Source of the DNA: Bradymonas sediminis
GTDB taxonomy: Bacteria > Myxococcota_A > Bradymonadia > Bradymonadales > Bradymonadaceae
Assembly (NCBI RefSeq): GCF_003258315.1
Contig: NZ_CP030032.1
Coordinates: 1,936,001-2,000,000, forward strand
Direction: 5' to 3'
DNA length: 64,000 nucleotides
Positions 1 to 64,000 of this stretch are shown here, piece by piece (within the stretch, counting starts at the first letter, position 1; every line of letters starts with the position of its first letter). A model generated the notes under the pieces. That model saw only the letters and a list, made by a program, of their open reading frames with translations. It was not told the origin of the DNA and did no database searches. A program made the position numbers and the translations under genes.

Positions 1-452
1 TCGTCGATGCGCGTGCGCCGGCTGACCTGCATCGTCTGCCCGTTGAGCAGCGCGCCCGCGCCGCGCTGTGCGCTGAATAACTCATCGCGATAGGGGTCGT
101 AGACGACGCCGGCCTGGGTCTCGCCGTTTTCTTGCAGCGCGATGGACACACACGACATCGGCACTCCGCAGGTGAAGTTCAGGGTGCCGTCGATCGGGTC
201 GACCAACCAGCGTCGCCCCTTCGAGAGTCCTTCAACACCCCCAAATTCCTCGCCGAGGATCTCGTCGGCGGGAAAGATGGTCTTCAACTCACCGGTGATA
301 AAGACCTCAACGGCGCGGTCGATTTCGGTCACGACATCGGCGCCATTTTTGGCGAAGACCTCGATTTCGCCGCGGCTCGCGCGCAAGATCATTTTGCCGG
401 CCTGGCGAGCCAGGGCCTCGGCGCAGCGTTGTTCGAGCGAATATTTAGCCAT
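1..452 (-). CDS. suhB: Inositol monophosphatase family protein, N-terminal part (runs off the window)
   Basis: The first 150 codons of an inositol-1-monophosphatase-like gene read leftward from an ATG at 452 and run off the left edge, so the C-terminus is missing. The translation starts MAKYSLEQRC and carries the two metal-binding signatures of the family: GEEFGG near residue 67 and WLVDPIDGTLNF near residues 83-94, whose acidic residues coordinate Mg2+. Family members hydrolyse inositol monophosphate or related sugar phosphates in the cytoplasm. SuhB-type proteins can also bind RNA polymerase antitermination complexes. The exact substrate cannot be told from this half. A promoter candidate lies at 541-570. 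Family assignment is secure; the symbol suhB is the nearest common name rather than a proven orthology. Confidence 0.85.
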   Translation of the reverse strand, partial: MAKYSLEQRCAEALARQAGKMILRASRGEIEVFAKNGADVVTEIDRAVEVFITGELKTIFPADEILGEEFGGVEGLSKGRRWLVDPIDGTLNFTCGVPMSCVSIALQENGETQAGVVYDPYRDELFSAQRGAGALLNGQTMQVSRRTRID

Positions 453-540
453 GGAGCGCTCCCGAACACTTTTGATGATGGAGTGGGTGATATTTTAGCG
501 CAACAAATTCAAAACGACGCGCCTGCATACATACGCCGAA

Positions 541-570
541 GAGATAGTCGTGCGCGGCATTAAGCGTCAA
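541..570 (-). promoter_or_regulatory. Candidate sigma70-type promoter for the inositol monophosphatase gene
   Basis: Reading leftward, TTGACG (570-565) is followed after 18 bases by TATCTC (546-541). It points at the ATG at 452 and leaves a leader of roughly 80 bases. The same TTGAC(G/A)-18-TA layout recurs before several other genes in this window. Read by eye only. Confidence 0.4.
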
Positions 571-585
571 GTGCGCAACGTATAT

Positions 586-1785
586 TCAACCCGGCAAGAT
601 GGCCTCGTGAAACCCGACGCGCAAGGCTTTGATGCGCGGGTTTTCGCGGCTGGGATAGACCCGATTGGTGAGCAAGATGGCGATGAGACCGAGGTCGCGC
701 TCGATCCAGATTGAGGTGCCCGTAAAGCCCAGGTGGCCGACCGTATTTCCGCGCCGAAAGCCCTCGCCGGCGCTGGTCTTCTCGCCGCTCGGCGTATCCC
801 AGCCGCCCAGGTGGTGGCCGGGGGTGGCGGTCGCGCCGGCGCTGCGTGCTCGCTCCGAGAGACAAAAACGCAGGGTTTCGCGCCCGATGATTCCGGGGAC
901 GTCAGTGATTCCCTGGTCGATTTCGAGCAGATGCCGGCAGAATTTGAGCAGGTCGCGCGCGGTGCTAAAGACGCCGGCGTGACCCGCGACGCCGCCAATG
1001 ATCTCGGTATTCTCGTCGTGCACCGTGCCGATGACCAGGCGCTCGCGCAGCGCGCAGTCCTCGGTGGCCGCTGCGTTTTGCAGGGGGCGGTCGCCGTCTT
1101 CGAGAGAAATATAGCGCGTATGCGTCATACCCAGGGGCGCAAAAATGCGCGTATTCGCCAGGGCATGAAGGCGCTGGCCGAAGATCTTCTCGAGGATATG
1201 GCCGAGCAATAGATAGCCGAGGTCCGAATAGCAATGACGGGTGCCCGGGGCGGCTTCGAGCGGCGTGTTGGCGATGCTCGCCATGATGGTGGCGCGGGTG
1301 TTTTGGGCGACCTCCGGGGTCGGGTCGAGCGGAAAGCGAAGATAAAATCGGTCCCAGGCCGGAAGCCCCGATGAGTGGCTTAGCAGGTGCAAGAGTGTCG
1401 CGGCTTCGCGAGCAGCGTCATGCTCCGAGGGCTCGGCCACGTGCGCCCATTCGGGCAGGTGGCGTGAGATGGGATCATCAAACGCGGCCAGCCCTGCGTC
1501 GACCGCCTGCATCAACAGGGTCGCGGTGACCAGGGGCTTGGTCAGGCTCGCGATATCCATCGGCGTGTCGAAATTCATCCGCGTATCTATTGTGCCGCCG
1601 GTCGCGGGAAGATATCGATGCCCCAGCGCCTCATCGAGCAGCAGTTCGCCATTTTGCCACGCGATGGCCTGGATGGCCGAGGCGACGCGGGTGTCGCCGA
1701 TGTCTGCGCGGCGCACGGCGACCGCGTCTTTGAGCGTCTGGCGCGCGCGCTCGATATTCGAGTTGTGGGTCTTCGGCTGGGTCAT
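586..1785 (-). CDS. Serine hydrolase, beta-lactamase/class C penicillin-binding fold
   Basis: A 399-residue member of the beta-lactamase-related serine hydrolase family (esterases, D-aminopeptidases and class C-like penicillin-binding proteins). The nucleophile motif SLTK (S80, K83) fits SxxK, YSD at 186-188 occupies the YxN position, and HLGFTG at 351-356 is the third active-site block (the KTG position). The GHAGVFST segment near 268-275 is typical of this family. There is no clear signal peptide, so the protein may be cytoplasmic. The substrate cannot be inferred. It is transcribed alone, with a candidate promoter having a perfect TATAAT at 1874-1879, and is divergent from serS. Confidence 0.85.
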   Translation of the reverse strand: MTQPKTHNSNIERARQTLKDAVAVRRADIGDTRVASAIQAIAWQNGELLLDEALGHRYLPATGGTIDTRMNFDTPMDIASLTKPLVTATLLMQAVDAGLAAFDDPISRHLPEWAHVAEPSEHDAAREAATLLHLLSHSSGLPAWDRFYLRFPLDPTPEVAQNTRATIMASIANTPLEAAPGTRHCYSDLGYLLLGHILEKIFGQRLHALANTRIFAPLGMTHTRYISLEDGDRPLQNAAATEDCALRERLVIGTVHDENTEIIGGVAGHAGVFSTARDLLKFCRHLLEIDQGITDVPGIIGRETLRFCLSERARSAGATATPGHHLGGWDTPSGEKTSAGEGFRRGNTVGHLGFTGTSIWIERDLGLIAILLTNRVYPSRENPRIKALRVGFHEAILPG

Positions 1786-1873
1786 GGTCGAGGCATCGGC
1801 GTTTGGGTTGAGGTTGTGGGCCGGCGCGTGCGCGTCGGGTGGTGAACGCTCGGAATCGCGGCCCGAAGTCCGA

Positions 1874-1902
1874 ATTATATAGCATAAAAGAAGCGCTTTT
1901 CA
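1874..1902 (-). promoter_or_regulatory. Candidate promoter of the serine hydrolase gene
   Basis: On the minus strand a perfect TATAAT (1879-1874) lies 17 bases after a weak -35 box TGAAAA (1902-1897), about 90 bases before the hydrolase ATG at 1785. The region 1786-2030 is the divergent spacer shared with serS and holds no gene. Confidence 0.4.
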
Positions 1903-1961
1903 TGTGCGGGTGGATTGCCATGTTTTTTACCTCTTGCTAAGACCCCATGCTGTGTCCTTTG

Positions 1962-1981
1962 GGGGCGATCTGGTTCGCCCC
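1962..1981 (+). other. Stem-loop in the serS leader
   Basis: GGGGCGA (1962-1968) pairs with TCGCCCC (1975-1981) around a 6-base loop, some 50 bases before the serS start. No T-run follows, so it is not an obvious terminator. A weak promoter (TTGCCA 1915-1920, TAAGAC 1938-1943) lies just upstream. The role is unknown. Confidence 0.3.
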
Positions 1982-2030
1982 ACCTGCCGATGATGATCTC
2001 GGGAACCCAAATTACCTCGGAGCCTTTGAA

Positions 2031-3308
2031 ATGCTGGATATCAATTTTATTCGCGAAAACGCCGACAAAGTCCAAAAGGGCGCTCAAGATAAGTGCTTTG
2101 ACGTCGATATCCCCCGTTTGCTTGAGCTCGACGACCGCCGTCGTGAGCTGATCCAGGAGAACGAAGCGGTGCGCGCGCGTCGCAACGAAGTCGCCTCCGC
2201 GATTCCGAAGGCCTCCAACGAAGAGCGTCCGGCGCTGATCGCCGAGGGCCGCGAGCTCAAGGACCGGCTCCAGGAGCTCGACGAGACCCTCAACGCGGTC
2301 AAAGAAGAGTATGACAAGAAGCTGCTGTTGATTCCGAACGTGGCGCTGGACGAAGTGCCGATCGGAAAGACCGACGACGATAACGTCGAGCTGCGCAAAT
2401 ACCTCGAGCCGACCCAATTCGACTTCGAGCCGCGCGACCACGAGGAGCTCGGCGAGCTGCTCGATATCATCGACAAAAAACGCGCGATCAAATTTGCGGG
2501 CGCGCGCTCCTATCTGCTCAAGGGCGCTGGCGCCATGCTCGAGATGGCCGTGATGCGACTGGCCATGGACCTGATGGTCGAGGCGGGCTTCACGCCGGTC
2601 ATCGGACCGGTGATGGTCAACGAGAGCGCGATGACCGGGTCGGGCTTCTTCCCCTACGGGCGTGAAGATACCTACCACCTTGAGCGCGACGACAAATGGC
2701 TGGTCGGCACCAGCGAGGTCTACCTGGTGAACGTGCACGCAGATGAGATCCTCGAGCTCAGCGATCTTCCGAAGCTCTATAGCGGGTATTCGCCATGCTT
2801 CCGCCGCGAGGCTGGCAGCGCCGGCGCCGACACCCGCGGCATCTACCGCGTCCACCAATTCACCAAGGTCGAGCAGGTCGCGATTATCCCGGCCGACAAA
2901 GAGAAGTCGCGCGAGGTCCATGATATGCTCATGGGCAACTCGGAGCGTCTGATGCAGATGCTCGAGCTGCCGCACCGCGTGGCGGCTGCGTGCACCGGTG
3001 AGATCGGGCTCGGCCAGGTGCTCAAGCATGAGCTTGAGACCTGGATGCCGTCGCGAAATCGCTACTCGGAGACCCACTCCTGCTCAAGCCTCTATGACTA
3101 CCAGGCGCGCCGCGCGGGCATCCGCTACCGCGACGAGGACGGCACCATTAAATACGCCTACACCCTCAATAACACCCTGGCGGCGAGCCCGCGCATTCTG
3201 ATTCCGATCCTTGAGAATTACCAGAATGAGGACGGCTCGGTCCGCATTCCCAAGGCGCTCCAGCCCTATATGTACGGCATGGAAGTCATCGAAGTGCCGA
3301 AGAAATAA
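2031..3308 (+). CDS. serS: Seryl-tRNA synthetase
   Basis: Charges tRNA-Ser with serine in the cytoplasm. The 425-residue length is normal for the enzyme. The N-terminus is the long antiparallel coiled-coil arm that binds the tRNA variable loop (about residues 30-105, rich in E/R/L). The class II core contains motif 2 (CFRREAGSAGADTRG) and motif 3 (near TLNNTLAASPR), together with the serine-binding TSEVYL block. I chose ATG 2031 (MLDINFIREN) because it matches the family N-terminus and has GGAG about 10 bases upstream. The frame is open further upstream to 1947, but that part is not family-like. It is followed 39 bases later by ruvX, so the two are probably cotranscribed. Confidence 0.97.
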   Translation: MLDINFIRENADKVQKGAQDKCFDVDIPRLLELDDRRRELIQENEAVRARRNEVASAIPKASNEERPALIAEGRELKDRLQELDETLNAVKEEYDKKLLLIPNVALDEVPIGKTDDDNVELRKYLEPTQFDFEPRDHEELGELLDIIDKKRAIKFAGARSYLLKGAGAMLEMAVMRLAMDLMVEAGFTPVIGPVMVNESAMTGSGFFPYGREDTYHLERDDKWLVGTSEVYLVNVHADEILELSDLPKLYSGYSPCFRREAGSAGADTRGIYRVHQFTKVEQVAIIPADKEKSREVHDMLMGNSERLMQMLELPHRVAAACTGEIGLGQVLKHELETWMPSRNRYSETHSCSSLYDYQARRAGIRYRDEDGTIKYAYTLNNTLAASPRILIPILENYQNEDGSVRIPKALQPYMYGMEVIEVPKK

Positions 3309-3347
3309 TTCGGCGCGCCGATTCCAACCTTTGAAGAGAGGCAGACG

Positions 3348-3821
3348 ATGAGTTCCGACGAAGAGAACGCGTCCAACAAATCAGCAGGGCCGTTTCTGGG
3401 GTTGGATATCGGCGACAGGCGCATCGGCGTGGCCCGGGCAGACGGGGCCACGCGCATCGCGATTCCGGCCGAGACGGTCGAGGCCGGGCGCGGCGCGCGC
3501 GCTGCGCAATATATCGCGGGTCTGGTGGCCGAGCAGGGCTGCCAGACCATCGTCGTGGGGTGGCCGCTGACCCTCGAGGGCGAAGAAGGGCGCGCGGTCC
3601 AAAAGGTCCAGCGCTTCATCGACCGCTTGATGCCGGCCATCGCCGCGGAGAAGGGCGATGACGCCAATCTGCCCGAGGTGATACGCTGGGATGAGCGCAT
3701 GACCACGACGGCGGCCGAGAGCTTTTTGATCGGCGCGGATGTCTCGCGAAGCCGGCGAAAAAAGGTCGTCGACCAGATCGCCGCGACTCACATTCTTCAG
3801 GGTTATATCGATTCGCTTTGA
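3348..3821 (+). CDS. ruvX: YqgF/RuvX-type pre-16S rRNA nuclease / Holliday-junction resolvase-like protein
   Basis: A 157-residue RNase H-fold protein of the YqgF family, which matures the 5' end of 16S rRNA. The family motifs are present: LGLDIGDRRIGVA near residues 16-28 with the catalytic Asp, VVGWPLTLEGEEG near 66-78, and WDERMTT near 112-118. An Asp is also available near the C-terminus (KKVVDQIAATHIL). It lies between serS and mltG on the same strand. A yqgF-mltG pairing is seen in many bacteria, which supports the calls of both genes. Confidence 0.92.
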   Translation: MSSDEENASNKSAGPFLGLDIGDRRIGVARADGATRIAIPAETVEAGRGARAAQYIAGLVAEQGCQTIVVGWPLTLEGEEGRAVQKVQRFIDRLMPAIAAEKGDDANLPEVIRWDERMTTTAAESFLIGADVSRSRRKKVVDQIAATHILQGYIDSL

Positions 3822-3858
3822 AGGTTTGACACGCGCGAACCTCTAGAACCAGTTGGCG

Positions 3859-4965
3859 ATGGCAAAATCCAAAAAAAATAAGCTCAATCCTCGCCTGGCC
3901 CAGCCCGCCGGGCGCGACCGCGCGATGATCGCGCTGCGCGTCTGCGCGGTCATCCTCGGCCTGGTGATCATCGTGCTGGGCGCGGTTTATGCGCACTACC
4001 AATCCTATATTCAGAAGCCGGTGCTCGCCGAGGGGGCGACCAAAACTCTGGTCATTCCACCGGATAGCGCATGGCCGCGGGTGGTCCAGATCCTGGAGGC
4101 CGAGCATTTGATTCGGCGGCCGACCTATTTTGAGTTCTGGGCGCGCCGCCGCCAACTTCCGGCGCAGGTTAAGGCCGGCAGCTACGAGTTGAGCGGGCCG
4201 ATTGGCCTGGACGAATTGGCGGACGCGCTGCGGGAGGGCGGGCGCTTCGACGAGACGACGGTGACCTTCCCGGAGGGGCTGACGATCTTCCACCTGGCCG
4301 ACCGCGTTGACCGCCTCGGGCTTGTCGACCGCGCGTCATTCCTGAGGGCCGCGCGTGACGAGGTGGCGCTGGCGCGCGCCGGCATCGACGGCGAGAGCTT
4401 TGAGGGCTACCTCTTCCCGGACACCTACCGTTTTCGCAAGGGGACGCCGGCCGAGGAGATCATCGACCGGCTGCACCAGCGCTGGGTTGTGATGTGGGAG
4501 GCGCTCAGCGCCGAGCACGCCGAGTCGATGGCCGCGCTCACCGAGCAATACGAGTTTGACCGGCGCGATTTTATCACCCTCGCCAGCCTCATTCAGCGCG
4601 AGACGAACCTCGCCAGCGAGAGCGACGTCATCGCGCGGGTGTTTCTCAACCGCATCGACCGCGGCATGCGCCTGCAGACCGACCCGACCTGCGTCTATGG
4701 GGAGAAGACCTACAAAGAAATCCCGCGCCCCAAATATTGCAAAGACCCGATGAACCGCTACTCGACCTATGTCATCTCGGGGCTGCCGCCCGGGCCAATC
4801 GCCAACCCCGGAAAGGTCAGCATCGCCGCGGCGCTCAATCCGAGCCACGACGAGGAAGCCAAAAAGTATCTCTTCTTCGTGGCGCGTCGGGACGGCAGTC
4901 GCGGGCACCATTTCACCAAGACCTTCGCGGCCCACAAACGGGCGATCCGGCGCTATCTGCGATGA
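3859..4965 (+). CDS. mltG: Endolytic murein transglycosylase MltG
   Basis: Membrane-anchored lytic transglycosylase that cleaves nascent glycan strands and sets their length. A basic N-terminus is followed by one membrane helix (about residues 22-45) and a periplasmic YceG/MltG domain. The catalytic block LIQRETNLASESDVIARVF, with the active-site Glu in QRET, is followed by NRIDRGMRLQTDPT and SGLPPGPIANPG, the family signature segments. Length 368 residues is normal. I use ATG 3859; a TTG two codons upstream (3853) is an alternative. The ribosome-binding site is weak. It is probably cotranscribed with ruvX, 37 bases upstream. Confidence 0.95.
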   Translation: MAKSKKNKLNPRLAQPAGRDRAMIALRVCAVILGLVIIVLGAVYAHYQSYIQKPVLAEGATKTLVIPPDSAWPRVVQILEAEHLIRRPTYFEFWARRRQLPAQVKAGSYELSGPIGLDELADALREGGRFDETTVTFPEGLTIFHLADRVDRLGLVDRASFLRAARDEVALARAGIDGESFEGYLFPDTYRFRKGTPAEEIIDRLHQRWVVMWEALSAEHAESMAALTEQYEFDRRDFITLASLIQRETNLASESDVIARVFLNRIDRGMRLQTDPTCVYGEKTYKEIPRPKYCKDPMNRYSTYVISGLPPGPIANPGKVSIAAALNPSHDEEAKKYLFFVARRDGSRGHHFTKTFAAHKRAIRRYLR

Positions 4966-5004
4966 CATTTGCGGCAAATCGCGCTATCAAGTTGGTGTGA
5001 CGAT

Positions 5005-5033
5005 TTGACACTGTGTTCCCCGAAATTGATAGC
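5005..5033 (+). promoter_or_regulatory. Candidate promoter giving a leaderless mRNA for the sigma54 activator
   Basis: A perfect TTGACA (5005-5010) is followed after 17 bases by GATAGC (5028-5033). Transcription would begin close to the ATG at 5041. No ribosome-binding site precedes that ATG, so the transcript could be leaderless. The -10 box is weak. Confidence 0.35.
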
Positions 5034-5040
5034 TCCTGCC

Positions 5041-6660
5041 ATGATCGATTGGAACCGCCTGATATCGGACCCGGTGCTCCAAAGCCTGGGGGCTCTATTG
5101 CGCGAACAATTTGGGGTGTGGGTGGGCGTCGTCGACGCCTTCGGCAAGACGTATCCGGCCGGTGACGCGGGCGTTGAGCCCTTCAATCGCCCCGTCTGCG
5201 TGCGCTTTTGCTCGAAGGCGGTCACGCTCGAAAGGCGCGCGACGTCCGGCGACGCCGAGCCCAAGACTTCGACGTGCGCGCGGTCGAATCGGCGGTGGAA
5301 TGAGCAGGCAACGCCGGGGCTCGATGATGTCGCTACCCACTGCCACGCCGGGCTCTCCGCGATGGTCATCGCCTTCGACGAGGACGCCGGGGCCGCTCGC
5401 TCGACCCACCAAAACACGCCGCCCGCCGGGCGCGCCTGCCTCTATATCTCGGGCTACGTTCACACCGAGCACGCCTACGAGCGGCTCGGCAATATTCGGG
5501 CGTTGCTCAAAGCCAACCAGTTGGCGCCGGAGACCGAAGCCGCGACCGACGCGATGATGGATACGATTCCGCGGCTCGACCGGCGCGAGCGTGAGTTTAT
5601 GCGGGGTGTCGCCGGGCAATTTGTCGCCCGCGCGCGACGTCTTCTGGGCGAGGATGAGGGCGATGGCGCTGCGGCCAAGATCCGCGTGCCGGGCACCAAT
5701 TATTATGGGATGATCGGGTCGAGTCGGCCGGTGCTGCATCTTTTTGACACGATATCGATGGTCGCGCACAGCAACTCAACGATCCTTATTCAGGGCGAAA
5801 ACGGCACCGGTAAGGAGCTGATCGCGCGCGCGCTGCACGCCGAGAGTCCCCGGCGCGACCGACCATTCGTGGCGCTAAACTGCGCCGCGGTCGCCAGTGA
5901 TCTGATCGCCAGCGAGCTCTTCGGGCATAAGCGCGGCGCGTTCTCCGGGGCGCATCGCGACCGGGACGGCCTGGTCGAGGAGGCCAACGGGGGGACGCTC
6001 TTTCTCGACGAGATCGGCGATATGGAGCTGCATCTTCAGGTGAAATTGCTGCGCTTTTTGCAGGAGGGCACCTTCATCCCCGTCGGAGGGAGTCAGGAGC
6101 GAAAGGTCAATGTGCGGGTCTTGTGCGCGACCAACCAGGACCTTGAGGCGCTGGTGCGCGAGGGTAAATTCCGAAAAGATCTCTTCTTTCGGGTCAACGT
6201 AATCAACCTGGTGTCGCCGCCGCTGCGCGCGCGAAAGGGCGATATCGAGGTGTTGGCCAACCACTTCTTGAGCAGCGCGTCGAAGCGGCATCACCGGCCG
6301 CAGAAATCCCTGAGCGCGGCAGCGATGCAACAACTTCGCGCCCACGCGTGGCCGGGCAATGTGCGCGAATTGGAGAATGAGATCGAGCGCCTGGTCATCC
6401 TATCTGGCGAGGACGAGGTCATCGGTGCGCAGCTTTTGTCCGAGCGGATTTCGCCCACCGAGGACGATGAGGAATTCGGTGACTTCGACGGCATGCAGAT
6501 GCCCGATGCGGTGGAGCGCCTGGAGCGAGCGATGATGCTCAAGACTCTGCGCGAGACCGGGTGGAATAAGTCCGAGACCGCGCGCATCCTGGGCGTGAGT
6601 CGGCGCAATCTGATCCGAAAGGTCGCAAGATTCAAGCTCGAGGGCGACCTTGAGGATTGA
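5041..6660 (+). CDS. Sigma54-dependent transcriptional activator with PocR-like N-terminal sensor
   Basis: A 539-residue bacterial enhancer-binding protein. Residues 1-160 resemble the PocR ligand-binding domain: cysteines at 53, 57 and 79, and an HCHAGL block at 100-105. The central AAA+ domain has Walker A GENGTGKE (252-259), the sigma54-contact loop as GAFSGA (299-304) and Walker B TLFLDE (319-324). A Fis-type helix-turn-helix ends the protein ([18 protein letters not shown]). It should drive sigma54 promoters in response to a small ligand or redox signal. The loop has Ser where Thr is usual (GAFTGA). ATG 5041 was chosen by domain start; a TTG at 4969 is in frame. The next gene starts within or just after its 3' end, so that barrel protein may be a partner or cotranscribed. 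Confidence 0.93.
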
Positions 6661-6688
6661 CGATGGTTTAACCGTAGGTCGGAGTTTA

Positions 6689-8086
6689 TTGGGGCGGTCT
6701 AGAGGTGCGTTATCTGCGCTTATTTGTAGCGCAATAATGCTCTGGGTCAGCCTGCCCGTAGTTCAGGCCGAGGAGAACACGGCAACGCTTGGGGGTATAG
6801 AAGAGGTCGTCGCACCAACCTATTGCGTCAAAGCAATCGACTTCCTCGGCCTGGAGCGCACCAAACAAGCGATTCTCCACGGGGAGTTGGCCAGCGCGGG
6901 CGTTCGGGTGGGCAAGGCGGCGTCGCCCGAGGCGATCGAAGCCGGCGTGCAAAAGATTCGAAATCTGGGCGTCTTCCGCGAGGTGCTATACGACACGTTT
7001 GAGGTTGTCCGCGAGGAACTGCAGGCGGAGCAAGATGCACCGGCGGTTGCCGGCTGTGCGGGACATCCCGCGGCGCGCCTCACGATTCAACTCGACGAAA
7101 AATGGACGGCGCTCCCGCTCTTTAGTTTTTCGCGCGGCGGCGGCACCTACCGGCTCATCCTCGGAGCCTACGACGTCAATTTTCTGGGGCGCTATATCAA
7201 CCTTGGCGCGCAATACGAGCGCCTCGGCGATACCAACTCCTTTTTCACCTGGATCTCGCCGCAGCGACTCCTTGGGCGCGACCTCATTCCTGCGCTGAGC
7301 CTGGGCAGTCGCAATCGCGTATATCGCCTCTATGACCCTGACGGGACGGTCGCCGGCGGATTCCTGCTGAACCGATTCTCGGTGACTGGTTCGCTGCTTA
7401 AGGAGTGGAGCGATTGGTTCCGCACCAGCGTCAGCCTGCGCTTTGAAGACGACGACTTCTCCCTCGACCTTCTGAGTGAGCAGGCGCGCGAGGCACAGAT
7501 CGCGCGGGGCCTCCCCGACTCCAGCCAGGCGCTCCTCGTCGGGGCGATCGTCACGGTGGGTCGGCTCAATCGAAACAACTTTCTGGTCGACGGGCAATCG
7601 CTCACCCTCGGCGTGAACCACGGCAACGAACACCTTGGCTCGACCGACGCCTATCGCGATCTGCTGCTCGGTTATCGGTATTTTAAAAGCCTGCCACTAA
7701 AGTCGACCATTGGCTTCAGATTGGCGGGCGGTTTTGCCTCCACCGACGCCGTGCATCGACGCTTCTTTTTGGGCGGTCTCGACGCCATTCGCGGCTTCGC
7801 CTCGGACCGATTCAACGGAAATAATTATTGGCTAAGCTCCGTGGAGTTTCGGATTCCGTCGGTCGATACGCGCTGGTTTGTGCTCCAACACATCTTCTTT
7901 GTCGACGCCGCGGGCGTCTCCGAGTCCGTCGGCGACCTGGCGAAATTGTCGGGGGCGAGCGCAGGAACGGGGATACGGATCATCGTGCCGAAGATCCAGG
8001 ACTTCGTCGTGCGCATTGATTATGCGTTCCCGCTCTACGATGTCGCGGCGAATCCGTTGGGGTTTGGCGGGGGGCAGTATTTCTGA
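6689..8086 (+). CDS. BamA/TamA-family outer-membrane barrel with a single POTRA domain
   Basis: A surface-antigen (Omp85) family protein of about 465 residues. A signal peptide ends at VVQA. One POTRA-like module follows, beginning at YCVKAIDFLGL and including the typical EAGVQKIRNLGVFREVLY stretch. The rest is a beta-barrel with alternating hydrophobic strands, finishing in GGGQYF with the terminal Phe recognised by the BAM machinery. A single POTRA is much shorter than BamA (five) or TamA (three), so this is likely a specialised translocator or lipid/protein conduit. The start is uncertain: TTG 6689 (GGAG four bases upstream) gives a clean signal peptide, while TTG 6650 overlaps the preceding gene. 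A strong terminator follows. Confidence 0.82.
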   Translation: MGRSRGALSALICSAIMLWVSLPVVQAEENTATLGGIEEVVAPTYCVKAIDFLGLERTKQAILHGELASAGVRVGKAASPEAIEAGVQKIRNLGVFREVLYDTFEVVREELQAEQDAPAVAGCAGHPAARLTIQLDEKWTALPLFSFSRGGGTYRLILGAYDVNFLGRYINLGAQYERLGDTNSFFTWISPQRLLGRDLIPALSLGSRNRVYRLYDPDGTVAGGFLLNRFSVTGSLLKEWSDWFRTSVSLRFEDDDFSLDLLSEQAREAQIARGLPDSSQALLVGAIVTVGRLNRNNFLVDGQSLTLGVNHGNEHLGSTDAYRDLLLGYRYFKSLPLKSTIGFRLAGGFASTDAVHRRFFLGGLDAIRGFASDRFNGNNYWLSSVEFRIPSVDTRWFVLQHIFFVDAAGVSESVGDLAKLSGASAGTGIRIIVPKIQDFVVRIDYAFPLYDVAANPLGFGGGQYF

Positions 8087-8112
8087 TTGTTTTGAGGTGT
8101 GCGGGAAAAACA

Positions 8113-8157
8113 AAACGCCCCGGAGGTGACCGAGCCTGGTCACCTCCGGAGCGTTTT
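8113..8157. terminator. Bidirectional intrinsic terminator
   Basis: A near-perfect hairpin (CGGAGGTGACC pairing with GGTCACCTCCG around a 6-base loop) is flanked by AAAACG on the left and CGTTTT on the right. It sits between the convergent barrel and transglycosylase genes and can serve both. Confidence 0.8.
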
Positions 8158-8171
8158 CGCGCCACCGAGAC

Positions 8172-10478
8172 TTATGGTGCGTTGAGCACCGACGGGTCCA
8201 ACTCGCGAATGCCGCGTAGCCATTGGTAGGCGGCGTAGCTGCCGATGACGCGTTTGGTATAGTTGCGGGTCTGGTCGTAGGGGATGTCCTCGACCCACAG
8301 GGCGATGTCGGAGGTGCGTTTGCGCTTGATCCAGCCGCTGACCGCGCCGCCGCCGGCGTTATAGGCCGCGGCGATGAGCACGGGTTGGTTGTCGAAGCGC
8401 TTGGCCAGGGAGTTAAGGTGGTCGACGCCGACGCGGATATTGACCAAGGAGGTCTTGAGGTTTTCGAGGTTTGAGCCGCCGGGGATGTCGTCATCGTGGG
8501 CGCCCGCGGTGCGCGGCATGAGCTGCATCAGGCCCAGCGCCCCGGCATAGGACTCGATATCTTCGATAAAGCTGGACTCCTCGCGCATGATGGCGGCGGG
8601 TAGGGCGGGTTCGACCAGTACGCCCGGCGACGCCTGGCGGCGCTCGGCGACGATGGCGCGCAGGATGTCGCGGCCAAAGGGGTTTGGCCAGGCGATGCGC
8701 CAGCGCACGGTGCGCCCGGTCTCGGGCTCAGCCCAGGGGCGCCCGACGATCTTTCGGCGCGCGATATTATGGCTCGACGGGTAGCGCCCGGCGAGGTGCT
8801 CCAAAAGGCCGAGGCGCCAATAATCAGTGTCGCTGGTTTCTTTTTGAGCGGTGTTCGCCGCGCGCTTTTGGCGCGCGCGCTCGACGTCTGCGGCCATACC
8901 GTACAGCTTGAGGTTGGCGAGCTTGGCGCCGGCGGAGTTTGCCCACTGCGGGTCGAGGAACCAGTCGACGACTTGCATCTTCGCGCCGGCGTCGATGGAG
9001 GCGGGCACCGCCTTGGCTTGAACGAGACGCTCGCGCGCCAGGTACCCGTAAAAACTAAAGGGATAGCTCGCCCAGGTCTCCTGCCAGATGCTCTCGGCCT
9101 TGTTGCGTTCGCCGAGCTGTGCGTGCGCGTGGCCCTTGAAATATTTGAGGCGGCCCTGGCTGAAATAATTCGGATCGAAATCCGGCATCTTCAGCTCCCC
9201 GAGCATCTTCAAAAATGTCGAATACTCGCCTTTTCGAAACGCGTCTTCGGTGTATTCCCACACGATCTCGTGGAGCATATCGCCGTCGGGGTATTTCTCC
9301 AGGGCGAGCTCGACGTAATTCTTCTCGGTCGCGCTATCGTTTTGTTTGCGGGCGATGCGCGCCAGATAGAGCAGGGCGTCGTCGGCGTGGGTGCGGGTCG
9401 GATATTCGCTGGCGATGGTGGCGAAATGATCTTTTGAGGTGTCGAATTTGCTGCGCCAAAACTGCATATTGCCGGCGGCGTAGAGCGAGCGGATGCGCTC
9501 GTCTTCGTTCTTCGGGTCTGTGCATGTCTTGATGATATTTTCGTAGATGCCGATCGCCTCGGTGCGCCGCTTGAGCCGGTAGACGGTGCGCCCGTGGCGA
9601 AATTGCGCCTTGCAGCGCGCGACCGGGTCGAGCTTGGCAAGATCCACGGTCTCGAGCTCGGCCAGCGCGTTCTTAAAGCGCACTGCGCCGAACCAGCGGT
9701 CGGCTCGGGCCAGGCGCATCGCGGCGGGCGGGTCGAGCTTTAGTTTAGTGAACTTCGCGTCGACCTCATCGGGCAGGCAATGCCCGTAGACCAACTCCTG
9801 TAGCGCGCCAGCACCCGGCTTGGCGGCGTGTGTCACGACCTCGGCCGACGCCCACATGCAGGCTTCCCTGGCGGCCGACCCGGTCAGCGCCGTGGTGAGG
9901 GTTTCGGCGGCCGGAAGGCCCTCGTTAAGCAGCGCTTCGATCTTTGCTTCCACAAGATCTGAACCCGCGAAGCCCTGCTTAAGCGCGTCGCCCTGGCGGA
10001 TGCGCGCTAAGATGTCGGTCGGTGGGTTTGGCGCACGAACGAGGTTTTGCGCGGCCTTATAGTGAAGATAGGGGGCGAGGTTATCGGCGATTTTGGCGGC
10101 CTTCAGATAGGCGAGGCCAGCGCGGCTATAGGCTTCGCTGGTCTCCCACGCGTTCGCGCCAAGAACCAAAAGGTCGACCTGTCCGGGCCACACCTGCGCA
10201 TCCTCGCCGGGTGCGCGAAGGCGCTCGGAGCGTTCGCTTAAAAGCTGCGCTGCCTTCTCCCAATTTTCTGCCGCCATAACATGGTGGCCCTGGGCGTATT
10301 CATTCGCCGCCTGCTCGCAGAGCGTGCGACCGGTGGGCGACTGCGTCAGGCAAAAGCCGGCCGGCAGCGCCTCGGCGACCAGGCCGTCGTCCAGCGACGA
10401 GGTTTGGGCGAAGGCGGTCGCCGGCAGCAAGAGCATCGCGGCGCAGATGGGCAGAATTTTCACGAAATTCGAAGGCAT
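8172..10478 (-). CDS. slt: Soluble lytic murein transglycosylase (Slt70-like)
   Basis: A 768-residue periplasmic peptidoglycan lyase. A signal peptide (MPSNFVKILPICAAM..., cleavage after AFA) is followed by a long alpha-superhelical, TPR-like region (about residues 30-590) as in Slt70. The C-terminal SLT domain has the catalytic Glu in MREESSF, then GALGLMQLMPRTA and AAYNAGGGAVSGW, the classic family blocks. The ATG at 10478 is preceded by GAGAACACC. It cleaves the MurNAc-GlcNAc bond with 1,6-anhydro product formation and usually works with cell-wall recycling or growth machinery. It stands alone on the minus strand between a terminator and the upstream barrel gene. Confidence 0.92.
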   Translation of the reverse strand: MPSNFVKILPICAAMLLLPATAFAQTSSLDDGLVAEALPAGFCLTQSPTGRTLCEQAANEYAQGHHVMAAENWEKAAQLLSERSERLRAPGEDAQVWPGQVDLLVLGANAWETSEAYSRAGLAYLKAAKIADNLAPYLHYKAAQNLVRAPNPPTDILARIRQGDALKQGFAGSDLVEAKIEALLNEGLPAAETLTTALTGSAAREACMWASAEVVTHAAKPGAGALQELVYGHCLPDEVDAKFTKLKLDPPAAMRLARADRWFGAVRFKNALAELETVDLAKLDPVARCKAQFRHGRTVYRLKRRTEAIGIYENIIKTCTDPKNEDERIRSLYAAGNMQFWRSKFDTSKDHFATIASEYPTRTHADDALLYLARIARKQNDSATEKNYVELALEKYPDGDMLHEIVWEYTEDAFRKGEYSTFLKMLGELKMPDFDPNYFSQGRLKYFKGHAHAQLGERNKAESIWQETWASYPFSFYGYLARERLVQAKAVPASIDAGAKMQVVDWFLDPQWANSAGAKLANLKLYGMAADVERARQKRAANTAQKETSDTDYWRLGLLEHLAGRYPSSHNIARRKIVGRPWAEPETGRTVRWRIAWPNPFGRDILRAIVAERRQASPGVLVEPALPAAIMREESSFIEDIESYAGALGLMQLMPRTAGAHDDDIPGGSNLENLKTSLVNIRVGVDHLNSLAKRFDNQPVLIAAAYNAGGGAVSGWIKRKRTSDIALWVEDIPYDQTRNYTKRVIGSYAAYQWLRGIRELDPSVLNAP

Positions 10479-10531
10479 GGTGTTCTCGTCGAGGATTCAA
10501 ATGGAGCGCGGCGAGCCTATGGCGCGGCGGC

Positions 10532-11359
10532 TTAGAATAAGAGGCCGTTGACGCGCCAGCCCAGCCCGATCTGTAGGATATGCATATTTACGTCGAAGGT
10601 CTCGACGTCGCCGTTAAAGTCAGAGACATGCCAGCGATACAGAAGATGAATCCAGGGCGCGTAGCCGACGTCGGCGTTTGTGATGGGGATATTAAGACCA
10701 ACCCCGACCGAGACAAATGGGGCGAGTTTGCCCTGTGATTCACCGCCTTTCGCCTCGGAGGGCTCGACGATTGAGTATTCGGCGCCAAAGCCAATCTCGG
10801 CGTGCAATGAGGCGAGAGTATAGGCGAGGCGGCTATTGCCCAAAAGCAGCAGGTAGCCCGGGTGAATCCCCAGGTAGCCGCCCACGCTATGGTTTTGCAT
10901 CAGCGGCGAGTGTGTGAGTTGCCCGGCGCTATTTCGTCTGTCGCCGGCGGCTCTATTCGGCGTGAGGTGGTCGTAGCGATAGGCCACCCGAAAGTCGCCC
11001 AGGAGCGCCGGGAACGCGTGGCGCATGCCCGCGTCGATATTCCAGCCCGAATACTCGCTATTGCTCGACAGGCTTAGCCCGCCGCGCGCCGAGTATTCGT
11101 AAAACGAGCCGTTATATTGCTTGCTATAATCGCGCTCGGCGCCGAGCTCGGCGTCGGTCTCGATCTTAATCTCTTGGTCGGGATCAAAGGGCTGATGCGG
11201 CTTTGATTCCTCGACGGTGATGGGCTTGGAGAGTTCGCCCTGGTCGGCGTTCTCTTGAGCCGCCACGCCTTGGGCGCCGAGCAATAGCGCGGCGAAAAAC
11301 GAGAGGGTTGCTGCAGATTTTGCGAGCAAAGCGGGTTGTCGATCAATCATAAAATTCAT
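10532..11359 (-). CDS. Predicted outer-membrane beta-barrel protein, unknown function
   Basis: About 275 residues with a signal peptide (MIDRQPALLAKSAAT..., cleavage after GVAA). A charged, Pro/Glu-rich stretch precedes a region of alternating amphipathic strands rich in Tyr/Gly (YSARGGLSLSSNSEYSGW and similar). It ends QIGLGWRVNGLLF, an aromatic C-terminus of the type used by BAM substrates. I do not recognise a named family. Start codons at 11359 (ATG) and 11350 (ATG) are both possible; a TTG at 11365 is less likely. It lies 53 bases upstream of the lytic transglycosylase on the same strand, so the two may share a transcript. Confidence 0.7.
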   Translation of the reverse strand: MNFMIDRQPALLAKSAATLSFFAALLLGAQGVAAQENADQGELSKPITVEESKPHQPFDPDQEIKIETDAELGAERDYSKQYNGSFYEYSARGGLSLSSNSEYSGWNIDAGMRHAFPALLGDFRVAYRYDHLTPNRAAGDRRNSAGQLTHSPLMQNHSVGGYLGIHPGYLLLLGNSRLAYTLASLHAEIGFGAEYSIVEPSEAKGGESQGKLAPFVSVGVGLNIPITNADVGYAPWIHLLYRWHVSDFNGDVETFDVNMHILQIGLGWRVNGLLF

Positions 11360-11473
11360 GCACAACTCATATATCGTGAAGTACTTCGCCGCAAAGACCG
11401 TTGGCCACGCGAGTTTAGCGAAGTTAGCGCGCGCGGCAACTGCCCCGCGCGCTTGGTCGGCGCAGCGGGGCGT

Positions 11474-13285
11474 TTACTTAGGCGCGCCCTGGTGGAAATC
11501 CGCGATCGCGTCCTCGACCGTGTCGGCGTAGGTCATCAGCGGCGGGTGCAGCCCGTGCACCTCGAGGACTTGCTGGACTTTGGGGCGCGTGCCCGTCAAC
11601 CACAAGTCAATCTTGCGTTTTTGGGCCTTTTCGGCCAGCCCGTCGATGATATTGGCGCTGGTTGCGTCTAAAAGCGGCACTTCGCTGAAGTCGATGATCA
11701 ACGCGCGATGTTTATCCTGAATGCGGTCCAGGATGCTATCGATTGAGGCGGCCGCGCCAAAGAATAGCACGCCGGTGATACGGTAGATGACGATCGCCGG
11801 GTCGGTGGATGGTGCGCCATCGGTCGGCGTAATGGTGTCGGCATCGGCGCGATCCGCGCTCACAAATGGGGTGTCGGACTCGACCTCGAGCATCGTGCTC
11901 ATGCGGCGAATAAAGAGCAGCGCGCCCATCAGGACACCGACCAGAATCGCCTCGGTCAGGCCTTTAAAGACCGTCAAGATGAAGGTCACCGCGAGCACCG
12001 CCGCTTCGCCGCTTCCGGAGCGCATCAGGATAGAGATCGCGGATTTCTCGATCATATTCCACGACACCACCAGCAGCACCGCGGCCAGGGCGGCCAGCGG
12101 GATATAGGCGGCCAGCGGGGCGGCGAGCAGCATAAAGAGCAGCAGAAAAACCGAGTGAAGCATCCCCGAAATCGGCCCGTTTGAGCCTGCGCGCACATTT
12201 GTCGCCGTGCGCGCGATGGTGCCGGTGACGCAGAAGCCGCCAAAAAGGGCGGAGCCAATATTCGCGACGCCCTGGGCGACGAGCTCGCAATTTGAGCGGT
12301 GGCGCCGGCCGGTCATGCCGTCGGCGACCACGGCCGAAAGAAGCGATTCGATTGCCCCGAGCATCGTGAAAGACACCGCAGCGGGCATCACAGCGATGAC
12401 CTTATCCATCGACAAGGCGGGCATCTTTGGCGCGGGCAGGGCCGAGGGAATGCCGCCGAATTCGGTGCCGATGGTCGAGACAGGAAGATCGAGAAAGGCC
12501 GCGGCGAGCGCGCCGGCCGCGATGGCGATGAGCATGCCTGGCCATTGAGGACGCCAGCGGCGAAGCCCCAGGATGATGGCCAGGGCCGCCAACGCCAGCG
12601 CCAACGACACCCACGTCATACTCGCCCGCACGTCCCAGAGCGCCACGATTTTGGCCAGGAATGCGCCGGGTTCGTCTTCGATGGTCAGCCCGAAGAAGTC
12701 CTTCAATTGGCTCGCCCCGATGATGATCGCGATGCCCGCGGTAAACCCGACGGTCACCGGATAGGGGATAAATTTGATAAACACCCCTAAGCGCAAAAAA
12801 CCTGCGATCGCCAGCATGATGCCGGAGAGGAGGGTGGCGAGGATGAGGCCGTCCATGCCGTGCAGCGCGACCGTGGAGGCGACCAGGACGATAAACGCCC
12901 CGGCCGGCCCGCCGACCTGATAGCGTGAACCCGACAGCATGGAGACGAGAAAGCCGCCGATAATCGCGGTATATAGCCCCTGCGCCGGCGTGGCGCCCGA
13001 GGCAATCGCGATGGCCATCGACAGCGGCAGCGCGACGATGGCGACGGTGAGCCCGGCGATGGCATCGCCGCGCAGCTTCGCCAGGCTATAGCCTTCGCGC
13101 AGCACCGTTATGAGTTTCGGGGTAAAGAGATCGACAAAGCTTGGCGCAGTGCGTTGACTGCCGTTGGAATCGTTCACGTCGGGCGCTACTTGGGTGTTTG
13201 AGTAGTATGAGCCCGGTGGGTTTTCTACAACCTGCCAGGCGCGATGGCTTGGGGGTCCTGCAGAAGCAGCCAACAGTTCGGTCAT
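11474..13285 (-). CDS. SulP-family anion transporter with STAS domain
   Basis: An inner-membrane transporter of about 603 residues. The membrane core has the family signature region (LSMAIAIASGATPAQGLYTA, then FLVSMLSGSRYQVGGPAGAF) and about a dozen hydrophobic segments. The C-terminal STAS domain runs from about VIYRITGVLFFGAA to the end, with LIIDFSEVPLLDATSANI as the core strand-helix. SulP proteins carry sulfate, bicarbonate or dicarboxylates, usually with H+ or Na+; which anion is used here is not visible. ATG 13285 was chosen because AGG lies just upstream; an in-frame TTG at 13342 would add 19 residues with no family support. Confidence 0.92.
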   Translation of the reverse strand: MTELLAASAGPPSHRAWQVVENPPGSYYSNTQVAPDVNDSNGSQRTAPSFVDLFTPKLITVLREGYSLAKLRGDAIAGLTVAIVALPLSMAIAIASGATPAQGLYTAIIGGFLVSMLSGSRYQVGGPAGAFIVLVASTVALHGMDGLILATLLSGIMLAIAGFLRLGVFIKFIPYPVTVGFTAGIAIIIGASQLKDFFGLTIEDEPGAFLAKIVALWDVRASMTWVSLALALAALAIILGLRRWRPQWPGMLIAIAAGALAAAFLDLPVSTIGTEFGGIPSALPAPKMPALSMDKVIAVMPAAVSFTMLGAIESLLSAVVADGMTGRRHRSNCELVAQGVANIGSALFGGFCVTGTIARTATNVRAGSNGPISGMLHSVFLLLFMLLAAPLAAYIPLAALAAVLLVVSWNMIEKSAISILMRSGSGEAAVLAVTFILTVFKGLTEAILVGVLMGALLFIRRMSTMLEVESDTPFVSADRADADTITPTDGAPSTDPAIVIYRITGVLFFGAAASIDSILDRIQDKHRALIIDFSEVPLLDATSANIIDGLAEKAQKRKIDLWLTGTRPKVQQVLEVHGLHPPLMTYADTVEDAIADFHQGAPK

Positions 13286-13455
13286 CTGCCTATTAATGTC
13301 AATACAGACCCGCGCTGCAGATGCCTGCGCGGGCGCCGGCAAAGGTATGGGTTGAATTGAGGTTGCGCATAGGGCACGGATGCCCTAGGATTCGACGCGT
13401 TTGACGGTCAAAATAAATCGTGCGGTAGCAACCGTGTGTCATTGAGGTAGTTTGG

Positions 13456-14031
13456 ATGAAGTTGAAAAATAAGCGACTTATTGCAGTGGCAACCCTGGCG
13501 GCGTTTAGCCAGATTGCCTGTTATAATACCTATTTTATTCAGAAGCCCGAGCTTCAGAAGCTTGAGAGCCAGGTCGAACAAAAAGAGGTCGTGGTCGTCT
13601 ATGGCGACTGCGCCGAGACCACGACCGCGTCGAATACCGCCGTCGAAATGGACGGAACGATGTGGGCCGAGGCAGCGCCGGTTGCCCAGGGCGACACCGC
13701 CTCGGACGCGACCTCGACCACCGGTTCGCCCGAGCCGGCTGAGCGCGCTGGCTGCACGCGCGTGCCGGTCTCGACGGCCAACGCCGTCAACGTGGTGTCC
13801 ACCGACGGTGAGACCTTCCGGGTGACGCCCTTTAACTTCATGATGAGCGACCAGCAGCTCGTCTCCCCGGAGTACGACCTGTTGATGAACCTCGACCAGG
13901 TCAAGGGCGCTGAAGTCCAGGAGTTCAGCACCTGGAAGACCGTGTCGACCATCGTGGGCGTGAGCGTCGTGGCCATCGGTACCTTCGTGGGTATCAGTGT
14001 CCTGGCGCCGGACGGACGCGGCTTCGAATAA
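13456..14031 (+). CDS. Small exported, possibly lipid-modified protein of unknown function
   Basis: A 191-residue protein with a lysine-rich N-terminus and hydrophobic stretch ending FSQIAC. This resembles a lipobox but has Gln at -3, so lipidation is uncertain. The middle is acidic and Thr/Ser/Ala rich, and a hydrophobic helix (TIVGVSVVAIGTFVGISVL) lies near the C-terminus, suggesting a second membrane contact. No family is recognised. The ATG has a TGAGGTAG element upstream, and TTGACG at 13399 may serve as a -35 box. A strong terminator follows. Confidence 0.7.
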   Translation: MKLKNKRLIAVATLAAFSQIACYNTYFIQKPELQKLESQVEQKEVVVVYGDCAETTTASNTAVEMDGTMWAEAAPVAQGDTASDATSTTGSPEPAERAGCTRVPVSTANAVNVVSTDGETFRVTPFNFMMSDQQLVSPEYDLLMNLDQVKGAEVQEFSTWKTVSTIVGVSVVAIGTFVGISVLAPDGRGFE

Positions 14032-14083
14032 GTCCAAATGGTGTCGCGTGTTTGAGCGGCGCGGTTTTGGCAAGAGATATTAA

Positions 14084-14129
14084 GAAAGCCAGCCATCTCC
14101 TGAAGTTTCGGAGATGGCTGGCTTTTTAT
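14084..14129 (+). terminator. Intrinsic terminator
   Basis: AAGCCAGCCATCTCC pairs with GGAGATGGCTGGCTT around an 8-base loop, followed by TTT. It ends the transcript of the small exported protein gene. Confidence 0.85.
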
Positions 14130-14206
14130 TGTTGAGGATGCGGCAGGAGAGATTGTTGAGTTGTGAGCAGGAAGGCCAATGTTCCGGGGCGAATTGGGGC
14201 GAGAAA

Positions 14207-14728
14207 ATGGGCGCCGAGGGTGTGCCCGATTCGCTTCGACATTTCGTCTGGCATGTGCTTGGGCGCATGCGTGAGTCGGGTGTTTCAGAGCTTGAAGTCG
14301 AGGCGGAGAGCCGTGAATATAGCGCGGCGAGGTTTGAGTGTTTCGGGAAAAAATGCCTCTTTCGCCAGGCGAAAACAACCCCCAGAAAGGCGGGGCAATT
14401 CGTTACAATCTGGAAGCGCGTGGAGCCCGAAGCCCCTATCGCGCCTTTTGATATCGCCGACCCGGTCGACATCGTCGTGGTCGCCGTACAAGACGCCGAA
14501 AACCGGGGCTACTTTGTATTTGGGAAGGCCCTGCTCGCGCGAAAACGGGTCTTTAGCAATGGAGCCAAGGAAGGGAAGAGGGCGATGCGGGTCTACGCCC
14601 CCTGGGTCGAGGTGACCTCCGCGCAGGCAAGGCGAACGCAGGCATGGCAGGGGGCGTGCTTTGTGTCGGTGCCGGTCGTCGGCGATGCGCAGTACTTGGC
14701 CGAACTATTTTATGCGCCGTCCGTCTGA
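14207..14728 (+). CDS. MepB-like protein
   Basis: A 173-residue cytoplasmic protein matching the MepB family by its blocks FECFGKKCLFRQAKTTPRK, QFVTIWKR, DIVVVAV, GYFVFGKALL and GKRAMRVYAPW, plus the closing TQAWQGACF. MepB was named from a staphylococcal multidrug-efflux operon, but its biochemical role is unknown. ATG 14207 gives the normal family length and has GGGGCGAG upstream. Upstream in-frame starts (14114, 14138) fall in or just after the preceding terminator. Its 3' end overlaps the 3' end of the convergent DUF3817 gene by 19 bases. Confidence 0.82.
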   Translation: MGAEGVPDSLRHFVWHVLGRMRESGVSELEVEAESREYSAARFECFGKKCLFRQAKTTPRKAGQFVTIWKRVEPEAPIAPFDIADPVDIVVVAVQDAENRGYFVFGKALLARKRVFSNGAKEGKRAMRVYAPWVEVTSAQARRTQAWQGACFVSVPVVGDAQYLAELFYAPSV

Positions 14729-15033
14729 ATCGCCCACTTTTGCGCCGGCCGGTGAAGCCAATAGTCAAAATAGAAGGTGCCGAAGGGGAGCAATGATGCC
14801 AGGAACGCGTAGAGCATGAGTTTGGGCGTCCATTCGTATTTATAGGATACGATGATGCCTAGAATCACGAACGCGACAAAGAGGCCGCCGTGGGCCCGTC
14901 CGACCATCGTGACCATCTCGGGGGAGTCAGCCATATATTTGAGCGGCATCGCGATGAAGAGCAGCACCAGCCAGGAGAGGCCTTCGATGAACGCGACAAT
15001 GCGGAACAGCAGGAACAGAGCGTTGGACGGCAT
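14710..15033 (-). CDS. DUF3817 integral membrane protein
   Basis: A 107-residue protein with three hydrophobic segments and the DUF3817 pattern: FRIVAFIEGLSWLVLLF, then MPLKYM, MVGRAHGGLFVAF and the C-terminal FYFDYWLHR-like end. Members are small inner-membrane proteins of unknown function, sometimes fused to or next to transporters. ATG 15033 is preceded by TGAG about eight bases upstream; ATG 15039 is equally possible. Convergent with mepB, with a 19-base overlap of coding ends. Confidence 0.82.
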   Translation of the reverse strand: MPSNALFLLFRIVAFIEGLSWLVLLFIAMPLKYMADSPEMVTMVGRAHGGLFVAFVILGIIVSYKYEWTPKLMLYAFLASLLPFGTFYFDYWLHRPAQKWAIQTDGA

Positions 15034-15063
15034 AATCATTCTCAAGAGTTAGAGGGCATAAGA

Positions 15064-15100
15064 AAGTGCCACGGCCGAATCTGGGGCGGCCGTGGCACCT
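15064..15100 (-). terminator. Intrinsic terminator of the undecad-repeat lipoprotein gene
   Basis: GTGCCACGGCCG pairs exactly with CGGCCGTGGCAC around a 9-base loop. On the minus strand it is followed by a T-rich stretch, 20-odd bases after the stop codon at 15123. Confidence 0.75.
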
Positions 15101-15122
15101 TAGAACTGGTCTTCGCCGAGGG

Positions 15123-15392
15123 TTATTCCGTGGCTTCGTCGATCTTATCGCCGGCTTCTTCAGCCGCTTCTTCGATCTTATCGCCGGTCTCTTCGGCGGC
15201 CTCGTTCAACTCTTCTCCGGCCTGCTCAAGCTCGCTCTTGCCCTGGAGTTCGTCGGCCGCGTTGTCGACACCTTCACCGAGTTCGTCGGCGGCGTTTTCA
15301 ATCTTCTCGCCGGCGGTCTCAGGTTTCTTCTCACAGGCGATGCTGCCGATGGAGAAGGCAGCGACGAGGATCATCATAATGAATGGACGCAT
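15123..15392 (-). CDS. Small acidic lipoprotein with 11-residue amphipathic repeats
   Basis: An 89-residue protein. A hydrophobic signal ends in GSIAC, a plausible lipobox, followed by EKKP. The mature part is built from imperfect 11-residue units such as AGEKIENAADE, LGEGVDNAADE and TGDKIEEAAEE, with A/G at position 1-2, K/I mid-unit and E/D tails. Such undecads form amphipathic helices in LEA, apolipoprotein and YtxH-like proteins. The likely location is the periplasmic face of a membrane, perhaps as a stress or envelope-stabilising protein. The function is inferred from repeat type only. Confidence 0.75.
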   Translation of the reverse strand: MRPFIMMILVAAFSIGSIACEKKPETAGEKIENAADELGEGVDNAADELQGKSELEQAGEELNEAAEETGDKIEEAAEEAGDKIDEATE

Positions 15393-15695
15393 ATCAAATC
15401 ACCTTTAGGGTCATACTTCATGAAAATGCCATGGATGCGACGTGCTGATCACGGGGATCCATTTGGCTTTTGGGAGTGGAGAGATTCTACGCGTTTGGCG
15501 ATGATGTCAACCGTCGTGCAAATAATGCACAGCAGTCGCGGGGCCTTGGCGCGTGTCTCCATGATTTGCTAGGGTGTGCCCATATCATCCGTTTGAGAGT
15601 TTTAAGAATAGTCAACGCAGTAGAGATCTGTTCCCGGAACGGTCGGCTGATACGAAGACGCATGTCGATAACTATTCATTGAATTGGAGACGAGA
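15393..15695. other. Divergent intergenic region, no gene seen
   Basis: About 300 bases between the undecad-repeat lipoprotein gene (minus) and the DUF2914 gene (plus). It must hold both promoters, but I found no convincing pair of boxes. Open frames crossing it lack ribosome-binding sites and family-like sequence. Confidence 0.5.
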
Positions 15696-16202
15696 ATGAA
15701 GACCCGAAAACCGAACCTCATCGCATATTTCGTGGGCGCGTTGATGCTTGTCGCGGTTCCCGTCACGGCCCAGCAGAAGGCGCCGGCCGACGCGAAGATG
15801 GCGAAACCCGCGGTTGAGAAGAAGGCCGTTAAGAAGGTGGAGGCGACCAAGACGCCGGCGCGCGCGGCGACTGCGTCGGCCGCTGGGCTGCAGGTGGTCG
15901 AGGCGAAGGCCGCAGGCGGGGTCACTGATCGCGAGGCGGTCGACGCGGCTTCTTCCTTTGCGCCCGGCGACGAGGTCACCGTCTGGGCCGCGATTCGAAA
16001 TACCGACAGCGCCAGGGATATTAAGATGGTCTGGTTCGCCAATAATAAAGAGGTCAGCTCGCTCGATATCGAAGTCGGCAAGAGTTGGCGATGGCGCACC
16101 TGGATGAAGAGCAAGGTGTGGGCGGGCGATTGGAAGGTTGAGATTCAAGATGGTTCCGGCACCGTGCTCGAGACCGTCGAGTTCTCGGTGAAGGCGACCT
16201 GA
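15696..16202 (+). CDS. Exported DUF2914 protein
   Basis: A 168-residue protein with a signal peptide (MKTRKPNLIAYFVGA..., cleavage after VTA) and a Lys/Ala/Pro-rich linker (residues 26-65). The C-terminal DUF2914 domain is marked by the ASSFAPGDEVTVWAAI, IKMVWFANNKEV and WAGDWKVEI blocks. DUF2914 is often found at the C-terminus of envelope proteins in this bacterial group; its function is unknown. ATG 15696 has a clear GGAGACGAG upstream. A terminator follows directly. Confidence 0.8.
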   Translation: MKTRKPNLIAYFVGALMLVAVPVTAQQKAPADAKMAKPAVEKKAVKKVEATKTPARAATASAAGLQVVEAKAAGGVTDREAVDAASSFAPGDEVTVWAAIRNTDSARDIKMVWFANNKEVSSLDIEVGKSWRWRTWMKSKVWAGDWKVEIQDGSGTVLETVEFSVKAT

Positions 16203-16216
16203 GTTTGAGGCTGAAT

Positions 16217-16257
16217 AAAAAACGCCCGCGCCGATTCATCGGCGCGGGCGTTTTTTT
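16217..16257. terminator. Bidirectional intrinsic terminator
   Basis: CGCCCGCGCCGAT pairs with a near-complementary ATCGGCGCGGGCG around a tight loop, flanked by AAAAAA and TTTTTTT. It separates the DUF2914 gene from the convergent Mla-like operon. Confidence 0.88.
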
Positions 16258-16265
16258 GTGTTCCG

Positions 16266-17021
16266 TTAATTCGGCTCTTCCATCGGGCCTTCGGGGTTGC
16301 CGGTGATAAATTGCTGAACGACCGGGTCGGTCGAGTTCTGGAAGTCGTTCTGGCTGCCGTCAAAGAGCAGCTCGCCCTTATAGAGCATGGCGATGCGGTC
16401 GGCGATGCCGAAGATGCTGCGCAGGTCGTGGGAGATGACGATGCTGGTGACGCCCAGGTTGTCCGACAGGTGGCGGATCAGCTTATCGACCATCGCCGCC
16501 GAGATGGGGTCGATGCCGGTGGTCGGCTCGTCAAAGATGACATATTCGGGGCTCAGGCTCAGCGCGCGGGCGATGGCGACTTTTTTGCGCATCCCGTCGC
16601 CAAAATCCGACGGGTATCGGTCGGCGTAGTTGTGCATGCCGACTTTTTTCAGGAGCTCCATCGCCTGGTCGCGCGCCTCCTGTTTGGTCACGTCGAGGTG
16701 CTTTCGAATCGGGAGCATCACATTCTCGATGAGCGTCATCGAGTCGAAGAGCGTTGAGTTTTGGAAGACCATCGCGCAGCGTTTTCGGATGGGATAATAC
16801 TCCTTCTCCGTGTAGTCGGTGATGTCGGCGCCGTCGAGGTAGATGCGACCCGCGTCGGGGCGCAAAAGCCCCACCAGATGCTTCACCAGCACGCTCTTGC
16901 CCGCCCCGGACTGCCCGATCACAAAGAAGACCTCGCCGGGCTTCACGCTGAGCGTGACGCCGCGCAACACGTGCTTGCTGCCAAAGCTTTTATAGATGTC
17001 TTTGAACTCAATTGTTCCCAT
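16266..17021 (-). CDS. mlaF: Mla-type ABC transporter ATPase with altered signature motif (NBD 1)
   Basis: A 251-residue ATPase of the MlaF/Ttg2A family, which powers phospholipid movement between membranes. Walker A is GQSGAGKS (36-43), the Q-loop MVFQNSTLFDSM, Walker B VIFDEPT with a normal catalytic Glu (E165), D-loop GIDP and switch SHD. The signature motif, normally LSGGM, reads DFGDGM (139-144). Last gene of a probable six-gene operon (21293 down to 16266) with a second ATPase, two MlaE permeases, a TPR lipoprotein and an OM barrel. Its defect complements that of the second ATPase, suggesting they pair. No MCE-domain (MlaD) gene is present in the window. Confidence 0.9.
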   Translation of the reverse strand: MGTIEFKDIYKSFGSKHVLRGVTLSVKPGEVFFVIGQSGAGKSVLVKHLVGLLRPDAGRIYLDGADITDYTEKEYYPIRKRCAMVFQNSTLFDSMTLIENVMLPIRKHLDVTKQEARDQAMELLKKVGMHNYADRYPSDFGDGMRKKVAIARALSLSPEYVIFDEPTTGIDPISAAMVDKLIRHLSDNLGVTSIVISHDLRSIFGIADRIAMLYKGELLFDGSQNDFQNSTDPVVQQFITGNPEGPMEEPN

Positions 17022-17090
17022 AATCGCTCCATTTTGCCCGTGTTGGTGTCGCCAGGCGCGCGAGGGTGCAGCGTATAAGTCAGTGCGGCC

Positions 17091-17753
17091 TTAGAAGCCG
17101 TATTGGAAGCCGAGGCTCAGGCGGTGAAACGACCAATTCTCATCGGCCCAGGGGTCATTTTCGTCGTAGTGGTCGGGGCGCGCGAGTCCCTGCAGGATCG
17201 GGAGTGAATAGCCCACCTGCACGAGCAAAAAGCGCTCGTCAGCCGTCCAGATATAGCGGCCAAGGCGAAGCTCGCCGCCCAGGACCTGCAAGGGGGCGTC
17301 TTCGAGGTGCGCGGTGAAAAGATGAATCCCCGCGTTTGCGACCCAGCCGCTCTCCTGGCCGAAGGGCAGCAGATGCCCATAGATGCCGACCTGCCAGGCG
17401 AAGTCGCTCGCGCTGGGCGCGGCGCCATCTTTGCCCGCGGTGTGCGCGCGCATCCATTGCACGCCGGCCTCGGCTTCGGCCGACATGAAGAAATAGCGGT
17501 TGATGGTGTGAGACAGCCCAACCTGCGCCATGCCCGCGCTGGTGAACGCGGTGTCGGCCGTGGAGTCAAGCATAAAACCCGGGTCCAGGCTGAGGCCCAC
17601 GGTTAAGTATTGGCGCCCCTCGTTGGGTTGGGCGACCTGCTGGGCCTGGGCGTCGGAGAGCGAAAAGGCAGTCGCGCAGAGCATGGCGACGAGCGCGACC
17701 GAGCCGCGAAGAGCCGGCTTCGAGGAAGTTCTTAATTCGGATAAATAACGCAT
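17091..17753 (-). CDS. Outer-membrane barrel protein inside the Mla-like operon
   Basis: A 220-residue protein with a signal peptide (cleavage after DAQA). Alternating-strand segments such as YLTVGLSLDPGFML and RLGRYIWTADERFLLVQVGY, and a C-terminal LSLGFQYGF ending in Phe, are consistent with a small 8- to 10-strand barrel. No named family is recognised. It lies between the MlaE-like permease and the MlaF-like ATPase genes with spacers of 27 and 69 bases. It is therefore likely cotranscribed and may be the OM partner of the transporter. Role inferred from context. Confidence 0.7.
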   Translation of the reverse strand: MRYLSELRTSSKPALRGSVALVAMLCATAFSLSDAQAQQVAQPNEGRQYLTVGLSLDPGFMLDSTADTAFTSAGMAQVGLSHTINRYFFMSAEAEAGVQWMRAHTAGKDGAAPSASDFAWQVGIYGHLLPFGQESGWVANAGIHLFTAHLEDAPLQVLGGELRLGRYIWTADERFLLVQVGYSLPILQGLARPDHYDENDPWADENWSFHRLSLGFQYGF

Positions 17754-17780
17754 ACTAATTCGGGGTGTGGGTGTTCAGGC

Positions 17781-18635
17781 TTATAAGATCGCGAGGATCG
17801 CGTAGCCGATGCCGGAGATAATAAAGTCGAGCACGATGACGGCGAGGCTGGCGTTGACGACCGCTTTGGTGGTGGCCAGGCCGACGCCCTCACTGCCGCC
17901 AACCACGCTTAGCCCCGCCTGACACGCGGTGATCGGCACCGCGATACCATAGGCAATCGCCTTGGCCATGCCGATCCACAGGTCAAACCAGGTGAGCATG
18001 CCGAAGTCGACGAAGGTGCGCGGGTTGACGCCGTAGAAGGCGTTCGCGGTGATCGCGCCGGCGATAAAGGACACGATGATCGCGAAGACCGTCAACACGA
18101 CCATCATGATGAGCGCCGCGATAAAGCGCGGAACAACCAGGTAGTCCACCGGCTGAGCGCCGCTCATGCGCAGCGCGTCGACCTGTTCGGTGACCACCAT
18201 GCTGCCCAGCTGGGCGGCCATGCCGGTGCCTACGCGCGTGGCGAGCATCATGGCGGTGATGGTCGGGGCGAACTCGCGCAACAGAAGTTGCAAGAAGAGG
18301 GCGCCAAGCAACGACAAATCGCCCGTGATGCGGTTGGCCTGGAAGCCGGCCTGGAAGATGAGAATCATCCCCAGAAACCCCAGCGTCACCGCGATAAATA
18401 CGATGGAGCGGTTCCCGATCTCGTACATCTGCGAGATGATGTCATTTCGCCGCCGCGGCCCGCCCTTGCCGTTGATGATATAATAGATGGTCAGCCCGAG
18501 GATGCGCACCATATCGCGCAGCGTGCCGTAGAGCTCCAGGATCGGCGCGCCGATACCGGCGAGCATATTGTGCACGAAGCCGGGCGACGCCTCCTCGACT
18601 TGGGCGTTCGGGTCTTGGGTTGTTTCTGCGGCCAT
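17781..18635 (-). CDS. mlaE: MlaE-family ABC permease (copy 1)
   Basis: A 284-residue inner-membrane permease of the MlaE family. The family block REFAPTITAMMLATRVGTGM, then AAQLGSMVVTEQVDALR and DYLVVPR, is intact. An N-terminal interfacial helix and five hydrophobic segments follow the usual MlaE topology. The second permease of the operon is clearly different in sequence, so the two may form a heterodimer rather than the MlaE homodimer known from E. coli. It lies 85 bases downstream of the second permease gene on the same strand. Confidence 0.9.
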   Translation of the reverse strand: MAAETTQDPNAQVEEASPGFVHNMLAGIGAPILELYGTLRDMVRILGLTIYYIINGKGGPRRRNDIISQMYEIGNRSIVFIAVTLGFLGMILIFQAGFQANRITGDLSLLGALFLQLLLREFAPTITAMMLATRVGTGMAAQLGSMVVTEQVDALRMSGAQPVDYLVVPRFIAALIMMVVLTVFAIIVSFIAGAITANAFYGVNPRTFVDFGMLTWFDLWIGMAKAIAYGIAVPITACQAGLSVVGGSEGVGLATTKAVVNASLAVIVLDFIISGIGYAILAIL

Positions 18636-18720
18636 AATGCGTGTCGCTCAGGCTGAAATCAGTGAATCATGCGCGAGGGCTCGAGAGGCGGCGTCGAGAA
18701 GACGCGGCACAAGTCATCTC

Positions 18721-19491
18721 TCAGTGCATCGCGTAGGTGATAAAATAGTCAAAGACGAAGATGGCGATGGCGCTGCCGACGACCGAGGCGTTGACCGCCC
18801 GGCCCACGCCCACCGCGCCGCCGCGGGTGCTCATGCCAAAATAGCAGGAGATAATGCCGATAGAATACCCGAAGACGATCGCCTTCCAGAGGCCGTGGGT
18901 GAAGTCCTCGAGCTTGATATACTCGATGATACTCCAGACGAATAACTTCACGTCCACGCCCAGCAACACCTGGCCGGTGATGGCGCCGCCGAGCAGCGCG
19001 GCGAAGTCGCCGATGATGACCAGCAGCAGCAACATCACGACCATCGAGATGATGCGCGGCACCACAAGGTAGCGGACCGGGTCGATGGCCAGGGCGCGCA
19101 GGGCGTCGACCTGGTCGGTGATCTGCATGGTCCCAAGCTCGGCGGTGGTGTTGGCGCCGACGCGCCCCGAGAACATCAGCCCGATCATAATCGGGCCGAC
19201 CTCGCGCAGCACGCTATAGCCCGCGCCCCAGCCGAGCAGGCCGTAGGCGCCGTATTTCTCGATGAACATACCGGCCTGGATCACCATGATGGCGCCGGTC
19301 AGCAGCGCGGTGACCACGACGATGGGGAAGCTCTTAACCCCGATGCGGTACATGCTGCGCCAGACCTGCTGGCCGTCGAGTTTCCAGGGCGCCGAGTTGG
19401 CGAAGACCTTGACCATCATGAGCACGAGCCCACCGATGGTGTCGGACCAATCCAGGAATTGTTTGCCGATTTTTCGAAGCGGATTGATCAT
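18721..19491 (-). CDS. mlaE: MlaE-family ABC permease (copy 2)
   Basis: A 256-residue MlaE-type permease with the blocks REVGPIMIGLMFSGRVGAN, TAELGTMQITDQVDALRAL and RYLVVPR and about five membrane segments. Its start lies only 3 bases after the stop of the ATPase gene at 19495, showing tight coupling with that ATPase. Together with the neighbouring permease it suggests a heteromeric transmembrane unit. The substrate is presumably a lipid, as for other MlaE proteins, but without a visible MCE subunit this remains inference. Confidence 0.9.
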   Translation of the reverse strand: MINPLRKIGKQFLDWSDTIGGLVLMMVKVFANSAPWKLDGQQVWRSMYRIGVKSFPIVVVTALLTGAIMVIQAGMFIEKYGAYGLLGWGAGYSVLREVGPIMIGLMFSGRVGANTTAELGTMQITDQVDALRALAIDPVRYLVVPRIISMVVMLLLLVIIGDFAALLGGAITGQVLLGVDVKLFVWSIIEYIKLEDFTHGLWKAIVFGYSIGIISCYFGMSTRGGAVGVGRAVNASVVGSAIAIFVFDYFITYAMH

Positions 19492-19494
19492 GGT

Positions 19495-20235
19495 CTACCC
19501 GAGCTCGTCGTCGCTGGATGCATCCCAGAATTGGCGCACGAGCTTGATGTCTGTTTCTTCGATTTCTTCGCGGCTGCCGTGGAAGACGATCTGGCCGCGA
19601 TCCAACATGAGGAAATTCTCGCAGATATCTTTGATGCCGTCGATATCGTGGCTGACCGTGATTGAGGTGGTGCCCTGGTCATCTTTCATCTGGGTGAGCA
19701 GGCGGAAGATCTTCGAGCTCGTCACCGGGTCGAGGCCAGCGGTGGGGTCGTCATAAAATAGAATCGGCGGCTTATGAATCACGGCGCGCGCAAAGCTCAC
19801 GCGCTTCTTCATGCCGCCGGAGAGCTCGTTGGGGAATTTCTGGGCTGCCGTGGGCAACCCGATCTCAACCAGGAGTCCTTTGACCAGCTCTTGAATCTCT
19901 TCTTCGCTGGCCTCGCCGGCCTGGCGCAGGGGGAACGCGATATTCTCGGAGACGGTCATATCGTCGAAGAGGGCGTAATTCTGAAAGAGCATGCCCAGGC
20001 TCTTTCGAAGCTCGGCGATCTCGGTCTCTTTGAGGCTCATCACGTCGACGTCGTTGATGAAGACCTTGCCGCTGTCGGGGCGAATCAGCCCGCAGATGAT
20101 CTTAAGCAGCACCGTTTTGCCGCAGCCGCCCGGGCCGATAAGGCCCAGGTTTAAGCCTTCGTTGACCTCAAAGCTGATATTGCGCAGCACCGGGCGCCCC
20201 AGGTGGCTCTTGCAGACGTTCTCGACTTTAATCAC
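19495..20235 (-). CDS. mlaF: Mla-type ABC transporter ATPase lacking the Walker B glutamate (NBD 2)
   Basis: A 246-residue MlaF-family ATPase. Walker A is GPGGCGKT (34-41), Q-loop MLFQNYALFDDM, an intact signature LSGGM (138-142), D-loop GLDP and switch SHD. Walker B reads ILFYDDPT: the catalytic Glu is Asp (D163, codon GAC at 19747-19749). This is the reverse of the other ATPase of the operon, which has a normal Glu but an altered signature. The start is GTG 20235, overlapping the stop of the upstream TPR gene by 4 bases (GTGA), so translation is probably coupled. Confidence 0.9.
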   Translation of the reverse strand: MIKVENVCKSHLGRPVLRNISFEVNEGLNLGLIGPGGCGKTVLLKIICGLIRPDSGKVFINDVDVMSLKETEIAELRKSLGMLFQNYALFDDMTVSENIAFPLRQAGEASEEEIQELVKGLLVEIGLPTAAQKFPNELSGGMKKRVSFARAVIHKPPILFYDDPTAGLDPVTSSKIFRLLTQMKDDQGTTSITVSHDIDGIKDICENFLMLDRGQIVFHGSREEIEETDIKLVRQFWDASSDDELG

Positions 20236-21293
20236 TGCACAGCCTCCTCGCCGAGACGGCGTTTTACTTCGCGGATATAGCGGCTCTCGGGGTATTGCTT
20301 GGCGAACTCACGCATCGCCTCTTCGAAGGCTGTCTGGCCGTGCATCAGGCGCAGGACATGCACGCGGTCCCAGGCGACGTCGTCGGTGAGAAGCCCGTCG
20401 GGGAAGTCCACCAGAAATTGGTCGAATTCGCGCAGCGCCGCCGGGTAATCATCGAGGAAGAGCATATAGATATAGCCGAGGTTTCGGCGCGCGTCGTTGG
20501 CCCAGGGGGAGTTATCGTTGCCCATAAACCAGGCACTTTGCAGCAGACCGGCCGCCTTGCGATAGACCGCGATGGCGTTTGGCCAATCCTGGCGCTTCTC
20601 ATAGATCTGGGCGGCCTCCCAGAGTGAGTCATCGGCCAGGTGGCCGTCGGGGTCTTCGGTCCAGACGCGACGATAATAGGGCAGGGCCTCCGAGGTGCGG
20701 CCTGCCTTATGGAGCTGGTGGGCCGCGGCGAATAAAAGCGTCCCGAGGGCGGGCTCGCCCTTTACCTTCGAGGCCAACTGATTGAAGTCGCGCTTCATCG
20801 CCTCGAAGTCGCCGGCCTTTTTATAATAGACCGCGTGGTCGCGCACCGCCATCTCGGCGGCCACCGAGCGGGGAAAACGCGTGATGGTGTCGCGGCGCAT
20901 CTTAAGCGCGCGCTCGTGCTCACCGAAGTGTTCGTCGAGGATGATGCCGGTGCGATAATGCGCGGTCGCGCTCGCCTCGTCGTCGATCCCCTCGGCGTAG
21001 ACCATCTTATAGCGCTTGAGCGCTTCGCCCCAATCCTCGCGTTGTGCCGATATCTTGGCCAGCTCGGTCAGCACGAAGCGGCGGGCGTCTTCGCTCGGCG
21101 GGTTCTTGAGCAGGCGCAGGTAGTCGCGCTCGGCCTGGTCAATTTTGCCTGCATCATGGGCGCGGCCCACCGCCAGGACCTTCTGGTCCCAATGGGCCAC
21201 CGGACGATTGCTGCCGCAGCCGATCGCCATGCTCATCAGCGCGAGCAACGCCAGCGCAACAAAATGATGGATATATGGAAGAGTTCGTTTCAA
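20232..21293 (-). CDS. TPR-repeat lipoprotein, first gene of the Mla-like operon
   Basis: A 353-residue protein. The signal sequence ends MSMAIGC, a good lipobox, followed by GSNRP. The remainder is a series of TPR-like helical hairpins (for example DWGEALKRYKMVYAEG, GRTSEALPYYRRVWTEDP, DYPAALREFDQFLVDFP). It probably sits in the periplasm tethered to a membrane and acts as a scaffold. It is translationally coupled to the downstream ATPase and leads a six-gene minus-strand cluster, so it may be a periplasmic accessory of the lipid transporter. No MCE domain is visible in it. Confidence 0.82.
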   Translation of the reverse strand: MKRTLPYIHHFVALALLALMSMAIGCGSNRPVAHWDQKVLAVGRAHDAGKIDQAERDYLRLLKNPPSEDARRFVLTELAKISAQREDWGEALKRYKMVYAEGIDDEASATAHYRTGIILDEHFGEHERALKMRRDTITRFPRSVAAEMAVRDHAVYYKKAGDFEAMKRDFNQLASKVKGEPALGTLLFAAAHQLHKAGRTSEALPYYRRVWTEDPDGHLADDSLWEAAQIYEKRQDWPNAIAVYRKAAGLLQSAWFMGNDNSPWANDARRNLGYIYMLFLDDYPAALREFDQFLVDFPDGLLTDDVAWDRVHVLRLMHGQTAFEEAMREFAKQYPESRYIREVKRRLGEEAVQ

Positions 21294-21699
21294 ATGTTCG
21301 TGGGGGCAATAACAGCGAATGACACAATTCTATTGTCGGACGAATCAACGGCGCGCGGCGCGGCACAAATCATGGGACCGCCAAGCGCCCATTTGAGTCC
21401 GACCTTTGTAATGCGTTCGCGCGCGATTGTACAACGGCGAGTTTTCGCCGAAGCAATGCGCCCGCCGGTTAGGCGAGGTTGCGCGCGAAAACCAACCATC
21501 TCGTCTTGACCATCCCTATATCGTCGGCTACAGGTGCGCCTCCATTATTTTGCGAGCGATCGCGGATGATGGGTTTTTCGTTTAGCTTCGCTCCCGAATC
21601 CTCGATGGATTCCTGCTCCGCTGCCAGCCGTGAATCAACGGCAAGAGGTAAGAGTGGTGAGGAGCCCCATTACACCTGTTGAATTTTGAGGCTAGTAAG
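21294..21699 (+). other. Divergent intergenic region and rplC leader
   Basis: About 400 bases between the TPR lipoprotein (minus) and rplC (plus). It contains a candidate rplC promoter (21506-21534) and, in the leader, two small hairpins: GAATCC/GGATTC at 21596-21612 and GCCGT/ACGGC at 21627-21642. These could be part of an autoregulatory leader of the kind used by ribosomal-protein genes, but they are short. No gene is seen. Confidence 0.4.
21506..21534 (+). promoter_or_regulatory. Candidate rplC promoter
   Basis: TTGACC (21506-21511) and TACAGG (21529-21534) are separated by 17 bases, giving a leader of about 160 bases. The -10 box is weak but similar to the one before oppA (TACAAG). Confidence 0.35.
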
Positions 21700-22380
21700 A
21701 TGCGTAAAGGAATGCTTGGAGAGAAAATCGGAATGACGCAACTGTTCGGACCCACCGGCGTCCGTATTCCCGTGACCGTCATCAAGGTCGCTGGAAACGT
21801 TGTCATTCAGAAGAAAAGTGTTGAAGGCAAAGACGGCTACTCGGCTGTCAAAATTGGCTTCGGCGACGTCAAGAAGCTTGAGAAAGAGGGCACCGAGTCG
21901 AAATATCGTCTCTCGCGTCCGGAAGTTGGTGTCTTCACCGCTGCTGGAATCGACGCCCCCCGCAAGCACGTGCGTGAGTTCCGCGTGAGCGAAGCTGACC
22001 TGGACGCATACACGGTTGGCGAAGAAATCCCCACGGACTTCTTCGAAGCTGGCGAGTATATCGACGCGACCGCGACCAGCAAGGGTCGTGGTTTCGCCGG
22101 TGTTATGGTTCGCCATAACTTCGGTGGTGGTAAAGCCACTCACGGTGTGCACGAAGCGTATCGTCATGGTGGTTCCATCGGTATGTCGGCAGACCCCGCG
22201 CGCGTCCTGGCCGGTACCAAGATGGCGGGCCAGTCCGGCAATGCGACCGTGACGATTCAGAACCTTCAGGTTGTCCAGGTGCTCCCGGAAGAGAAGGCAA
22301 TTCTCGTCAAGGGTAGCGTCCCCGGCGCCAAAGGCTCGCTCGTGATGTTGCGTACGGCCACGAAGAAATATCAGGGATAA
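21700..22380 (+). CDS. rplC: 50S ribosomal protein L3, stand-alone gene
   Basis: L3 binds near the 3' end of 23S rRNA and helps form the peptidyl-transferase center. The 226-residue product begins MRKGMLGEKIGMTQLF and has the family core SKGRGFAGVMVRHNFGGG, then THGVHEAYRHGGSIGM and GNATVTIQNL. ATG 21700 has TGAGG eight bases upstream. L3 is nearly always in the S10 operon (rpsJ-rplC-rplD...). Here it is alone, with its own putative promoter, a leader and an immediate terminator. It may be a relocated gene or a second copy. It is intact and shows no decay. Confidence 0.96.
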   Translation: MRKGMLGEKIGMTQLFGPTGVRIPVTVIKVAGNVVIQKKSVEGKDGYSAVKIGFGDVKKLEKEGTESKYRLSRPEVGVFTAAGIDAPRKHVREFRVSEADLDAYTVGEEIPTDFFEAGEYIDATATSKGRGFAGVMVRHNFGGGKATHGVHEAYRHGGSIGMSADPARVLAGTKMAGQSGNATVTIQNLQVVQVLPEEKAILVKGSVPGAKGSLVMLRTATKKYQG

Positions 22381-22409
22381 TTCAGCCTCGTCGCTGAATC
22401 ATCTTTGTT

Positions 22410-22457
22410 AAAAGAACCCGCCGAGTATCTGAAGCTAGATATTCGGCGGGTTCTTTT
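22410..22457 (+). terminator. Intrinsic terminator of rplC
   Basis: AAAGAACCCGCCGA(G)TATCT pairs with AGATA(T)TCGGCGGGTTCTTT around a 6-base loop and is followed by a T-run. It lies 30 bases after the rplC stop. Confidence 0.88.
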
Positions 22458-22465
22458 TGTGAGAA

Positions 22466-22495
22466 TTGACATTGTGCCCCCTGCGTCGCTACTCT
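22466..22495 (+). promoter_or_regulatory. Candidate promoter for the TPR/cNMP-domain gene
   Basis: A perfect TTGACA (22466-22471) is followed after 18 bases by TACTCT (22490-22495). It leaves a leader of about 180 bases before the ATG at 22686. The rest of the 22381-22685 spacer shows no gene. Confidence 0.4.
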
Positions 22496-22685
22496 TTTGG
22501 GCGTCCGTTTATGCATGGCGGTCCATTTTTGCTATCGTGGGGGACCGCACGGCTTAGGCGTCGTGCCTCGTAGCGATTTAGTCACTCGTATTTGAAAGCT
22601 CTTGCCAATCTCACCTTTGACGCCGGCTCGCCGGTGTTTCGGACCTCACCTGCGTGGATGCGCGGGAAACCCAGTCGGTGGTATC

Positions 22686-24650
22686 ATGACGTCGAAAAAG
22701 CTCAGGAAATACCTGGCTTATTACCAGAAAACGCTGCGTGAGGAGCCTGATAATATCGAGGCGCGCCTGCGGCTCGCCGCGGTCTTTCGGGATATGGGGC
22801 GTGAGGTGCACGCGATTGAGGAATACGCGACGGCGTCGCGCTTGCTGGCCCGTGAGGGCCTGGCGCTCGAGGCCATCGCGGCGTGCAAGGCGATTTTAGA
22901 GCTCGCCCCGGACCACACCGACACGCTGATGTTTTTGGCGCGCATGTACGCGCGGGTGCCCGACGCGACCGGAGGGGCTGCGCGCATCGCGCGCCCGCTT
23001 CAGGCCCAGCCGAGCTCGCCAAACGCCGGGCGTTTGAAGCCCTTGAGTCGCCCGGAGCCCACGGCTATCGCGGCCCAGCCCTTTGTTTTGGCCACGCCCA
23101 AACAGAGAGGGGCGGGGGTCGCCGCGGCCCAGGCCAATCGACGCCTGAATCAACCCGCCCGTGTCGCCGACCAACCCCACCAAGAGACAGTGGTCGGCAA
23201 TATGGGTGAGGAATACGAGAAATATGTCGCCTCCCAGCGCGCCGAGCGGTTGTCCTCGCAGCCGACCCGCTCCAATGTCCCGGTCGTTAACCCGGAGAAT
23301 GTGCGGCATACCCAGGAGATGGACGCGAGCGACCGTGAGGTGATCTTACGCGGGGCGACGCGGGTGTCGCAGGTCGACGAGGTCTCTGATGAGATGATGA
23401 CCTTGAGCGCCGAGGCGAGCGCCGAGTTGTCGGTCAGCGGCGAGATCACCGCGGAGCGCGAACTCAGCGCCAATCAGGCCGATCTGCGCCGAACCCAGGA
23501 TATCGACGCCAGCGATATCATCCTCGAAGAGACTGTCGCCGGCGATGACGCGGTGCGCGGCACCCAGGATATCGACGCCGACGATATTCTGCTCGAAGAA
23601 GATGTCGAGGATGAGCCGATCACCGATGAATTCAAGGTCGATAGTGAGGACGGCGCGGAGACCTTTGAGGCCGGCGTCTTCAATATGAAGAGCCTGGAGC
23701 TTGAGCAAGAGAGGAGTGGGCAGTGGGATGACCTGGCGTTCCTCGACGAGCTTGATGACCTCTACGAGGTGGAGACGCCCAATACCAGCGACCTGACCGC
23801 GATTATCGACGTCAATGAACCTGCGCCGGTGCTCAGCGTGAAGCGGGCCGACTTGCCCAATATACCGCTGTTTAGCGATCTCAATGCGTCGACCTTCGTG
23901 CAACTGCTCGAGCAAATGGAGTATCGGGTCGTCCCTCCTGACACCTATATTATCGAGTCTGGGTGCACGGACCCGGCGCTTTTTGTGATTGTGCGAGGCA
24001 CCATCGTCGTGGAGCGAAAGCTCGATGATGAGAAGGTTGAGTTGGCCCGCATGGGGGAGGGGGAGTTCTTCGGCGAGTTTGCGCTGCTGACCGGGCGCAA
24101 CGAATTGGCCAGCGTGCGCGCCGAGGGGGAATTGGCGCTGCTCGAGATCAGCAAGGATGTCGTGCATCGCATCGCCGAGACCGACCCCAAGATCTGGGAC
24201 GTCCTCTGGGATTTTTATTATGTGCGCGTGCTAAACAATATGCTCACATCGAGCCGTATTTTCCGCAGCATGGGAGACGAGGCGCGCCATAATCTGATCA
24301 ATAAATTCGAGCTTAAAGAACTCGCCGCCGGAGAGTTGCTCGCCGGGCAGGGCGCCTACGACGACCACGTCTATATTATCTCGTTGGGCGAGGTGCAGAT
24401 CGAGATGCCGGGCGAGGGTGGCAAGCCCAGGGTCGTCGACACGTTGGGTGAGGGGGAGTTTTTAGGGTTGATCTCGGGGCTGGCCAATGAGCCGATGGTG
24501 GCAGATGTTCGCGCGGTCGGTGAGACGGCCCTATTGGGGCTGGCTGGCGAGGATTTCCGGCGCGTCGTGGCGACTTCCGCCGAGATTGAGCGCGAGGTCA
24601 AGGCGGCGGTAAAAATGCGGCGCCAGAGAATTGGCGCCGCGGCGGAGTGA
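22686..24650 (+). CDS. TPR protein with two cyclic-nucleotide-binding-like domains
   Basis: A 654-residue cytoplasmic protein. The N-terminus (1-95) has TPR-like helices (KYLAYYQKTLREEPDNIEARLRLAAV). Residues 100-380 are acidic, low-complexity linker with three copies of a T-Q-D/E-I/M-D-A motif (209, 270, 293). Two Crp-like beta-roll domains follow: about 392-500 (FFGEFALLTGRNELASVRA) and 525-635 (FLGLISGLANEPMVADVRA). The phosphate-binding cassette is incomplete: the Arg is displaced in the first and both Glu and Arg are missing in the second. They may bind something other than cAMP, or nothing. There is no DNA-binding domain. ATG 22686 was chosen by family-like start; upstream frame to 22602 looks non-coding. 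Confidence 0.82.
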   Translation: MTSKKLRKYLAYYQKTLREEPDNIEARLRLAAVFRDMGREVHAIEEYATASRLLAREGLALEAIAACKAILELAPDHTDTLMFLARMYARVPDATGGAARIARPLQAQPSSPNAGRLKPLSRPEPTAIAAQPFVLATPKQRGAGVAAAQANRRLNQPARVADQPHQETVVGNMGEEYEKYVASQRAERLSSQPTRSNVPVVNPENVRHTQEMDASDREVILRGATRVSQVDEVSDEMMTLSAEASAELSVSGEITAERELSANQADLRRTQDIDASDIILEETVAGDDAVRGTQDIDADDILLEEDVEDEPITDEFKVDSEDGAETFEAGVFNMKSLELEQERSGQWDDLAFLDELDDLYEVETPNTSDLTAIIDVNEPAPVLSVKRADLPNIPLFSDLNASTFVQLLEQMEYRVVPPDTYIIESGCTDPALFVIVRGTIVVERKLDDEKVELARMGEGEFFGEFALLTGRNELASVRAEGELALLEISKDVVHRIAETDPKIWDVLWDFYYVRVLNNMLTSSRIFRSMGDEARHNLINKFELKELAAGELLAGQGAYDDHVYIISLGEVQIEMPGEGGKPRVVDTLGEGEFLGLISGLANEPMVADVRAVGETALLGLAGEDFRRVVATSAEIEREVKAAVKMRRQRIGAAAE

Positions 24651-24661
24651 GTCACGTCGGG

Positions 24662-25498
24662 TTAAGACGCGTCTTCGATATGTGCTTGCTCAAGACCGTT
24701 TCGCAGCGCCGAGTAGAACATCACCGCGCCGTAGGTTGAGAATCGCACCTCCTGGAACGGGCCTTCGCGCAGCTCGCGGGTTAAGAACTCCGCGGTGCGA
24801 AGTAGCGGGTACACGCCGTAGCGCTCGTAGCGGTCCAGCAGGGTGTCTGCGACCCCTTCCTGGCCGCGCACCAGGGCGGCGCCGGTCATAAACCCGTCGG
24901 CTCGCAGACACCGGCCAAACTCGCGCAGGGTTTTGGTGCGGTCCGCAAAGGTGTGCAGCCCGTGGAAGCTAATCAGGCTGTCGACGACCCCATCTCGAAA
25001 GGGAAGTTGCTGGAAGTCCGCCCGGATAAGCTGCACCTTCTCACCGCTGGCCGCGAAGCGGCTCTTGGCCTTGCGGAGCATCTTCCAGGACTGGTCCACG
25101 CCGATCAGCGTCAAGTCATGATAGGGGGCGAGGACTCGGTCCAGCGGCATCCCCGTGCCGATCGGCGCGGCGACCACGACGCCCTTATTGCCGCGCCCCA
25201 GCGCCTGGTTCGACATGTCGACATAGCGCAGCGGATCGCAGCGCCACACGCCCATGCTCATCAGGGGGGCCACCAGATCGTAGATGCCTGCGATCAGGTT
25301 AAACAGCGTCTCGGTCCGATAGCTCCCGGGCGCCGGATTTCGCTCCGACGGCGTCATATCAATGATGCCGTCGACGATGGGGAATGCCTGGTCGCATTGC
25401 TCGCAGACCAGCGCCGGTCGTCGCGCGCTGCCGACCTGAAGCTGCGGGTTATTGCAGGTCGGGCAGGCGAGGAGTTCGAGGATAGATTTCGATAGCAT
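24662..25498 (-). CDS. SAM-dependent methyltransferase with Trm112-like zinc-ribbon N-terminus
   Basis: About 278 residues. The N-terminus LLACPTCNN...LVCEQCDQAFPIVDGIIDM is a two-CxxC zinc ribbon of the Trm112/YcaR type. The rest is a class I methyltransferase fold: GVVVAAPIGTGMPLD (motif I region), LIGVDQSWKMLRKAK, ADFQQLPFRDGVVDSLISFHGLHTF. The product could methylate a small molecule, lipid-linked quinone precursor or protein; the substrate is not evident. ATG 25498 has GAAGG upstream; a GTG at 25513 would overlap the previous gene. It follows the large TPR gene by 4 bases, so the two are likely cotranscribed. Confidence 0.83.
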   Translation of the reverse strand: MLSKSILELLACPTCNNPQLQVGSARRPALVCEQCDQAFPIVDGIIDMTPSERNPAPGSYRTETLFNLIAGIYDLVAPLMSMGVWRCDPLRYVDMSNQALGRGNKGVVVAAPIGTGMPLDRVLAPYHDLTLIGVDQSWKMLRKAKSRFAASGEKVQLIRADFQQLPFRDGVVDSLISFHGLHTFADRTKTLREFGRCLRADGFMTGAALVRGQEGVADTLLDRYERYGVYPLLRTAEFLTRELREGPFQEVRFSTYGAVMFYSALRNGLEQAHIEDAS

Positions 25499-25502
25499 CA
25501 AC

Positions 25503-28500
25503 TTAGCCTTCACAGTGGTATTGGGATATCTGGGCGTCGAGCTTTGCCGTGGCGTCTGCGTCGTCGAAGCCGTCCATATTATTATAAAGTGTTTTGAGCG
25601 CCTTGAGCGCCCCGCAATGCGAGGGTTGCCTGTCGGTGGCGCGCTGGAGGGCTTTGAGCGCCGCCTCCTGATTCGGGCGGCGCTGCGCCAAATGGTAGCG
25701 ACTCCACGCCAAATTCAGCGCCGGGTCGTCGGGATCACCGTTGTCCGAGGCGCGCTGTAATTCGCGCTCCACGAGGCGATGGGCCCCGTCGTAACGGGCC
25801 GCGTAGGTCATCGCCGTCTGCAGATGATGTTGGGTGATCCAATATTTGGAGGCGATGGTTTCTTTGAGCTTTCGCCCGGCGATCGCCAGGTTCTGAGAGG
25901 CGTCTCGAACCCGGCTCTGCTCGCGGCGGATCTGGCCAAAGACGACCCATGCGGCCGGTCCCCACTCAATATCATCGAGCGCGGGCTTCAGGATGGCCTC
26001 GGCGCGGTCATGCTCCCCGAGGTTCGACAGGGTCTGGGCGAAATACACCGCCGCGTTGGCCTCGTTGGGCGACTGCTTGGAGGCGCGCTCGAAATAGCCG
26101 AGCGCCGCGGTATATTTTTGCTGCGAGAACGCCAGGCGTCCTTCGGCGAAAAGATGCAATGAGCTTGTCGCCGCGGGGGTTCCGGCCCAGCGGTTGATGG
26201 CCGCTTCGGCCTTTGCGGTGTCGTATTGATTCAGCCAGTGCAGCGCGTGGTATTGGCTCACGCGCGGGTCGTTGGGGAAGTCACGCGAAATCCGCTCGAA
26301 AAATGCGTCCTCCTGCTTGTCGCGCTTCAGGTGGAGTTTGGCTGCCGAGAGCACGCCGGGCAGATAGCGCGGATTATTCTTCTGGGCGGCGTCGCAATAG
26401 TCGATGGCCGCCTGCTCGTCCTGTTTGAGGCGCGCGTACTCGCAGAGGGTATAGTGGATAACCGCCGGGTTGCCGCCGTACTCGAGGGCGTCGTCGAGCA
26501 TCTTCTTTGCCCGGGCAAGCGGCGCCTCCGGGGCGCGTGAGGTCTGGGCAATATGCAGAAGGGCGAGGGCCCCGTCGTGCAGAACCGACGGGTGCTTCGG
26601 GTTATTCTTAAGAACGCGCTCGAAGGGCTTCTCAAGGGTTGTGCGCTCGCGACTTTGCGCCAGTTCGGCCAGCAGAAGGCTGCTTGCGCGCGCCGGAGCG
26701 AACTTCTCGTCCATCTTTAAGGCGGTCGCGAAATCCTTGGCGGCCTGGTCGGGGCGATTCATATCGCGGTAGGCAAGACCCTTCTTCCACAGCGCTTCCG
26801 CGCTTCGCAACTCCGCGGATTCGATGGTCTTAATCGCCATCTCAAAGCGGGCGGTGAGACGGTAGAGTTCGGCGCGCTGCAGCAGCAAGGCGGTCGAACT
26901 CACGCCGGCGTCCTCGGCGTCCTTGATAAGTTGAAGCGCCTTTTCAAGCCGCCCGTCATGGATGAACAGCTCCACCATGGGCGTATAGACAACGCTGCGC
27001 TGGGGGATCGTCTTGATCGCCTGCTGGTTATGCTCCTCGGCTTTGGCGAGGTTCTTTTGGCGCATCTCGACCTCGGCCATGGCATTATGGGCCTTGGCGA
27101 GTTGCAGCGGGGAGCTCTGCTCAGCGCGTTCTTCGAGTATGTCTTTAAGAAGCTCCGTCGCCTCCTCGAGCGCCTTGGGCTCTTCCGTTTGGCGCACCGA
27201 TTGGCTGCGTTTAATCCGCGCGGAGATATGCGTGGGGCTTAATGTCGTGAGGATATGACGAAAGCGCGCGTCGGCGGGCACTGCTTTTCCCAGCGCCAGG
27301 TCGACCATGCCGAGCAGATAGTGCTCGTGGACGCTCGGCGCACCCTTTGCGCGAATGGGCAGCGTCGCCATCGAGGCCGATTCGACGTCGCCAGCGGCGA
27401 GCTGGGCGTGAATCAGCGCGATCGTCGCGTTATCGCTATTGGGTGCGCTCTTGCGGGTTTGACCGAGCAGCGCGATCGCCTGGGTGTAGTGGCTCTTTGA
27501 GAGCATCTGATAGGCACGGGCGATGTTCAGGTTCGGATTGCCGGGGGCCAGGGCTTCGGCGCGCCTGGCGGTCTCCTCGGAGTCGCGGGTATTATAATAT
27601 TCGTAGCGATACTCGATCATCGCGCGCAGGTGAACCAACTCGGCCAGCGCCTCGCCGCGGGCTTTTTCGGCGGCGCCCATCATCCCAAAGCCGCTGAGCA
27701 CGCCGTCAATCGACGCGCCCATCGGGCCGTGAGTGTCGATGGCTTCGCTGAGAATGCGCTCACCGTTGAGATAGTTCTGGTAGGTGTCGAGCGCGGTCTG
27801 CGCCTTGCCCTGGGCGATTTGCTCCTGGATTGCATCGGCGGCGGCCGAAGATTCGCTGCCGACCATCACCCCGCCGGCGATGACGCCGAGGAGGAGCAGC
27901 GCGGCGACCATGGGCAGGGCGTATTTGCGCATCTTTGGAGGTATAGCGCTGCGCTGGCTCGGGATCGCCTGATTCCGCAGGGTGACCTTGGGCTCGGCCT
28001 TGGCGGTCGCGGTTCTTAGGTGCTCGCCCGGGGAGGCATTGGCAGAGAGCTCGGGCGCTCGCTTTGGCGCAGGGATCGGGCGCTGCGCGTCGACCGCAAA
28101 AAGACGGTCCGTTCGGCGATGTTGCGCTGGCCGCGAGGCGCTACGGTCGGGGATTTGAAACGGGTCAAGCTCAATGGCGTCGACCTCGTCGGCGCCCGAC
28201 GCGGTGTCGCTATCATAAGCGCGCGCGTCGTTTCCCAGGCGCCAATCGGCCGCGGGTTCCGATAGCGCGGGCGTGGCGACCGGGGGATTCAGCGGCATTT
28301 GCATCTGAAATTGGGTGTCGGCGACGTCATCCCATTCGTCCTCTCCGCCGTCATCCCATTCCAGATCGTCGTCGCCGAAGGCATCGGACGAAGGAATGTG
28401 CGCGGCGGGGCGCGGCGCGGTATCCTGCTCCAAGAATACGTCTTCGTCGGCGTCCAAAAAGTCGGCCGCGTTGAGCGGTTCGGCGTCAAAGTCAGGGGCG

Positions 28501-29141
28501 GCGTCGAACTCAGGGCCGCCGTAGAAGTCGCGCTGTGCGAACTCCGAATCATCCGCCAGGAGATCATCACGCTGGATGCCCAGGGCGTCGTCGATGCGAC
28601 CTACGATCGTGCGCGTGGCGTTATAGTCATCCTCATCTTGCGCGGCGACCGGGAGTCCCAGGTCGACCAACAATTCGTTGACCGACTCGTCGTTGGCGCC
28701 GGGGTCGATACTTTTGTGCTGCAACTCATCGGTTTCGACGTGCTCACCTTCCGCATAGGTCGGGGAGTCGTCGGCGGGCTCCAGCGAGGACAGGCTGTCG
28801 AAGGAGCCGCCGGCAAAGATATCGGAGTCGTCAAGCTCGTCGGGGCGCTCGAAGGCGTTGAGCTCAAGGGATTGAGACTCGAGGGTGGTCACCTCAAGCT
28901 CATCAAGCTCCTGGGTGACCGGATCTGCGTCGGACTCGGCGTTCTGCCTTTGAGACGCCTGCAGCGCCGCGTCGATCGCCGGCGTGGGGCAGCGATCGTT
29001 GGCCCGGCGGAGCAACTCAGCGGCCCCGGCCAGGTCGCCCTGGGCTTGGAGCACGCGCGCGCGCTCGAGCAGCGCGGCCTCAGAGTTGGGGAGGGCGGCC
29101 AGGAGTTCGTTGAATTGCGGATTTGGTGGCGACTTCTGCAT
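25503..29141 (-). CDS. Large membrane-anchored TPR-repeat protein
   Basis: A 1212-residue protein. Residues 1-60 look like a TPR hairpin (ALLERARVLQAQGDLAGAAELLRRA). Residues 60-400 are a long acidic, disordered linker (many Asp/Glu, Ser, Pro). A single membrane helix (KYALPMVAALLLLGVIAGG) lies at about 407-428. The remaining 780 residues are tandem TPR-like helices, e.g. GRLEKALQLIKDAEDAG and KYTAALGYFERASKQSPNEA, probably periplasmic. No enzyme domain is seen. Such proteins organise envelope complexes. It is the first gene of a two-gene minus-strand unit with the methyltransferase. Confidence 0.82.
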   Translation of the reverse strand: MQKSPPNPQFNELLAALPNSEAALLERARVLQAQGDLAGAAELLRRANDRCPTPAIDAALQASQRQNAESDADPVTQELDELEVTTLESQSLELNAFERPDELDDSDIFAGGSFDSLSSLEPADDSPTYAEGEHVETDELQHKSIDPGANDESVNELLVDLGLPVAAQDEDDYNATRTIVGRIDDALGIQRDDLLADDSEFAQRDFYGGPEFDAAPDFDAEPLNAADFLDADEDVFLEQDTAPRPAAHIPSSDAFGDDDLEWDDGGEDEWDDVADTQFQMQMPLNPPVATPALSEPAADWRLGNDARAYDSDTASGADEVDAIELDPFQIPDRSASRPAQHRRTDRLFAVDAQRPIPAPKRAPELSANASPGEHLRTATAKAEPKVTLRNQAIPSQRSAIPPKMRKYALPMVAALLLLGVIAGGVMVGSESSAAADAIQEQIAQGKAQTALDTYQNYLNGERILSEAIDTHGPMGASIDGVLSGFGMMGAAEKARGEALAELVHLRAMIEYRYEYYNTRDSEETARRAEALAPGNPNLNIARAYQMLSKSHYTQAIALLGQTRKSAPNSDNATIALIHAQLAAGDVESASMATLPIRAKGAPSVHEHYLLGMVDLALGKAVPADARFRHILTTLSPTHISARIKRSQSVRQTEEPKALEEATELLKDILEERAEQSSPLQLAKAHNAMAEVEMRQKNLAKAEEHNQQAIKTIPQRSVVYTPMVELFIHDGRLEKALQLIKDAEDAGVSSTALLLQRAELYRLTARFEMAIKTIESAELRSAEALWKKGLAYRDMNRPDQAAKDFATALKMDEKFAPARASSLLLAELAQSRERTTLEKPFERVLKNNPKHPSVLHDGALALLHIAQTSRAPEAPLARAKKMLDDALEYGGNPAVIHYTLCEYARLKQDEQAAIDYCDAAQKNNPRYLPGVLSAAKLHLKRDKQEDAFFERISRDFPNDPRVSQYHALHWLNQYDTAKAEAAINRWAGTPAATSSLHLFAEGRLAFSQQKYTAALGYFERASKQSPNEANAAVYFAQTLSNLGEHDRAEAILKPALDDIEWGPAAWVVFGQIRREQSRVRDASQNLAIAGRKLKETIASKYWITQHHLQTAMTYAARYDGAHRLVERELQRASDNGDPDDPALNLAWSRYHLAQRRPNQEAALKALQRATDRQPSHCGALKALKTLYNNMDGFDDADATAKLDAQISQYHCEG

Positions 29142-29401
29142 AGCGAGCGCTACCTGCTAAAGGTCAGTGCATTGAAAATGATAGATCGAGACGACGAAAC
29201 GTTGCAGCTCTGCACATAAAGACGGCGCCTTCGCGCGCGAAACTATCATATAGGCGAAAGGCCGACCACTGGTACCGGCATCCGAGTGGGGCTGGATATC
29301 AAGATATCTTTGGTGCATCCTTCCGCGCGGGATCTCTGTAAATCTATTAGACCCGCGCGCAATCAAAATTAAGCGAACTACAAAATTTAAGGTGATCATC
29401 A

Positions 29402-29974
29402 ATGGCAAACTCACCGACAAAATCGACGCTTGGCGTCTCACTCTTCGTCGCGTCCGCGTTTCTACTGAGCGCTTGTGCCTCGTCGGTCTACCATCTTCCG
29501 CCGCCGCCGACCCCCGCGGGCCAGGCGGCCGCGGCTGCAGATGGCGAGGCGTCAGCCGTCGATGACGAGGCGCTCGATGCTGCGGCTCGGGCGAGCTTGT
29601 TGAAGCTCTACGAGCTGGTCAAGCGTGAGCAATACGAAGAGGCTGAGCAATATTTAAGCCAGGAAACCCGGGATTTTTTGAGCGCAGCCAGCGGCGTCAA
29701 TGACCCGTCTGCGTTGCTCTCCAGCGGGGAATTCAAGCATCGAGACGGTCGAGTGCTCCAGGTCAATCCGGTGAATTTATTATTCGGCGGAAATATCGTC
29801 AGCGTTCGAGACGCTCTCAAGGAGGCGGATGAGGGTGAGACCGCGAATCGACGGGTGCTCTATGTGATTGACCCGCAGGAAGTGTCGCACCGAGTCATAA
29901 TGATTTCTGAAGGTGGTAAATGGGTATTACATACGACGTCAATCAGCGCGGACGGGGCGAGACTGGCCCAATGA
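29402..29974 (+). CDS. Lipoprotein of unknown function
   Basis: A 190-residue protein. A hydrophobic signal ends in LLSAC, a canonical lipobox, followed by ASSVY and a Pro/Ala-rich linker. The C-terminal two thirds contain a helix-turn region (ASLLKLYELVKREQYEEAEQYL) and a strand-rich end. No named family is recognised. Its stop overlaps the next start (ATGA), so it is translated together with the membrane protein that follows. The 260-base spacer 29142-29401 is divergent from the large TPR gene and contains no gene. Confidence 0.75.
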   Translation: MANSPTKSTLGVSLFVASAFLLSACASSVYHLPPPPTPAGQAAAAADGEASAVDDEALDAAARASLLKLYELVKREQYEEAEQYLSQETRDFLSAASGVNDPSALLSSGEFKHRDGRVLQVNPVNLLFGGNIVSVRDALKEADEGETANRRVLYVIDPQEVSHRVIMISEGGKWVLHTTSISADGARLAQ

Positions 29975-30720
29975 ATCACCACGTGTCTGATCCCAATGAA
30001 GCGGCGCGCTCGCGCGCTGAGCAGGCGCCGGATCCCGAGATTGTCGACGCCGAGATTGAAGAGCCGGGCGGGGCGGCGTTGGAGCCGGTGCGCCCGCCAC
30101 CCCCGGCGCGGCTGACCCACCACCCGAGCTCAGGCGGGCTGGTCTATGAGCCGATTGTCCGACAGGTATCCCATACGGAGTTTCAGGTCTGTGGGCGCCG
30201 GGAGGTCTCGGGGGCCATCCCCTGGGGCTTCTGGGGCGGGGTGTTGCTCGCCTTCGTGGCGTATTTTCTGATCACCGGGACCCAGGGGTTCTGGTCGATT
30301 ATGGATATCGCGTGGGCGATGGTCGCCTTAACGGTAGGGCTCGTGCTATTTCGCTTCGGCAAACGGTCTTCTCGCCGGCTCGACGTTCTATGCGCGTTGG
30401 ATTTTGAGCGCGAGATGATCGTGTGGCCGGCCGCGACTGAGTCGGCAAGCGGCGTGTCCCAGGGTTCACTGGGGAGTGGGGAGTTAGTGCTCAATTTCGA
30501 GGAGATTGAAGAGGTCGTCTTTGCGATGATCGACTACCCCCTGTCTCAGCGAAAAAACGATGTCGATGTTCACGCGTTCACGCTTTTGGTGCGCGACGGT
30601 GAGCAGCGGCTGATACCCGTTATCGAGGCGACGCCTGCCAAAGGGGCGGCCCACGAGATCGCCAAGATGATCGCAGGCCAGCTCCGGCTTAATATAAGTT
30701 ATGTCGGAAATGGCTTCTGA
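29971..30720 (+). CDS. Membrane protein with two TM helices, unknown function
   Basis: About 249 residues. A Pro/Glu-rich cytoplasmic N-terminus leads to two adjacent membrane helices (IPWGFWGGVLLAFVAYFLI and DIAWAMVALTVGLVLFRFG). A C-terminal soluble domain has strands such as DVLCALDFEREMIVW and DVHAFTLLVRDGEQRLIPV. ATG 29971 overlaps the upstream stop by 4 bases, indicating translational coupling with the lipoprotein. No family recognised. Confidence 0.75.
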   Translation: MNHHVSDPNEAARSRAEQAPDPEIVDAEIEEPGGAALEPVRPPPPARLTHHPSSGGLVYEPIVRQVSHTEFQVCGRREVSGAIPWGFWGGVLLAFVAYFLITGTQGFWSIMDIAWAMVALTVGLVLFRFGKRSSRRLDVLCALDFEREMIVWPAATESASGVSQGSLGSGELVLNFEEIEEVVFAMIDYPLSQRKNDVDVHAFTLLVRDGEQRLIPVIEATPAKGAAHEIAKMIAGQLRLNISYVGNGF

Positions 30721-30746
30721 GAGAGTGAAAAACTAGTTCTGTATGC

Positions 30747-30776
30747 TTGACGCCGATCGAAGTGCGTAGGTATAGA
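30747..30776 (+). promoter_or_regulatory. Candidate sucCD promoter
   Basis: TTGACG (30747-30752), an 18-base spacer and TATAGA (30771-30776), about 47 bases before sucC. Same layout as other promoters in the window. Confidence 0.5.
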
Positions 30777-30822
30777 CGACGCAACAAATCGGCCAAATCC
30801 CAGCGAAATAGGTTAGGTGCGG

Positions 30823-31983
30823 ATGAACATTCATGAGTATCAAGCGAAGCAAATCTTTAAGAAATACGGCATTAAAACGCCCAACGGCATTCCGGCGTTC
30901 AGCGTCGACGAAGCGGTTGAAGCGGCCAAAGAACTCGGCGGGAATTTCTGGGTTGTAAAAGCCCAGATTCACGCCGGCGGACGTGGTAAAGCCGGTGGAG
31001 TCAAACTCGCGCGCAGCCTCGATGAGGTTCGCGAGTTGGCTGACGAAATTCTCGGCAAGACCCTGGTGACCCACCAGACCGGACCCGAAGGCGCGCTCGT
31101 GCGTCGCCTTTATATTGAGTCCGGCGCCGATATCGCCAGCGAGCTCTACCTTGCAGCCGTCGTTGACCGCGACAGCGGTCAAATCGTCCTGATGGCCTCG
31201 ACTGAGGGCGGCGTCGATATCGAAGCCGTCGCCGAGGAAACCCCCGAGAAGATCTTCAAGGTCTACGTGAACCCGATGATTGGCTTTGCCGATTATCAAG
31301 GGCGCGAGCTGGCCTTCAAGTTGGGCCTCGAAGGCAAGACCGTGTTCCGCGCTGCTTCGATTATGAAGAAGCTGTACACGGCATTTGTCGAGACCGACGC
31401 GGATCTGGTTGAGATCAACCCGCTGGTCGTGACCGGCGACGGCGATGTCATCGCTCTCGACGGCAAGATGAACTTCGACGACAACGCGCTATTCCGTAAC
31501 CCGGAAATCGAAGCGATGCGCGACGAGCACGAAGAAGACCCGGCCGAACTCGAAGCCAAAGCGCACGGCTTGAGCTACGTCAACCTCGACGGCAATATTG
31601 GCTGCATGGTCAACGGCGCCGGACTTGCGATGGCCACCATGGACATCATCAAGCATTTCGGTGGTGACCCGGCCAACTTCCTCGACGTAGGTGGCGGAGC
31701 CACGGCTGAGACCGTGACCGAAGCCTTCAAGATCATCACCTCCGACGACCGCGTCGAGGCGATCTTCATCAATATCTTCGGTGGAATTATGCGCTGCGAC
31801 GTGATCGCAGAGGGCGTGATTGCCGCGGTCAAAGAAGTGGGTCTGGAAGTGCCGCTGGTGGTTCGCCTCGCGGGCACCAACGACAAGGCCGGCAAAGAGA
31901 TTCTGTCCAATAGCGACCTGAATATCATCGCCGCCGACACCATGGCCGATGGCGCCCAGAAGGTCATCGCTGCGATTAGCTAA
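30823..31983 (+). CDS. sucC: Succinyl-CoA ligase (ADP-forming) beta subunit
   Basis: Part of the TCA-cycle enzyme that converts succinyl-CoA to succinate with ATP/GTP formation. The 386-residue product starts [16 protein letters not shown], as in other SucC proteins. It has an ATP-grasp domain ([20 protein letters not shown]) and a CoA-ligase domain with [15 protein letters not shown] and [14 protein letters not shown] 30823 was preferred over an in-frame GTG at 30817, with AGGTTAGG upstream. It is followed 65 bases later by sucD, with which it forms the alpha2beta2 enzyme. Confidence 0.97.
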
Positions 31984-32048
31984 TCGACGCGAAGTCCTGA
32001 GTTGTGCCACTGAAGTTTAACCTCAAGTTATTTTGAAGGTAGCGATAT

Positions 32049-32921
32049 ATGAGTATTCTCATTGATGAAAATACGCGGGTCCTGGTTCAGGGCCTGACCG
32101 GTTCGGCGGGTAGTTTCCACGCCTCCCAGATGCTCGAGTACGGCACGAAGGTTGTGGCTGGCTCGACGCCCGGCAAGGGCGGACAGTCCGTGCACGGCAT
32201 TCCGGTCTTCGACACCGTCGCTCAGGCGGTCAAAGAAACCGGCGCTGACGCCAGCGTCGTGTACGTGCCGCCGGCATTCGCCGCCGACGCGCTCCTCGAA
32301 GCCGCTGATTCCGGCATTCCGCTGGTCATCGCGATCACCGAGGGCATCCCCGTTCAGGATATGATCGCGGTCAAACGCTATTATACCGAACGCGGCGTGC
32401 GTCTGGTTGGCCCGAACTGCCCCGGTGTCATCAGCCCGGGTCTGTGCAAGATCGGCATCATGCCTGGTCATATCCATATGCAGGGACGCGTCGGCGTCGT
32501 GAGCCGCTCCGGCACGCTCACCTATGAAGCCGTCGGTCAGCTCAGCGCCCTGGGTATTGGTCAGTCCACCTGTGTCGGTATCGGTGGCGACCCCATCAAC
32601 GGCACCGACTTCATCGACGTGCTCCGTCTCTTCGAAGAAGACGAAGACACCGACGCCGTCATCATGATCGGCGAGATCGGCGGCAGCGCCGAGCAGGAAG
32701 CAGCTGCATGGGTCAAGGCAAATATGTCCAAGCCCGTGGCAGGCTTCGTGGCTGGCGCAACCGCCCCGCGCGGAAAGCGCATGGGCCACGCCGGTGCGAT
32801 TATCAGCGGCGGTGGTGGAACCGCGGCTGAGAAGCAGGCTGCGATGCGCGACGCCGGCATTGCCGTCGCTGAGACGCCCGCAGATATGGGCACCACGCTG
32901 CAGAGTATTTACAAAGGTTAA
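32049..32921 (+). CDS. sucD: Succinyl-CoA ligase alpha subunit
   Basis: The 290-residue alpha subunit binds CoA and carries the phosphorylated His. It has the Rossmann CoA-binding segment ([17 protein letters not shown]), [11 protein letters not shown] and the active-site His block [15 protein letters not shown] lies 11 bases before ATG 32049. It is cotranscribed with sucC. Confidence 0.97.
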
Positions 32922-32940
32922 TTCTCCCGAATTGACCCGA

Positions 32941-32969
32941 TGTCGCGGGTTGCTCTGCAACCCGCGACA
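32941..32969 (+). other. Perfect stem-loop after sucD
   Basis: TGTCGCGGGTTGC pairs exactly with GCAACCCGCGACA around the loop TCT, 20 bases after the sucD stop. No T-run follows, so it may protect or process the mRNA end; a true terminator lies 24 bases downstream. Confidence 0.6.
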
Positions 32970-32992
32970 AGCTATAGGCAGCTGAAAATGAT

Positions 32993-33031
32993 GCGCCGGT
33001 GACGGCTTATTTGTCTCCGGCGCGTTTTTTT
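32993..33031 (+). terminator. Intrinsic terminator of sucCD
   Basis: GCGCCGG pairs with CCGGCGC around a 17-base loop, followed by seven T. It is the second of two hairpins between sucD and ndk. Confidence 0.7.
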
Positions 33032-33112
33032 GCCGTTTAATCCGTCGCAACACAATATCTTTTGCGTTTGCGCTCATTTCTAATTTCTTTCAATATCAAA
33101 TGGAGCTGAACC

Positions 33113-33538
33113 ATGGCCATCGAAACAACGCTGAGCATCCTTAAGCCTGACGCCATTGAGAAAAACATCATTGGCAAAATCATCGCCAAATTCGAAGAGA
33201 AGGGCCTGACGCCGGTCGGTCTTCGTATGGTACACCTGAGCGAGCGCGAAGCTGGCGAGTTCTACGCCGTGCACGCTGAGCGTCCGTTCTTCGGTGAATT
33301 GGTTGAGTTCATGACGCGCGGCCCGGTGGTCGTGATGGCTCTTCGCGGCGAAGATGCGGTCAACCGCAACCGCGAGATCATGGGCGCCACCAACCCGGCC
33401 GACGCCGACGCCGGAACCATCCGCGCCGAGTTCGCCACCAGCATCGGTGAGAACACCGTGCACGGCTCCGACTCGGTGGAGAACGCCGAAATCGAAGTGA
33501 ATTTCTTCTTCAGCGGCACCAACCTGTTTTCACGTTGA
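33113..33538 (+). CDS. ndk: Nucleoside diphosphate kinase
   Basis: Transfers the gamma phosphate between nucleoside tri- and diphosphates. The 141-residue length is normal. The ATP-site start [14 protein letters not shown], the [17 protein letters not shown] block and the active-site His in NTVHGSDS are all present. GGAG lies about 10 bases before ATG 33113. It is followed 24 bases later by rlmN, which is likely cotranscribed. Confidence 0.97.
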
Positions 33539-33562
33539 TGCAGCATTGACCCCGGGATTACG

Positions 33563-34840
33563 ATGAGCAGCGAAACGATCAATAAATCTAATTCAGAATC
33601 TGCATCGGGAGACGTCCAAGAGGCGGCACCCGAGTCAAATCCCGGGCCAAGCCAATACGTCCTTGACGCCATTGAGACGCTCCACGCGCTCGAGAAAAAG
33701 CTCAAAGAGGATCCCTCGGCGACGCTTGAGCCCGCGGAGCGCATCAACCTGCTGGACTTCTCCATTGAGGAACTCCAGGAGTTGGTGACCGAAGGGATGG
33801 GGGAGCGCAAATTCCGCGCCAACCAGCTCTTCGGGTGGATGTATGCGCGCCTGGCGCGTGACTTCAGTGAGATGACGAATCTCTCCAAGGATTTTCGCAC
33901 CCGTCTCGAGAACGTCACCCGCCTTGCGCCCATCGAGTTTTTGGGCGTGCAGCGCACCGGTGCCGATGGCACCAGCAAGCTTACCTTCAAATGCGACGAT
34001 AACGCGATCATTGAGACCGTGCTTATCCCGTCGGAGAACCGAAATACCCTGTGTATTTCGAGCCAGGTCGGCTGCGCCATGGGTTGCACCTTTTGCTTTA
34101 CCGCAAAGATGGGCCTTCGCCGCCACCTCACGACCGCCGAGATCGTCGGCCAGGTCGTGCTCGCGCGTCAGCATTTGAGCGAGGAATTCGGCCGCATCGG
34201 TAATATCGTCTTTATGGGCATGGGAGAGCCGCTGCACAATTACGATAATGTGCTGCGCACCGTGCACCTGTTGACCCACGTCGACGGCCTGGACTTCTCG
34301 CGTCGCCGCGTCACGATTTCGACCTCCGGTCTGGTCCCGCAACTGCGCAAGCTCGGCCACGACGCCGACGTGCAGCTCGCGATCAGCCTCAACGGAACCA
34401 ACGACGAGCAACGCGGGCAATTGATGCCGGTCAACGACCGCTGGAATATCCAGGAGTTGCTTGATTGCGTGCGTGAATATCCCCTGGAGAAACGCCAGCG
34501 CGTGACCTTCGAGTTCGTTATGCTCAAGGATATCACCGACCGCATGGAAGACGCCAAGCGTCTGGCGGACCTGGTCCAAGACCTTCCCTGCAAGGTCAAC
34601 CTCATCCCCTTTAACCCGCATCCCGGCACGCCGTTTGAGACGCCCGACGAGGCGCAGATCGACCGCTTCCAGGCGTATCTGATCAAGCGCGGGATTCACG
34701 TCTTGCGCCGCGCCACCCGCGGTCGCGATGAAATGGCAGCCTGCGGCCAACTCGGTAAACCCGGGGACCGTAAATTGCCGGCACATCTGCGCAAACGCCT
34801 TAAAATGTTTCACGAACAAAAAGAAGCGCAACAGGGCTAA
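33563..34840 (+). CDS. rlmN: 23S rRNA (adenine2503-C2) methyltransferase RlmN
   Basis: Radical-SAM methyltransferase that modifies A2503 of 23S rRNA (and A37 in some tRNAs). A 425-residue protein with an N-terminal extension of about 60 acidic residues before the usual helical domain (LLDFSIEELQEL). The 4Fe-4S motif is CAMGCTFC, and the C-terminal catalytic Cys lies in DEMAACGQLG. The GEPLHNYDNV segment is family-typical. Follows ndk; its end is marked by a weak hairpin at 34858. Confidence 0.95.
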   Translation: MSSETINKSNSESASGDVQEAAPESNPGPSQYVLDAIETLHALEKKLKEDPSATLEPAERINLLDFSIEELQELVTEGMGERKFRANQLFGWMYARLARDFSEMTNLSKDFRTRLENVTRLAPIEFLGVQRTGADGTSKLTFKCDDNAIIETVLIPSENRNTLCISSQVGCAMGCTFCFTAKMGLRRHLTTAEIVGQVVLARQHLSEEFGRIGNIVFMGMGEPLHNYDNVLRTVHLLTHVDGLDFSRRRVTISTSGLVPQLRKLGHDADVQLAISLNGTNDEQRGQLMPVNDRWNIQELLDCVREYPLEKRQRVTFEFVMLKDITDRMEDAKRLADLVQDLPCKVNLIPFNPHPGTPFETPDEAQIDRFQAYLIKRGIHVLRRATRGRDEMAACGQLGKPGDRKLPAHLRKRLKMFHEQKEAQQG

Positions 34841-34857
34841 TCGCCCGATGCCACGGT

Positions 34858-34877
34858 CCCGGCGCGACTGCGCCGGG
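34858..34877 (+). terminator. Possible weak terminator after rlmN
   Basis: CCCGGCGC pairs with GCGCCGGG around the loop GACT, 18 bases after the stop. The T-run is poor (CGCTTCATG), so termination may be incomplete. Confidence 0.4.
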
Positions 34878-34947
34878 CGCTTCATGCATATCGCATTCTG
34901 CTCGAGCCGTATTCAATTCGCTAAGCTGTAACTGCCGCGAGGCTTTC

Positions 34948-35865
34948 ATGAGTTTGTTGGTTGTAGGTTCTGTCGCGTTCGATAACGTCGAGACCCCGTT
35001 CGGTAAAGCCGAGCGGGCCCTTGGCGGATCGGCTCTCTATTTTTCGACCTCGGCGAGTTATTTTACCGATGTCAGCCTGGTCGCGGTCGTCGGGGAAGAC
35101 TTCCCCGAAGAAGCCACGGAGTTCTTACACTCCCGCGGCGTCGACACGCGTGGGCTTCAACGCACCAAAGGGGAGACCTTTTGCTGGAAGGGTAAATACG
35201 GTTTCGACCTCAACGAGGCCGTGACCCTGGACACCCAACTTAACGTCTTCGGTGATTTTCACCCGGAGCTGCCGGCGGATTATTGCAAATCCACCCACGT
35301 CTTCCTGGCAAATATCGACCCCGAATTGCAGCTTGAAGTCCTCAAGCAAATCGAGAACCCGGAGTTCGTCGCGCTCGACACGATGAATTTCTGGATCGAG
35401 AGCAAGCGCGACGCGCTGATTGAGATCATCTCAAAGGTCGATATGGTCTTGATTAACGAGACCGAGGCGCGTCAGTTGGCCGACGACCCCAATATCGTCA
35501 AAGCCGCTCAGACGGTGCTGGCGATGGGCCCCAAATATGTTGTCATCAAGCGCGGTGAGTACGGCGCGCTGTTGTTCTGCGAGGACGATGAGCCGTTCTT
35601 CGCCCCGGCGTATCCGCTCGAAGCGGTCTTTGACCCGACCGGCGCTGGCGACACCTTCGCGGGCGGCTTGCTCGGCTTCCTGAGCAATAACGCCGAGGTT
35701 ACCCCCGAGAAGTTGCGCCAGGCGATGGTCCTGGGCGGGGTAATGGCGAGCTTCTGTGTGCAGGAGTTCAGCTTTAATAACCTGCGTGATTTGAGCGATG
35801 ATAAGATCGCCAAGCGTTTCGAGCGTTTTGAGAAGCTCGTGCGATTCAACTGCCTTGAGTCGTGA
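34948..35865 (+). CDS. PfkB-family carbohydrate/nucleoside kinase
   Basis: A 305-residue ribokinase-like kinase. It begins with the strand MSLLVVGSVAFDNVE and GGSALYFS, and the ATP/anion-hole motif DPTGAGDTFAGG holds the catalytic Asp. It lacks the full length of ribokinase lid regions, so the substrate (sugar, nucleoside or hydroxymethylpyrimidine) cannot be assigned. GAGG lies six bases before ATG 34948. A hairpin follows at 35910. Confidence 0.88.
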   Translation: MSLLVVGSVAFDNVETPFGKAERALGGSALYFSTSASYFTDVSLVAVVGEDFPEEATEFLHSRGVDTRGLQRTKGETFCWKGKYGFDLNEAVTLDTQLNVFGDFHPELPADYCKSTHVFLANIDPELQLEVLKQIENPEFVALDTMNFWIESKRDALIEIISKVDMVLINETEARQLADDPNIVKAAQTVLAMGPKYVVIKRGEYGALLFCEDDEPFFAPAYPLEAVFDPTGAGDTFAGGLLGFLSNNAEVTPEKLRQAMVLGGVMASFCVQEFSFNNLRDLSDDKIAKRFERFEKLVRFNCLES

Positions 35866-35909
35866 TCTCGCTTTTGCGTATACTGATTTAAGCAAGTAAC
35901 GATGACTGA

Positions 35910-35935
35910 CCGCCTCGCCGTTGGCGAGGCGGTTT
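35910..35935 (+). terminator. Likely intrinsic terminator after the PfkB kinase
   Basis: CCGCCTCGCC pairs exactly with GGCGAGGCGG around loop GTT, followed by only three T. It lies 45 bases after the kinase stop. Confidence 0.6.
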
Positions 35936-35980
35936 GCAATCCAATCAACGCGCCGAATGCGTTTTTATTGAGGAGACTAA

Positions 35981-36817
35981 ATGATGACTAAATCGAAGAC
36001 TTATTTGGCCCTGTTGATCGCCGGTTTGCTAATTTTTGGTGTGACGGCGTGCTCGGACGACTCCGACAGCTCGAACGATAGTGACAGTGGTGTTGAGCAA
36101 GACGCCACCGACGCGCCCGACGGCGAAGGCACCGGTGAATTGGACCCGCTCCCCGAGAGTTGGAGCTTCGAGAGCGAGTATTCGCTGCGCTTCACCAAAT
36201 TCGCGCTCGACGATACCGCGCCGCTGCATAATCTGAATACGCTCCTCGACAAGAATATCAAGAATCAGGACGACAAGTATCCGATCGTGGTGCTTTTGAA
36301 CCTGCGCAATATCGACGAGGGCGCCGGTAGCCTGGACCTTCGCGGTGGCGCTGGCCTGAAAGCAGACCTGGAATGCCTGCCGTCGCTCGGCGACAACTGT
36401 GATTATACGTGGGATCCGGACGACTCCGGTGAGTATACCATTGGTTCGGAGTTCGATGGCACCACCGGCGAGATGAAGGCCGGTCTCGCTGCGCTCGACT
36501 TTATCGTTACCTTTGAGAGCGGTGAGGACGTCCTTAAGTCGGCGATTCCGATCTCGGATTTGACCCTGACCGGCGCGCTGCGTCCGACCGCAGACGAGAG
36601 CGGCGTCGAGATTCAGAACGGTGTGTTGGTTGGGTATATCACCGAAGAGGCCGCGGCGGTCGCCGAGATTCAGCTCTCCGCTGGAGCCACGCCGCTGCTG
36701 CTGTCGGAGCTGCTCAAGTCCACGCCGAAGACCGACGACCTCGACGGCGACGGCACCAACGACGCCTGGCTGCTGACTGGCACATTCATCGCGGTCGAAG
36801 CTTCGATTGTTGAGTAA
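35981..36817 (+). CDS. Acidic lipoprotein of unknown function
   Basis: A 278-residue protein. The signal ends GVTAC, a lipobox with downstream SDDSDSS, an Asp/Ser-rich tether. The rest is strand-rich (YPIVVLLNLRNIDEGAGSLDL, LDFIVTFESGEDVL) and carries a DLDGDGTNDAW calcium-loop-like motif near the end. No family recognised. GAGGAG lies upstream of tandem ATGs at 35981 and 35984; the second has the better spacing. A strong terminator follows. Confidence 0.75.
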   Translation: MMTKSKTYLALLIAGLLIFGVTACSDDSDSSNDSDSGVEQDATDAPDGEGTGELDPLPESWSFESEYSLRFTKFALDDTAPLHNLNTLLDKNIKNQDDKYPIVVLLNLRNIDEGAGSLDLRGGAGLKADLECLPSLGDNCDYTWDPDDSGEYTIGSEFDGTTGEMKAGLAALDFIVTFESGEDVLKSAIPISDLTLTGALRPTADESGVEIQNGVLVGYITEEAAAVAEIQLSAGATPLLLSELLKSTPKTDDLDGDGTNDAWLLTGTFIAVEASIVE

Positions 36818-36840
36818 GTAATTCCGGCTCAATCGGATAC

Positions 36841-36883
36841 AAAAATCCCCCGCAATCCATCAGTGATTGCGGGGGATTTTTTT
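36841..36883. terminator. Bidirectional intrinsic terminator
   Basis: AATCCCCCGCAATC pairs with GATTGCGGGGGATT around a 7-base loop, with A-rich and T-rich flanks. It separates the lipoprotein gene from the convergent thrombospondin-repeat gene. Confidence 0.88.
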
Positions 36884-36929
36884 GTCTACCGCTAACGGGG
36901 GGCTCAAAAGCCTGGTCCACGGCGACGAA

Positions 36930-39029
36930 TTAAAGCGAGCACGGGCGGTTAACCGAGTTAAAGAAGTTGGGGCAGGGGTCGAGGTTGTCCGGGATGGTGT
37001 CGCGGTCGGCGTCGCTCCAGCAAATATCCCCGACCCCGTCGCCGTTCGAGTCGAGCTGGTCGGCGTTTGGCAATAATGGGCAATTATCCCAGAGGTCGGG
37101 CACGCCGTCTCCGTCGACGTCGCCCTCACAGGCATCACCGACGCCGTTGCCATTGCTGTCGAGTTGGGAGGGGTTGGGCGCCTGCGGGCAATTATCCAGG
37201 GCGTCGGGGATGCCGTCGCCGTCGAAGTCGTCGGCGCAAGCCGCGCCAGGGTCGCCGAGGTCCATGACGGCGCGGGCGACCAGCGGGCAGGCGTCGCACA
37301 GGTCGCCGATGCCGTCGCCGTCGATGTCGCTCTGGAAGGGGTTCGACACCTCCGGGCAATTGTCGCGGGCGTCCGGGATGCCGTCGCCATCGCGGTCGTT
37401 CGCGCAGGCGTCGCCGACGCCGTCGCCGTTGATGTCGAGGTTCCACGGGTCGCTCACCATCGGGCATCGATCGCAGGCGTCGCCCACGCCATCATTGTCC
37501 TGGTCTGCCTGGTCCGGGTTGGCGGTGCGCGGGCAGTTGTCGATGGCGTCCGGGATGCCATCACCGTCGAAATCGGGCCCATCGAGCACCGCGCCTCGGT
37601 CGGCCTGGCAGGCGTCGCCGATGCCATCGCCGTCGGAGTCGCGTTGGTCCGAGTTGGGCGTATAGGGGCAATTATCGGCAGCGTTCGCGATGCCATCGCC
37701 GTCGAAATCTGCGGCGCAGGCGTCGCCCACCGGTGAGTTATTGGTCTGGGTCTGGTCCGGGTTGGCCACGAGAGGGCAATTATCGCAGCGGTCGCCCACG
37801 CCGTCGCCATCGGTGTCTTCTTGCCCGGGGTTCGCGCGCCAGGGGCAATTGTCGAGATAATTCAGAATGCCGTCGCCGTCGCGGTCGTGCGCGTCGGGCA
37901 GCGTCAGGTCGGCGCAGGCGTTGCCGATGCCGTCGTTGTCATCGTCTAATTGCGAGGGGTTGGCCACAAATGGGCAATTATCGGTGCGGTCTGCCACGCC
38001 GTCGCCGTCGCTATCCTGCATCCAGAAGTGGTCCTGGCAGGCGTCGCCGATGCCGTCGAAGTTGCGGTCGAGCTGCAGCGGGTTCGGGATATGCGGGCAG
38101 TTGTCGAGGATATTCGGGATGCCGTCGCCGTCGGCGTCGCCGCGGACCTGGCAATCGGCCGGTTTGCCTCCAGCGATGGCCGGGCAGGGGTCGCAGGCGT
38201 CGCCCACGCCGTCGCCGTCGGCGTCGCTGAGCCCGCCCTTCGGCACGGTCGGGCAGGGGTCGATGTCGTCCGGCCAGCCGTCGCCGTCGAAGTCGGGTTG
38301 GCCGCCGAACTCGCAGGCGTCGCCTTTGCCGTTACGATTGCGGTCGATTTGATCGGCGTTGGCGACGTCGGGGCAATTGTCGCACAGATCGCCAAAGCCG
38401 TCGGAGTCGGTGTCGATTTGCAGGGGATGTGGGATCGTTGGGCAATTATCGATGATATCCGGGATGCCGTCGCCGTCGTAGTCCGACGTCGCCGTGCAGG
38501 CGATAAGCGAGCCGCTGGCCTGGTCGGCGTTCGGGACCCTTGGGCAAATGTCGCAAACATCGCCCACGCCATCGCCGTCGACGTCACTCTGGGCCGCGTT
38601 GGCGATAAAGGGGCAATTGTCGCAGGCATCCCCGAAGGGGTCGCCGTCGCTGTTCTTTTGGTCCGGATTATAGGCGCTGGGGCAGTTGTCGAGGTGGTCG
38701 GGGACGCCGTCGCCGTCTTCGTCGGGGCCCTGGGTCTGGTCGGTGTCGCCCGAGGCGTCGAGGGGCGGCGTGACGTCGGTGTCGTCTTCGACCTCGGGGG
38801 CGTCCTCTTCGTCGATGTCATCCGGGCCGGCGTCGGGGATTGGCTCCGCGCCAACTACCAGGCAGCGACCGGCGATGCATTGCTCGCGCGTGCGGCAGTC
38901 ACCGTCCGTGCTGCAGGTGAGCTTGGGGCGGTCGCCGTCGGCATCCGCCGTGTCGCTGCATCCCGAGAGGGTGGCCGCCAACATGCCAAAATAGAGCGCC
39001 GCGGCGAAGAGTTTGAGAAATTGATTCAT
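36930..39029 (-). CDS. Lipoprotein with about 19 thrombospondin type-3-like Ca2+-binding repeats
   Basis: A 699-residue protein. The signal ends in LSGC, a lipobox, followed by [10 protein letters not shown] cysteine-rich segment ([19 protein letters not shown]) and an acidic linker lead to about 19 repeats of the DxDGDGxxDxxDNCP type, each with Asp-rich calcium-binding loops and a CP pair; some are degenerate (DPCP, DRCP, DACP). TSP3 repeats wrap around many Ca2+ ions and give a rigid extracellular stalk. The likely role is surface adhesion or structure. ATG 39029 was chosen by the signal peptide; a TTG at 39047 is also in frame. The protein is unusually long for a protein made only of these repeats. 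Confidence 0.88.
36965..38760. repeat. Degenerate tandem DNA repeats inside the TSP3 gene
   Basis: The coding repeats produce recurring DNA units such as GCCGTCGCCGTC and GGGCAATTATC at irregular spacing of roughly 70-110 bases. They are coding and diverged. They could allow unit gain or loss by recombination. Confidence 0.6.
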
Positions 39030-39207
39030 GACAGAATTCGAGGGCAATATGCGCAGGGGTATCTGACCAAGTGGAGTTGGCCCGCGTCTTGTGAAGCCGA
39101 GTCGATCTTAGCCGCTTCTCAAACACATGTCAGGTGTTGATTGGGGCGAGCCGAAGCGAAGTTCGGGCATGCCGGGATGGCGCTTCGAGAACAGACGCCC
39201 CATTTCT

Positions 39208-39237
39208 TTGACACCCGACGCGATCCCGGCCTAGAAT
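39208..39237 (+). promoter_or_regulatory. Strong candidate promoter for the Ser/Thr kinase gene
   Basis: A perfect TTGACA (39208-39213), an 18-base spacer and TAGAAT (39232-39237, five of six consensus bases). The start codon follows 90 bases later. This is the best promoter match in the window. Confidence 0.6.
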
Positions 39238-39327
39238 GCGGCGGTATCATTGCGCCGATCGATGAGCCGCCGGTCAATTTTATGACGGCGCAACCTACAA
39301 ATCTTTCACAAAACTGGCGTCTGCCGA

Positions 39328-40665
39328 ATGTTCATCAACCGACAACTTGGCGAGTATATATTGCTTCGCCGCCTCGCCGTGGGCGGGCAATCCGAGGTCT
39401 TCCTGGCGCTCAAAGAAGGCCCGGGTGACTTCTCGCGGCCCCTGGTCATCAAGGCGCTGCCGACCCGCCACCGCGACGACGCCCGCTATAACGAGCTCTT
39501 CTATCGCGAGGCGTTTCTATCGGTGCGCTTCGCGCATCCGCACGTCATGACCGTGCACGATATGCGGGTCATGCGCCAGGAGCATTGCATGATCATGGAC
39601 TTTATCGCGGGCCAGACGGTCTCCGATATCGCCCAGCGCGGGTTTAAGGCCGGCACGCCGCTGCCGATTAATCATGTGGTCCAGATCATCGCCGACGCCG
39701 CCGATGGGCTCAATTACGTCCATCAATTCCGCGACCTCGACGACAGCGTCTATTCGATCGTGCATCGTGACGTGAGCCCCCAAAACCTGATGGTCACCTA
39801 CCAGGGCGTGACCAAGATCTTCGACTTTGGCATCGCGCGCATTCGTGAGGCCGAAGACGAAGATGGCAGCGCGGGCGGCGGGAAATACGCCTATATGAGC
39901 CCGGAGCAATGCCGCGACGAGCCGGCCGACGCGCGCTCCGATATCTTCAGCCTGGGCATCATCCTCTACGAGCTAACCTGCGGGCGCAGGCTCTTTCGCC
40001 GGGCGACGACGCCCGAAGTAATTAAGGCGGTCACCGAGGAACCGATCCCCGCGCCGGGGCTCGTGGTTCAGGGGTTCCCCGAGGCGCTCGAGGCGATTAT
40101 TATGCGCGCGCTTGAGCGTGACCCAGCCGAGCGCTACGCCAACGCCGCCGAGATGCGCGACGAGTTGATCGATTTTCTCTCCACGCGCGCTGACGCGAGC
40201 CTTCGCCGCGCGCTTGGCTGTTATGTGGCCGAGCTCTTTGTCGCCGAGCGCGAAGATATCGCGGAGACCATGCGCGACGCCTACGCCAAGACCCAGAAGC
40301 CCAAGCCCATCGGCGATATCCCGCTGGAGATGCTCGGGCATATCGAGGGCGATGCCGCCGATGGAACGCTCGACGAAGACCTGTCGGACCCCACGTTGGA
40401 GCTTCCGCGCGAGGGCTTCGGGCGGGCGCCCGAGAAGCCGTCGAAGCGCGAGATTGCCCCCGCGGATCGAAGCACCATCATCGAGGCGAAGAAGAAGAAC
40501 TCGAACCTCGCCGCCGAGGTGCGCCGGCTGCAGAAGCGCCAGTCCATTTTAATGTCGCTGCTATTTATCGTCATCTCGGCAGCGAGTGTCTTCGTGTTCT
40601 TTCAATTTCAATCGAATCGGACCGTTCAGGCCGAGACGCCGGTCGAGATAGGCGACAAGCGCTAG
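39328..40665 (+). CDS. Hanks-type serine/threonine protein kinase with C-terminal membrane anchor
   Basis: A 445-residue kinase. The Gly-rich loop LAVGGQSEVFLA leads to Lys42 (VIKALP), catalytic loop HRDVSPQN (146-153), DFG (166-168) and YMSPEQC (a SPE variant of APE). The C-lobe is normal to about residue 290. A charged linker and one membrane helix (LMSLLFIVISAASVFVFF) end the protein, leaving only a short tail outside. There are no PASTA or other sensor domains, so the signal may come through a partner. The kinase should be active judging by its complete motifs. It is transcribed divergently from the TSP3 gene and ends in a strong terminator. Confidence 0.93.
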   Translation: MFINRQLGEYILLRRLAVGGQSEVFLALKEGPGDFSRPLVIKALPTRHRDDARYNELFYREAFLSVRFAHPHVMTVHDMRVMRQEHCMIMDFIAGQTVSDIAQRGFKAGTPLPINHVVQIIADAADGLNYVHQFRDLDDSVYSIVHRDVSPQNLMVTYQGVTKIFDFGIARIREAEDEDGSAGGGKYAYMSPEQCRDEPADARSDIFSLGIILYELTCGRRLFRRATTPEVIKAVTEEPIPAPGLVVQGFPEALEAIIMRALERDPAERYANAAEMRDELIDFLSTRADASLRRALGCYVAELFVAEREDIAETMRDAYAKTQKPKPIGDIPLEMLGHIEGDAADGTLDEDLSDPTLELPREGFGRAPEKPSKREIAPADRSTIIEAKKKNSNLAAEVRRLQKRQSILMSLLFIVISAASVFVFFQFQSNRTVQAETPVEIGDKR

Positions 40666-40668
40666 ATA

Positions 40669-40704
40669 TAAAAAAGCCGGGGCCATTTGGCCCCGGCTTT
40701 TTTA
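40669..40704. terminator. Bidirectional intrinsic terminator
   Basis: AAAAGCCGGGGCC pairs with GGCCCCGGCTTTT around ATTT, flanked by A-run and T-run. It lies between the convergent kinase and alaS genes. Confidence 0.9.
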
Positions 40705-40723
40705 GTTGTTTTGCCGACCTATT

Positions 40724-43435
40724 TTATTTGGCCAACGCCTCTTTGACGATGGCCTCGAAGTTATCGATGGCGGGCTGAAGGCCCTTGACTTTCGTGCCGC
40801 CAGCCTGGGCCAGCGTCGGGCGGCCACCGCCACGACCGTCGATATATTTCGCGGCGGCGTTAACCAGGTCGCCGGCCTTCAGCCCTCGCCCCTTGAAGGC
40901 TTCCTGGGTCACAACGCAGACCAGCGTGGCCTTTCCGTCCAGCTCACCGGCCAGCAGCACCGCGCCTTCGCCTTTGATCTTCTCACGCAGCTTATCGGCG
41001 TAGGCGAGCATTTGATCGCGCTTCTCGACGCTGATCTTGGCCGCGATGACCTGGACGCCATCGATATCGGCCGCATCCGACACCAAATCTCCGGACGCCG
41101 AGTTCGCCAATTTTTGCCCGAGCTGGTCGACCTGGCGTTGCAGGTCGGACTTTTCGGCCATCAGCGACTCGGCGCGGCTCAACAGGTGATGTGTGTCGGT
41201 CTTGAGGATGCGCGCGACCTCGCGCAATTGGTCGGCTTCGGCTCGGTAGCTGGCCAGGGCGCCATCAGCGCTCAGCGCCTCGATGCGGCGGATGCCGGCG
41301 GCGACGCCGGACTCCGACACGATGCGGAAGAGGTTGATGTCGCTTGTATTCGCCACATGCGTGCCGCCGCAGAGCTCAACCGACTCGCCCGGAATCTCGA
41401 CCACGCGCACGGTATTGCCGTATTTCTCGCCAAAGATGGCCATCGCGCCCATCTCGTCGACCGCGCGCTCGCGCGTGACCTCGGCGTGGATGGTGACCGG
41501 ATGCGCGTCGCGAATCTGGCGGTTTACGCGCTCTTCAATCGCGCGCAATTGCTCGGGGCTCACTGCCTCGCCGTGGCTAAAGTCAAAGCGAAGTCGCTCC
41601 GGCGACACCAGCGAGCCCGATTGAAAGATCGAGTCCGACACGATGTCTCGAAGCGCCGCGTGCAGAAGGTGCGTGGCGGTGTGGTTCGCGATGGTGAGGC
41701 GGCGACGCTCGGCGTCGACCTCGGCCGTGAACGTGGCTTTGAGCGCGTCCTCGTCGACGTCTTTGGCGGCCGCTTCGACCAGGTGAATGATGCCAATCGG
41801 GGCCTTTTGAGCGTCCAGAACTTTCAGCAGGACCGCGCCGTCTTCGCCGCGAAGCACACCCTGGTCGCCGACCTGGCCGCCGGACTCAGCGTAGAAGGGC
41901 GTTTGGGTCAAAAGCACCTGGTAGCGGCCGTCGCCGAGCGCGCGGTAGCGCGTAATCGACGCGGTCGCGCTCAAGGTCTCGTAGCCGACGAAGACGCTGT
42001 CGTCTTCGTCGAGAATCGTGACCCAATCGCCCACGCCCGCGGTGTCGGCGTACACGTCCTTGCCGCGCGAGGTCTCTTGATGGGTCTGCCAGAGCTGCTC
42101 GTAGGCCTTCCAATCGATGGACAGGCCTTTTTCCTCGGCCATCAGCTCGGTGAGGTCCGGCGGGAAGCCGAAGGTTGCGTGCAATTGGAAGACTTCCTCG
42201 CCGCCAAGCTCGCTGCGTTTCTCGGCGATGGCCGCGTTGGCCGCGGTCTCGAAGAGCTCGATGCCGCGGTCGATATTGCGGAAGAAGCGCTCCTCTTCCA
42301 AGCGAATCAATTCGGCGGCTTCTTTGCCGACGGCGGCGAGTTCCGGGTAAATATCCGAATACTCGGAGACGACGACGGCGGAGACTTTATGCAGGAAGGG
42401 GCCTTCAAAGCCGAGGTTTCGGCCAAAACGCACCGCCCGGCGAAGGATACGGCGCAACACATAGCCGCGCCCCTCATTGGAGAATTTAGCGCCGTCACAT
42501 AGCGCGAAGGTCACCGTGCGAACGTGGTCTGCGATGACCGAGAAGCCCGTGAAGTCCTCAAGGGCGTAGAACGCCTCTCTATCCTCGAGATGCCCATTTT
42601 CGTCGGTCTTCACGTTCGCGAAGAGCTCGGAGTTCGACGCTTTGAGCAACCCGAGCGTCGTCTCGATGATCGGCGTGAAGAGCTCGGTCTGGAAGACGCT
42701 GTCGCGGCCAGCTTTGATCATCGCGACGCGGTCCAGGCCAAGCCCCGTGTCGACGCTCTTCATCGGCAACGGATGAAGCTCGCCGTCTTCGTCGCGGTTA
42801 TACTCCATGAAGACGAGGTTCCAGATCTCGACGACGCGCTCGTCGTCGTAGCCCTCGACAAATTCAAACGGGCCGTATTCCGGGTGGCTATCGTAGTGAA
42901 TCTCGGTGCACGGTCCGCAGGGGCCCGTCGGTCCCATGGACCAGAAATTCTCCTCGTCGCCTTTCTCGATATCGCCCAGGCGCAACATATGCTCGGGCGC
43001 AATGCCGATTTCGTCGCGCCAGATGGCCGCGGCTTCGTCGTCGTCTTTGTAATTCGTAATATAGAGGCGCTCGGGGTCGAGCTTGAGGACGTTGAGCAAA
43101 TAATCCCAGGCCCACTCAATCGACTTGCGCTTATAATAGTCGCCAAAAGACCAGTTCCCCAACATCTCAAAGAACGTCAGGTGGCGGCCATCCTTTCCGA
43201 CCTCGTCGAGGTCGTTATGCTTTCCGCCGGCGCGCACGCATTTTTGGACGGTGGTCGCGCGCTTATAATCGCGGGTCTCGTTGCCCAGCAGCATATCCTT
43301 AAACTGGTTCATCCCCGCGTTGGTAAAGAGCAGGGTGGGGTCGCCTTCGGGGACGACCGGCGCGCTGGGGAGGACCTTATGATCTTGGTCGGCAAAATAC
43401 TTCAGAAAGCTGGCGCGTATATCGTGTGGAGTCAT
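40724..43435 (-). CDS. alaS: Alanyl-tRNA synthetase
   Basis: Charges tRNA-Ala and edits mischarged Ser/Gly. The 903-residue length is normal. The class II catalytic domain begins MTPHDIRASFLKYF with TNAGMNQFKDMLLG. The editing domain has the zinc site THLLH (in NHTATHLLHAALRD) and CGGTHVANT. The C-terminal DHHA1 domain ends with GRGGGRPTLAQAGG. ATG 43435 fits the family start; upstream frame to 43477 does not. It stands alone on the minus strand. Confidence 0.97.
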   Translation of the reverse strand: MTPHDIRASFLKYFADQDHKVLPSAPVVPEGDPTLLFTNAGMNQFKDMLLGNETRDYKRATTVQKCVRAGGKHNDLDEVGKDGRHLTFFEMLGNWSFGDYYKRKSIEWAWDYLLNVLKLDPERLYITNYKDDDEAAAIWRDEIGIAPEHMLRLGDIEKGDEENFWSMGPTGPCGPCTEIHYDSHPEYGPFEFVEGYDDERVVEIWNLVFMEYNRDEDGELHPLPMKSVDTGLGLDRVAMIKAGRDSVFQTELFTPIIETTLGLLKASNSELFANVKTDENGHLEDREAFYALEDFTGFSVIADHVRTVTFALCDGAKFSNEGRGYVLRRILRRAVRFGRNLGFEGPFLHKVSAVVVSEYSDIYPELAAVGKEAAELIRLEEERFFRNIDRGIELFETAANAAIAEKRSELGGEEVFQLHATFGFPPDLTELMAEEKGLSIDWKAYEQLWQTHQETSRGKDVYADTAGVGDWVTILDEDDSVFVGYETLSATASITRYRALGDGRYQVLLTQTPFYAESGGQVGDQGVLRGEDGAVLLKVLDAQKAPIGIIHLVEAAAKDVDEDALKATFTAEVDAERRRLTIANHTATHLLHAALRDIVSDSIFQSGSLVSPERLRFDFSHGEAVSPEQLRAIEERVNRQIRDAHPVTIHAEVTRERAVDEMGAMAIFGEKYGNTVRVVEIPGESVELCGGTHVANTSDINLFRIVSESGVAAGIRRIEALSADGALASYRAEADQLREVARILKTDTHHLLSRAESLMAEKSDLQRQVDQLGQKLANSASGDLVSDAADIDGVQVIAAKISVEKRDQMLAYADKLREKIKGEGAVLLAGELDGKATLVCVVTQEAFKGRGLKAGDLVNAAAKYIDGRGGGRPTLAQAGGTKVKGLQPAIDNFEAIVKEALAK

Positions 43436-43808
43436 GGTCAAAAGTCGGTTGCTAATAGTGGGATTTTTTGGCCGCAATGGCCATCAATAAGGGCACACGC
43501 TCTTAGCAATTGCGCGGGGCGCGCGCAACTGGATTGAATCGATTTCATGCCCGCAAATGATGACTTCGCGGCGAAATTTTGCTCGCCTGCTGCGCGGGTA
43601 TTCAAAAGACGCGTCACGCCTCGCCGAAACAGGGGCTTCGGGAAGTATCCCAAAAACCTCAAGTGAATTCTTGACGTCCGCCGCTTTCAGGTCCACTCTA
43701 TGAGTCATCTGGCCTTTAATGCCTGCAAATGCTGCTGAAAAGATGCGAAATAGCCATATTTATAGCCTTAAATCTGCCTGCGCGACCTGTCAGAAGAGAA
43801 ATTTACGA
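43436..43808. other. Divergent intergenic region, no gene seen
   Basis: About 370 bases between alaS and the TPR gene. TTGACG near 43671 is a possible -35 box for the plus-strand gene but has no well-placed -10. In-frame ATGs at 43719 and 43743 precede the chosen start, but the translated part is not family-like. Confidence 0.4.
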
Positions 43809-44945
43809 ATGAAAGTATTGCTCGAAGTTTTGGATGACGCGGCTCAATTGCTCAAAACGCTCGACTCTCTGGGCGGGATGCGTCCTGAGACGCGCTCAGA
43901 TATTGAAGCGATACTTCAAGGCCTGTGTGAGGAATCCACCCGCCTGTTGCGCGAGGTCCCGGCCGAAGTCGCGGTGACGAACGCGCTCAACGGGATGGCG
44001 GGATCGCCAGAACATACGATTTCTGGCCTCGACGCCGATATCACGGCCGAGAAACTTCATCGCGAATGGTTGATGCAGCGCTCCCTCGAAGCCCTCGCTG
44101 CGCCCGACTATGAGCGCGCGCTCCGCTTCTTGAGCGAGGGCGCCGAGGCGTACCCGGACGGCATCGACTTCTTAAATCACCTGGGGCTTGTGTATTGGGA
44201 ATTGGGGGATTTCGAGCAAGCCGCCGACGCCTATTTGCGCGCGATGACCGCGGCGTTTGCGCTCGCCGAGGACGACGATAGCCAGCGCGGCTCAGTGGAC
44301 TGGAGCGACGCGACCAACCAGGACTATCTGCGCGCGATGGAAGGGCGAGCCCTTTGCCTATGCCGACTTGAAGCCTACGACGAGGCGCTGGTCCTCTTCG
44401 ATACCCTCGCCAATATCAGCGCCGTCGATTACGCGGGTTGCCGTTATATGGCCGGTGAAATCCATCATCTTCGTGGGAATTATTCGGCGGCGATTGAGGA
44501 TTATCGCTTAGGCCCGGTCGAGCCCGCGTCACTCTATAATCTTGGGTTAGCCTATTATCAGAACGGCGATTCGGCCGCGGCAGCCGCGACCTTTATCCGC
44601 GCGTTCGTCTCCAATATCCACGTGCTTCATGCGTTTTGCGCGCGCGATATCCAGACCGAAAGTTGCGTGCCGGGATATCTCGGAGGGCGCGACTACGCCC
44701 TCGACTTCGTGCAGGCCTGCCAGCCGCTTTGGGGCAATCGCGAAGACGCGCTCGACTTTATGGAGACCTGCTACGACCACGTGCTGGTGCAGGCATATCT
44801 CGAACAATGCCGCAACTCCGGCGGCGATTCCATCCTGACCGACACCGCGGTCGGCAACGGCCAGGAGAGCTGGCTTGATGTGATCAGCGACGAGTCGAAG
44901 GTCGAGCGCCTGGCCGAAAATGTAGTGCGCCGCCTCTACTCCTGA
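43809..44945 (+). CDS. TPR-repeat protein
   Basis: A 378-residue soluble protein with no signal peptide. TPR-like helical pairs run from about residue 105 on (ALRFLSEGAEAYPDGIDFLNHLGLVYWELGDFEQAADAYLRA is split over two repeats; later YNLGLAYYQNGDSAAAAATF). The N-terminal 90 residues are helical and may dimerise. It contains about seven cysteines, many in the second half. No partner is known. ATG 43809 was chosen from a GAG-rich upstream sequence. The next gene starts 10 bases after its stop, so the two are likely an operon. Confidence 0.78.
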   Translation: MKVLLEVLDDAAQLLKTLDSLGGMRPETRSDIEAILQGLCEESTRLLREVPAEVAVTNALNGMAGSPEHTISGLDADITAEKLHREWLMQRSLEALAAPDYERALRFLSEGAEAYPDGIDFLNHLGLVYWELGDFEQAADAYLRAMTAAFALAEDDDSQRGSVDWSDATNQDYLRAMEGRALCLCRLEAYDEALVLFDTLANISAVDYAGCRYMAGEIHHLRGNYSAAIEDYRLGPVEPASLYNLGLAYYQNGDSAAAAATFIRAFVSNIHVLHAFCARDIQTESCVPGYLGGRDYALDFVQACQPLWGNREDALDFMETCYDHVLVQAYLEQCRNSGGDSILTDTAVGNGQESWLDVISDESKVERLAENVVRRLYS

Positions 44946-44955
44946 GTCACCCTTC

Positions 44956-46764
44956 ATGAAGACTCGCCTTAAATGGCTCTACCTACTCCTCCTCGTGGCG
45001 ACTGTCGCCGCGGCGGGGAGTTTTGTCGCTGCGGATTGCGCGAGCCAGGGCGTCGATGAGGGTGACAGCGCCAAAGAGCGCGCCGACCGCCCGGCAGACA
45101 CCCCAGCACCAACCTCCGAAGATGCCGTTGCGCCGCCTGCCGCCCTCGAAGTGCCAGCAAATGCGCTGCGATTTGTGCGTGGGGATAAGGCCGAAGATGT
45201 CGCGGTGTCGGTTTCGGTGGGGACGCCCGGTCACTATCCGCCGCGCGAAGGCGAGGTCGGAATTGGCGGATTCTTTGAGCTGCCCGAACTCCTCGAAGTG
45301 TCGGTGTGGAGCGAAGATGTGAACGCGCACGAGGTTTACGCGCGAAGCGAAGATAATAAAGACGCGTTCTGGTCCGTTCTTCCAGCAAATCGCGACCCCA
45401 ATGAGCCCCAGGTCGTTACGCTTCGGCCCGCGTCGCCGATTAAGGTCGAGGTCGTCGACCCGGCCGGCGAGCCGCTGTCGGGCGCGAAGGTGCGCCTGTC
45501 GCGTGGGCTGATCGGGATGGTCCACCAGACGCAGATGACCTCCGATGCGGGCGAGGCGTTGTTTGGCGCGATTCCCCAGGGCGACTTCCAGCTCAGCGTC
45601 TACGCCGATGGATTCGTGCGCCATACCCGCCATTTACTCCATGCCTATCGGGCGGACTCCGAGGTCGCGACAACCCAGGTCGTCCTCGACCGCGGCGCGA
45701 CCGTGGCGGGCCGGGTCATCGATGAGTTTGGCGTCCCGGTGGTGGGGGCGGATGTCGAGATTATCCCGGTCAGCCCCTTCGCCAATGAGATCCTCGACGC
45801 GGACTTCCTCGCCCAGGTCGGCGTGGCCAGTCAGATTGGCAAGAGCGACGCGCAGGGGCGATTCTCGATGGGCGGCATCGCGACCGGTGGCGTGCAGGTT
45901 CGGGCCGAAGCCGTGGGCTACGGCTCTGCGCTCTCGGCGCTTATTCGCGTGAAGGGCAATACCTCGACCAGGATCAAAGATCTGGTGCTTTCGCGCGAGG
46001 TGCGGCGCGATGATTTGCTGGTGCGCATCTACGTGCGCGACGCCTCGGTCGAGTTAAATAGCGTGGAGCTTCGGGTTCCCAAGGGTAAAAACGATGCGGG
46101 GCGCTTGTGCCGCGGGCAACGCGTCAACGCGCGGGACTGGCGCTTCGTAAATTGCGGAATGGGCAGCCGAGAGCTCGTCGCGACGAGCGCCGCCGGCGTT
46201 CAGCTTCATTGGGAGGGGATGCTTGAGGCGGAGTCCGAAATTACCCTGAATTCACCGCGGCGCGTCGAGATATTTGTGGTCGACGCGCTCGGCTCACCGG
46301 TGAGCGGCGCGATGGTTCAGATATGGCAAGACGGGCGATTATTGCTCGACGCGAATAGCCTGGGCGCCCGCCCAATTAACTTCGACACCGCGCTCCCATT
46401 TAAGGCGTCTATCGTCGCCCGCGACGCTCGCCGAGGGGCGGGGCAAAAGGTCGTCAATATCGGGGCGAACGCGGCCAACCAGGCGGCCAACGAAGAGCGC
46501 GCGGTCGTCACCCTCGACCGGGGATTATTCGAGTTATCGCTGCCACCCGGAGTGGTGAATAGTGGCGAGGAAATCGAAGGGTATCTGGGCGCTCAAATCG
46601 TGCAGGACGACCAGCAATGGATCGTTGATTTTGTGGCCGAGGATTCGAGCGCCGGCCAGGCGGGCATCCAGCGGGGCGACCGGATTTTGGTGGTGCGGCG
46701 GGTCGGCGCGAAGGTCGAAGTCACGGTTTCGCGAGACGGTAATCGAATTCAAGTGACGCTTTAG
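44956..46764 (+). CDS. Exported protein with carboxypeptidase-regulatory-like domains and C-terminal PDZ
   Basis: A 602-residue protein with an N-terminal signal or anchor (MKTRLKWLYLLLLVATVAA). After a Pro/Ala-rich linker come Ig-like carboxypeptidase-regulatory modules (IKVEVVDPAGEPLSGAKV; GRVIDEFGVPVVGADVEI; VEIFVVDALGSPVSGAMVQ). The C-terminus is a PDZ domain (IVDFVAEDSSAGQAGIQRGD). No protease domain is seen, so it may be a scaffold or adaptor. It is cotranscribed with the preceding TPR gene. Its stop is 11 bases from the convergent ABC ATPase stop, with no terminator visible between. Confidence 0.8.
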   Translation: MKTRLKWLYLLLLVATVAAAGSFVAADCASQGVDEGDSAKERADRPADTPAPTSEDAVAPPAALEVPANALRFVRGDKAEDVAVSVSVGTPGHYPPREGEVGIGGFFELPELLEVSVWSEDVNAHEVYARSEDNKDAFWSVLPANRDPNEPQVVTLRPASPIKVEVVDPAGEPLSGAKVRLSRGLIGMVHQTQMTSDAGEALFGAIPQGDFQLSVYADGFVRHTRHLLHAYRADSEVATTQVVLDRGATVAGRVIDEFGVPVVGADVEIIPVSPFANEILDADFLAQVGVASQIGKSDAQGRFSMGGIATGGVQVRAEAVGYGSALSALIRVKGNTSTRIKDLVLSREVRRDDLLVRIYVRDASVELNSVELRVPKGKNDAGRLCRGQRVNARDWRFVNCGMGSRELVATSAAGVQLHWEGMLEAESEITLNSPRRVEIFVVDALGSPVSGAMVQIWQDGRLLLDANSLGARPINFDTALPFKASIVARDARRGAGQKVVNIGANAANQAANEERAVVTLDRGLFELSLPPGVVNSGEEIEGYLGAQIVQDDQQWIVDFVAEDSSAGQAGIQRGDRILVVRRVGAKVEVTVSRDGNRIQVTL

Positions 46765-46775
46765 GGTTTGTTGGT

Positions 46776-47531
46776 TCAGCTTATTTTTTTCCCGGTTGCC
46801 TCCAGGTAGATCGCGTTCAAATCCGGATGCTTACCGGATGCGATCAACTCGTCGAGCTCAGCTCGGCTCAAGTCCTGCTTTAACTTTCCGTCGACCAAAA
46901 TAACGACACGCGAGCAGATACGCTCGAGCATATCGAGGATATGACTCGACAGAAGAATCGCGCCTCCCTGGTCGCAATATTTCTGAAGATGACGCCGGAT
47001 TCGAAGCGTCGATTCCGGGTCGAGGCCCACAAAAGATTCGTCCAAGAGCAGGAGCTCAGGCGGGCCAATCAGCGCGGCGCAGATCGCAATTTTTCGCGCC
47101 ATACCACCCGAATATTCTTTGACGAGCCGGTGGCGCGCCTCGACCAATTCGCATAGCTCCAGGAGCTCCTCGACCTGTTTATCCTGCTCGGCGCCTGTGA
47201 CGCCCCGGATATCTCCCACGAAGCGCAAAAACTCCTCGCCGGTAAGATAGTCGTAGAGCTCGAGCTCCTGCGGGACGAAGCCGATATGGCGACGGATCTC
47301 GACCGGGTTTTGGGCCCCGTCGAGCCCCGCGACTTCGACGCTCCCGCCGTCCGGCGCGAGCAGCCCGGTGATGCAGCCCATGGTCGAGGATTTGCCGGCG
47401 CCATTTGGCCCGATAAACCCCACGAACTCACCCGCATTGATCGTGAGCGACAGGTCATCCACCGCAACTAGGCGGCGGTATCGCTTGACCAGGTTTTTGA
47501 TATTCAGGCGTGGTTGATTTTCCATATTCAT
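46776..47531 (-). CDS. ABC transporter ATPase (ABC-2 exporter type)
   Basis: A 251-residue ATPase. Walker A GPNGAGKS, Q-loop VPQELELYDYLTG, signature YSGGMARK, Walker B LLLDESFVGLDP and switch SSHIL. ABC-2-type ATPases of this kind export lipids, polysaccharides or drugs. The stretch LDEPT usual in the family is LDESF here, keeping the catalytic Glu. ATG 47531 chosen; ATG 47525 and TTG 47546 are alternatives. It is transcribed after the permease gene (47601-49157). Confidence 0.88.
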   Translation of the reverse strand: MNMENQPRLNIKNLVKRYRRLVAVDDLSLTINAGEFVGFIGPNGAGKSSTMGCITGLLAPDGGSVEVAGLDGAQNPVEIRRHIGFVPQELELYDYLTGEEFLRFVGDIRGVTGAEQDKQVEELLELCELVEARHRLVKEYSGGMARKIAICAALIGPPELLLLDESFVGLDPESTLRIRRHLQKYCDQGGAILLSSHILDMLERICSRVVILVDGKLKQDLSRAELDELIASGKHPDLNAIYLEATGKKIS

Positions 47532-47600
47532 TATCTCAGTGCTCAAAATACGGGCGAAATTGGCCCAAATATCACTTAAAGCTTAGGAATCCGCACCTGT

Positions 47601-49157
47601 TCACCCACCCTGTGGATGTGGCGCCGAGGGAGTCGCTGCGGGCGCCTTCGCGAGCAAAAGCCGAAGGTGTCCGGCGATGAGCAGGGCCTCCATCGCGGCC
47701 AGCGCCAGCAGCGAAATATTCGCCGCGGCGAGCATTACGATGGCGAGCAGAATCGGCCCGATCAGCTCGGCCAGGCGGTGTCGTCCGACGGTGGACCAGA
47801 TAAGCGCCATCGCACCGTTGATCGCCAGGCACCCGCCTAATGAAAGCGCAGCGAGGCCGAGCGCCGTCGCCCAATCACCGCTGCGAAGTCCCAGCGCGAC
47901 AAGCGCGAGCAGGGCGTAGGGGCCGGCGAAGAGCAGCAATTCTCTCAAACCAAACGCGATTGCTGCCTGGGTATCGGCGTTTTTATCGAGCGCCAGGAGG
48001 TTCTGATAGCTCGGGCGAATTCGTTTTGAGGACAGGCGCACCCACGGGTTGACCAGCGTCGCGGCGGCGATGGCCGGGAGCGTTACCACCAACCACAGCG
48101 GCAAGGCCGCCTCGCTGAGCCGGAAGAGGGCGATGCCCGAGGCCAACCAGCCCAATCCGTAGCTCCACCGGGCGAGCATATAGCGCCGGCCAAATTGTAG
48201 CGCGTAGCTGCGGTAGACCGAACGCGCGCTCGTCGGCAGCAGCGCTTCGCCCAGGCGCGGCTTTAGGAAGTCGGAGGTCTGATGCTCCGCCGACACGCTA
48301 TAGCCGATGAAGTCGACCTCGTGGAAGCGCGCGCTCATGCGCGGGAATGCTCGCACAAAATAGTTAAAAGACATCGCCAGCGCGATGGCAAAGCCAACCC
48401 CCAGCACGCCCAGGCCCACGCCGAGCGCGCGGGTCGGCTCGCCGGCTTTGATGACTTCGCCCAGGGCCAGCTTGGCCAGCAAGATGATGATGACCGAGCC
48501 CGCTAGCGCGACGCCGGGCGCATATAAAAAGACCTGCGCGCTGCCGCTGGCGGTATTCGGTCGCTCGGCGCGCGATTGATTCGGGTCGGCGGCCTGCGTC
48601 GGCGCGAGGCTTGCGCCCGCGCCCAATTGCACCGCGAACCCGATGGCGCTGCTGGTGAGCAATCCCACGACGATCAGCGCGATGCTCGTGCCGGCTGCCA
48701 ACGCGCCGCCGTGCCAGAACATCGGGATAAAGAACGGGGCGAGCACCAGCGATGCCGCCACAGCCTCGCCGAGGGCCGCGAGCAGGCGATCGATATAGAG
48801 GGCATAAAGTTTAAGCGGAAAATGTTCGAGCGCGCGGACGTCTTTTCGCCGAAATAGAAGTTCCATCACGCGGAAGTTGAGCACCGAGGAGGCGAGGGCG
48901 GCCAGCCAGAAGGCGGCTTCCAGGGCGGCGGCGCCCGCGGGTAGCTTTCCGTCGGTCGTATTCATGCCGATGGCGGTCACCAGGTCCATCGGCGGGCGCA
49001 ATAATCCGGGCGCCGCGGCGTGGCCGAGCAAGAGCAATCCGCCGACCAATACGGCGAGGACGGCCACCAAGACCGCCCAGTTGAGCGAGGATTGGGCGCC
49101 GACGCGATTTAGGATGCCGCGGCGGCGCGCTCGCATTAAGATGCGAAGGTGTGTCAT
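47601..49157 (-). CDS. Multi-spanning ABC exporter permease subunit
   Basis: A 518-residue inner-membrane protein with roughly 10-12 hydrophobic segments (for example NWAVLVAVLAVLVGGLLLLG, SVIIILLAKLALGEVI, LIGPILLAIVMLAAANISLLAL). It resembles large ABC-2 permeases only in layout; no specific family is recognised. The gene is between the lipoprotein and ATPase genes on the same strand, with the start overlapping the lipoprotein stop (ATGA). It is therefore likely the membrane part of an ABC exporter. Confidence 0.75.
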   Translation of the reverse strand: MTHLRILMRARRRGILNRVGAQSSLNWAVLVAVLAVLVGGLLLLGHAAAPGLLRPPMDLVTAIGMNTTDGKLPAGAAALEAAFWLAALASSVLNFRVMELLFRRKDVRALEHFPLKLYALYIDRLLAALGEAVAASLVLAPFFIPMFWHGGALAAGTSIALIVVGLLTSSAIGFAVQLGAGASLAPTQAADPNQSRAERPNTASGSAQVFLYAPGVALAGSVIIILLAKLALGEVIKAGEPTRALGVGLGVLGVGFAIALAMSFNYFVRAFPRMSARFHEVDFIGYSVSAEHQTSDFLKPRLGEALLPTSARSVYRSYALQFGRRYMLARWSYGLGWLASGIALFRLSEAALPLWLVVTLPAIAAATLVNPWVRLSSKRIRPSYQNLLALDKNADTQAAIAFGLRELLLFAGPYALLALVALGLRSGDWATALGLAALSLGGCLAINGAMALIWSTVGRHRLAELIGPILLAIVMLAAANISLLALAAMEALLIAGHLRLLLAKAPAATPSAPHPQGG

Positions 49158-49576
49158 AGAGGGGGTTCCGATGCGCCGTCGGATTGCGATGAATCCGGGC
49201 GCGCTGGAGTAGGGGAGACGCTTGCGTCGGCGTCCGCCGCGATATCTGAGAGGCGGGTCGCCGAAGTCTTCGATTTCTTTTTATCGCCGACATAGCGCGG
49301 CCGCGGGGTGCTTTTTTCCATCATTACGGAGCGAACCTCGCGATGAATTCCACGAATCCGCATTTCGGCGGTTGCTGCCAGCGGGCTGGTCGGATAGGAA
49401 TCCAGAAATGCTTGATATCCGTCAAGCGCCGCACCATAGTGACCGCCGCGATAATGCTCCTCGGCGTATTCGAAGGCCTGGGTCTGGGTCTGTTGTGGAT
49501 CTTCACACGCACTTGTTATCATGGGCACGCCAAATAAGATGGCCGCCAGAACAAGTTTCGCCAGGACACCAGCCAA
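49154..49576 (-). CDS. Small TPR-type lipoprotein, first gene of the ABC exporter operon
   Basis: About 140 residues. A signal ends in MITSAC, a good lipobox, followed by EDPQQ. A TPR-like helical pair follows (AEEHYRGGHYGAALDGYQAFLDSYPTSP), then a basic and Ser/Pro-rich tail. I chose a TTG start at 49576 because GGAG lies nine bases upstream (49586-49589) and the resulting signal peptide is compact. The first in-frame ATG, 49621, has no ribosome-binding site and would start only 20 bases from the divergent era gene. The stop overlaps the permease start. Confidence 0.7.
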   Translation of the reverse strand: MAGVLAKLVLAAILFGVPMITSACEDPQQTQTQAFEYAEEHYRGGHYGAALDGYQAFLDSYPTSPLAATAEMRIRGIHREVRSVMMEKSTPRPRYVGDKKKSKTSATRLSDIAADADASVSPTPARPDSSQSDGASEPPL

Positions 49577-49640
49577 TTTTATAGACTCCGGCTTATCGCA
49601 GCCGAGACGTTGAGATCGCATCAAAGGGATTTGCCGAACG

Positions 49641-50624
49641 ATGGAAAACGACATTAATAAGCCGTTGGATAACGAAAATAGCGCCGACTCGAATCAAGCC
49701 GATTACCACGCCGGTTTTGTGGCCCTGATCGGACAGCCCAATGTGGGCAAATCGACTCTGATGAATCGGATCCTCGGCGTCGACCTGGCGATTATCACCG
49801 CCAAACCGCAGACAACGCGCAACCGAATATTGGGGGTACGAAGCTTCCCTGACAAGGGGCAGATTGCTTTTGTCGACACCCCCGGGATTCACAAGGCGAA
49901 AAAGCAGCTCAACAAACGCATGGTCGCGACCGCGCTCAGCGCGATCACCGAGGTCGACCTGATCTGCCACGTCATCGACGCCGACGCGTATATCAAACAG
50001 ACGGCGCGCCTGGGCAAGGATGAACTGCCGGCCTCCGACGCTTTTATCTTCCGAAAGCTCGCCGAGGTAAAGCAGCCGGTCTTCTTGATCCTCAACAAGG
50101 TCGACAAGCTCGACGCCAAAGAAGAGCTGCTGCCGATGATGCAGGATTTGAGCGAGCGTTTTGATTTCGCCGAGATCATCCCGATCAGCGCGCATAAGGG
50201 CGACAATATTCGCCGGCTGGTCGACATTATCTTGAGCCACCTGCCGGCCGACGGCCCGCTCTTCCCCGAGGATATGCTGACCGACCAGGCCGAGCGCTTT
50301 ATCGCCGCCGAGTTTATCCGCGAGCAAATCCTCGAGCAGACCCACGAGGAAGTTCCCTATAGCGTGGCGGTTGAGATTGAGCGCTTCGTCGAGAACCGCG
50401 CCAAGAATATGCTCGAGGTCTCCGCGATCATTCATGTTGAGCGCAGCACTCAAAAGGGCATCGTGATCGGCAAGGGTGGGGCGCGACTGCAGTCGATTGG
50501 CATCAAGTCGCGCAAGCGCATGCAGGCCTTCTTTGGCAAGAAAATCTATCTGGAGACCTTCGTTCGGGTTGAATCCGAGTGGAGCGAGGACCCCGAAGCC
50601 CTCGGCCGATTCGGATACGAATAA
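49641..50624 (+). CDS. era: GTPase Era
   Basis: Essential 30S-assembly GTPase. A 327-residue protein with G1 GQPNVGKST, G3 VDTPG, G4 NKVD and the C-terminal KH domain (GIVIGKGGARLQSIG). An acidic, Asn-rich N-terminal extension of about 20 residues precedes the GTPase domain. It reads away from the ABC exporter operon and is followed 96 bases later by der. Confidence 0.96.
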   Translation: MENDINKPLDNENSADSNQADYHAGFVALIGQPNVGKSTLMNRILGVDLAIITAKPQTTRNRILGVRSFPDKGQIAFVDTPGIHKAKKQLNKRMVATALSAITEVDLICHVIDADAYIKQTARLGKDELPASDAFIFRKLAEVKQPVFLILNKVDKLDAKEELLPMMQDLSERFDFAEIIPISAHKGDNIRRLVDIILSHLPADGPLFPEDMLTDQAERFIAAEFIREQILEQTHEEVPYSVAVEIERFVENRAKNMLEVSAIIHVERSTQKGIVIGKGGARLQSIGIKSRKRMQAFFGKKIYLETFVRVESEWSEDPEALGRFGYE

Positions 50625-50720
50625 CCCCGTTGTTTTCGCAGTGATCTTTTTTACGCCGTATGTCTTCGAGCGCGCCGGTTGGCTCGCCCGGGGACTCGGC
50701 CCAAGAGTTGAAACGAAGTC

Positions 50721-52043
50721 ATGAGTTTTTTAATTGCAATCGTCGGCCGTCCCAATGTTGGAAAAAGCCGGCTCTTTAATCGTCTCTCTAAGGCCGGTGA
50801 CGCGATCGTCCACGACTCCGAGGGCGTCACGCGCGACCGGCAATACGCCGACGGCGAGTGGTATGACAAACGCTATACCGTCATCGACACCGGCGGGTTT
50901 GTCCCCGAGGCCCAGGCCGGCATGCTCGCGCAGATGCGCATCCAGGCGCAGGTCGCCATGGATGAGGCCGACGTGATTATCTTTATGGTCGACTCGCGCG
51001 CCGGCGTCGTGCCGGCCGACCGTGAGATCACCGCCATGCTGCGCCAGAGCACCAAGCCGGTGTTCTGCGCGGTCAACAAGATCGACTCGCCCCACCAGCC
51101 CGAGCAATATATGGGCGAGTTTTACCGCCTGGGCATGGAGTTATTTCCCATCAGCGCCGAGCACGGCCACGGCATCAGCGGGCTGATGGACACGATCAGC
51201 GCGCTTATCCCGAAGACTCGGGCCGAAGATGTCGCGCCTCCCTACGCGCGTGTCGCGGTGGTCGGTAAGCCGAACGCCGGAAAATCCAGCATGATCAACA
51301 AGTTGCTGGGGCAGGAGCGTCTGCTGACCGATAACGTCGCCGGCACCACCCGCGACGCCATCGACACGCATATCACCCGCGGCGACCAGGAGTATCTGGT
51401 CATCGACACGGCCGGCTTGCGGCGAAAGACCAAGATCTCGGAGACCCTCGAAGAATACGCGGTCTTCCAGGCCATCCGCAGCATCGACCGCAGCGACGTC
51501 GTGCTCTTCGTGGTCGACGCCATCGAGGGCATCACCTGGCAGGATAAAAAGATCGCCGACGTCATCCAAAACCGTGGCCGCGCCTGCGTCATCGTGGTCA
51601 ATAAATGGGACCTCGTCGACAAGACGATCTCCACGGCCGACGAATATGTCGCCGCCATCGAGCGCGAGATGCCGTTTATGGCGTTTGCCCCGGTCGTCTT
51701 CGTCAGCGCGCTGTCGGGCCAGCGCGTCCACAAAATTTTCGAATACGTGGACCGCGCGTTCGACCAATTTAATATGCGTATCTCGACCGCCGAGACCAAC
51801 CGCTTCCTGGAGCAAGCCCTCGGCCAGCATAGCCCGCCGATGCATAAGAAACGCCCGGTGAAGTTCTATTACGCATCCCAGGTCGCCACGCGCCCGCCGA
51901 CGTTTTTGTTCTCGGTCAACCGCGCCGACGGCGTCAAGCCGTCCTATCGCCGCTATCTCGTGAATAAACTGCGCGAGATCTATGGCTTCGAAGGGACGCC
52001 GATTCGCACGGTACTTCGCGGGCGAGATCAGGATAAGAAATAG
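50721..52043 (+). CDS. der: GTPase Der (EngA)
   Basis: Double-GTPase factor needed for 50S assembly. A 440-residue protein with two G domains: GRPNVGKSR near residue 8 with DTGGF, and GKPNAGKSS near residue 180 with DTAGL and NKWD. A C-terminal KH-like domain ends the protein. It lies 96 bases after era on the same strand, a common pairing. A strong terminator follows. Confidence 0.96.
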   Translation: MSFLIAIVGRPNVGKSRLFNRLSKAGDAIVHDSEGVTRDRQYADGEWYDKRYTVIDTGGFVPEAQAGMLAQMRIQAQVAMDEADVIIFMVDSRAGVVPADREITAMLRQSTKPVFCAVNKIDSPHQPEQYMGEFYRLGMELFPISAEHGHGISGLMDTISALIPKTRAEDVAPPYARVAVVGKPNAGKSSMINKLLGQERLLTDNVAGTTRDAIDTHITRGDQEYLVIDTAGLRRKTKISETLEEYAVFQAIRSIDRSDVVLFVVDAIEGITWQDKKIADVIQNRGRACVIVVNKWDLVDKTISTADEYVAAIEREMPFMAFAPVVFVSALSGQRVHKIFEYVDRAFDQFNMRISTAETNRFLEQALGQHSPPMHKKRPVKFYYASQVATRPPTFLFSVNRADGVKPSYRRYLVNKLREIYGFEGTPIRTVLRGRDQDKK

Positions 52044-52064
52044 GCGATTATTTCGCTGCATAAA

Positions 52065-52107
52065 TAAGGCCCCCGATAGCGCAAACGCCTATCGGGGGCC
52101 TTTTTTT
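52065..52107 (+). terminator. Intrinsic terminator after der
   Basis: GGCCCCCGATAG pairs exactly with CTATCGGGGGCC around a 9-base loop, followed by seven T. Confidence 0.9.
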
Positions 52108-52275
52108 GTTGATTTGCGTGGCGTCTGCCACGAAACCCGCGCCCGGGGATTGGCGGCCGCGCGATCAATTTTTAGCGCGCACCCTAGCACGTCGCGCCTA
52201 TCCGCCGCCAGCCGGCGCGGCGCCAAGAAACACCGCTCGACGACCTCGCCGCGCCCGTCATCCTTCACCCTCTCG

Positions 52276-52305
52276 TTGACATTCGCGCTGATTTCTAGCT
52301 ACAAG
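52276..52305 (+). promoter_or_regulatory. Candidate promoter of the opp operon
   Basis: A perfect TTGACA (52276-52281), an 18-base spacer and TACAAG (52300-52305). The leader to the oppA ATG at 52399 would be about 87 bases. The remainder of the 52108-52398 spacer shows no gene. Confidence 0.45.
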
Positions 52306-52398
52306 CGCGTTGGTCAATTATTTGCGTATTATCGATATGATGAGTCGCGATGATGAGATACGCGGATTGCGCATATCGTAGCTAACCAGGAATGAATT

Positions 52399-54105
52399 AT
52401 GATTGGACTTCGAAATACATCAAAGACGGCGCGTGCCGGGCTTGCGATGTTGTTATTGTTGGGCCTGACCGGGCTGGCTGCCTGCGATAAAGGTGGCGGA
52501 GAGAAGAAGCCGGAGAGCAGCGCGACGGCCGAGAAATCGGCCACCGATGACGGCTTTCGCGCGGGCTCCAAGGCCGACTCGTTCACCTTCGTCGTCGCCG
52601 CGGACCCCGAGACCTTCGACACCGCGAAGATGACCGGCGCGCCGGAAGGGCGCATCGCGATGCAGCTCTTCGAGGGCCTGCTCATTCCCGGGCCGACCAC
52701 CGAAGGACTCGACGACCCCAAAGACCTGATGCGCCCCGGCGTGGCGAAGTCCTACGACATCAGCGAAGACGGCAAGACCTACACCTTCCACCTGCGCGAA
52801 GACGCGAAATGGTCCAACGGCGAGCCCGTGACCTCCGCTGATTTCGTCTACTCCTGGAAGCGTATTCTGACGCCGGGCTTCCCCGCCGATTACGTCTCGA
52901 TGCTCTATGTCATCAAGGGGGCCGAGGCTTATAACAAGTCCAAGCCCGAAGAGGCCGATTGGGAGACCGTCGGCATCCGCGCCCCGGACGCCAAGACCCT
53001 GGAAGTCGAGCTCAATAACCCGACGCCGTTCTTCCCGGAGCTGACCGCGTTTTATACCTTCTTCCCGGTGCCCGAGAAGGCCGTCGAGGAGTTCGGCGAC
53101 GAGTGGACGCGCCCCGAGAATATCATCACCAACGGCGCCTACGAGATGACGTCGTATATCTCGCAAAAAGAGATCAAGCTTAAGAAGAGCGAGCATTATT
53201 GGGACGCCAAAAACGTCGCCATCAATGAGGCGATGGTCCGCATCATTCCGGATCGCAACGCCGTCACCAACGCGTACCGCGCCCAGGAGTTGCACTGGAG
53301 CGGCACCAGCCTGCCGGTCAGCCAGATCGCGGACTTCATCACCCACCCCGACTACCGTCGTGACCCGCTGCTCGGCGTCTACTACCTGCGCGTGAACGTC
53401 TCCAAAGAGGACTCGCCGCTGGCCAACGCTGACGTGCGCCGCGCGCTGTCCTACGCCACCGACCGCAGCTCGCTGGTCGACGACGTGCTCAGCGGGCTCT
53501 ACGAGGCCGCGAACTCCTACGTCCCCAATAATATGCCGGGCTATGAGTCGACCACGACGGTTGACTACAACCCCCGTAAGGCCGCAGAATCGCTTAAGAA
53601 AGCCGGATACGGCGAAGGCGGAAAGGCGATGCCGAAGATCACGCTTTTGTATAACTCCGACGAGAACCATAAATTGGTCGCCGAGTCGATTCAGAAGCAG
53701 TGGAAGTCCAACCTCGGCGTCGAAATCGAGCTGGTCAACAAGGAATGGAAGATCTATTTGCAGGATATCGATAACCTGAATTACGATGTCGCGCGCGCCG
53801 GCTGGATCGGCGACTATAACGACCCGATGACCTTCCTTGAGATGTTCAAGACCGGTGACGGCAATAACGACACCGGCTGGTCGAGTGAGAAATACGACGG
53901 CCTTTTGGAGGCCGCGCGTGCCGAGGCCGACCCGGCCAAGCGCGTCAAAATTCTGCAAGAAGCTGAGACCATTTTGGTGACCGAGGGGCCGATTATCCCC
54001 ATCTATTTCTACACCAATAATGTGCTCGTCTCGCGCGACGTGAAAGGCCTTGAGCCGCACAACCGCGACATTCATCTCCTCAAATATATGAGTCTATCCG
54101 AGTGA
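52399..54105 (+). CDS. oppA: Oligopeptide ABC transporter substrate-binding lipoprotein
   Basis: A 568-residue family 5 solute-binding protein that captures peptides outside the inner membrane. The signal ends GLAAC, a lipobox, followed by a short Lys/Glu/Ser linker. The core has family blocks: EGRIAMQLFEGLL, GKTYTFHLREDAKWSNGEPV, FVYSWKRIL, NGAYEM, and ADVRRALSYATDRSSLV. AGGA precedes ATG 52399. Its stop overlaps the oppB GTG start (GTGA), so expression is coupled. Substrate range is inferred from the family and the operon. Confidence 0.95.
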   Translation: MIGLRNTSKTARAGLAMLLLLGLTGLAACDKGGGEKKPESSATAEKSATDDGFRAGSKADSFTFVVAADPETFDTAKMTGAPEGRIAMQLFEGLLIPGPTTEGLDDPKDLMRPGVAKSYDISEDGKTYTFHLREDAKWSNGEPVTSADFVYSWKRILTPGFPADYVSMLYVIKGAEAYNKSKPEEADWETVGIRAPDAKTLEVELNNPTPFFPELTAFYTFFPVPEKAVEEFGDEWTRPENIITNGAYEMTSYISQKEIKLKKSEHYWDAKNVAINEAMVRIIPDRNAVTNAYRAQELHWSGTSLPVSQIADFITHPDYRRDPLLGVYYLRVNVSKEDSPLANADVRRALSYATDRSSLVDDVLSGLYEAANSYVPNNMPGYESTTTVDYNPRKAAESLKKAGYGEGGKAMPKITLLYNSDENHKLVAESIQKQWKSNLGVEIELVNKEWKIYLQDIDNLNYDVARAGWIGDYNDPMTFLEMFKTGDGNNDTGWSSEKYDGLLEAARAEADPAKRVKILQEAETILVTEGPIIPIYFYTNNVLVSRDVKGLEPHNRDIHLLKYMSLSE

Positions 54106-55121
54106 GTCGATTCATTTTAAAACGTCTGATCGGCAGTGTTTTTGTGCTGCTGACCATCGTGACGCTGGCGCTGTGGATTACGCGCATGGCGCCGAGTAAT
54201 CCGTGTCTCAAAGAGCGTGCGACCAATACCTGCGGGTGCATTGCGGTAAACAAATTGGATCGACCGGTGTTCCCGGTCTATACAAGCGTTCCGCTGGAGC
54301 CGGTGGAGGCGTGCGACGCCTGGGAGCCGGCCTCCGAGGTGACGCTTGGGCCGATCCATATTTTGACCTCGGGTTGGGGCGATACGCAATATGCGCATTA
54401 TATGATCCCGTTATTGACCAGCTTTGACCTTGGCCAGAGCATGAAGACGGACCGAGGCGTCGGCGAGACGCTGTGGGCAGCGCTTCCTTATACGCTGCAA
54501 CTGGGTCTGCAAGCGCTCTTCGTGGCGCTTCTGATCGGCGTGCCGGCCGGGCTCTATGCCGGGCTGCGCCAGAACACGATGGCCGACTACTCGACCATGA
54601 CCCTGGCGATGATCGGCGTGAGCATCCCGAACTTCGTGCTCGGGCCGCTCTTGATCATGTTCTTCGCGCTGGACCTGGGCTGGTTCCGCCCCAACGGGTG
54701 GGATAGCTGGGTCGACAGCGTGCTGCCGAGCATCACGCTCGGGCTGTATTATGCCGCCTATATCGCGCGCCTGACGCGCGGCGGTATGCTCGAAATTATC
54801 CGCAAAGACTTCATCCGAACCGCGCGCGCCAAGGGGCTGACCGAGCACGCGGTGGTCGTCGCCCACGCCATGCGCGGGGCGATTTTGCCGGTGGTCAGCT
54901 ATATGGGCCCCGCGGTCGCGGCGCTCCTGGCCGGCTCGGTTGTCGTCGAAGAAATCTTCAACCTCCCGGGCGTCGGCAAGCTCTTCGTGCGCGCCGCGCT
55001 CAATCGCGACTATAATATGGTCCTGGGAACCGTCATTTTGTACTCCACGGTTTTGGTCTTCCTGAACCTCCTCGTCGACATTCTTTATACGGTCATTGAC
55101 CCGCGGGTGAGCTATGATTGA
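54102..55121 (+). CDS. oppB: Oligopeptide ABC permease OppB, with a cysteine-containing periplasmic loop
   Basis: A 339-residue inner-membrane permease. Six or so membrane segments and the EAA-like ATPase-coupling loop (IRKDFIRTARAKGLTEHAVV) are normal. The first periplasmic loop (residues about 31-110) is longer than in model OppB and contains four cysteines (NPC, NTCGC, EAC), which could form disulfides. The start codon is GTG 54102, overlapping the oppA stop by 4 bases. The next gene overlaps by 8 bases. Confidence 0.94.
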   Translation: MSRFILKRLIGSVFVLLTIVTLALWITRMAPSNPCLKERATNTCGCIAVNKLDRPVFPVYTSVPLEPVEACDAWEPASEVTLGPIHILTSGWGDTQYAHYMIPLLTSFDLGQSMKTDRGVGETLWAALPYTLQLGLQALFVALLIGVPAGLYAGLRQNTMADYSTMTLAMIGVSIPNFVLGPLLIMFFALDLGWFRPNGWDSWVDSVLPSITLGLYYAAYIARLTRGGMLEIIRKDFIRTARAKGLTEHAVVVAHAMRGAILPVVSYMGPAVAALLAGSVVVEEIFNLPGVGKLFVRAALNRDYNMVLGTVILYSTVLVFLNLLVDILYTVIDPRVSYD

Positions 55122-56475
55122 TCCGCAAGCAAAAGAAGACGCAGGCGGGGCAGACGTCCAACTCGTGGTCGGAACCAGCCTGTGGAAGGACGCCTTCCGC
55201 AGACTGCGCAAAAATAAGGCCGCGATGGCCGGCCTTTTGGTCGTCGCGTTTATGGCGATTTGCGCGCTGGCTTACCCGGTCATCTCTAGCTCGATCACCC
55301 GCTTTTCGCTCGACGAGCAGCACTTATTCGTCGTGCCAAAACCGCCGGGCGCGCGCAGCGTTCCCTCGACCTACTATAAGATGATGCCCCCAGAAGGGGA
55401 CCTCGCCTTCGAGAAGGTCGACCGGGACGGTGACGGGTTTATCACCGAGCAAGAGATCGAAGAGGCCTATCGGCGCTACGAATTCGCCCAGGTCGACACC
55501 GACGGTGACGGGTTTCTCACCTACGAAGAATATGTGAACGCGCCGCTGAGCCTCGCGCCGCCGGAGTTCATCCCGGATTGCGCGAAGTGGAAGATCGCCA
55601 AGAAAAGCATGGCGCCGCCCGAGAATCGCTATGTCTTTGAGTGCGACGCGAACGAAGACGGCCTGATGGCCTATGAGAACGCGGGGAAACTCGTCGCGCT
55701 GGTGAGCGCGAGCGAGGCGCGAAATATCCTCAACCGCTTCGACGCCGACCACGACCTGGGGCTTAATCAGCAGGAGTATATCGGCCTGCCGCGCCCCGAG
55801 ATCAACCGCCTCGGCACCGACAAGCTCGGCCGCGACCTGCTCACCCGTCTTGTCTACGGCGCGCGCATCTCGCTGGCCGTCGGCCTGCTCGCCACGCTCG
55901 TGTCGCTGCTGATCGGCGTGAGCTGGGGCGCGACCGCCGGGTTCCTGGGCGGAAAGGTCGACAATATCATGATGCGCATCGTCGACGTCATGTACGGCAT
56001 GCCCTTTATGATCCTGATTATCCTTTTGGTGTCGGTCTTCGGCTCGGATATCGTGATCCTCTTCGTCGCGCTCGGGGCCATTCAATGGCTGACGATGGCG
56101 CGTATTGTGCGCGGGCAGGTCATCAGCCTCAAAGAGCAGGAGTTCGTCGAGGCCGCGCGCTGCATCGGCGTGTCGACCCCCGGGATCATCTTCAAGCACC
56201 TCATCCCCAACGCGCTCGGCCCCATCATCGTCTACACGACGCTGACGGTCCCGGCGGTCATGTTGGAAGAAGCCTTCTTGAGCTTCCTTGGCCTGGGTAT
56301 CCAGGCGCCACTGACCTCATGGGGAGCCCTGGCAAGCGAAGGGCGTCAGATCATGCGCACCGCGCCGTGGGTCATCCTCGCCTCGGGTGGTGCTCTGGCC
56401 GTCACGCTGATGAGCCTGAACTTTTTGGGCGATGGCCTGCGCGACGCCCTGGACCCCCAGATCCGCAAGGACTGA
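55114..56475 (+). CDS. oppC: Oligopeptide ABC permease OppC with an inserted EF-hand module
   Basis: A 453-residue permease, about 150 residues longer than typical OppC. TM1 is near residues 37-60. A periplasmic insertion at about 65-228 separates it from the usual RLGTDKLGRDLLTRLVYGAR. The insertion has two canonical EF-hand loops (DRDGDGFITEQE, 103-114; DTDGDGFLTYEE, 128-139) and two imperfect ones (178-189, Asn at position 12; 210-221, Leu at position 6). The remainder has five membrane segments and a normal coupling loop (LKEQEFVEAARCIGVST). The frame is continuous, with no sign of a frameshift or fusion artefact. The start overlaps oppB by 8 bases. Confidence 0.94.
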   Translation: MIDPQAKEDAGGADVQLVVGTSLWKDAFRRLRKNKAAMAGLLVVAFMAICALAYPVISSSITRFSLDEQHLFVVPKPPGARSVPSTYYKMMPPEGDLAFEKVDRDGDGFITEQEIEEAYRRYEFAQVDTDGDGFLTYEEYVNAPLSLAPPEFIPDCAKWKIAKKSMAPPENRYVFECDANEDGLMAYENAGKLVALVSASEARNILNRFDADHDLGLNQQEYIGLPRPEINRLGTDKLGRDLLTRLVYGARISLAVGLLATLVSLLIGVSWGATAGFLGGKVDNIMMRIVDVMYGMPFMILIILLVSVFGSDIVILFVALGAIQWLTMARIVRGQVISLKEQEFVEAARCIGVSTPGIIFKHLIPNALGPIIVYTTLTVPAVMLEEAFLSFLGLGIQAPLTSWGALASEGRQIMRTAPWVILASGGALAVTLMSLNFLGDGLRDALDPQIRKD

Positions 56476-56489
56476 GCTCCGGGATTGTG

Positions 56490-56509
56490 GGCCGCCGACA
56501 CCGGCGGCC
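56490..56509 (+). other. Stem-loop between oppC and oppD
   Basis: GGCCGCCG pairs with CGGCGGCC around ACAC, 14 bases after the oppC stop and with no T-run. It may tune the relative level of the ATPase genes. Confidence 0.45.
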
Positions 56510-56556
56510 TAATTTGACTCATTTTAGTACGCAGCATTTTTAAGGAATCGGCGATT

Positions 56557-57726
56557 ATGACCGAAGTATCCGAGAAAACCGAAGTCCAAACGAGCACTAC
56601 TTCGCCTGGCGAAGACGAGCGTCCCAAGATCCTCGACGTGCGCAATCTCAAGACCCATTTTAGCGTCGACGGCGGCACGGTCCGCGCGGTTGACGGCGTG
56701 AGCTTTTCGGTGCGCCGCGGCGAGTCCGTGGGCATCGTCGGAGAGTCCGGGTCGGGTAAGTCGGTCACCCAGATCTCGATCCTCGGGCTTATCCCGACGC
56801 CTCCCGGCCGAATCGCCGGCGGCGAGATTTTCTTCCAGGGCGAAGACCTGCTCAAGAAGTCGAAGAGCGAGATGCGAAAGATCCGGGGCAACCAGATCTC
56901 GATGATCTGGCAGGACCCGATGACCAGCTTGAACCCCTTCTTGCGCATCTCGCGCCAGCTCATGGAGCCGCTGCGCATCCACAAGGGCATGGACAAGGTC
57001 GAGGCGCGCAAAAAGGCCATCGAGATGCTCGAGAAGGTCGGCATCCCGGGCGCCGCCCAGCGTATCGACCAATATCCGCATCAATTCTCGGGCGGTATGC
57101 GCCAGCGCGTCATGATCGCCATGGCGCTGCTGTGCGAGCCTGCGCTGCTCATCGCCGACGAGCCGACCACCGCGCTCGACGTGACCATTCAGGCGCAGAT
57201 CCTCGAGCTTATCAAGAGCCTGCGCACCGACTTCGGCACCAGCGTCGTCACCATCACCCATGACCTGGGCGTGGTCGCCGGCATCTCGGACCGCGTCATC
57301 GTGATGTACGCCGGGCGCATCATGGAAGAGGCCGCCGCCGACGACCTCTTCTATCATCCGGCCCATCCCTACACCGTCGGCCTGCTTAAGAGCGTGCCGC
57401 GCCTGGACCGGGGCCGCGTCGAAGAGTTGATCCCGATCGAGGGTCTGCCGCCCGATACCTCCAAAGATATCCCCGGCTGCCCCTTCGCCGACCGCTGCTC
57501 CTGGGCGGTCGACAAATGTCGCCAGAAATTCCCCGAGCCGGTCGAATTTGAAGACGGACACCGCTCCTATTGCTGGCGCGCCAAAGAAGTCTACGCCGCC
57601 AAATTGGGCACCCGCTCCGCCCCCGGCCACGCCCACGCGGTCGAGGCACGGATTCGCGCCGGCGGCAGCATCGAATTAGACGCAACGAACGCATCACAGA
57701 AGGACCAGGGAGGCGACGATGTCTGA
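56557..57726 (+). CDS. oppD: Oligopeptide ABC ATPase OppD
   Basis: A 389-residue ATPase. Walker A GESGSGKS, signature FSGGMRQR, Walker [13 protein letters not shown], switch THD. The C-terminal cysteine cluster (GCPFADRC...DKC...SYCW) is the 4Fe-4S or zinc-like site of Opp/Dpp ATPases. An acidic N-terminal extension of about 20 residues is unusual but mild. AAGGA lies 10 bases before ATG 56557. Confidence 0.96.
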
Positions 57727-58885
57727 AGTAATGGCCGAGAGCGAAAAGAAATCGACGGCGACTGACAAGGACGCAAAAGTCACCCCCGACACCCAGAAGG
57801 CAGCGACCCAAGAGGCCGCCGAGAAGCCCGCGCTCGCCGCGAATAAGAAGACGGCTGGCGCCAAGCCCGACGCCAAGGCGCTGGTGCGCGTCGAGGGCCT
57901 CAAGATGCACTTCCCGGTGTATAAGGGTCTCTTTGTGCGCAAAGAAGTCCGCCGCGTGCGCGCGGTCGACGGGTTGACCTTCGAGATCTACGACGGCGAG
58001 ACCCTGGGGCTTGTCGGCGAGTCGGGGTGCGGTAAATCGACCACCGGGCGCTCGATTATCCAGCTCTATACGCCCACCGAGGGCAGAGTCTTCTTCGAAG
58101 ACGAAGACCTCACGAAGTTGAGCCCGGCCGAGATGCATAAGAAGCGTCGCGATATCCAGATGATCTTCCAGGACCCCTACGCCTCGCTGAACCCGCGAAT
58201 GACGGTCGGCGATATCATCGCCGAGCCGCTGCGCGTGCATAATCTGGCCAAGGGCGACGAGGTCGACCGCCAGGTGCAGGAGTTGATGACCATCGTCGGG
58301 CTCGACCCGCGCTACGTGCGCCGCTATCCGCACGAGTTTTCGGGTGGGCAGCGCCAGCGCATCGGCGTGGCGCGCGCGCTGGCGAGCAAGCCGAAATTCA
58401 TCGTCGCCGACGAGCCGATCAGCGCCCTGGACGTGTCCATTCAGGCGCAGATCATGAACCTGCTCAACGATCTGCAAGAAGAGTTCGGCCTGACCTACCT
58501 CTTCATCGCCCATGACCTCGCCGCGGTGCGCCATATCTCGGACCGCATCGCCGTGATGTACCTGGGGCGCATGGCCGAGCTCACCGACGCCGACACCCTC
58601 TACGAGAAACCGCTGCATCCCTATACCGAGGCGTTGATCTCGGCTGTGCCGATTCCCGACCCCGAGGTCGAGGCGACGCGCAAGCGCATCGTGCTCGAGG
58701 GCGACGTCCCAAGCCCGCTGAACCCGCCGTCGGGCTGTGTCTTCCACACCCGCTGCCCTTACGCCTTTGAGCGCTGCAAAAAGGACGTCCCGGATTTTCG
58801 AGAGGTCGAGCCGGGCCACTGGGTCGCCTGCCATCTGACTGACGAGCCGGAGCGCCGCGACGGCGTCGACCCGACTGAGAGCTGA
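57719..58885 (+). CDS. oppF: Oligopeptide ABC ATPase OppF
   Basis: A 388-residue ATPase that pairs with OppD. After a Lys/Ala/Glu-rich N-terminal extension of about 52 residues comes the normal domain: Walker [17 protein letters not shown] signature, [12 protein letters not shown] Walker B, AHD switch and the C-terminal [14 protein letters not shown] cluster. GGGAGG lies 5 bases before ATG 57719, which overlaps oppD by 8 bases. Confidence 0.96.
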
Positions 58886-58924
58886 TATTTCGATCATTTT
58901 AAGGGGTGCGGCTTCTTGTCTTTA

Positions 58925-58964
58925 GCGATACACTAACGCAACTAGCATTGCGTTAGTGTATCGC
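58925..58964. repeat. Perfect 17-bp inverted repeat upstream of the RCK channel gene
   Basis: GCGATACACTAACGCAA and its exact reverse complement are separated by 6 bases, 39 bases after oppF and 16 bases before the channel ATG. No T-run follows on either strand, so a terminator is unlikely. The arms contain no obvious ribosome-binding site. It could be an operator or RNA processing site. Confidence 0.75.
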
Positions 58965-58980
58965 CTGTTGGGATGTGTCG

Positions 58981-60444
58981 ATGAATAGAAAACGTCAAAT
59001 CAGGCGGTTCTTAGAAGCACCTGCCGTGGAAGTCGTGATCGCGCTCCTTATCGTGATCTCAGTCGGACTCCTCTTTGTGGAAGTCGGCACACCTACCGAC
59101 TCGCCCGATTACGCCAAAATTGTCTTCATCAACGACCTGCTCACGCTGGGATTTATCGGCGAGCTCTTTTTGCGATTTTACGCGGAGCCGCGAAAGGAGC
59201 GCTTCTTTCGCAAATGCTGGTACGATATCCTCGCCGTGTTGCCGGCGCTGCGCATCCTGCGCGTGTTTCGCATGCTGCGCCTGTTGCGCCTATACCGGGT
59301 GAGCCTGCTGGCGATGGAGCGGCTAAAGGAGCGCTCCGGGCTCTTTAAGGTCGTGCGCGTCGAATATCTGATGATTGCCCTGGGGCTATTCACCGCGACG
59401 CTGATGGGTGGCCTGTCGATGCGGGTCGCCGAGGGCGGCTATAACGGCGAATTTGGCACATTCGAGCAGACCCTCTGGTACGCGGTGATGACGATTATCG
59501 CCGGCGAGCCCACCGGCGGTGACCCGACCAGCTCGCTGGGGCGTTTTATCACGCTCTCGTTGATGATCACCGGCCTGACGTTATTTGCCGTCCTCACCGG
59601 TACGGTGTCGGCCGTCATGATCGATTTGCTCAAAGACATAAGGATCAGTGGAATGGAACTCGAAGACTTAGACGAACACGTCATTATTTGCGGCTGGAAT
59701 CCGTCGGGGAGCGTCATTCTCTCCGAGCTATTGCACGACCATAAAAAGAGCGATCCCTCAAAGAAGAGGCGCTCGCGCAGGCGAAAGAAGAAGTCCGACT
59801 TGGACACCAAGCAATATGTCATTATCTCGGAGGCCGACTCGGTATGCGTCGACGAGGTGGTGTCGCAGCACCCGGGCCGGGTGATGACGATGGTGGGGGA
59901 TTATACGCGGCTGGAGGTGCTCAAGCGGGCGCGCATCGAGCGCGCGAGCACCGCGATTCTGTTGGCCGACGCGACCATCCCCGGGCGCTCCGCCCAGGAC
60001 CAGGACGCGCGCAGCGTGCTCGCCGCGATGCTGGTGGAGAAGGCCGGCTCAGATATCTACACCATCGTCCAGCTCAATAACCGCGACAACGAGACGAGCC
60101 TCAAGGGCATGGGGGTCGAGGAGATTATCGTCAGCGAGGAATACGTCGGCAACCTGGTCGCGACGATGACCCGGAATAAGGGCATCGTTACAATTTTGGA
60201 TGATTTGCTCACCGCCAAATACGGCGAGCAATTCTTCCGCGAGGAGATCCCCGCCGAGATGGTGGGCATGGACGTCGGCGAAGCGATTCCGCACCTGAAG
60301 CGAAATTACGACGCTATTTTGATCGCGGTGGACTTGAATAACGGAAATTGCGGGCGGGATGGTTTTTTGGTCAACCCGCCCGTTGATTTTAAGCTCGAGG
60401 CCGGGCACCGGCTATTTGTCGCGGCGCCCGAGTCCCTGAGCTAA
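58981..60444 (+). CDS. Voltage-sensor-like ion channel with RCK domains and atypical pore
   Basis: A 487-residue protein. S1-S4-like segments include ILRVFRMLRLLRLYR with Arg at every third position (91-106). A pore region follows, with pore helix FEQTLWYAVMTII and a filter region IIAGEPTGGDP instead of TVGYGD, then an S6-like helix (LFAVLTGTVSAVM). The C-terminal half holds two RCK/TrkA-like domains (HVIICGWNPSGSVILSELL), interrupted near 254-272 by a run of basic residues. Ion selectivity cannot be predicted. ATG 58981 was chosen over GTG 58975; TTGGGA lies upstream. Confidence 0.85.
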   Translation: MNRKRQIRRFLEAPAVEVVIALLIVISVGLLFVEVGTPTDSPDYAKIVFINDLLTLGFIGELFLRFYAEPRKERFFRKCWYDILAVLPALRILRVFRMLRLLRLYRVSLLAMERLKERSGLFKVVRVEYLMIALGLFTATLMGGLSMRVAEGGYNGEFGTFEQTLWYAVMTIIAGEPTGGDPTSSLGRFITLSLMITGLTLFAVLTGTVSAVMIDLLKDIRISGMELEDLDEHVIICGWNPSGSVILSELLHDHKKSDPSKKRRSRRRKKKSDLDTKQYVIISEADSVCVDEVVSQHPGRVMTMVGDYTRLEVLKRARIERASTAILLADATIPGRSAQDQDARSVLAAMLVEKAGSDIYTIVQLNNRDNETSLKGMGVEEIIVSEEYVGNLVATMTRNKGIVTILDDLLTAKYGEQFFREEIPAEMVGMDVGEAIPHLKRNYDAILIAVDLNNGNCGRDGFLVNPPVDFKLEAGHRLFVAAPESLS

Positions 60445-60453
60445 GGCGGCGCC

Positions 60454-61806
60454 TTATTTGCCGCGCGCTTCGAGCCAGCCGGTGTGGAAGTCGCCGGCGA
60501 CGAAGTCTTCGTCCCTCAAGAGCTCGGCGTGCATCGAGAGATTGGTGACCAATTCCTCGATTTGGTACGCGTCGAGCGCGCCGCGCATGCGCGCGATGGC
60601 CTCGTCGCGGTCCGCGCCGTGCGTGATGAGTTTGGCGAGCATCGGGTCATAATAGGGGGTGACCTCGGAGTCGGCGTGCACGCCGGAGTCGACGCGCACG
60701 CCCGGGCCGCTTGGCTCCGTGTAGGCGCCGATATGCCCCGGGGCGGGCATAAATTTTTTGGCCGGGTTCTCGGCGTAGATCCGACACTCAATCGCGTGCC
60801 CGCTGATCGTAAGCGCGTCCTGCGACATCGGCAGCGACTCGCCGAAGGCCACCCGAATCTGCCACTCCACCAGGTCGACGCCGGTGATCTCCTCGGTCAC
60901 CGTATGCTCGACCTGAAGGCGGGTATTCATCTCGATAAAATAGAAGCTTGCGTCTTCGCCGACGATAAACTCGAGCGTGCCGGCGTTGGTATATTCGGTC
61001 GCGTTGACCAGGGCGAGGGCGGCTTCGGTCATGCGCGCGCGCAGGTTGATATCCTCGTGTTTCGAGACGAAAGGCGAGGGTGCTTCTTCGATCACTTTTT
61101 GGTGGCGCCGCTGCACGCTGCACTCGCGCTCAAAAAGATGCACGGCGTTGCCGTGGGTATCGGCGATGACCTGCACCTCGATATGACGTGGGTTTTGGAT
61201 ATAGCGCTCGATATAAATCGTGTCGTCGCCAAAGGACGACATCGCGCGGCGCTGGCAGGACTGGTAGGCCTTGCGCAATTTCTTCTCATTCTTGGCGACC
61301 TTCATGCCGATGCCGCCGCCACCTGCCGCCGCCTTGACGAGCACCGGGTAACCCAACTCCTCAGCAGCCGCGACCGCGGCGTCTTCATCGGCGACCGGAC
61401 CCGGCGAGCCGGGGACCACCGGGACACCGGCCTTCTCAGCGACCGTGCGCGCCTGGGCCTTGTCGCCCATGAGCTCCATGACCTGCGAGCGCGGGCCGAT
61501 AAAGACGATGCCGGCCTGCTCGACCATCTCGACAAAGCGCGCGTTCTCGCTGAGCAATCCGTAGCCCGGGTGCACGGCCTGCGCGCCGCTTTCTTGGGCG
61601 ACCCGCAGAATCCGCTCCATATTAAGATAACTCTTTCCCACCGGCGCCTCGCCGATCAGATGCGCCTCGTCAGCCAAGCGCACATGCGCCGCGTCGGCGT
61701 CCGCGTCGCTATACACCGCAATGGTGTGAATCCCCATGCGCTGACAGGTGCGGATCACACGAACGGCGATTTCGCCACGATTGGCAATCAGAATTTTATC
61801 GAACAT
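60454..61806 (-). CDS. accC: Acetyl/acyl-CoA carboxylase biotin carboxylase subunit
   Basis: Carboxylates the biotin of a carrier protein using ATP and bicarbonate, the first step of malonyl-CoA or related synthesis. The 450-residue product has the ATP-grasp fold: KILIANRGEIAVRVIR, GGGGIGMKVA, the ECSVQRRHQKVIEEAPS block and EMNTRLQVEHTVTE. There is no biotin-carrier domain. No accB or carboxyltransferase gene is adjacent, so whether it serves fatty-acid synthesis or an acyl-CoA carboxylase is open. A promoter candidate lies at 61890-61918. Confidence 0.94.
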   Translation of the reverse strand: MFDKILIANRGEIAVRVIRTCQRMGIHTIAVYSDADADAAHVRLADEAHLIGEAPVGKSYLNMERILRVAQESGAQAVHPGYGLLSENARFVEMVEQAGIVFIGPRSQVMELMGDKAQARTVAEKAGVPVVPGSPGPVADEDAAVAAAEELGYPVLVKAAAGGGGIGMKVAKNEKKLRKAYQSCQRRAMSSFGDDTIYIERYIQNPRHIEVQVIADTHGNAVHLFERECSVQRRHQKVIEEAPSPFVSKHEDINLRARMTEAALALVNATEYTNAGTLEFIVGEDASFYFIEMNTRLQVEHTVTEEITGVDLVEWQIRVAFGESLPMSQDALTISGHAIECRIYAENPAKKFMPAPGHIGAYTEPSGPGVRVDSGVHADSEVTPYYDPMLAKLITHGADRDEAIARMRGALDAYQIEELVTNLSMHAELLRDEDFVAGDFHTGWLEARGK

Positions 61807-61889
61807 TTTTATCCTATTTTTAGAGGCGCGGCGGGTCTTTCGGCGCGATGTGGTTGGGGTGCTTATGGGCAGAAGATATTGTTGCTCTG

Positions 61890-61918
61890 AGTTAACATAG
61901 CGGGGCGATTTGCGTCAA
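61890..61918 (-). promoter_or_regulatory. Candidate accC promoter
   Basis: On the minus strand TTGACG (61918-61913) and a 17-base spacer lead to TTAACT (61895-61890), about 80 bases before the accC ATG at 61806. The -10 box is weak. The rest of 61807-62077 has no gene. Confidence 0.35.
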
Positions 61919-62077
61919 TTTCGAGGCATCTCATTGGGGCGTGACGTTTGTCCCTGCGGGTCTGTGAAGCGCCCCGCGGGAGCAACCGTAGATCTTCCCC
62001 ACTGGCGAAGATGTCGCGCAGCGGCAGAAGGGGGGCTGCGTACCCGCAAAGCGTCCCCCACCGCCGACGCGGCAATC

Positions 62078-63835
62078 TTAAAATGACGAAGATGTCGCCG
62101 CCTCGCCCACCCCGAAGACCGAAATCGCGCTGATTGAAACGGAATACTCAACTTCGGGGTCGAGCCCTTCGATGACGTGTTCGGTGGCCGCCGGGTCGAA
62201 GACGAGGTAATCGGCCGGGCCGTCGACCTGCGCTGCTGGTTCAATGGTGACGCGGTAATCGAGGATCTTCGCGTCAGCGGGCGCAGTCCACGAAAGCGTG
62301 GCGCTGTCATCGGCGCGGGTGACCTCAACGTCGGTGGGCGCGGTGGGTGGATCGTGTTGTGGCGACCAGGAGAGTCTTCCGACTGGCTTGGTGAGCGGTG
62401 CCCAACCGTCGGCGATTGTCTTCGAATCGCGGTCGATAATCAAAAGATAGGGGCTCTCGGCAGAGCTTATCGCCAGCGATTCGCTGTCATGCGACCAGGC
62501 CACGTCCTGAATTTTTCGCCAGTCCGTTGGCCAGCCAGGCTCATTTTCTCGCGTGGCGGTATTAATGACCTGCATGCCGGTGTTTTGTGAATGCCCATAC
62601 GCTAATATCAGGAGTTCTCCATCGGGTGACCAGGCAAGATTGCCAGGATTAGTTGTGACAATTTCTGGCCAATCCGTTTCGAACTCTTTGCTCTCTGCGT
62701 TGAGAATGAGATAACCTGCTTCTGTGGTATTAAAAAATCCTGATGGATGAGCGATTGCGAGTCGTTTTGAATCGGGTGACCATCGCATATCAGCAAGAGG
62801 AAAAAAGTGTGAAGGAACATTAGTGGAGTCGGGCCAATCGGGTTCAAAATCTTTTGTGTTTGTATCGACTATCATTACGCGTGCAGGTCGACCGCCGTAA
62901 CTTGGAGATATTGCGAGTCGTTCGCCATCTGGTGACCAATCTATAGAAAATAGATTCGAAATAGGCTGTATTTCAGAAGGGTTTGGCCAACCCGATTCGA
63001 TTTCTCCGGTCTGCGTATCAAGTACGGAATAAGTTGTACGCTGGTCGGATGGGACTCCATTTTCTACCAACCGTCGAACAAAGGCGAGCTGGCGACTGTC
63101 GGGTGACCAACCATAGTCAGCAGGCAGGCATAAAGTGCCAAACTCGTCTGAGGGTTCAAGTTGGATCTCTTGCCTGGTAGCGCGGTCGAAGAGAGCACAT
63201 CGTAGGTCAGCTCTTAGATAGGTTAATAACTTTGTGCCATCTGGGGACCAGCTCAAAGCGGATCCAGCCTGTTCGACGAGTGCCCCCCACCCGGGAGCCC
63301 GTTGCCTGGTCACGCTGTCAAAAATAGCTCCTACAGCGAGCAACGAGCGAGAGACGGGAATTGCGTCGTGTATAAAGGCCTCACCGACCTCTTCACCGTC
63401 AGAAAACGCCTGAATCTCGAAGGTATAATGGACATCATTAACGAGCTTATCAAAGAGGTATTCAGTCGCTTCTGGGCCGATACGGCGCTCCGCGTCGCCC
63501 CACATCAGCACTGCTGGTGAGGCAGTAATGCGAATTTCATTAAATATAGTATCTTCGGGCAGATCCCAGGAGAAATTAACCATTCCCTCTAGGCCTCTAG
63601 ATCGCACATTTTGCAGGCTCGGCTCCGGTACTTCTTCGTCTATATCTTCGACTTCATTTATATCGTCGCTTGTGTCCTCCGAATCTTGCTGGATATCCTC
63701 TTCGGTGTCGATATGGACGTCGTTTTGAGACGTTGTGTCGGCGTTTCGGTCGTCACTGTTTTCTGAGGCCGAGCAGCCGAAAAGAAGGAGGAAGACGAAT
63801 GAATATAAAACAATTGGCTGAAGGTTGGGGCGCAT
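62078..63835 (-). CDS. Lipoprotein with FnIII domains flanking a TolB/WD40-like beta-propeller
   Basis: A 585-residue protein. A signal ends LLLFGC, a lipobox, followed by SASENS and a long Asp/Glu-rich tether. A first FnIII-like domain (about 80-160) is followed by repeated propeller blades with SWSPDGTKLL, WSPDSRQLAFVR, WSPDGERLAIS, WSPDSKRLAIA and WSPDGELLILA motifs (about 190-480). A last FnIII-like domain (PPTAPTDVEVTRADDSATLSW) ends the protein. It lacks any obvious enzyme site; a surface-exposed binding role is likely. The central part is visibly more AT-rich than neighbouring genes. Confidence 0.85.
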   Translation of the reverse strand: MRPNLQPIVLYSFVFLLLFGCSASENSDDRNADTTSQNDVHIDTEEDIQQDSEDTSDDINEVEDIDEEVPEPSLQNVRSRGLEGMVNFSWDLPEDTIFNEIRITASPAVLMWGDAERRIGPEATEYLFDKLVNDVHYTFEIQAFSDGEEVGEAFIHDAIPVSRSLLAVGAIFDSVTRQRAPGWGALVEQAGSALSWSPDGTKLLTYLRADLRCALFDRATRQEIQLEPSDEFGTLCLPADYGWSPDSRQLAFVRRLVENGVPSDQRTTYSVLDTQTGEIESGWPNPSEIQPISNLFSIDWSPDGERLAISPSYGGRPARVMIVDTNTKDFEPDWPDSTNVPSHFFPLADMRWSPDSKRLAIAHPSGFFNTTEAGYLILNAESKEFETDWPEIVTTNPGNLAWSPDGELLILAYGHSQNTGMQVINTATRENEPGWPTDWRKIQDVAWSHDSESLAISSAESPYLLIIDRDSKTIADGWAPLTKPVGRLSWSPQHDPPTAPTDVEVTRADDSATLSWTAPADAKILDYRVTIEPAAQVDGPADYLVFDPAATEHVIEGLDPEVEYSVSISAISVFGVGEAATSSSF

Positions 63836-63926
63836 AATATCTTCCTAATTCATGTCGAACATTATAATGAAATAGAACTAAGCATGTGATGGGGCAACCA
63901 ATAACTCTATGGCAGCACACAAGCCG

Positions 63927-63990
63927 CGTGGGGCCAAGGCCCCACGCTCTTGCAGGGCCGTGCTCCGCCGTTCGGGCCAAGGCCCGGCGG
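63927..63990. repeat. Two palindromic elements sharing GGGCCAAGGCCC
   Basis: CGTGGGGCCAAGGCCCCACG (63927-63946) and a second element around GGGCCAAGGCCC (63974-63985) in GC-rich flanks (63966-63990) are spaced 43 bases apart near the right edge. They lie upstream of the propeller lipoprotein gene. They could be REP-like units or parts of a larger repeat cut by the window. Confidence 0.55.
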
Positions 63991-64000
63991 ACCTCAAAGA

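Follow-up and report, generated by a model that had tools for sequence, protein, structure and literature searches.

Does a six-gene cluster of Bradymonas sediminis encode a lipid transporter in which two unlike ATPases pair to form one intact and one degenerate ATP site? The source genome is 5.05 Mb long and lies on a single contig, C1; the window is the whole 64-kb stretch analysed, C1:1936001-2000000. The open reading frame listing places the six genes between window positions 16266 and 21293, all on the minus strand and either overlapping or separated by 3-85 bp (Table 1). Two MlaF-type ATPases and two different MlaE-type permeases had been described in one minus-strand cluster by an earlier note on this DNA, and both the open reading frames and the Pfam matches agree with that description.

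Table 1. Genes of the cluster, with positions counted from the first letter of the window
Feature	Position	Strand	Length	Evidence and remarks
TPR-repeat protein	20232..21293	(-)	353 aa	TTG start; TPR_6 E 1.8e-13
NBD2, MlaF-like ATPase	19495..20235	(-)	246 aa	ORF, Pfam ABC_tran, NCBIfam
PERM1, MlaE-family permease	18721..19491	(-)	256 aa	PF02405 E 2.5e-69; TIGR00056 209.8 bits
PERM2, MlaE-family permease	17781..18635	(-)	284 aa	PF02405 E 9.8e-59
Outer-membrane beta-barrel	17091..17753	(-)	220 aa	Signal peptide followed by eight main strands (AlphaFold2)
NBD1, MlaF-like ATPase	16266..17021	(-)	251 aa	ORF, Pfam ABC_tran, NCBIfam

PERM2 is a divergent paralogue of PERM1, and comparison with the structure database gave MlaE and YrbE1A/B as the solved relatives of the permeases. 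Both NBDs matched ABC_tran in Pfam (E 7e-33 and 5e-34). The best NCBIfam match of NBD1 was MlaF, under the curated (equivalog) cut-off, and the two best of NBD2 were FtsE and then MlaF, both likewise under their curated cut-offs; among solved structures, MceG and MlaF matched the NBD1 profile at 205-218 bits. Annotation of MlaF has been described as uncertain, and possible only by synteny, in a phylogenomic survey of Mla systems (PMC10665443). The cluster holds the MlaE-family permease and the MlaF/MceG-like ATPase of an MCE-linked (MlaE/MlaF, type VIII) ABC transporter.

The remaining two genes point to the outer membrane. The TPR protein carries an N-terminal signal with a lipobox-like ...MAIGC, read from the sequence, and is probably a lipoprotein; gene maps of relatives place its orthologue first in the cluster throughout Bradymonadia. 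The barrel has no Pfam match. Its AlphaFold2 model has a mean pLDDT of 83, and a PDB search returned OmpA/NspA/OmpW-type barrels as the nearest folds, at low identity. It is conserved in the same family, weakly so in the same order; elsewhere it matches weakly or is absent. From gene order, the barrel and the TPR lipoprotein appear to be the outer-membrane partners of the transporter.

Complementary motif changes in the paired ATPases

NBD1 combines Walker A GQSGAGKS, an intact Walker B (FDEP) and the switch SHD with a degenerate signature, FGDGM, in a region that reads YPSDFGDGMRKK. NBD2 combines Walker A GPGGCGKT, the signature LSGGM (LSGGMKKR) and the switch SHD with YDDP at Walker B, where the catalytic Glu is absent; D162-D163 is invariant in the NBD2 alignment (A3). 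The altered signature beside DEP in NBD1, and YDDP beside LSGGM in NBD2, are thus as first described, and they proved to be conserved over many genomes. The NBD1 signature was degenerate in 72/72 sequences (71 GDG, 1 SDG), none of which had lost the Walker-B Glu or the switch His (0/72). On the NBD2 side, the signature was degenerate in 0/63 sequences and the Glu or the His was lost in 62/63 (33 E>D, 29 H>S).

Co-occurrence of the two changes, which the earlier note had proposed as a check, was seen in every NBD1/NBD2 pair from the same locus: 48/48 had a degenerate NBD1 signature together with a lost NBD2 catalytic residue (25 E>D, 23 H>S), the complementary lesions in one composite site that mark degenerate-site heteromeric ABC transporters. 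Further genomes added variety, with SDG, GPS and GPG as NBD1 signatures and E>D, H>S, H>T and E>D+H>Q as NBD2 states, and none of these changes fell in the wrong subunit. Fixation across so many genomes argues against chance and against sequencing error. By the geometry of an NBD1-NBD2 dimer a single ATP site receives both lesions, and this speaks for a heterodimer in which one site is consensus and the other degenerate. Since E>D is a mild change, NBD2 may keep slow hydrolysis.

A single NBD2, that of locus L103 (6424-7230), keeps both Glu and His (DEP, SHD). It has an altered D-loop (GRD) and sits on the E>D side of the tree described below.

Distribution of the module and its MCE subunit

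Genome scans for PERM2 and NBD1 covered the phylum Myxococcota. The PERM2 profile detected an orthologue in 158/379 genomes, and MlaE genes were present in 58/58 relatives searched, most of them with the same permease pair. NBD1 orthologues were found in 67/151 genomes and PERM2 was present in all 67, so that none of these NBD1-bearing genomes was without PERM2. Conversely, NBD1 was not detected in 5/72 PERM2-positive genomes, some of which are fragmentary or have weak PERM2 matches. If homologues of either ATPase occurred singly with the same altered motifs, an asymmetric pair would be contradicted; for NBD1 such homologues were sought in Myxococcota genomes and not found, and the nearest partnerless proteins, six other MlaF-like sequences scoring next to NBD1, all keep LSGGM, DEP and SHD.

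Gene maps of 40 regions gave the order TPR-NBD2-PERM1-PERM2-barrel-NBD1-MCE in the same family as the source, with NBD1-MCE forming a separate divergent unit in some relatives. Named carriers include Lujinxingia vulgaris and Bradymonadaceae bins, and 80 named loci widen the module to Sorangium, Polyangium, Labilithrix and other Polyangia-type genomes; in Polyangia the genes are scattered at some loci, or no NBD2 lies close by. A tree of 89 domains recovered NBD1 as one clade (100/100) and NBD2 as one clade (100/99), indicating an ancient pair that was vertically kept across the phylum. Within NBD2, the tree separates an E>D side from an H>S/T side (support 99/94 and 96/90), so two old lineages disabled the same site in different ways. 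Apparent permease fusions, long open reading frames over two genes at L044 and L052, were rejected because the coordinates put their parts in different frames. PERM2 of Myxococcota type was also found in L152, a record whose title names it a Klebsiella pneumoniae MAG; that bin name is probably wrong.

No MCE gene lies within the 64-kb window (PF02470 search), and to that extent the earlier claim that no MCE subunit is encoded locally holds. The genome-wide search that had been suggested returned two PF02470 matches, at C1:1895992 and C1:1377497. The former belongs to a 373-aa gene at C1:1895308-1896429 that adjoins leuS, about 56 kb from the cluster. In relatives an MCE gene directly follows NBD1, and these genes are the best matches of the leuS-side MCE gene: scores were 332-492 bits in most genomes of the same family, whereas the canonical MCE profile reached about 20-30 bits. 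The subunit therefore exists and has moved about 56 kb in the source lineage. By orthology rather than linkage, the leuS-side gene is assigned to the NBD1/NBD2 system, and gene order in relatives together with the orthologue here gives the transporter its MCE-domain subunit. In the single-chain structural model of an orthologue, a membrane helix is seen and the MCE domain is predicted with confidence, while the long helical tail is of low confidence. There is usually one MCE gene per locus. Two tandem MCE genes occur in the heteromeric loci L118 (1763-4023), L155 (9529-11600) and L159 (10675-12757); the second is distantly related, and the MCE ring may thus be heteromeric too at these loci.

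A predicted heteromeric transporter and its alternatives

Taken from comparative sequence evidence, an MCE-type lipid transporter with obligate NBD1-NBD2 and PERM1-PERM2 heterodimers and one consensus ATP site is, in our view, highly likely. The asymmetric heteromeric MlaF/MlaE transporter predicted earlier has come through both comparative tests, that of the motif pairs (48/48) and that of NBD1 with PERM2 (67/67). However, the solved MCE-linked ATPases, MlaF and MceG, are all homodimers, and two permeases and two ATPases could also be sorted into two sets, that is, into two separate homodimeric Mla-type transporters in one operon, with each NBD pairing with itself and with one permease. This arrangement seems very unlikely to us, since pairing NBD2 with itself would leave both sites without the catalytic Glu or the switch His, and pairing NBD1 with itself would put a degenerate signature in both. 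Moreover, mostly one MCE gene is available per locus, and the ATPases keep their complementary lesions across two deep clades.

A second asymmetric ATPase is encoded elsewhere in the genome. This fused tandem MlaF-like protein of 563 aa (C1:1807523-1809211; L077 1387-3075) lies beside an FtsW/RodA-like gene and is found in most Bradymonadia sampled. The signature of its C-terminal half is degenerate (ISxGQ/E) in all but a few rows of the alignment, the Walker-B Glu of that half is intact in all rows listed, and the N-terminal half shows E>D in three rows. The two halves are sisters in the domain tree (TN 100/98, TC 100/97, joined 100/98) and hence arose by a duplication independent of NBD1/NBD2. 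A canonical, third MlaE is found with a 518-aa MCE protein at C1:1376587-1378934 (L056 6587-8934); the C-terminal part of this MCE protein is barrel-like, and no ATPase gene adjoins the pair. We infer that the tandem ATPase powers it.

This canonical MlaE, without an adjoining ATPase, and the loss of the catalytic residue from NBD2 in nearly all genomes would both suit a reading in which NBD2, as a pseudo-ATPase, has a regulatory role and NBD1 mostly pairs with itself or serves other permeases, for example the one at C1:1376587. Such a division of labour is less probable still. The NBD2 signature is never degenerate among the 63 sequences, which fits a role in completing the site of NBD1, and NBD1 occurs only where PERM2 does. 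For the canonical pair the tandem protein is a better candidate, as families f5 and f7, where neither PERM2 nor NBD1 was detected, contain the pair as well as the tandem protein. It is scarcely credible that the motif changes reflect neutral drift in a duplicate gene that is decaying: NBD2 is indeed more divergent than NBD1 (53% against 72% mean column identity), but LSGGMKKR is invariant in the NBD2 alignment (A3) and GDG in the NBD1 alignment (A2), and both genes are intact across two deep clades.

Under the heteromeric reading that we prefer, the cluster would belong to a trans-envelope lipid transporter of the MCE type, for which it supplies the inner-membrane ABC core and the outer-membrane partners, with an obligate NBD1-NBD2 heterodimer beneath a PERM1-PERM2 heterodimer. 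The complete site, formed by Walker A/B and the switch His of NBD1 with LSGGM of NBD2, would hydrolyse ATP. The other, formed by the catalytic half of NBD2 and the degenerate signature of NBD1, would bind ATP, with slow hydrolysis or none. The single-MCE-domain protein would form a ring, presumably hexameric, atop the permeases, its long helical tail pointing toward the outer membrane as a possible periplasmic bridge; at that membrane the barrel and the TPR lipoprotein may take up lipid or pass it on. We also put forward, as a doubtful conjecture, that ATPases with a single active site arose two or more times among Myxococcota MCE transporters, as NBD1/NBD2 and as the fused tandem MlaF, because the asymmetry imposes one direction on lipid moving through the MCE tunnel to a dedicated outer-membrane barrel.

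Comparison with known transporters

MlaFEDB of E. coli, Pseudomonas and Acinetobacter shares with this system MlaE-family permeases, MlaF-like ATPases and a single-MCE-domain protein with an N-terminal membrane helix. In MlaFEDB, however, MlaF and MlaE are homodimers, whereas two NBDs and two permeases are found here, and E. coli MlaF has consensus motifs (LSGGM, DEP, SHD) in place of complementary degenerate ones. E. coli-type MlaF is a homodimer with a C-terminal 'handshake' extension (PMC7367683); the NBDs described here (251 and 246 aa) stop before most of it. MlaFEDB also has the STAS subunit MlaB, while the cluster is without a STAS gene. The MlaA lipoprotein and same-locus MlaC of E. 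coli-type Mla are likewise missing: the genome has no PF04333 match for MlaA, and a lone MlaC-like gene (C1:2645292-2645762, L227; one PF05494 match, 122 bits) lies far from the cluster.

Mycobacterial Mce1 consists of a YrbE1A/YrbE1B permease heterodimer, an MceG homodimer and six different Mce proteins that form a needle (PMC9882608). It resembles the present system in its heteromeric MlaE-family permease pair and in MCE proteins with a long helical region, and differs in having the MceG homodimer and Mce1A-F against a probable heteromeric ATPase pair and usually one MCE gene. The premise that known Mla systems are homodimeric accordingly stands for MlaF, with both MlaF and MceG solved, and is limited for MlaE by the YrbE1A/YrbE1B heterodimer of Mce1 (PMC9882608). 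In the minimal trans-envelope MlaEFD system of Veillonella parvula, MlaD and the barrel form one fusion protein, and MlaE and MlaF are single genes (PMC10665443). The two systems have in common an MCE protein extended past the MCE domain, an outer-membrane barrel partner and no detected MlaA, but here the barrel is a separate gene, the NBDs and permeases are paired and the genome holds the MlaC-like gene elsewhere.

The closest parallel to the motif pattern comes from heteromeric ABC exporters. Degenerate sites of human ABC heterodimers always have a signature change, the next commonest being Walker-B E>D and often H-loop changes (PMC7756269). Similarly, TAP1/2, TM287/288, BmrCD, CFTR and MRP1 have a signature lesion in one NBD, a Walker-B Glu or H-loop lesion in the other and one consensus site (PMC7756269). 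These exporters, on the other hand, have other transmembrane folds and no MCE subunit, and ABCG5/G8 shows a different lesion pattern, in the signature and Walker A. The one-sided arrangement of ATP sites is thus known in human and multidrug transporters; in the literature searched, outside which most subscription papers lay, we found no description of it for MCE/Mla lipid pumps, nor of a heteromeric MlaF pair or a Myxococcota MCE system. Through this module the consensus/degenerate-site design, known mainly from work on exporters, would reach trans-envelope lipid transport as well. For Mla/MCE systems it is debated in which direction transport runs and what ATP hydrolysis contributes; a natural MCE transporter with one site predicted to be disabled, maintained across deep lineages through two kinds of lesion, could help to tell hydrolysis-dependent steps from those that need ATP binding only. 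Cultured carriers are Lujinxingia vulgaris TMQ2 (L095), Sorangium cellulosum (L116) and Polyangium fumosum (L127).
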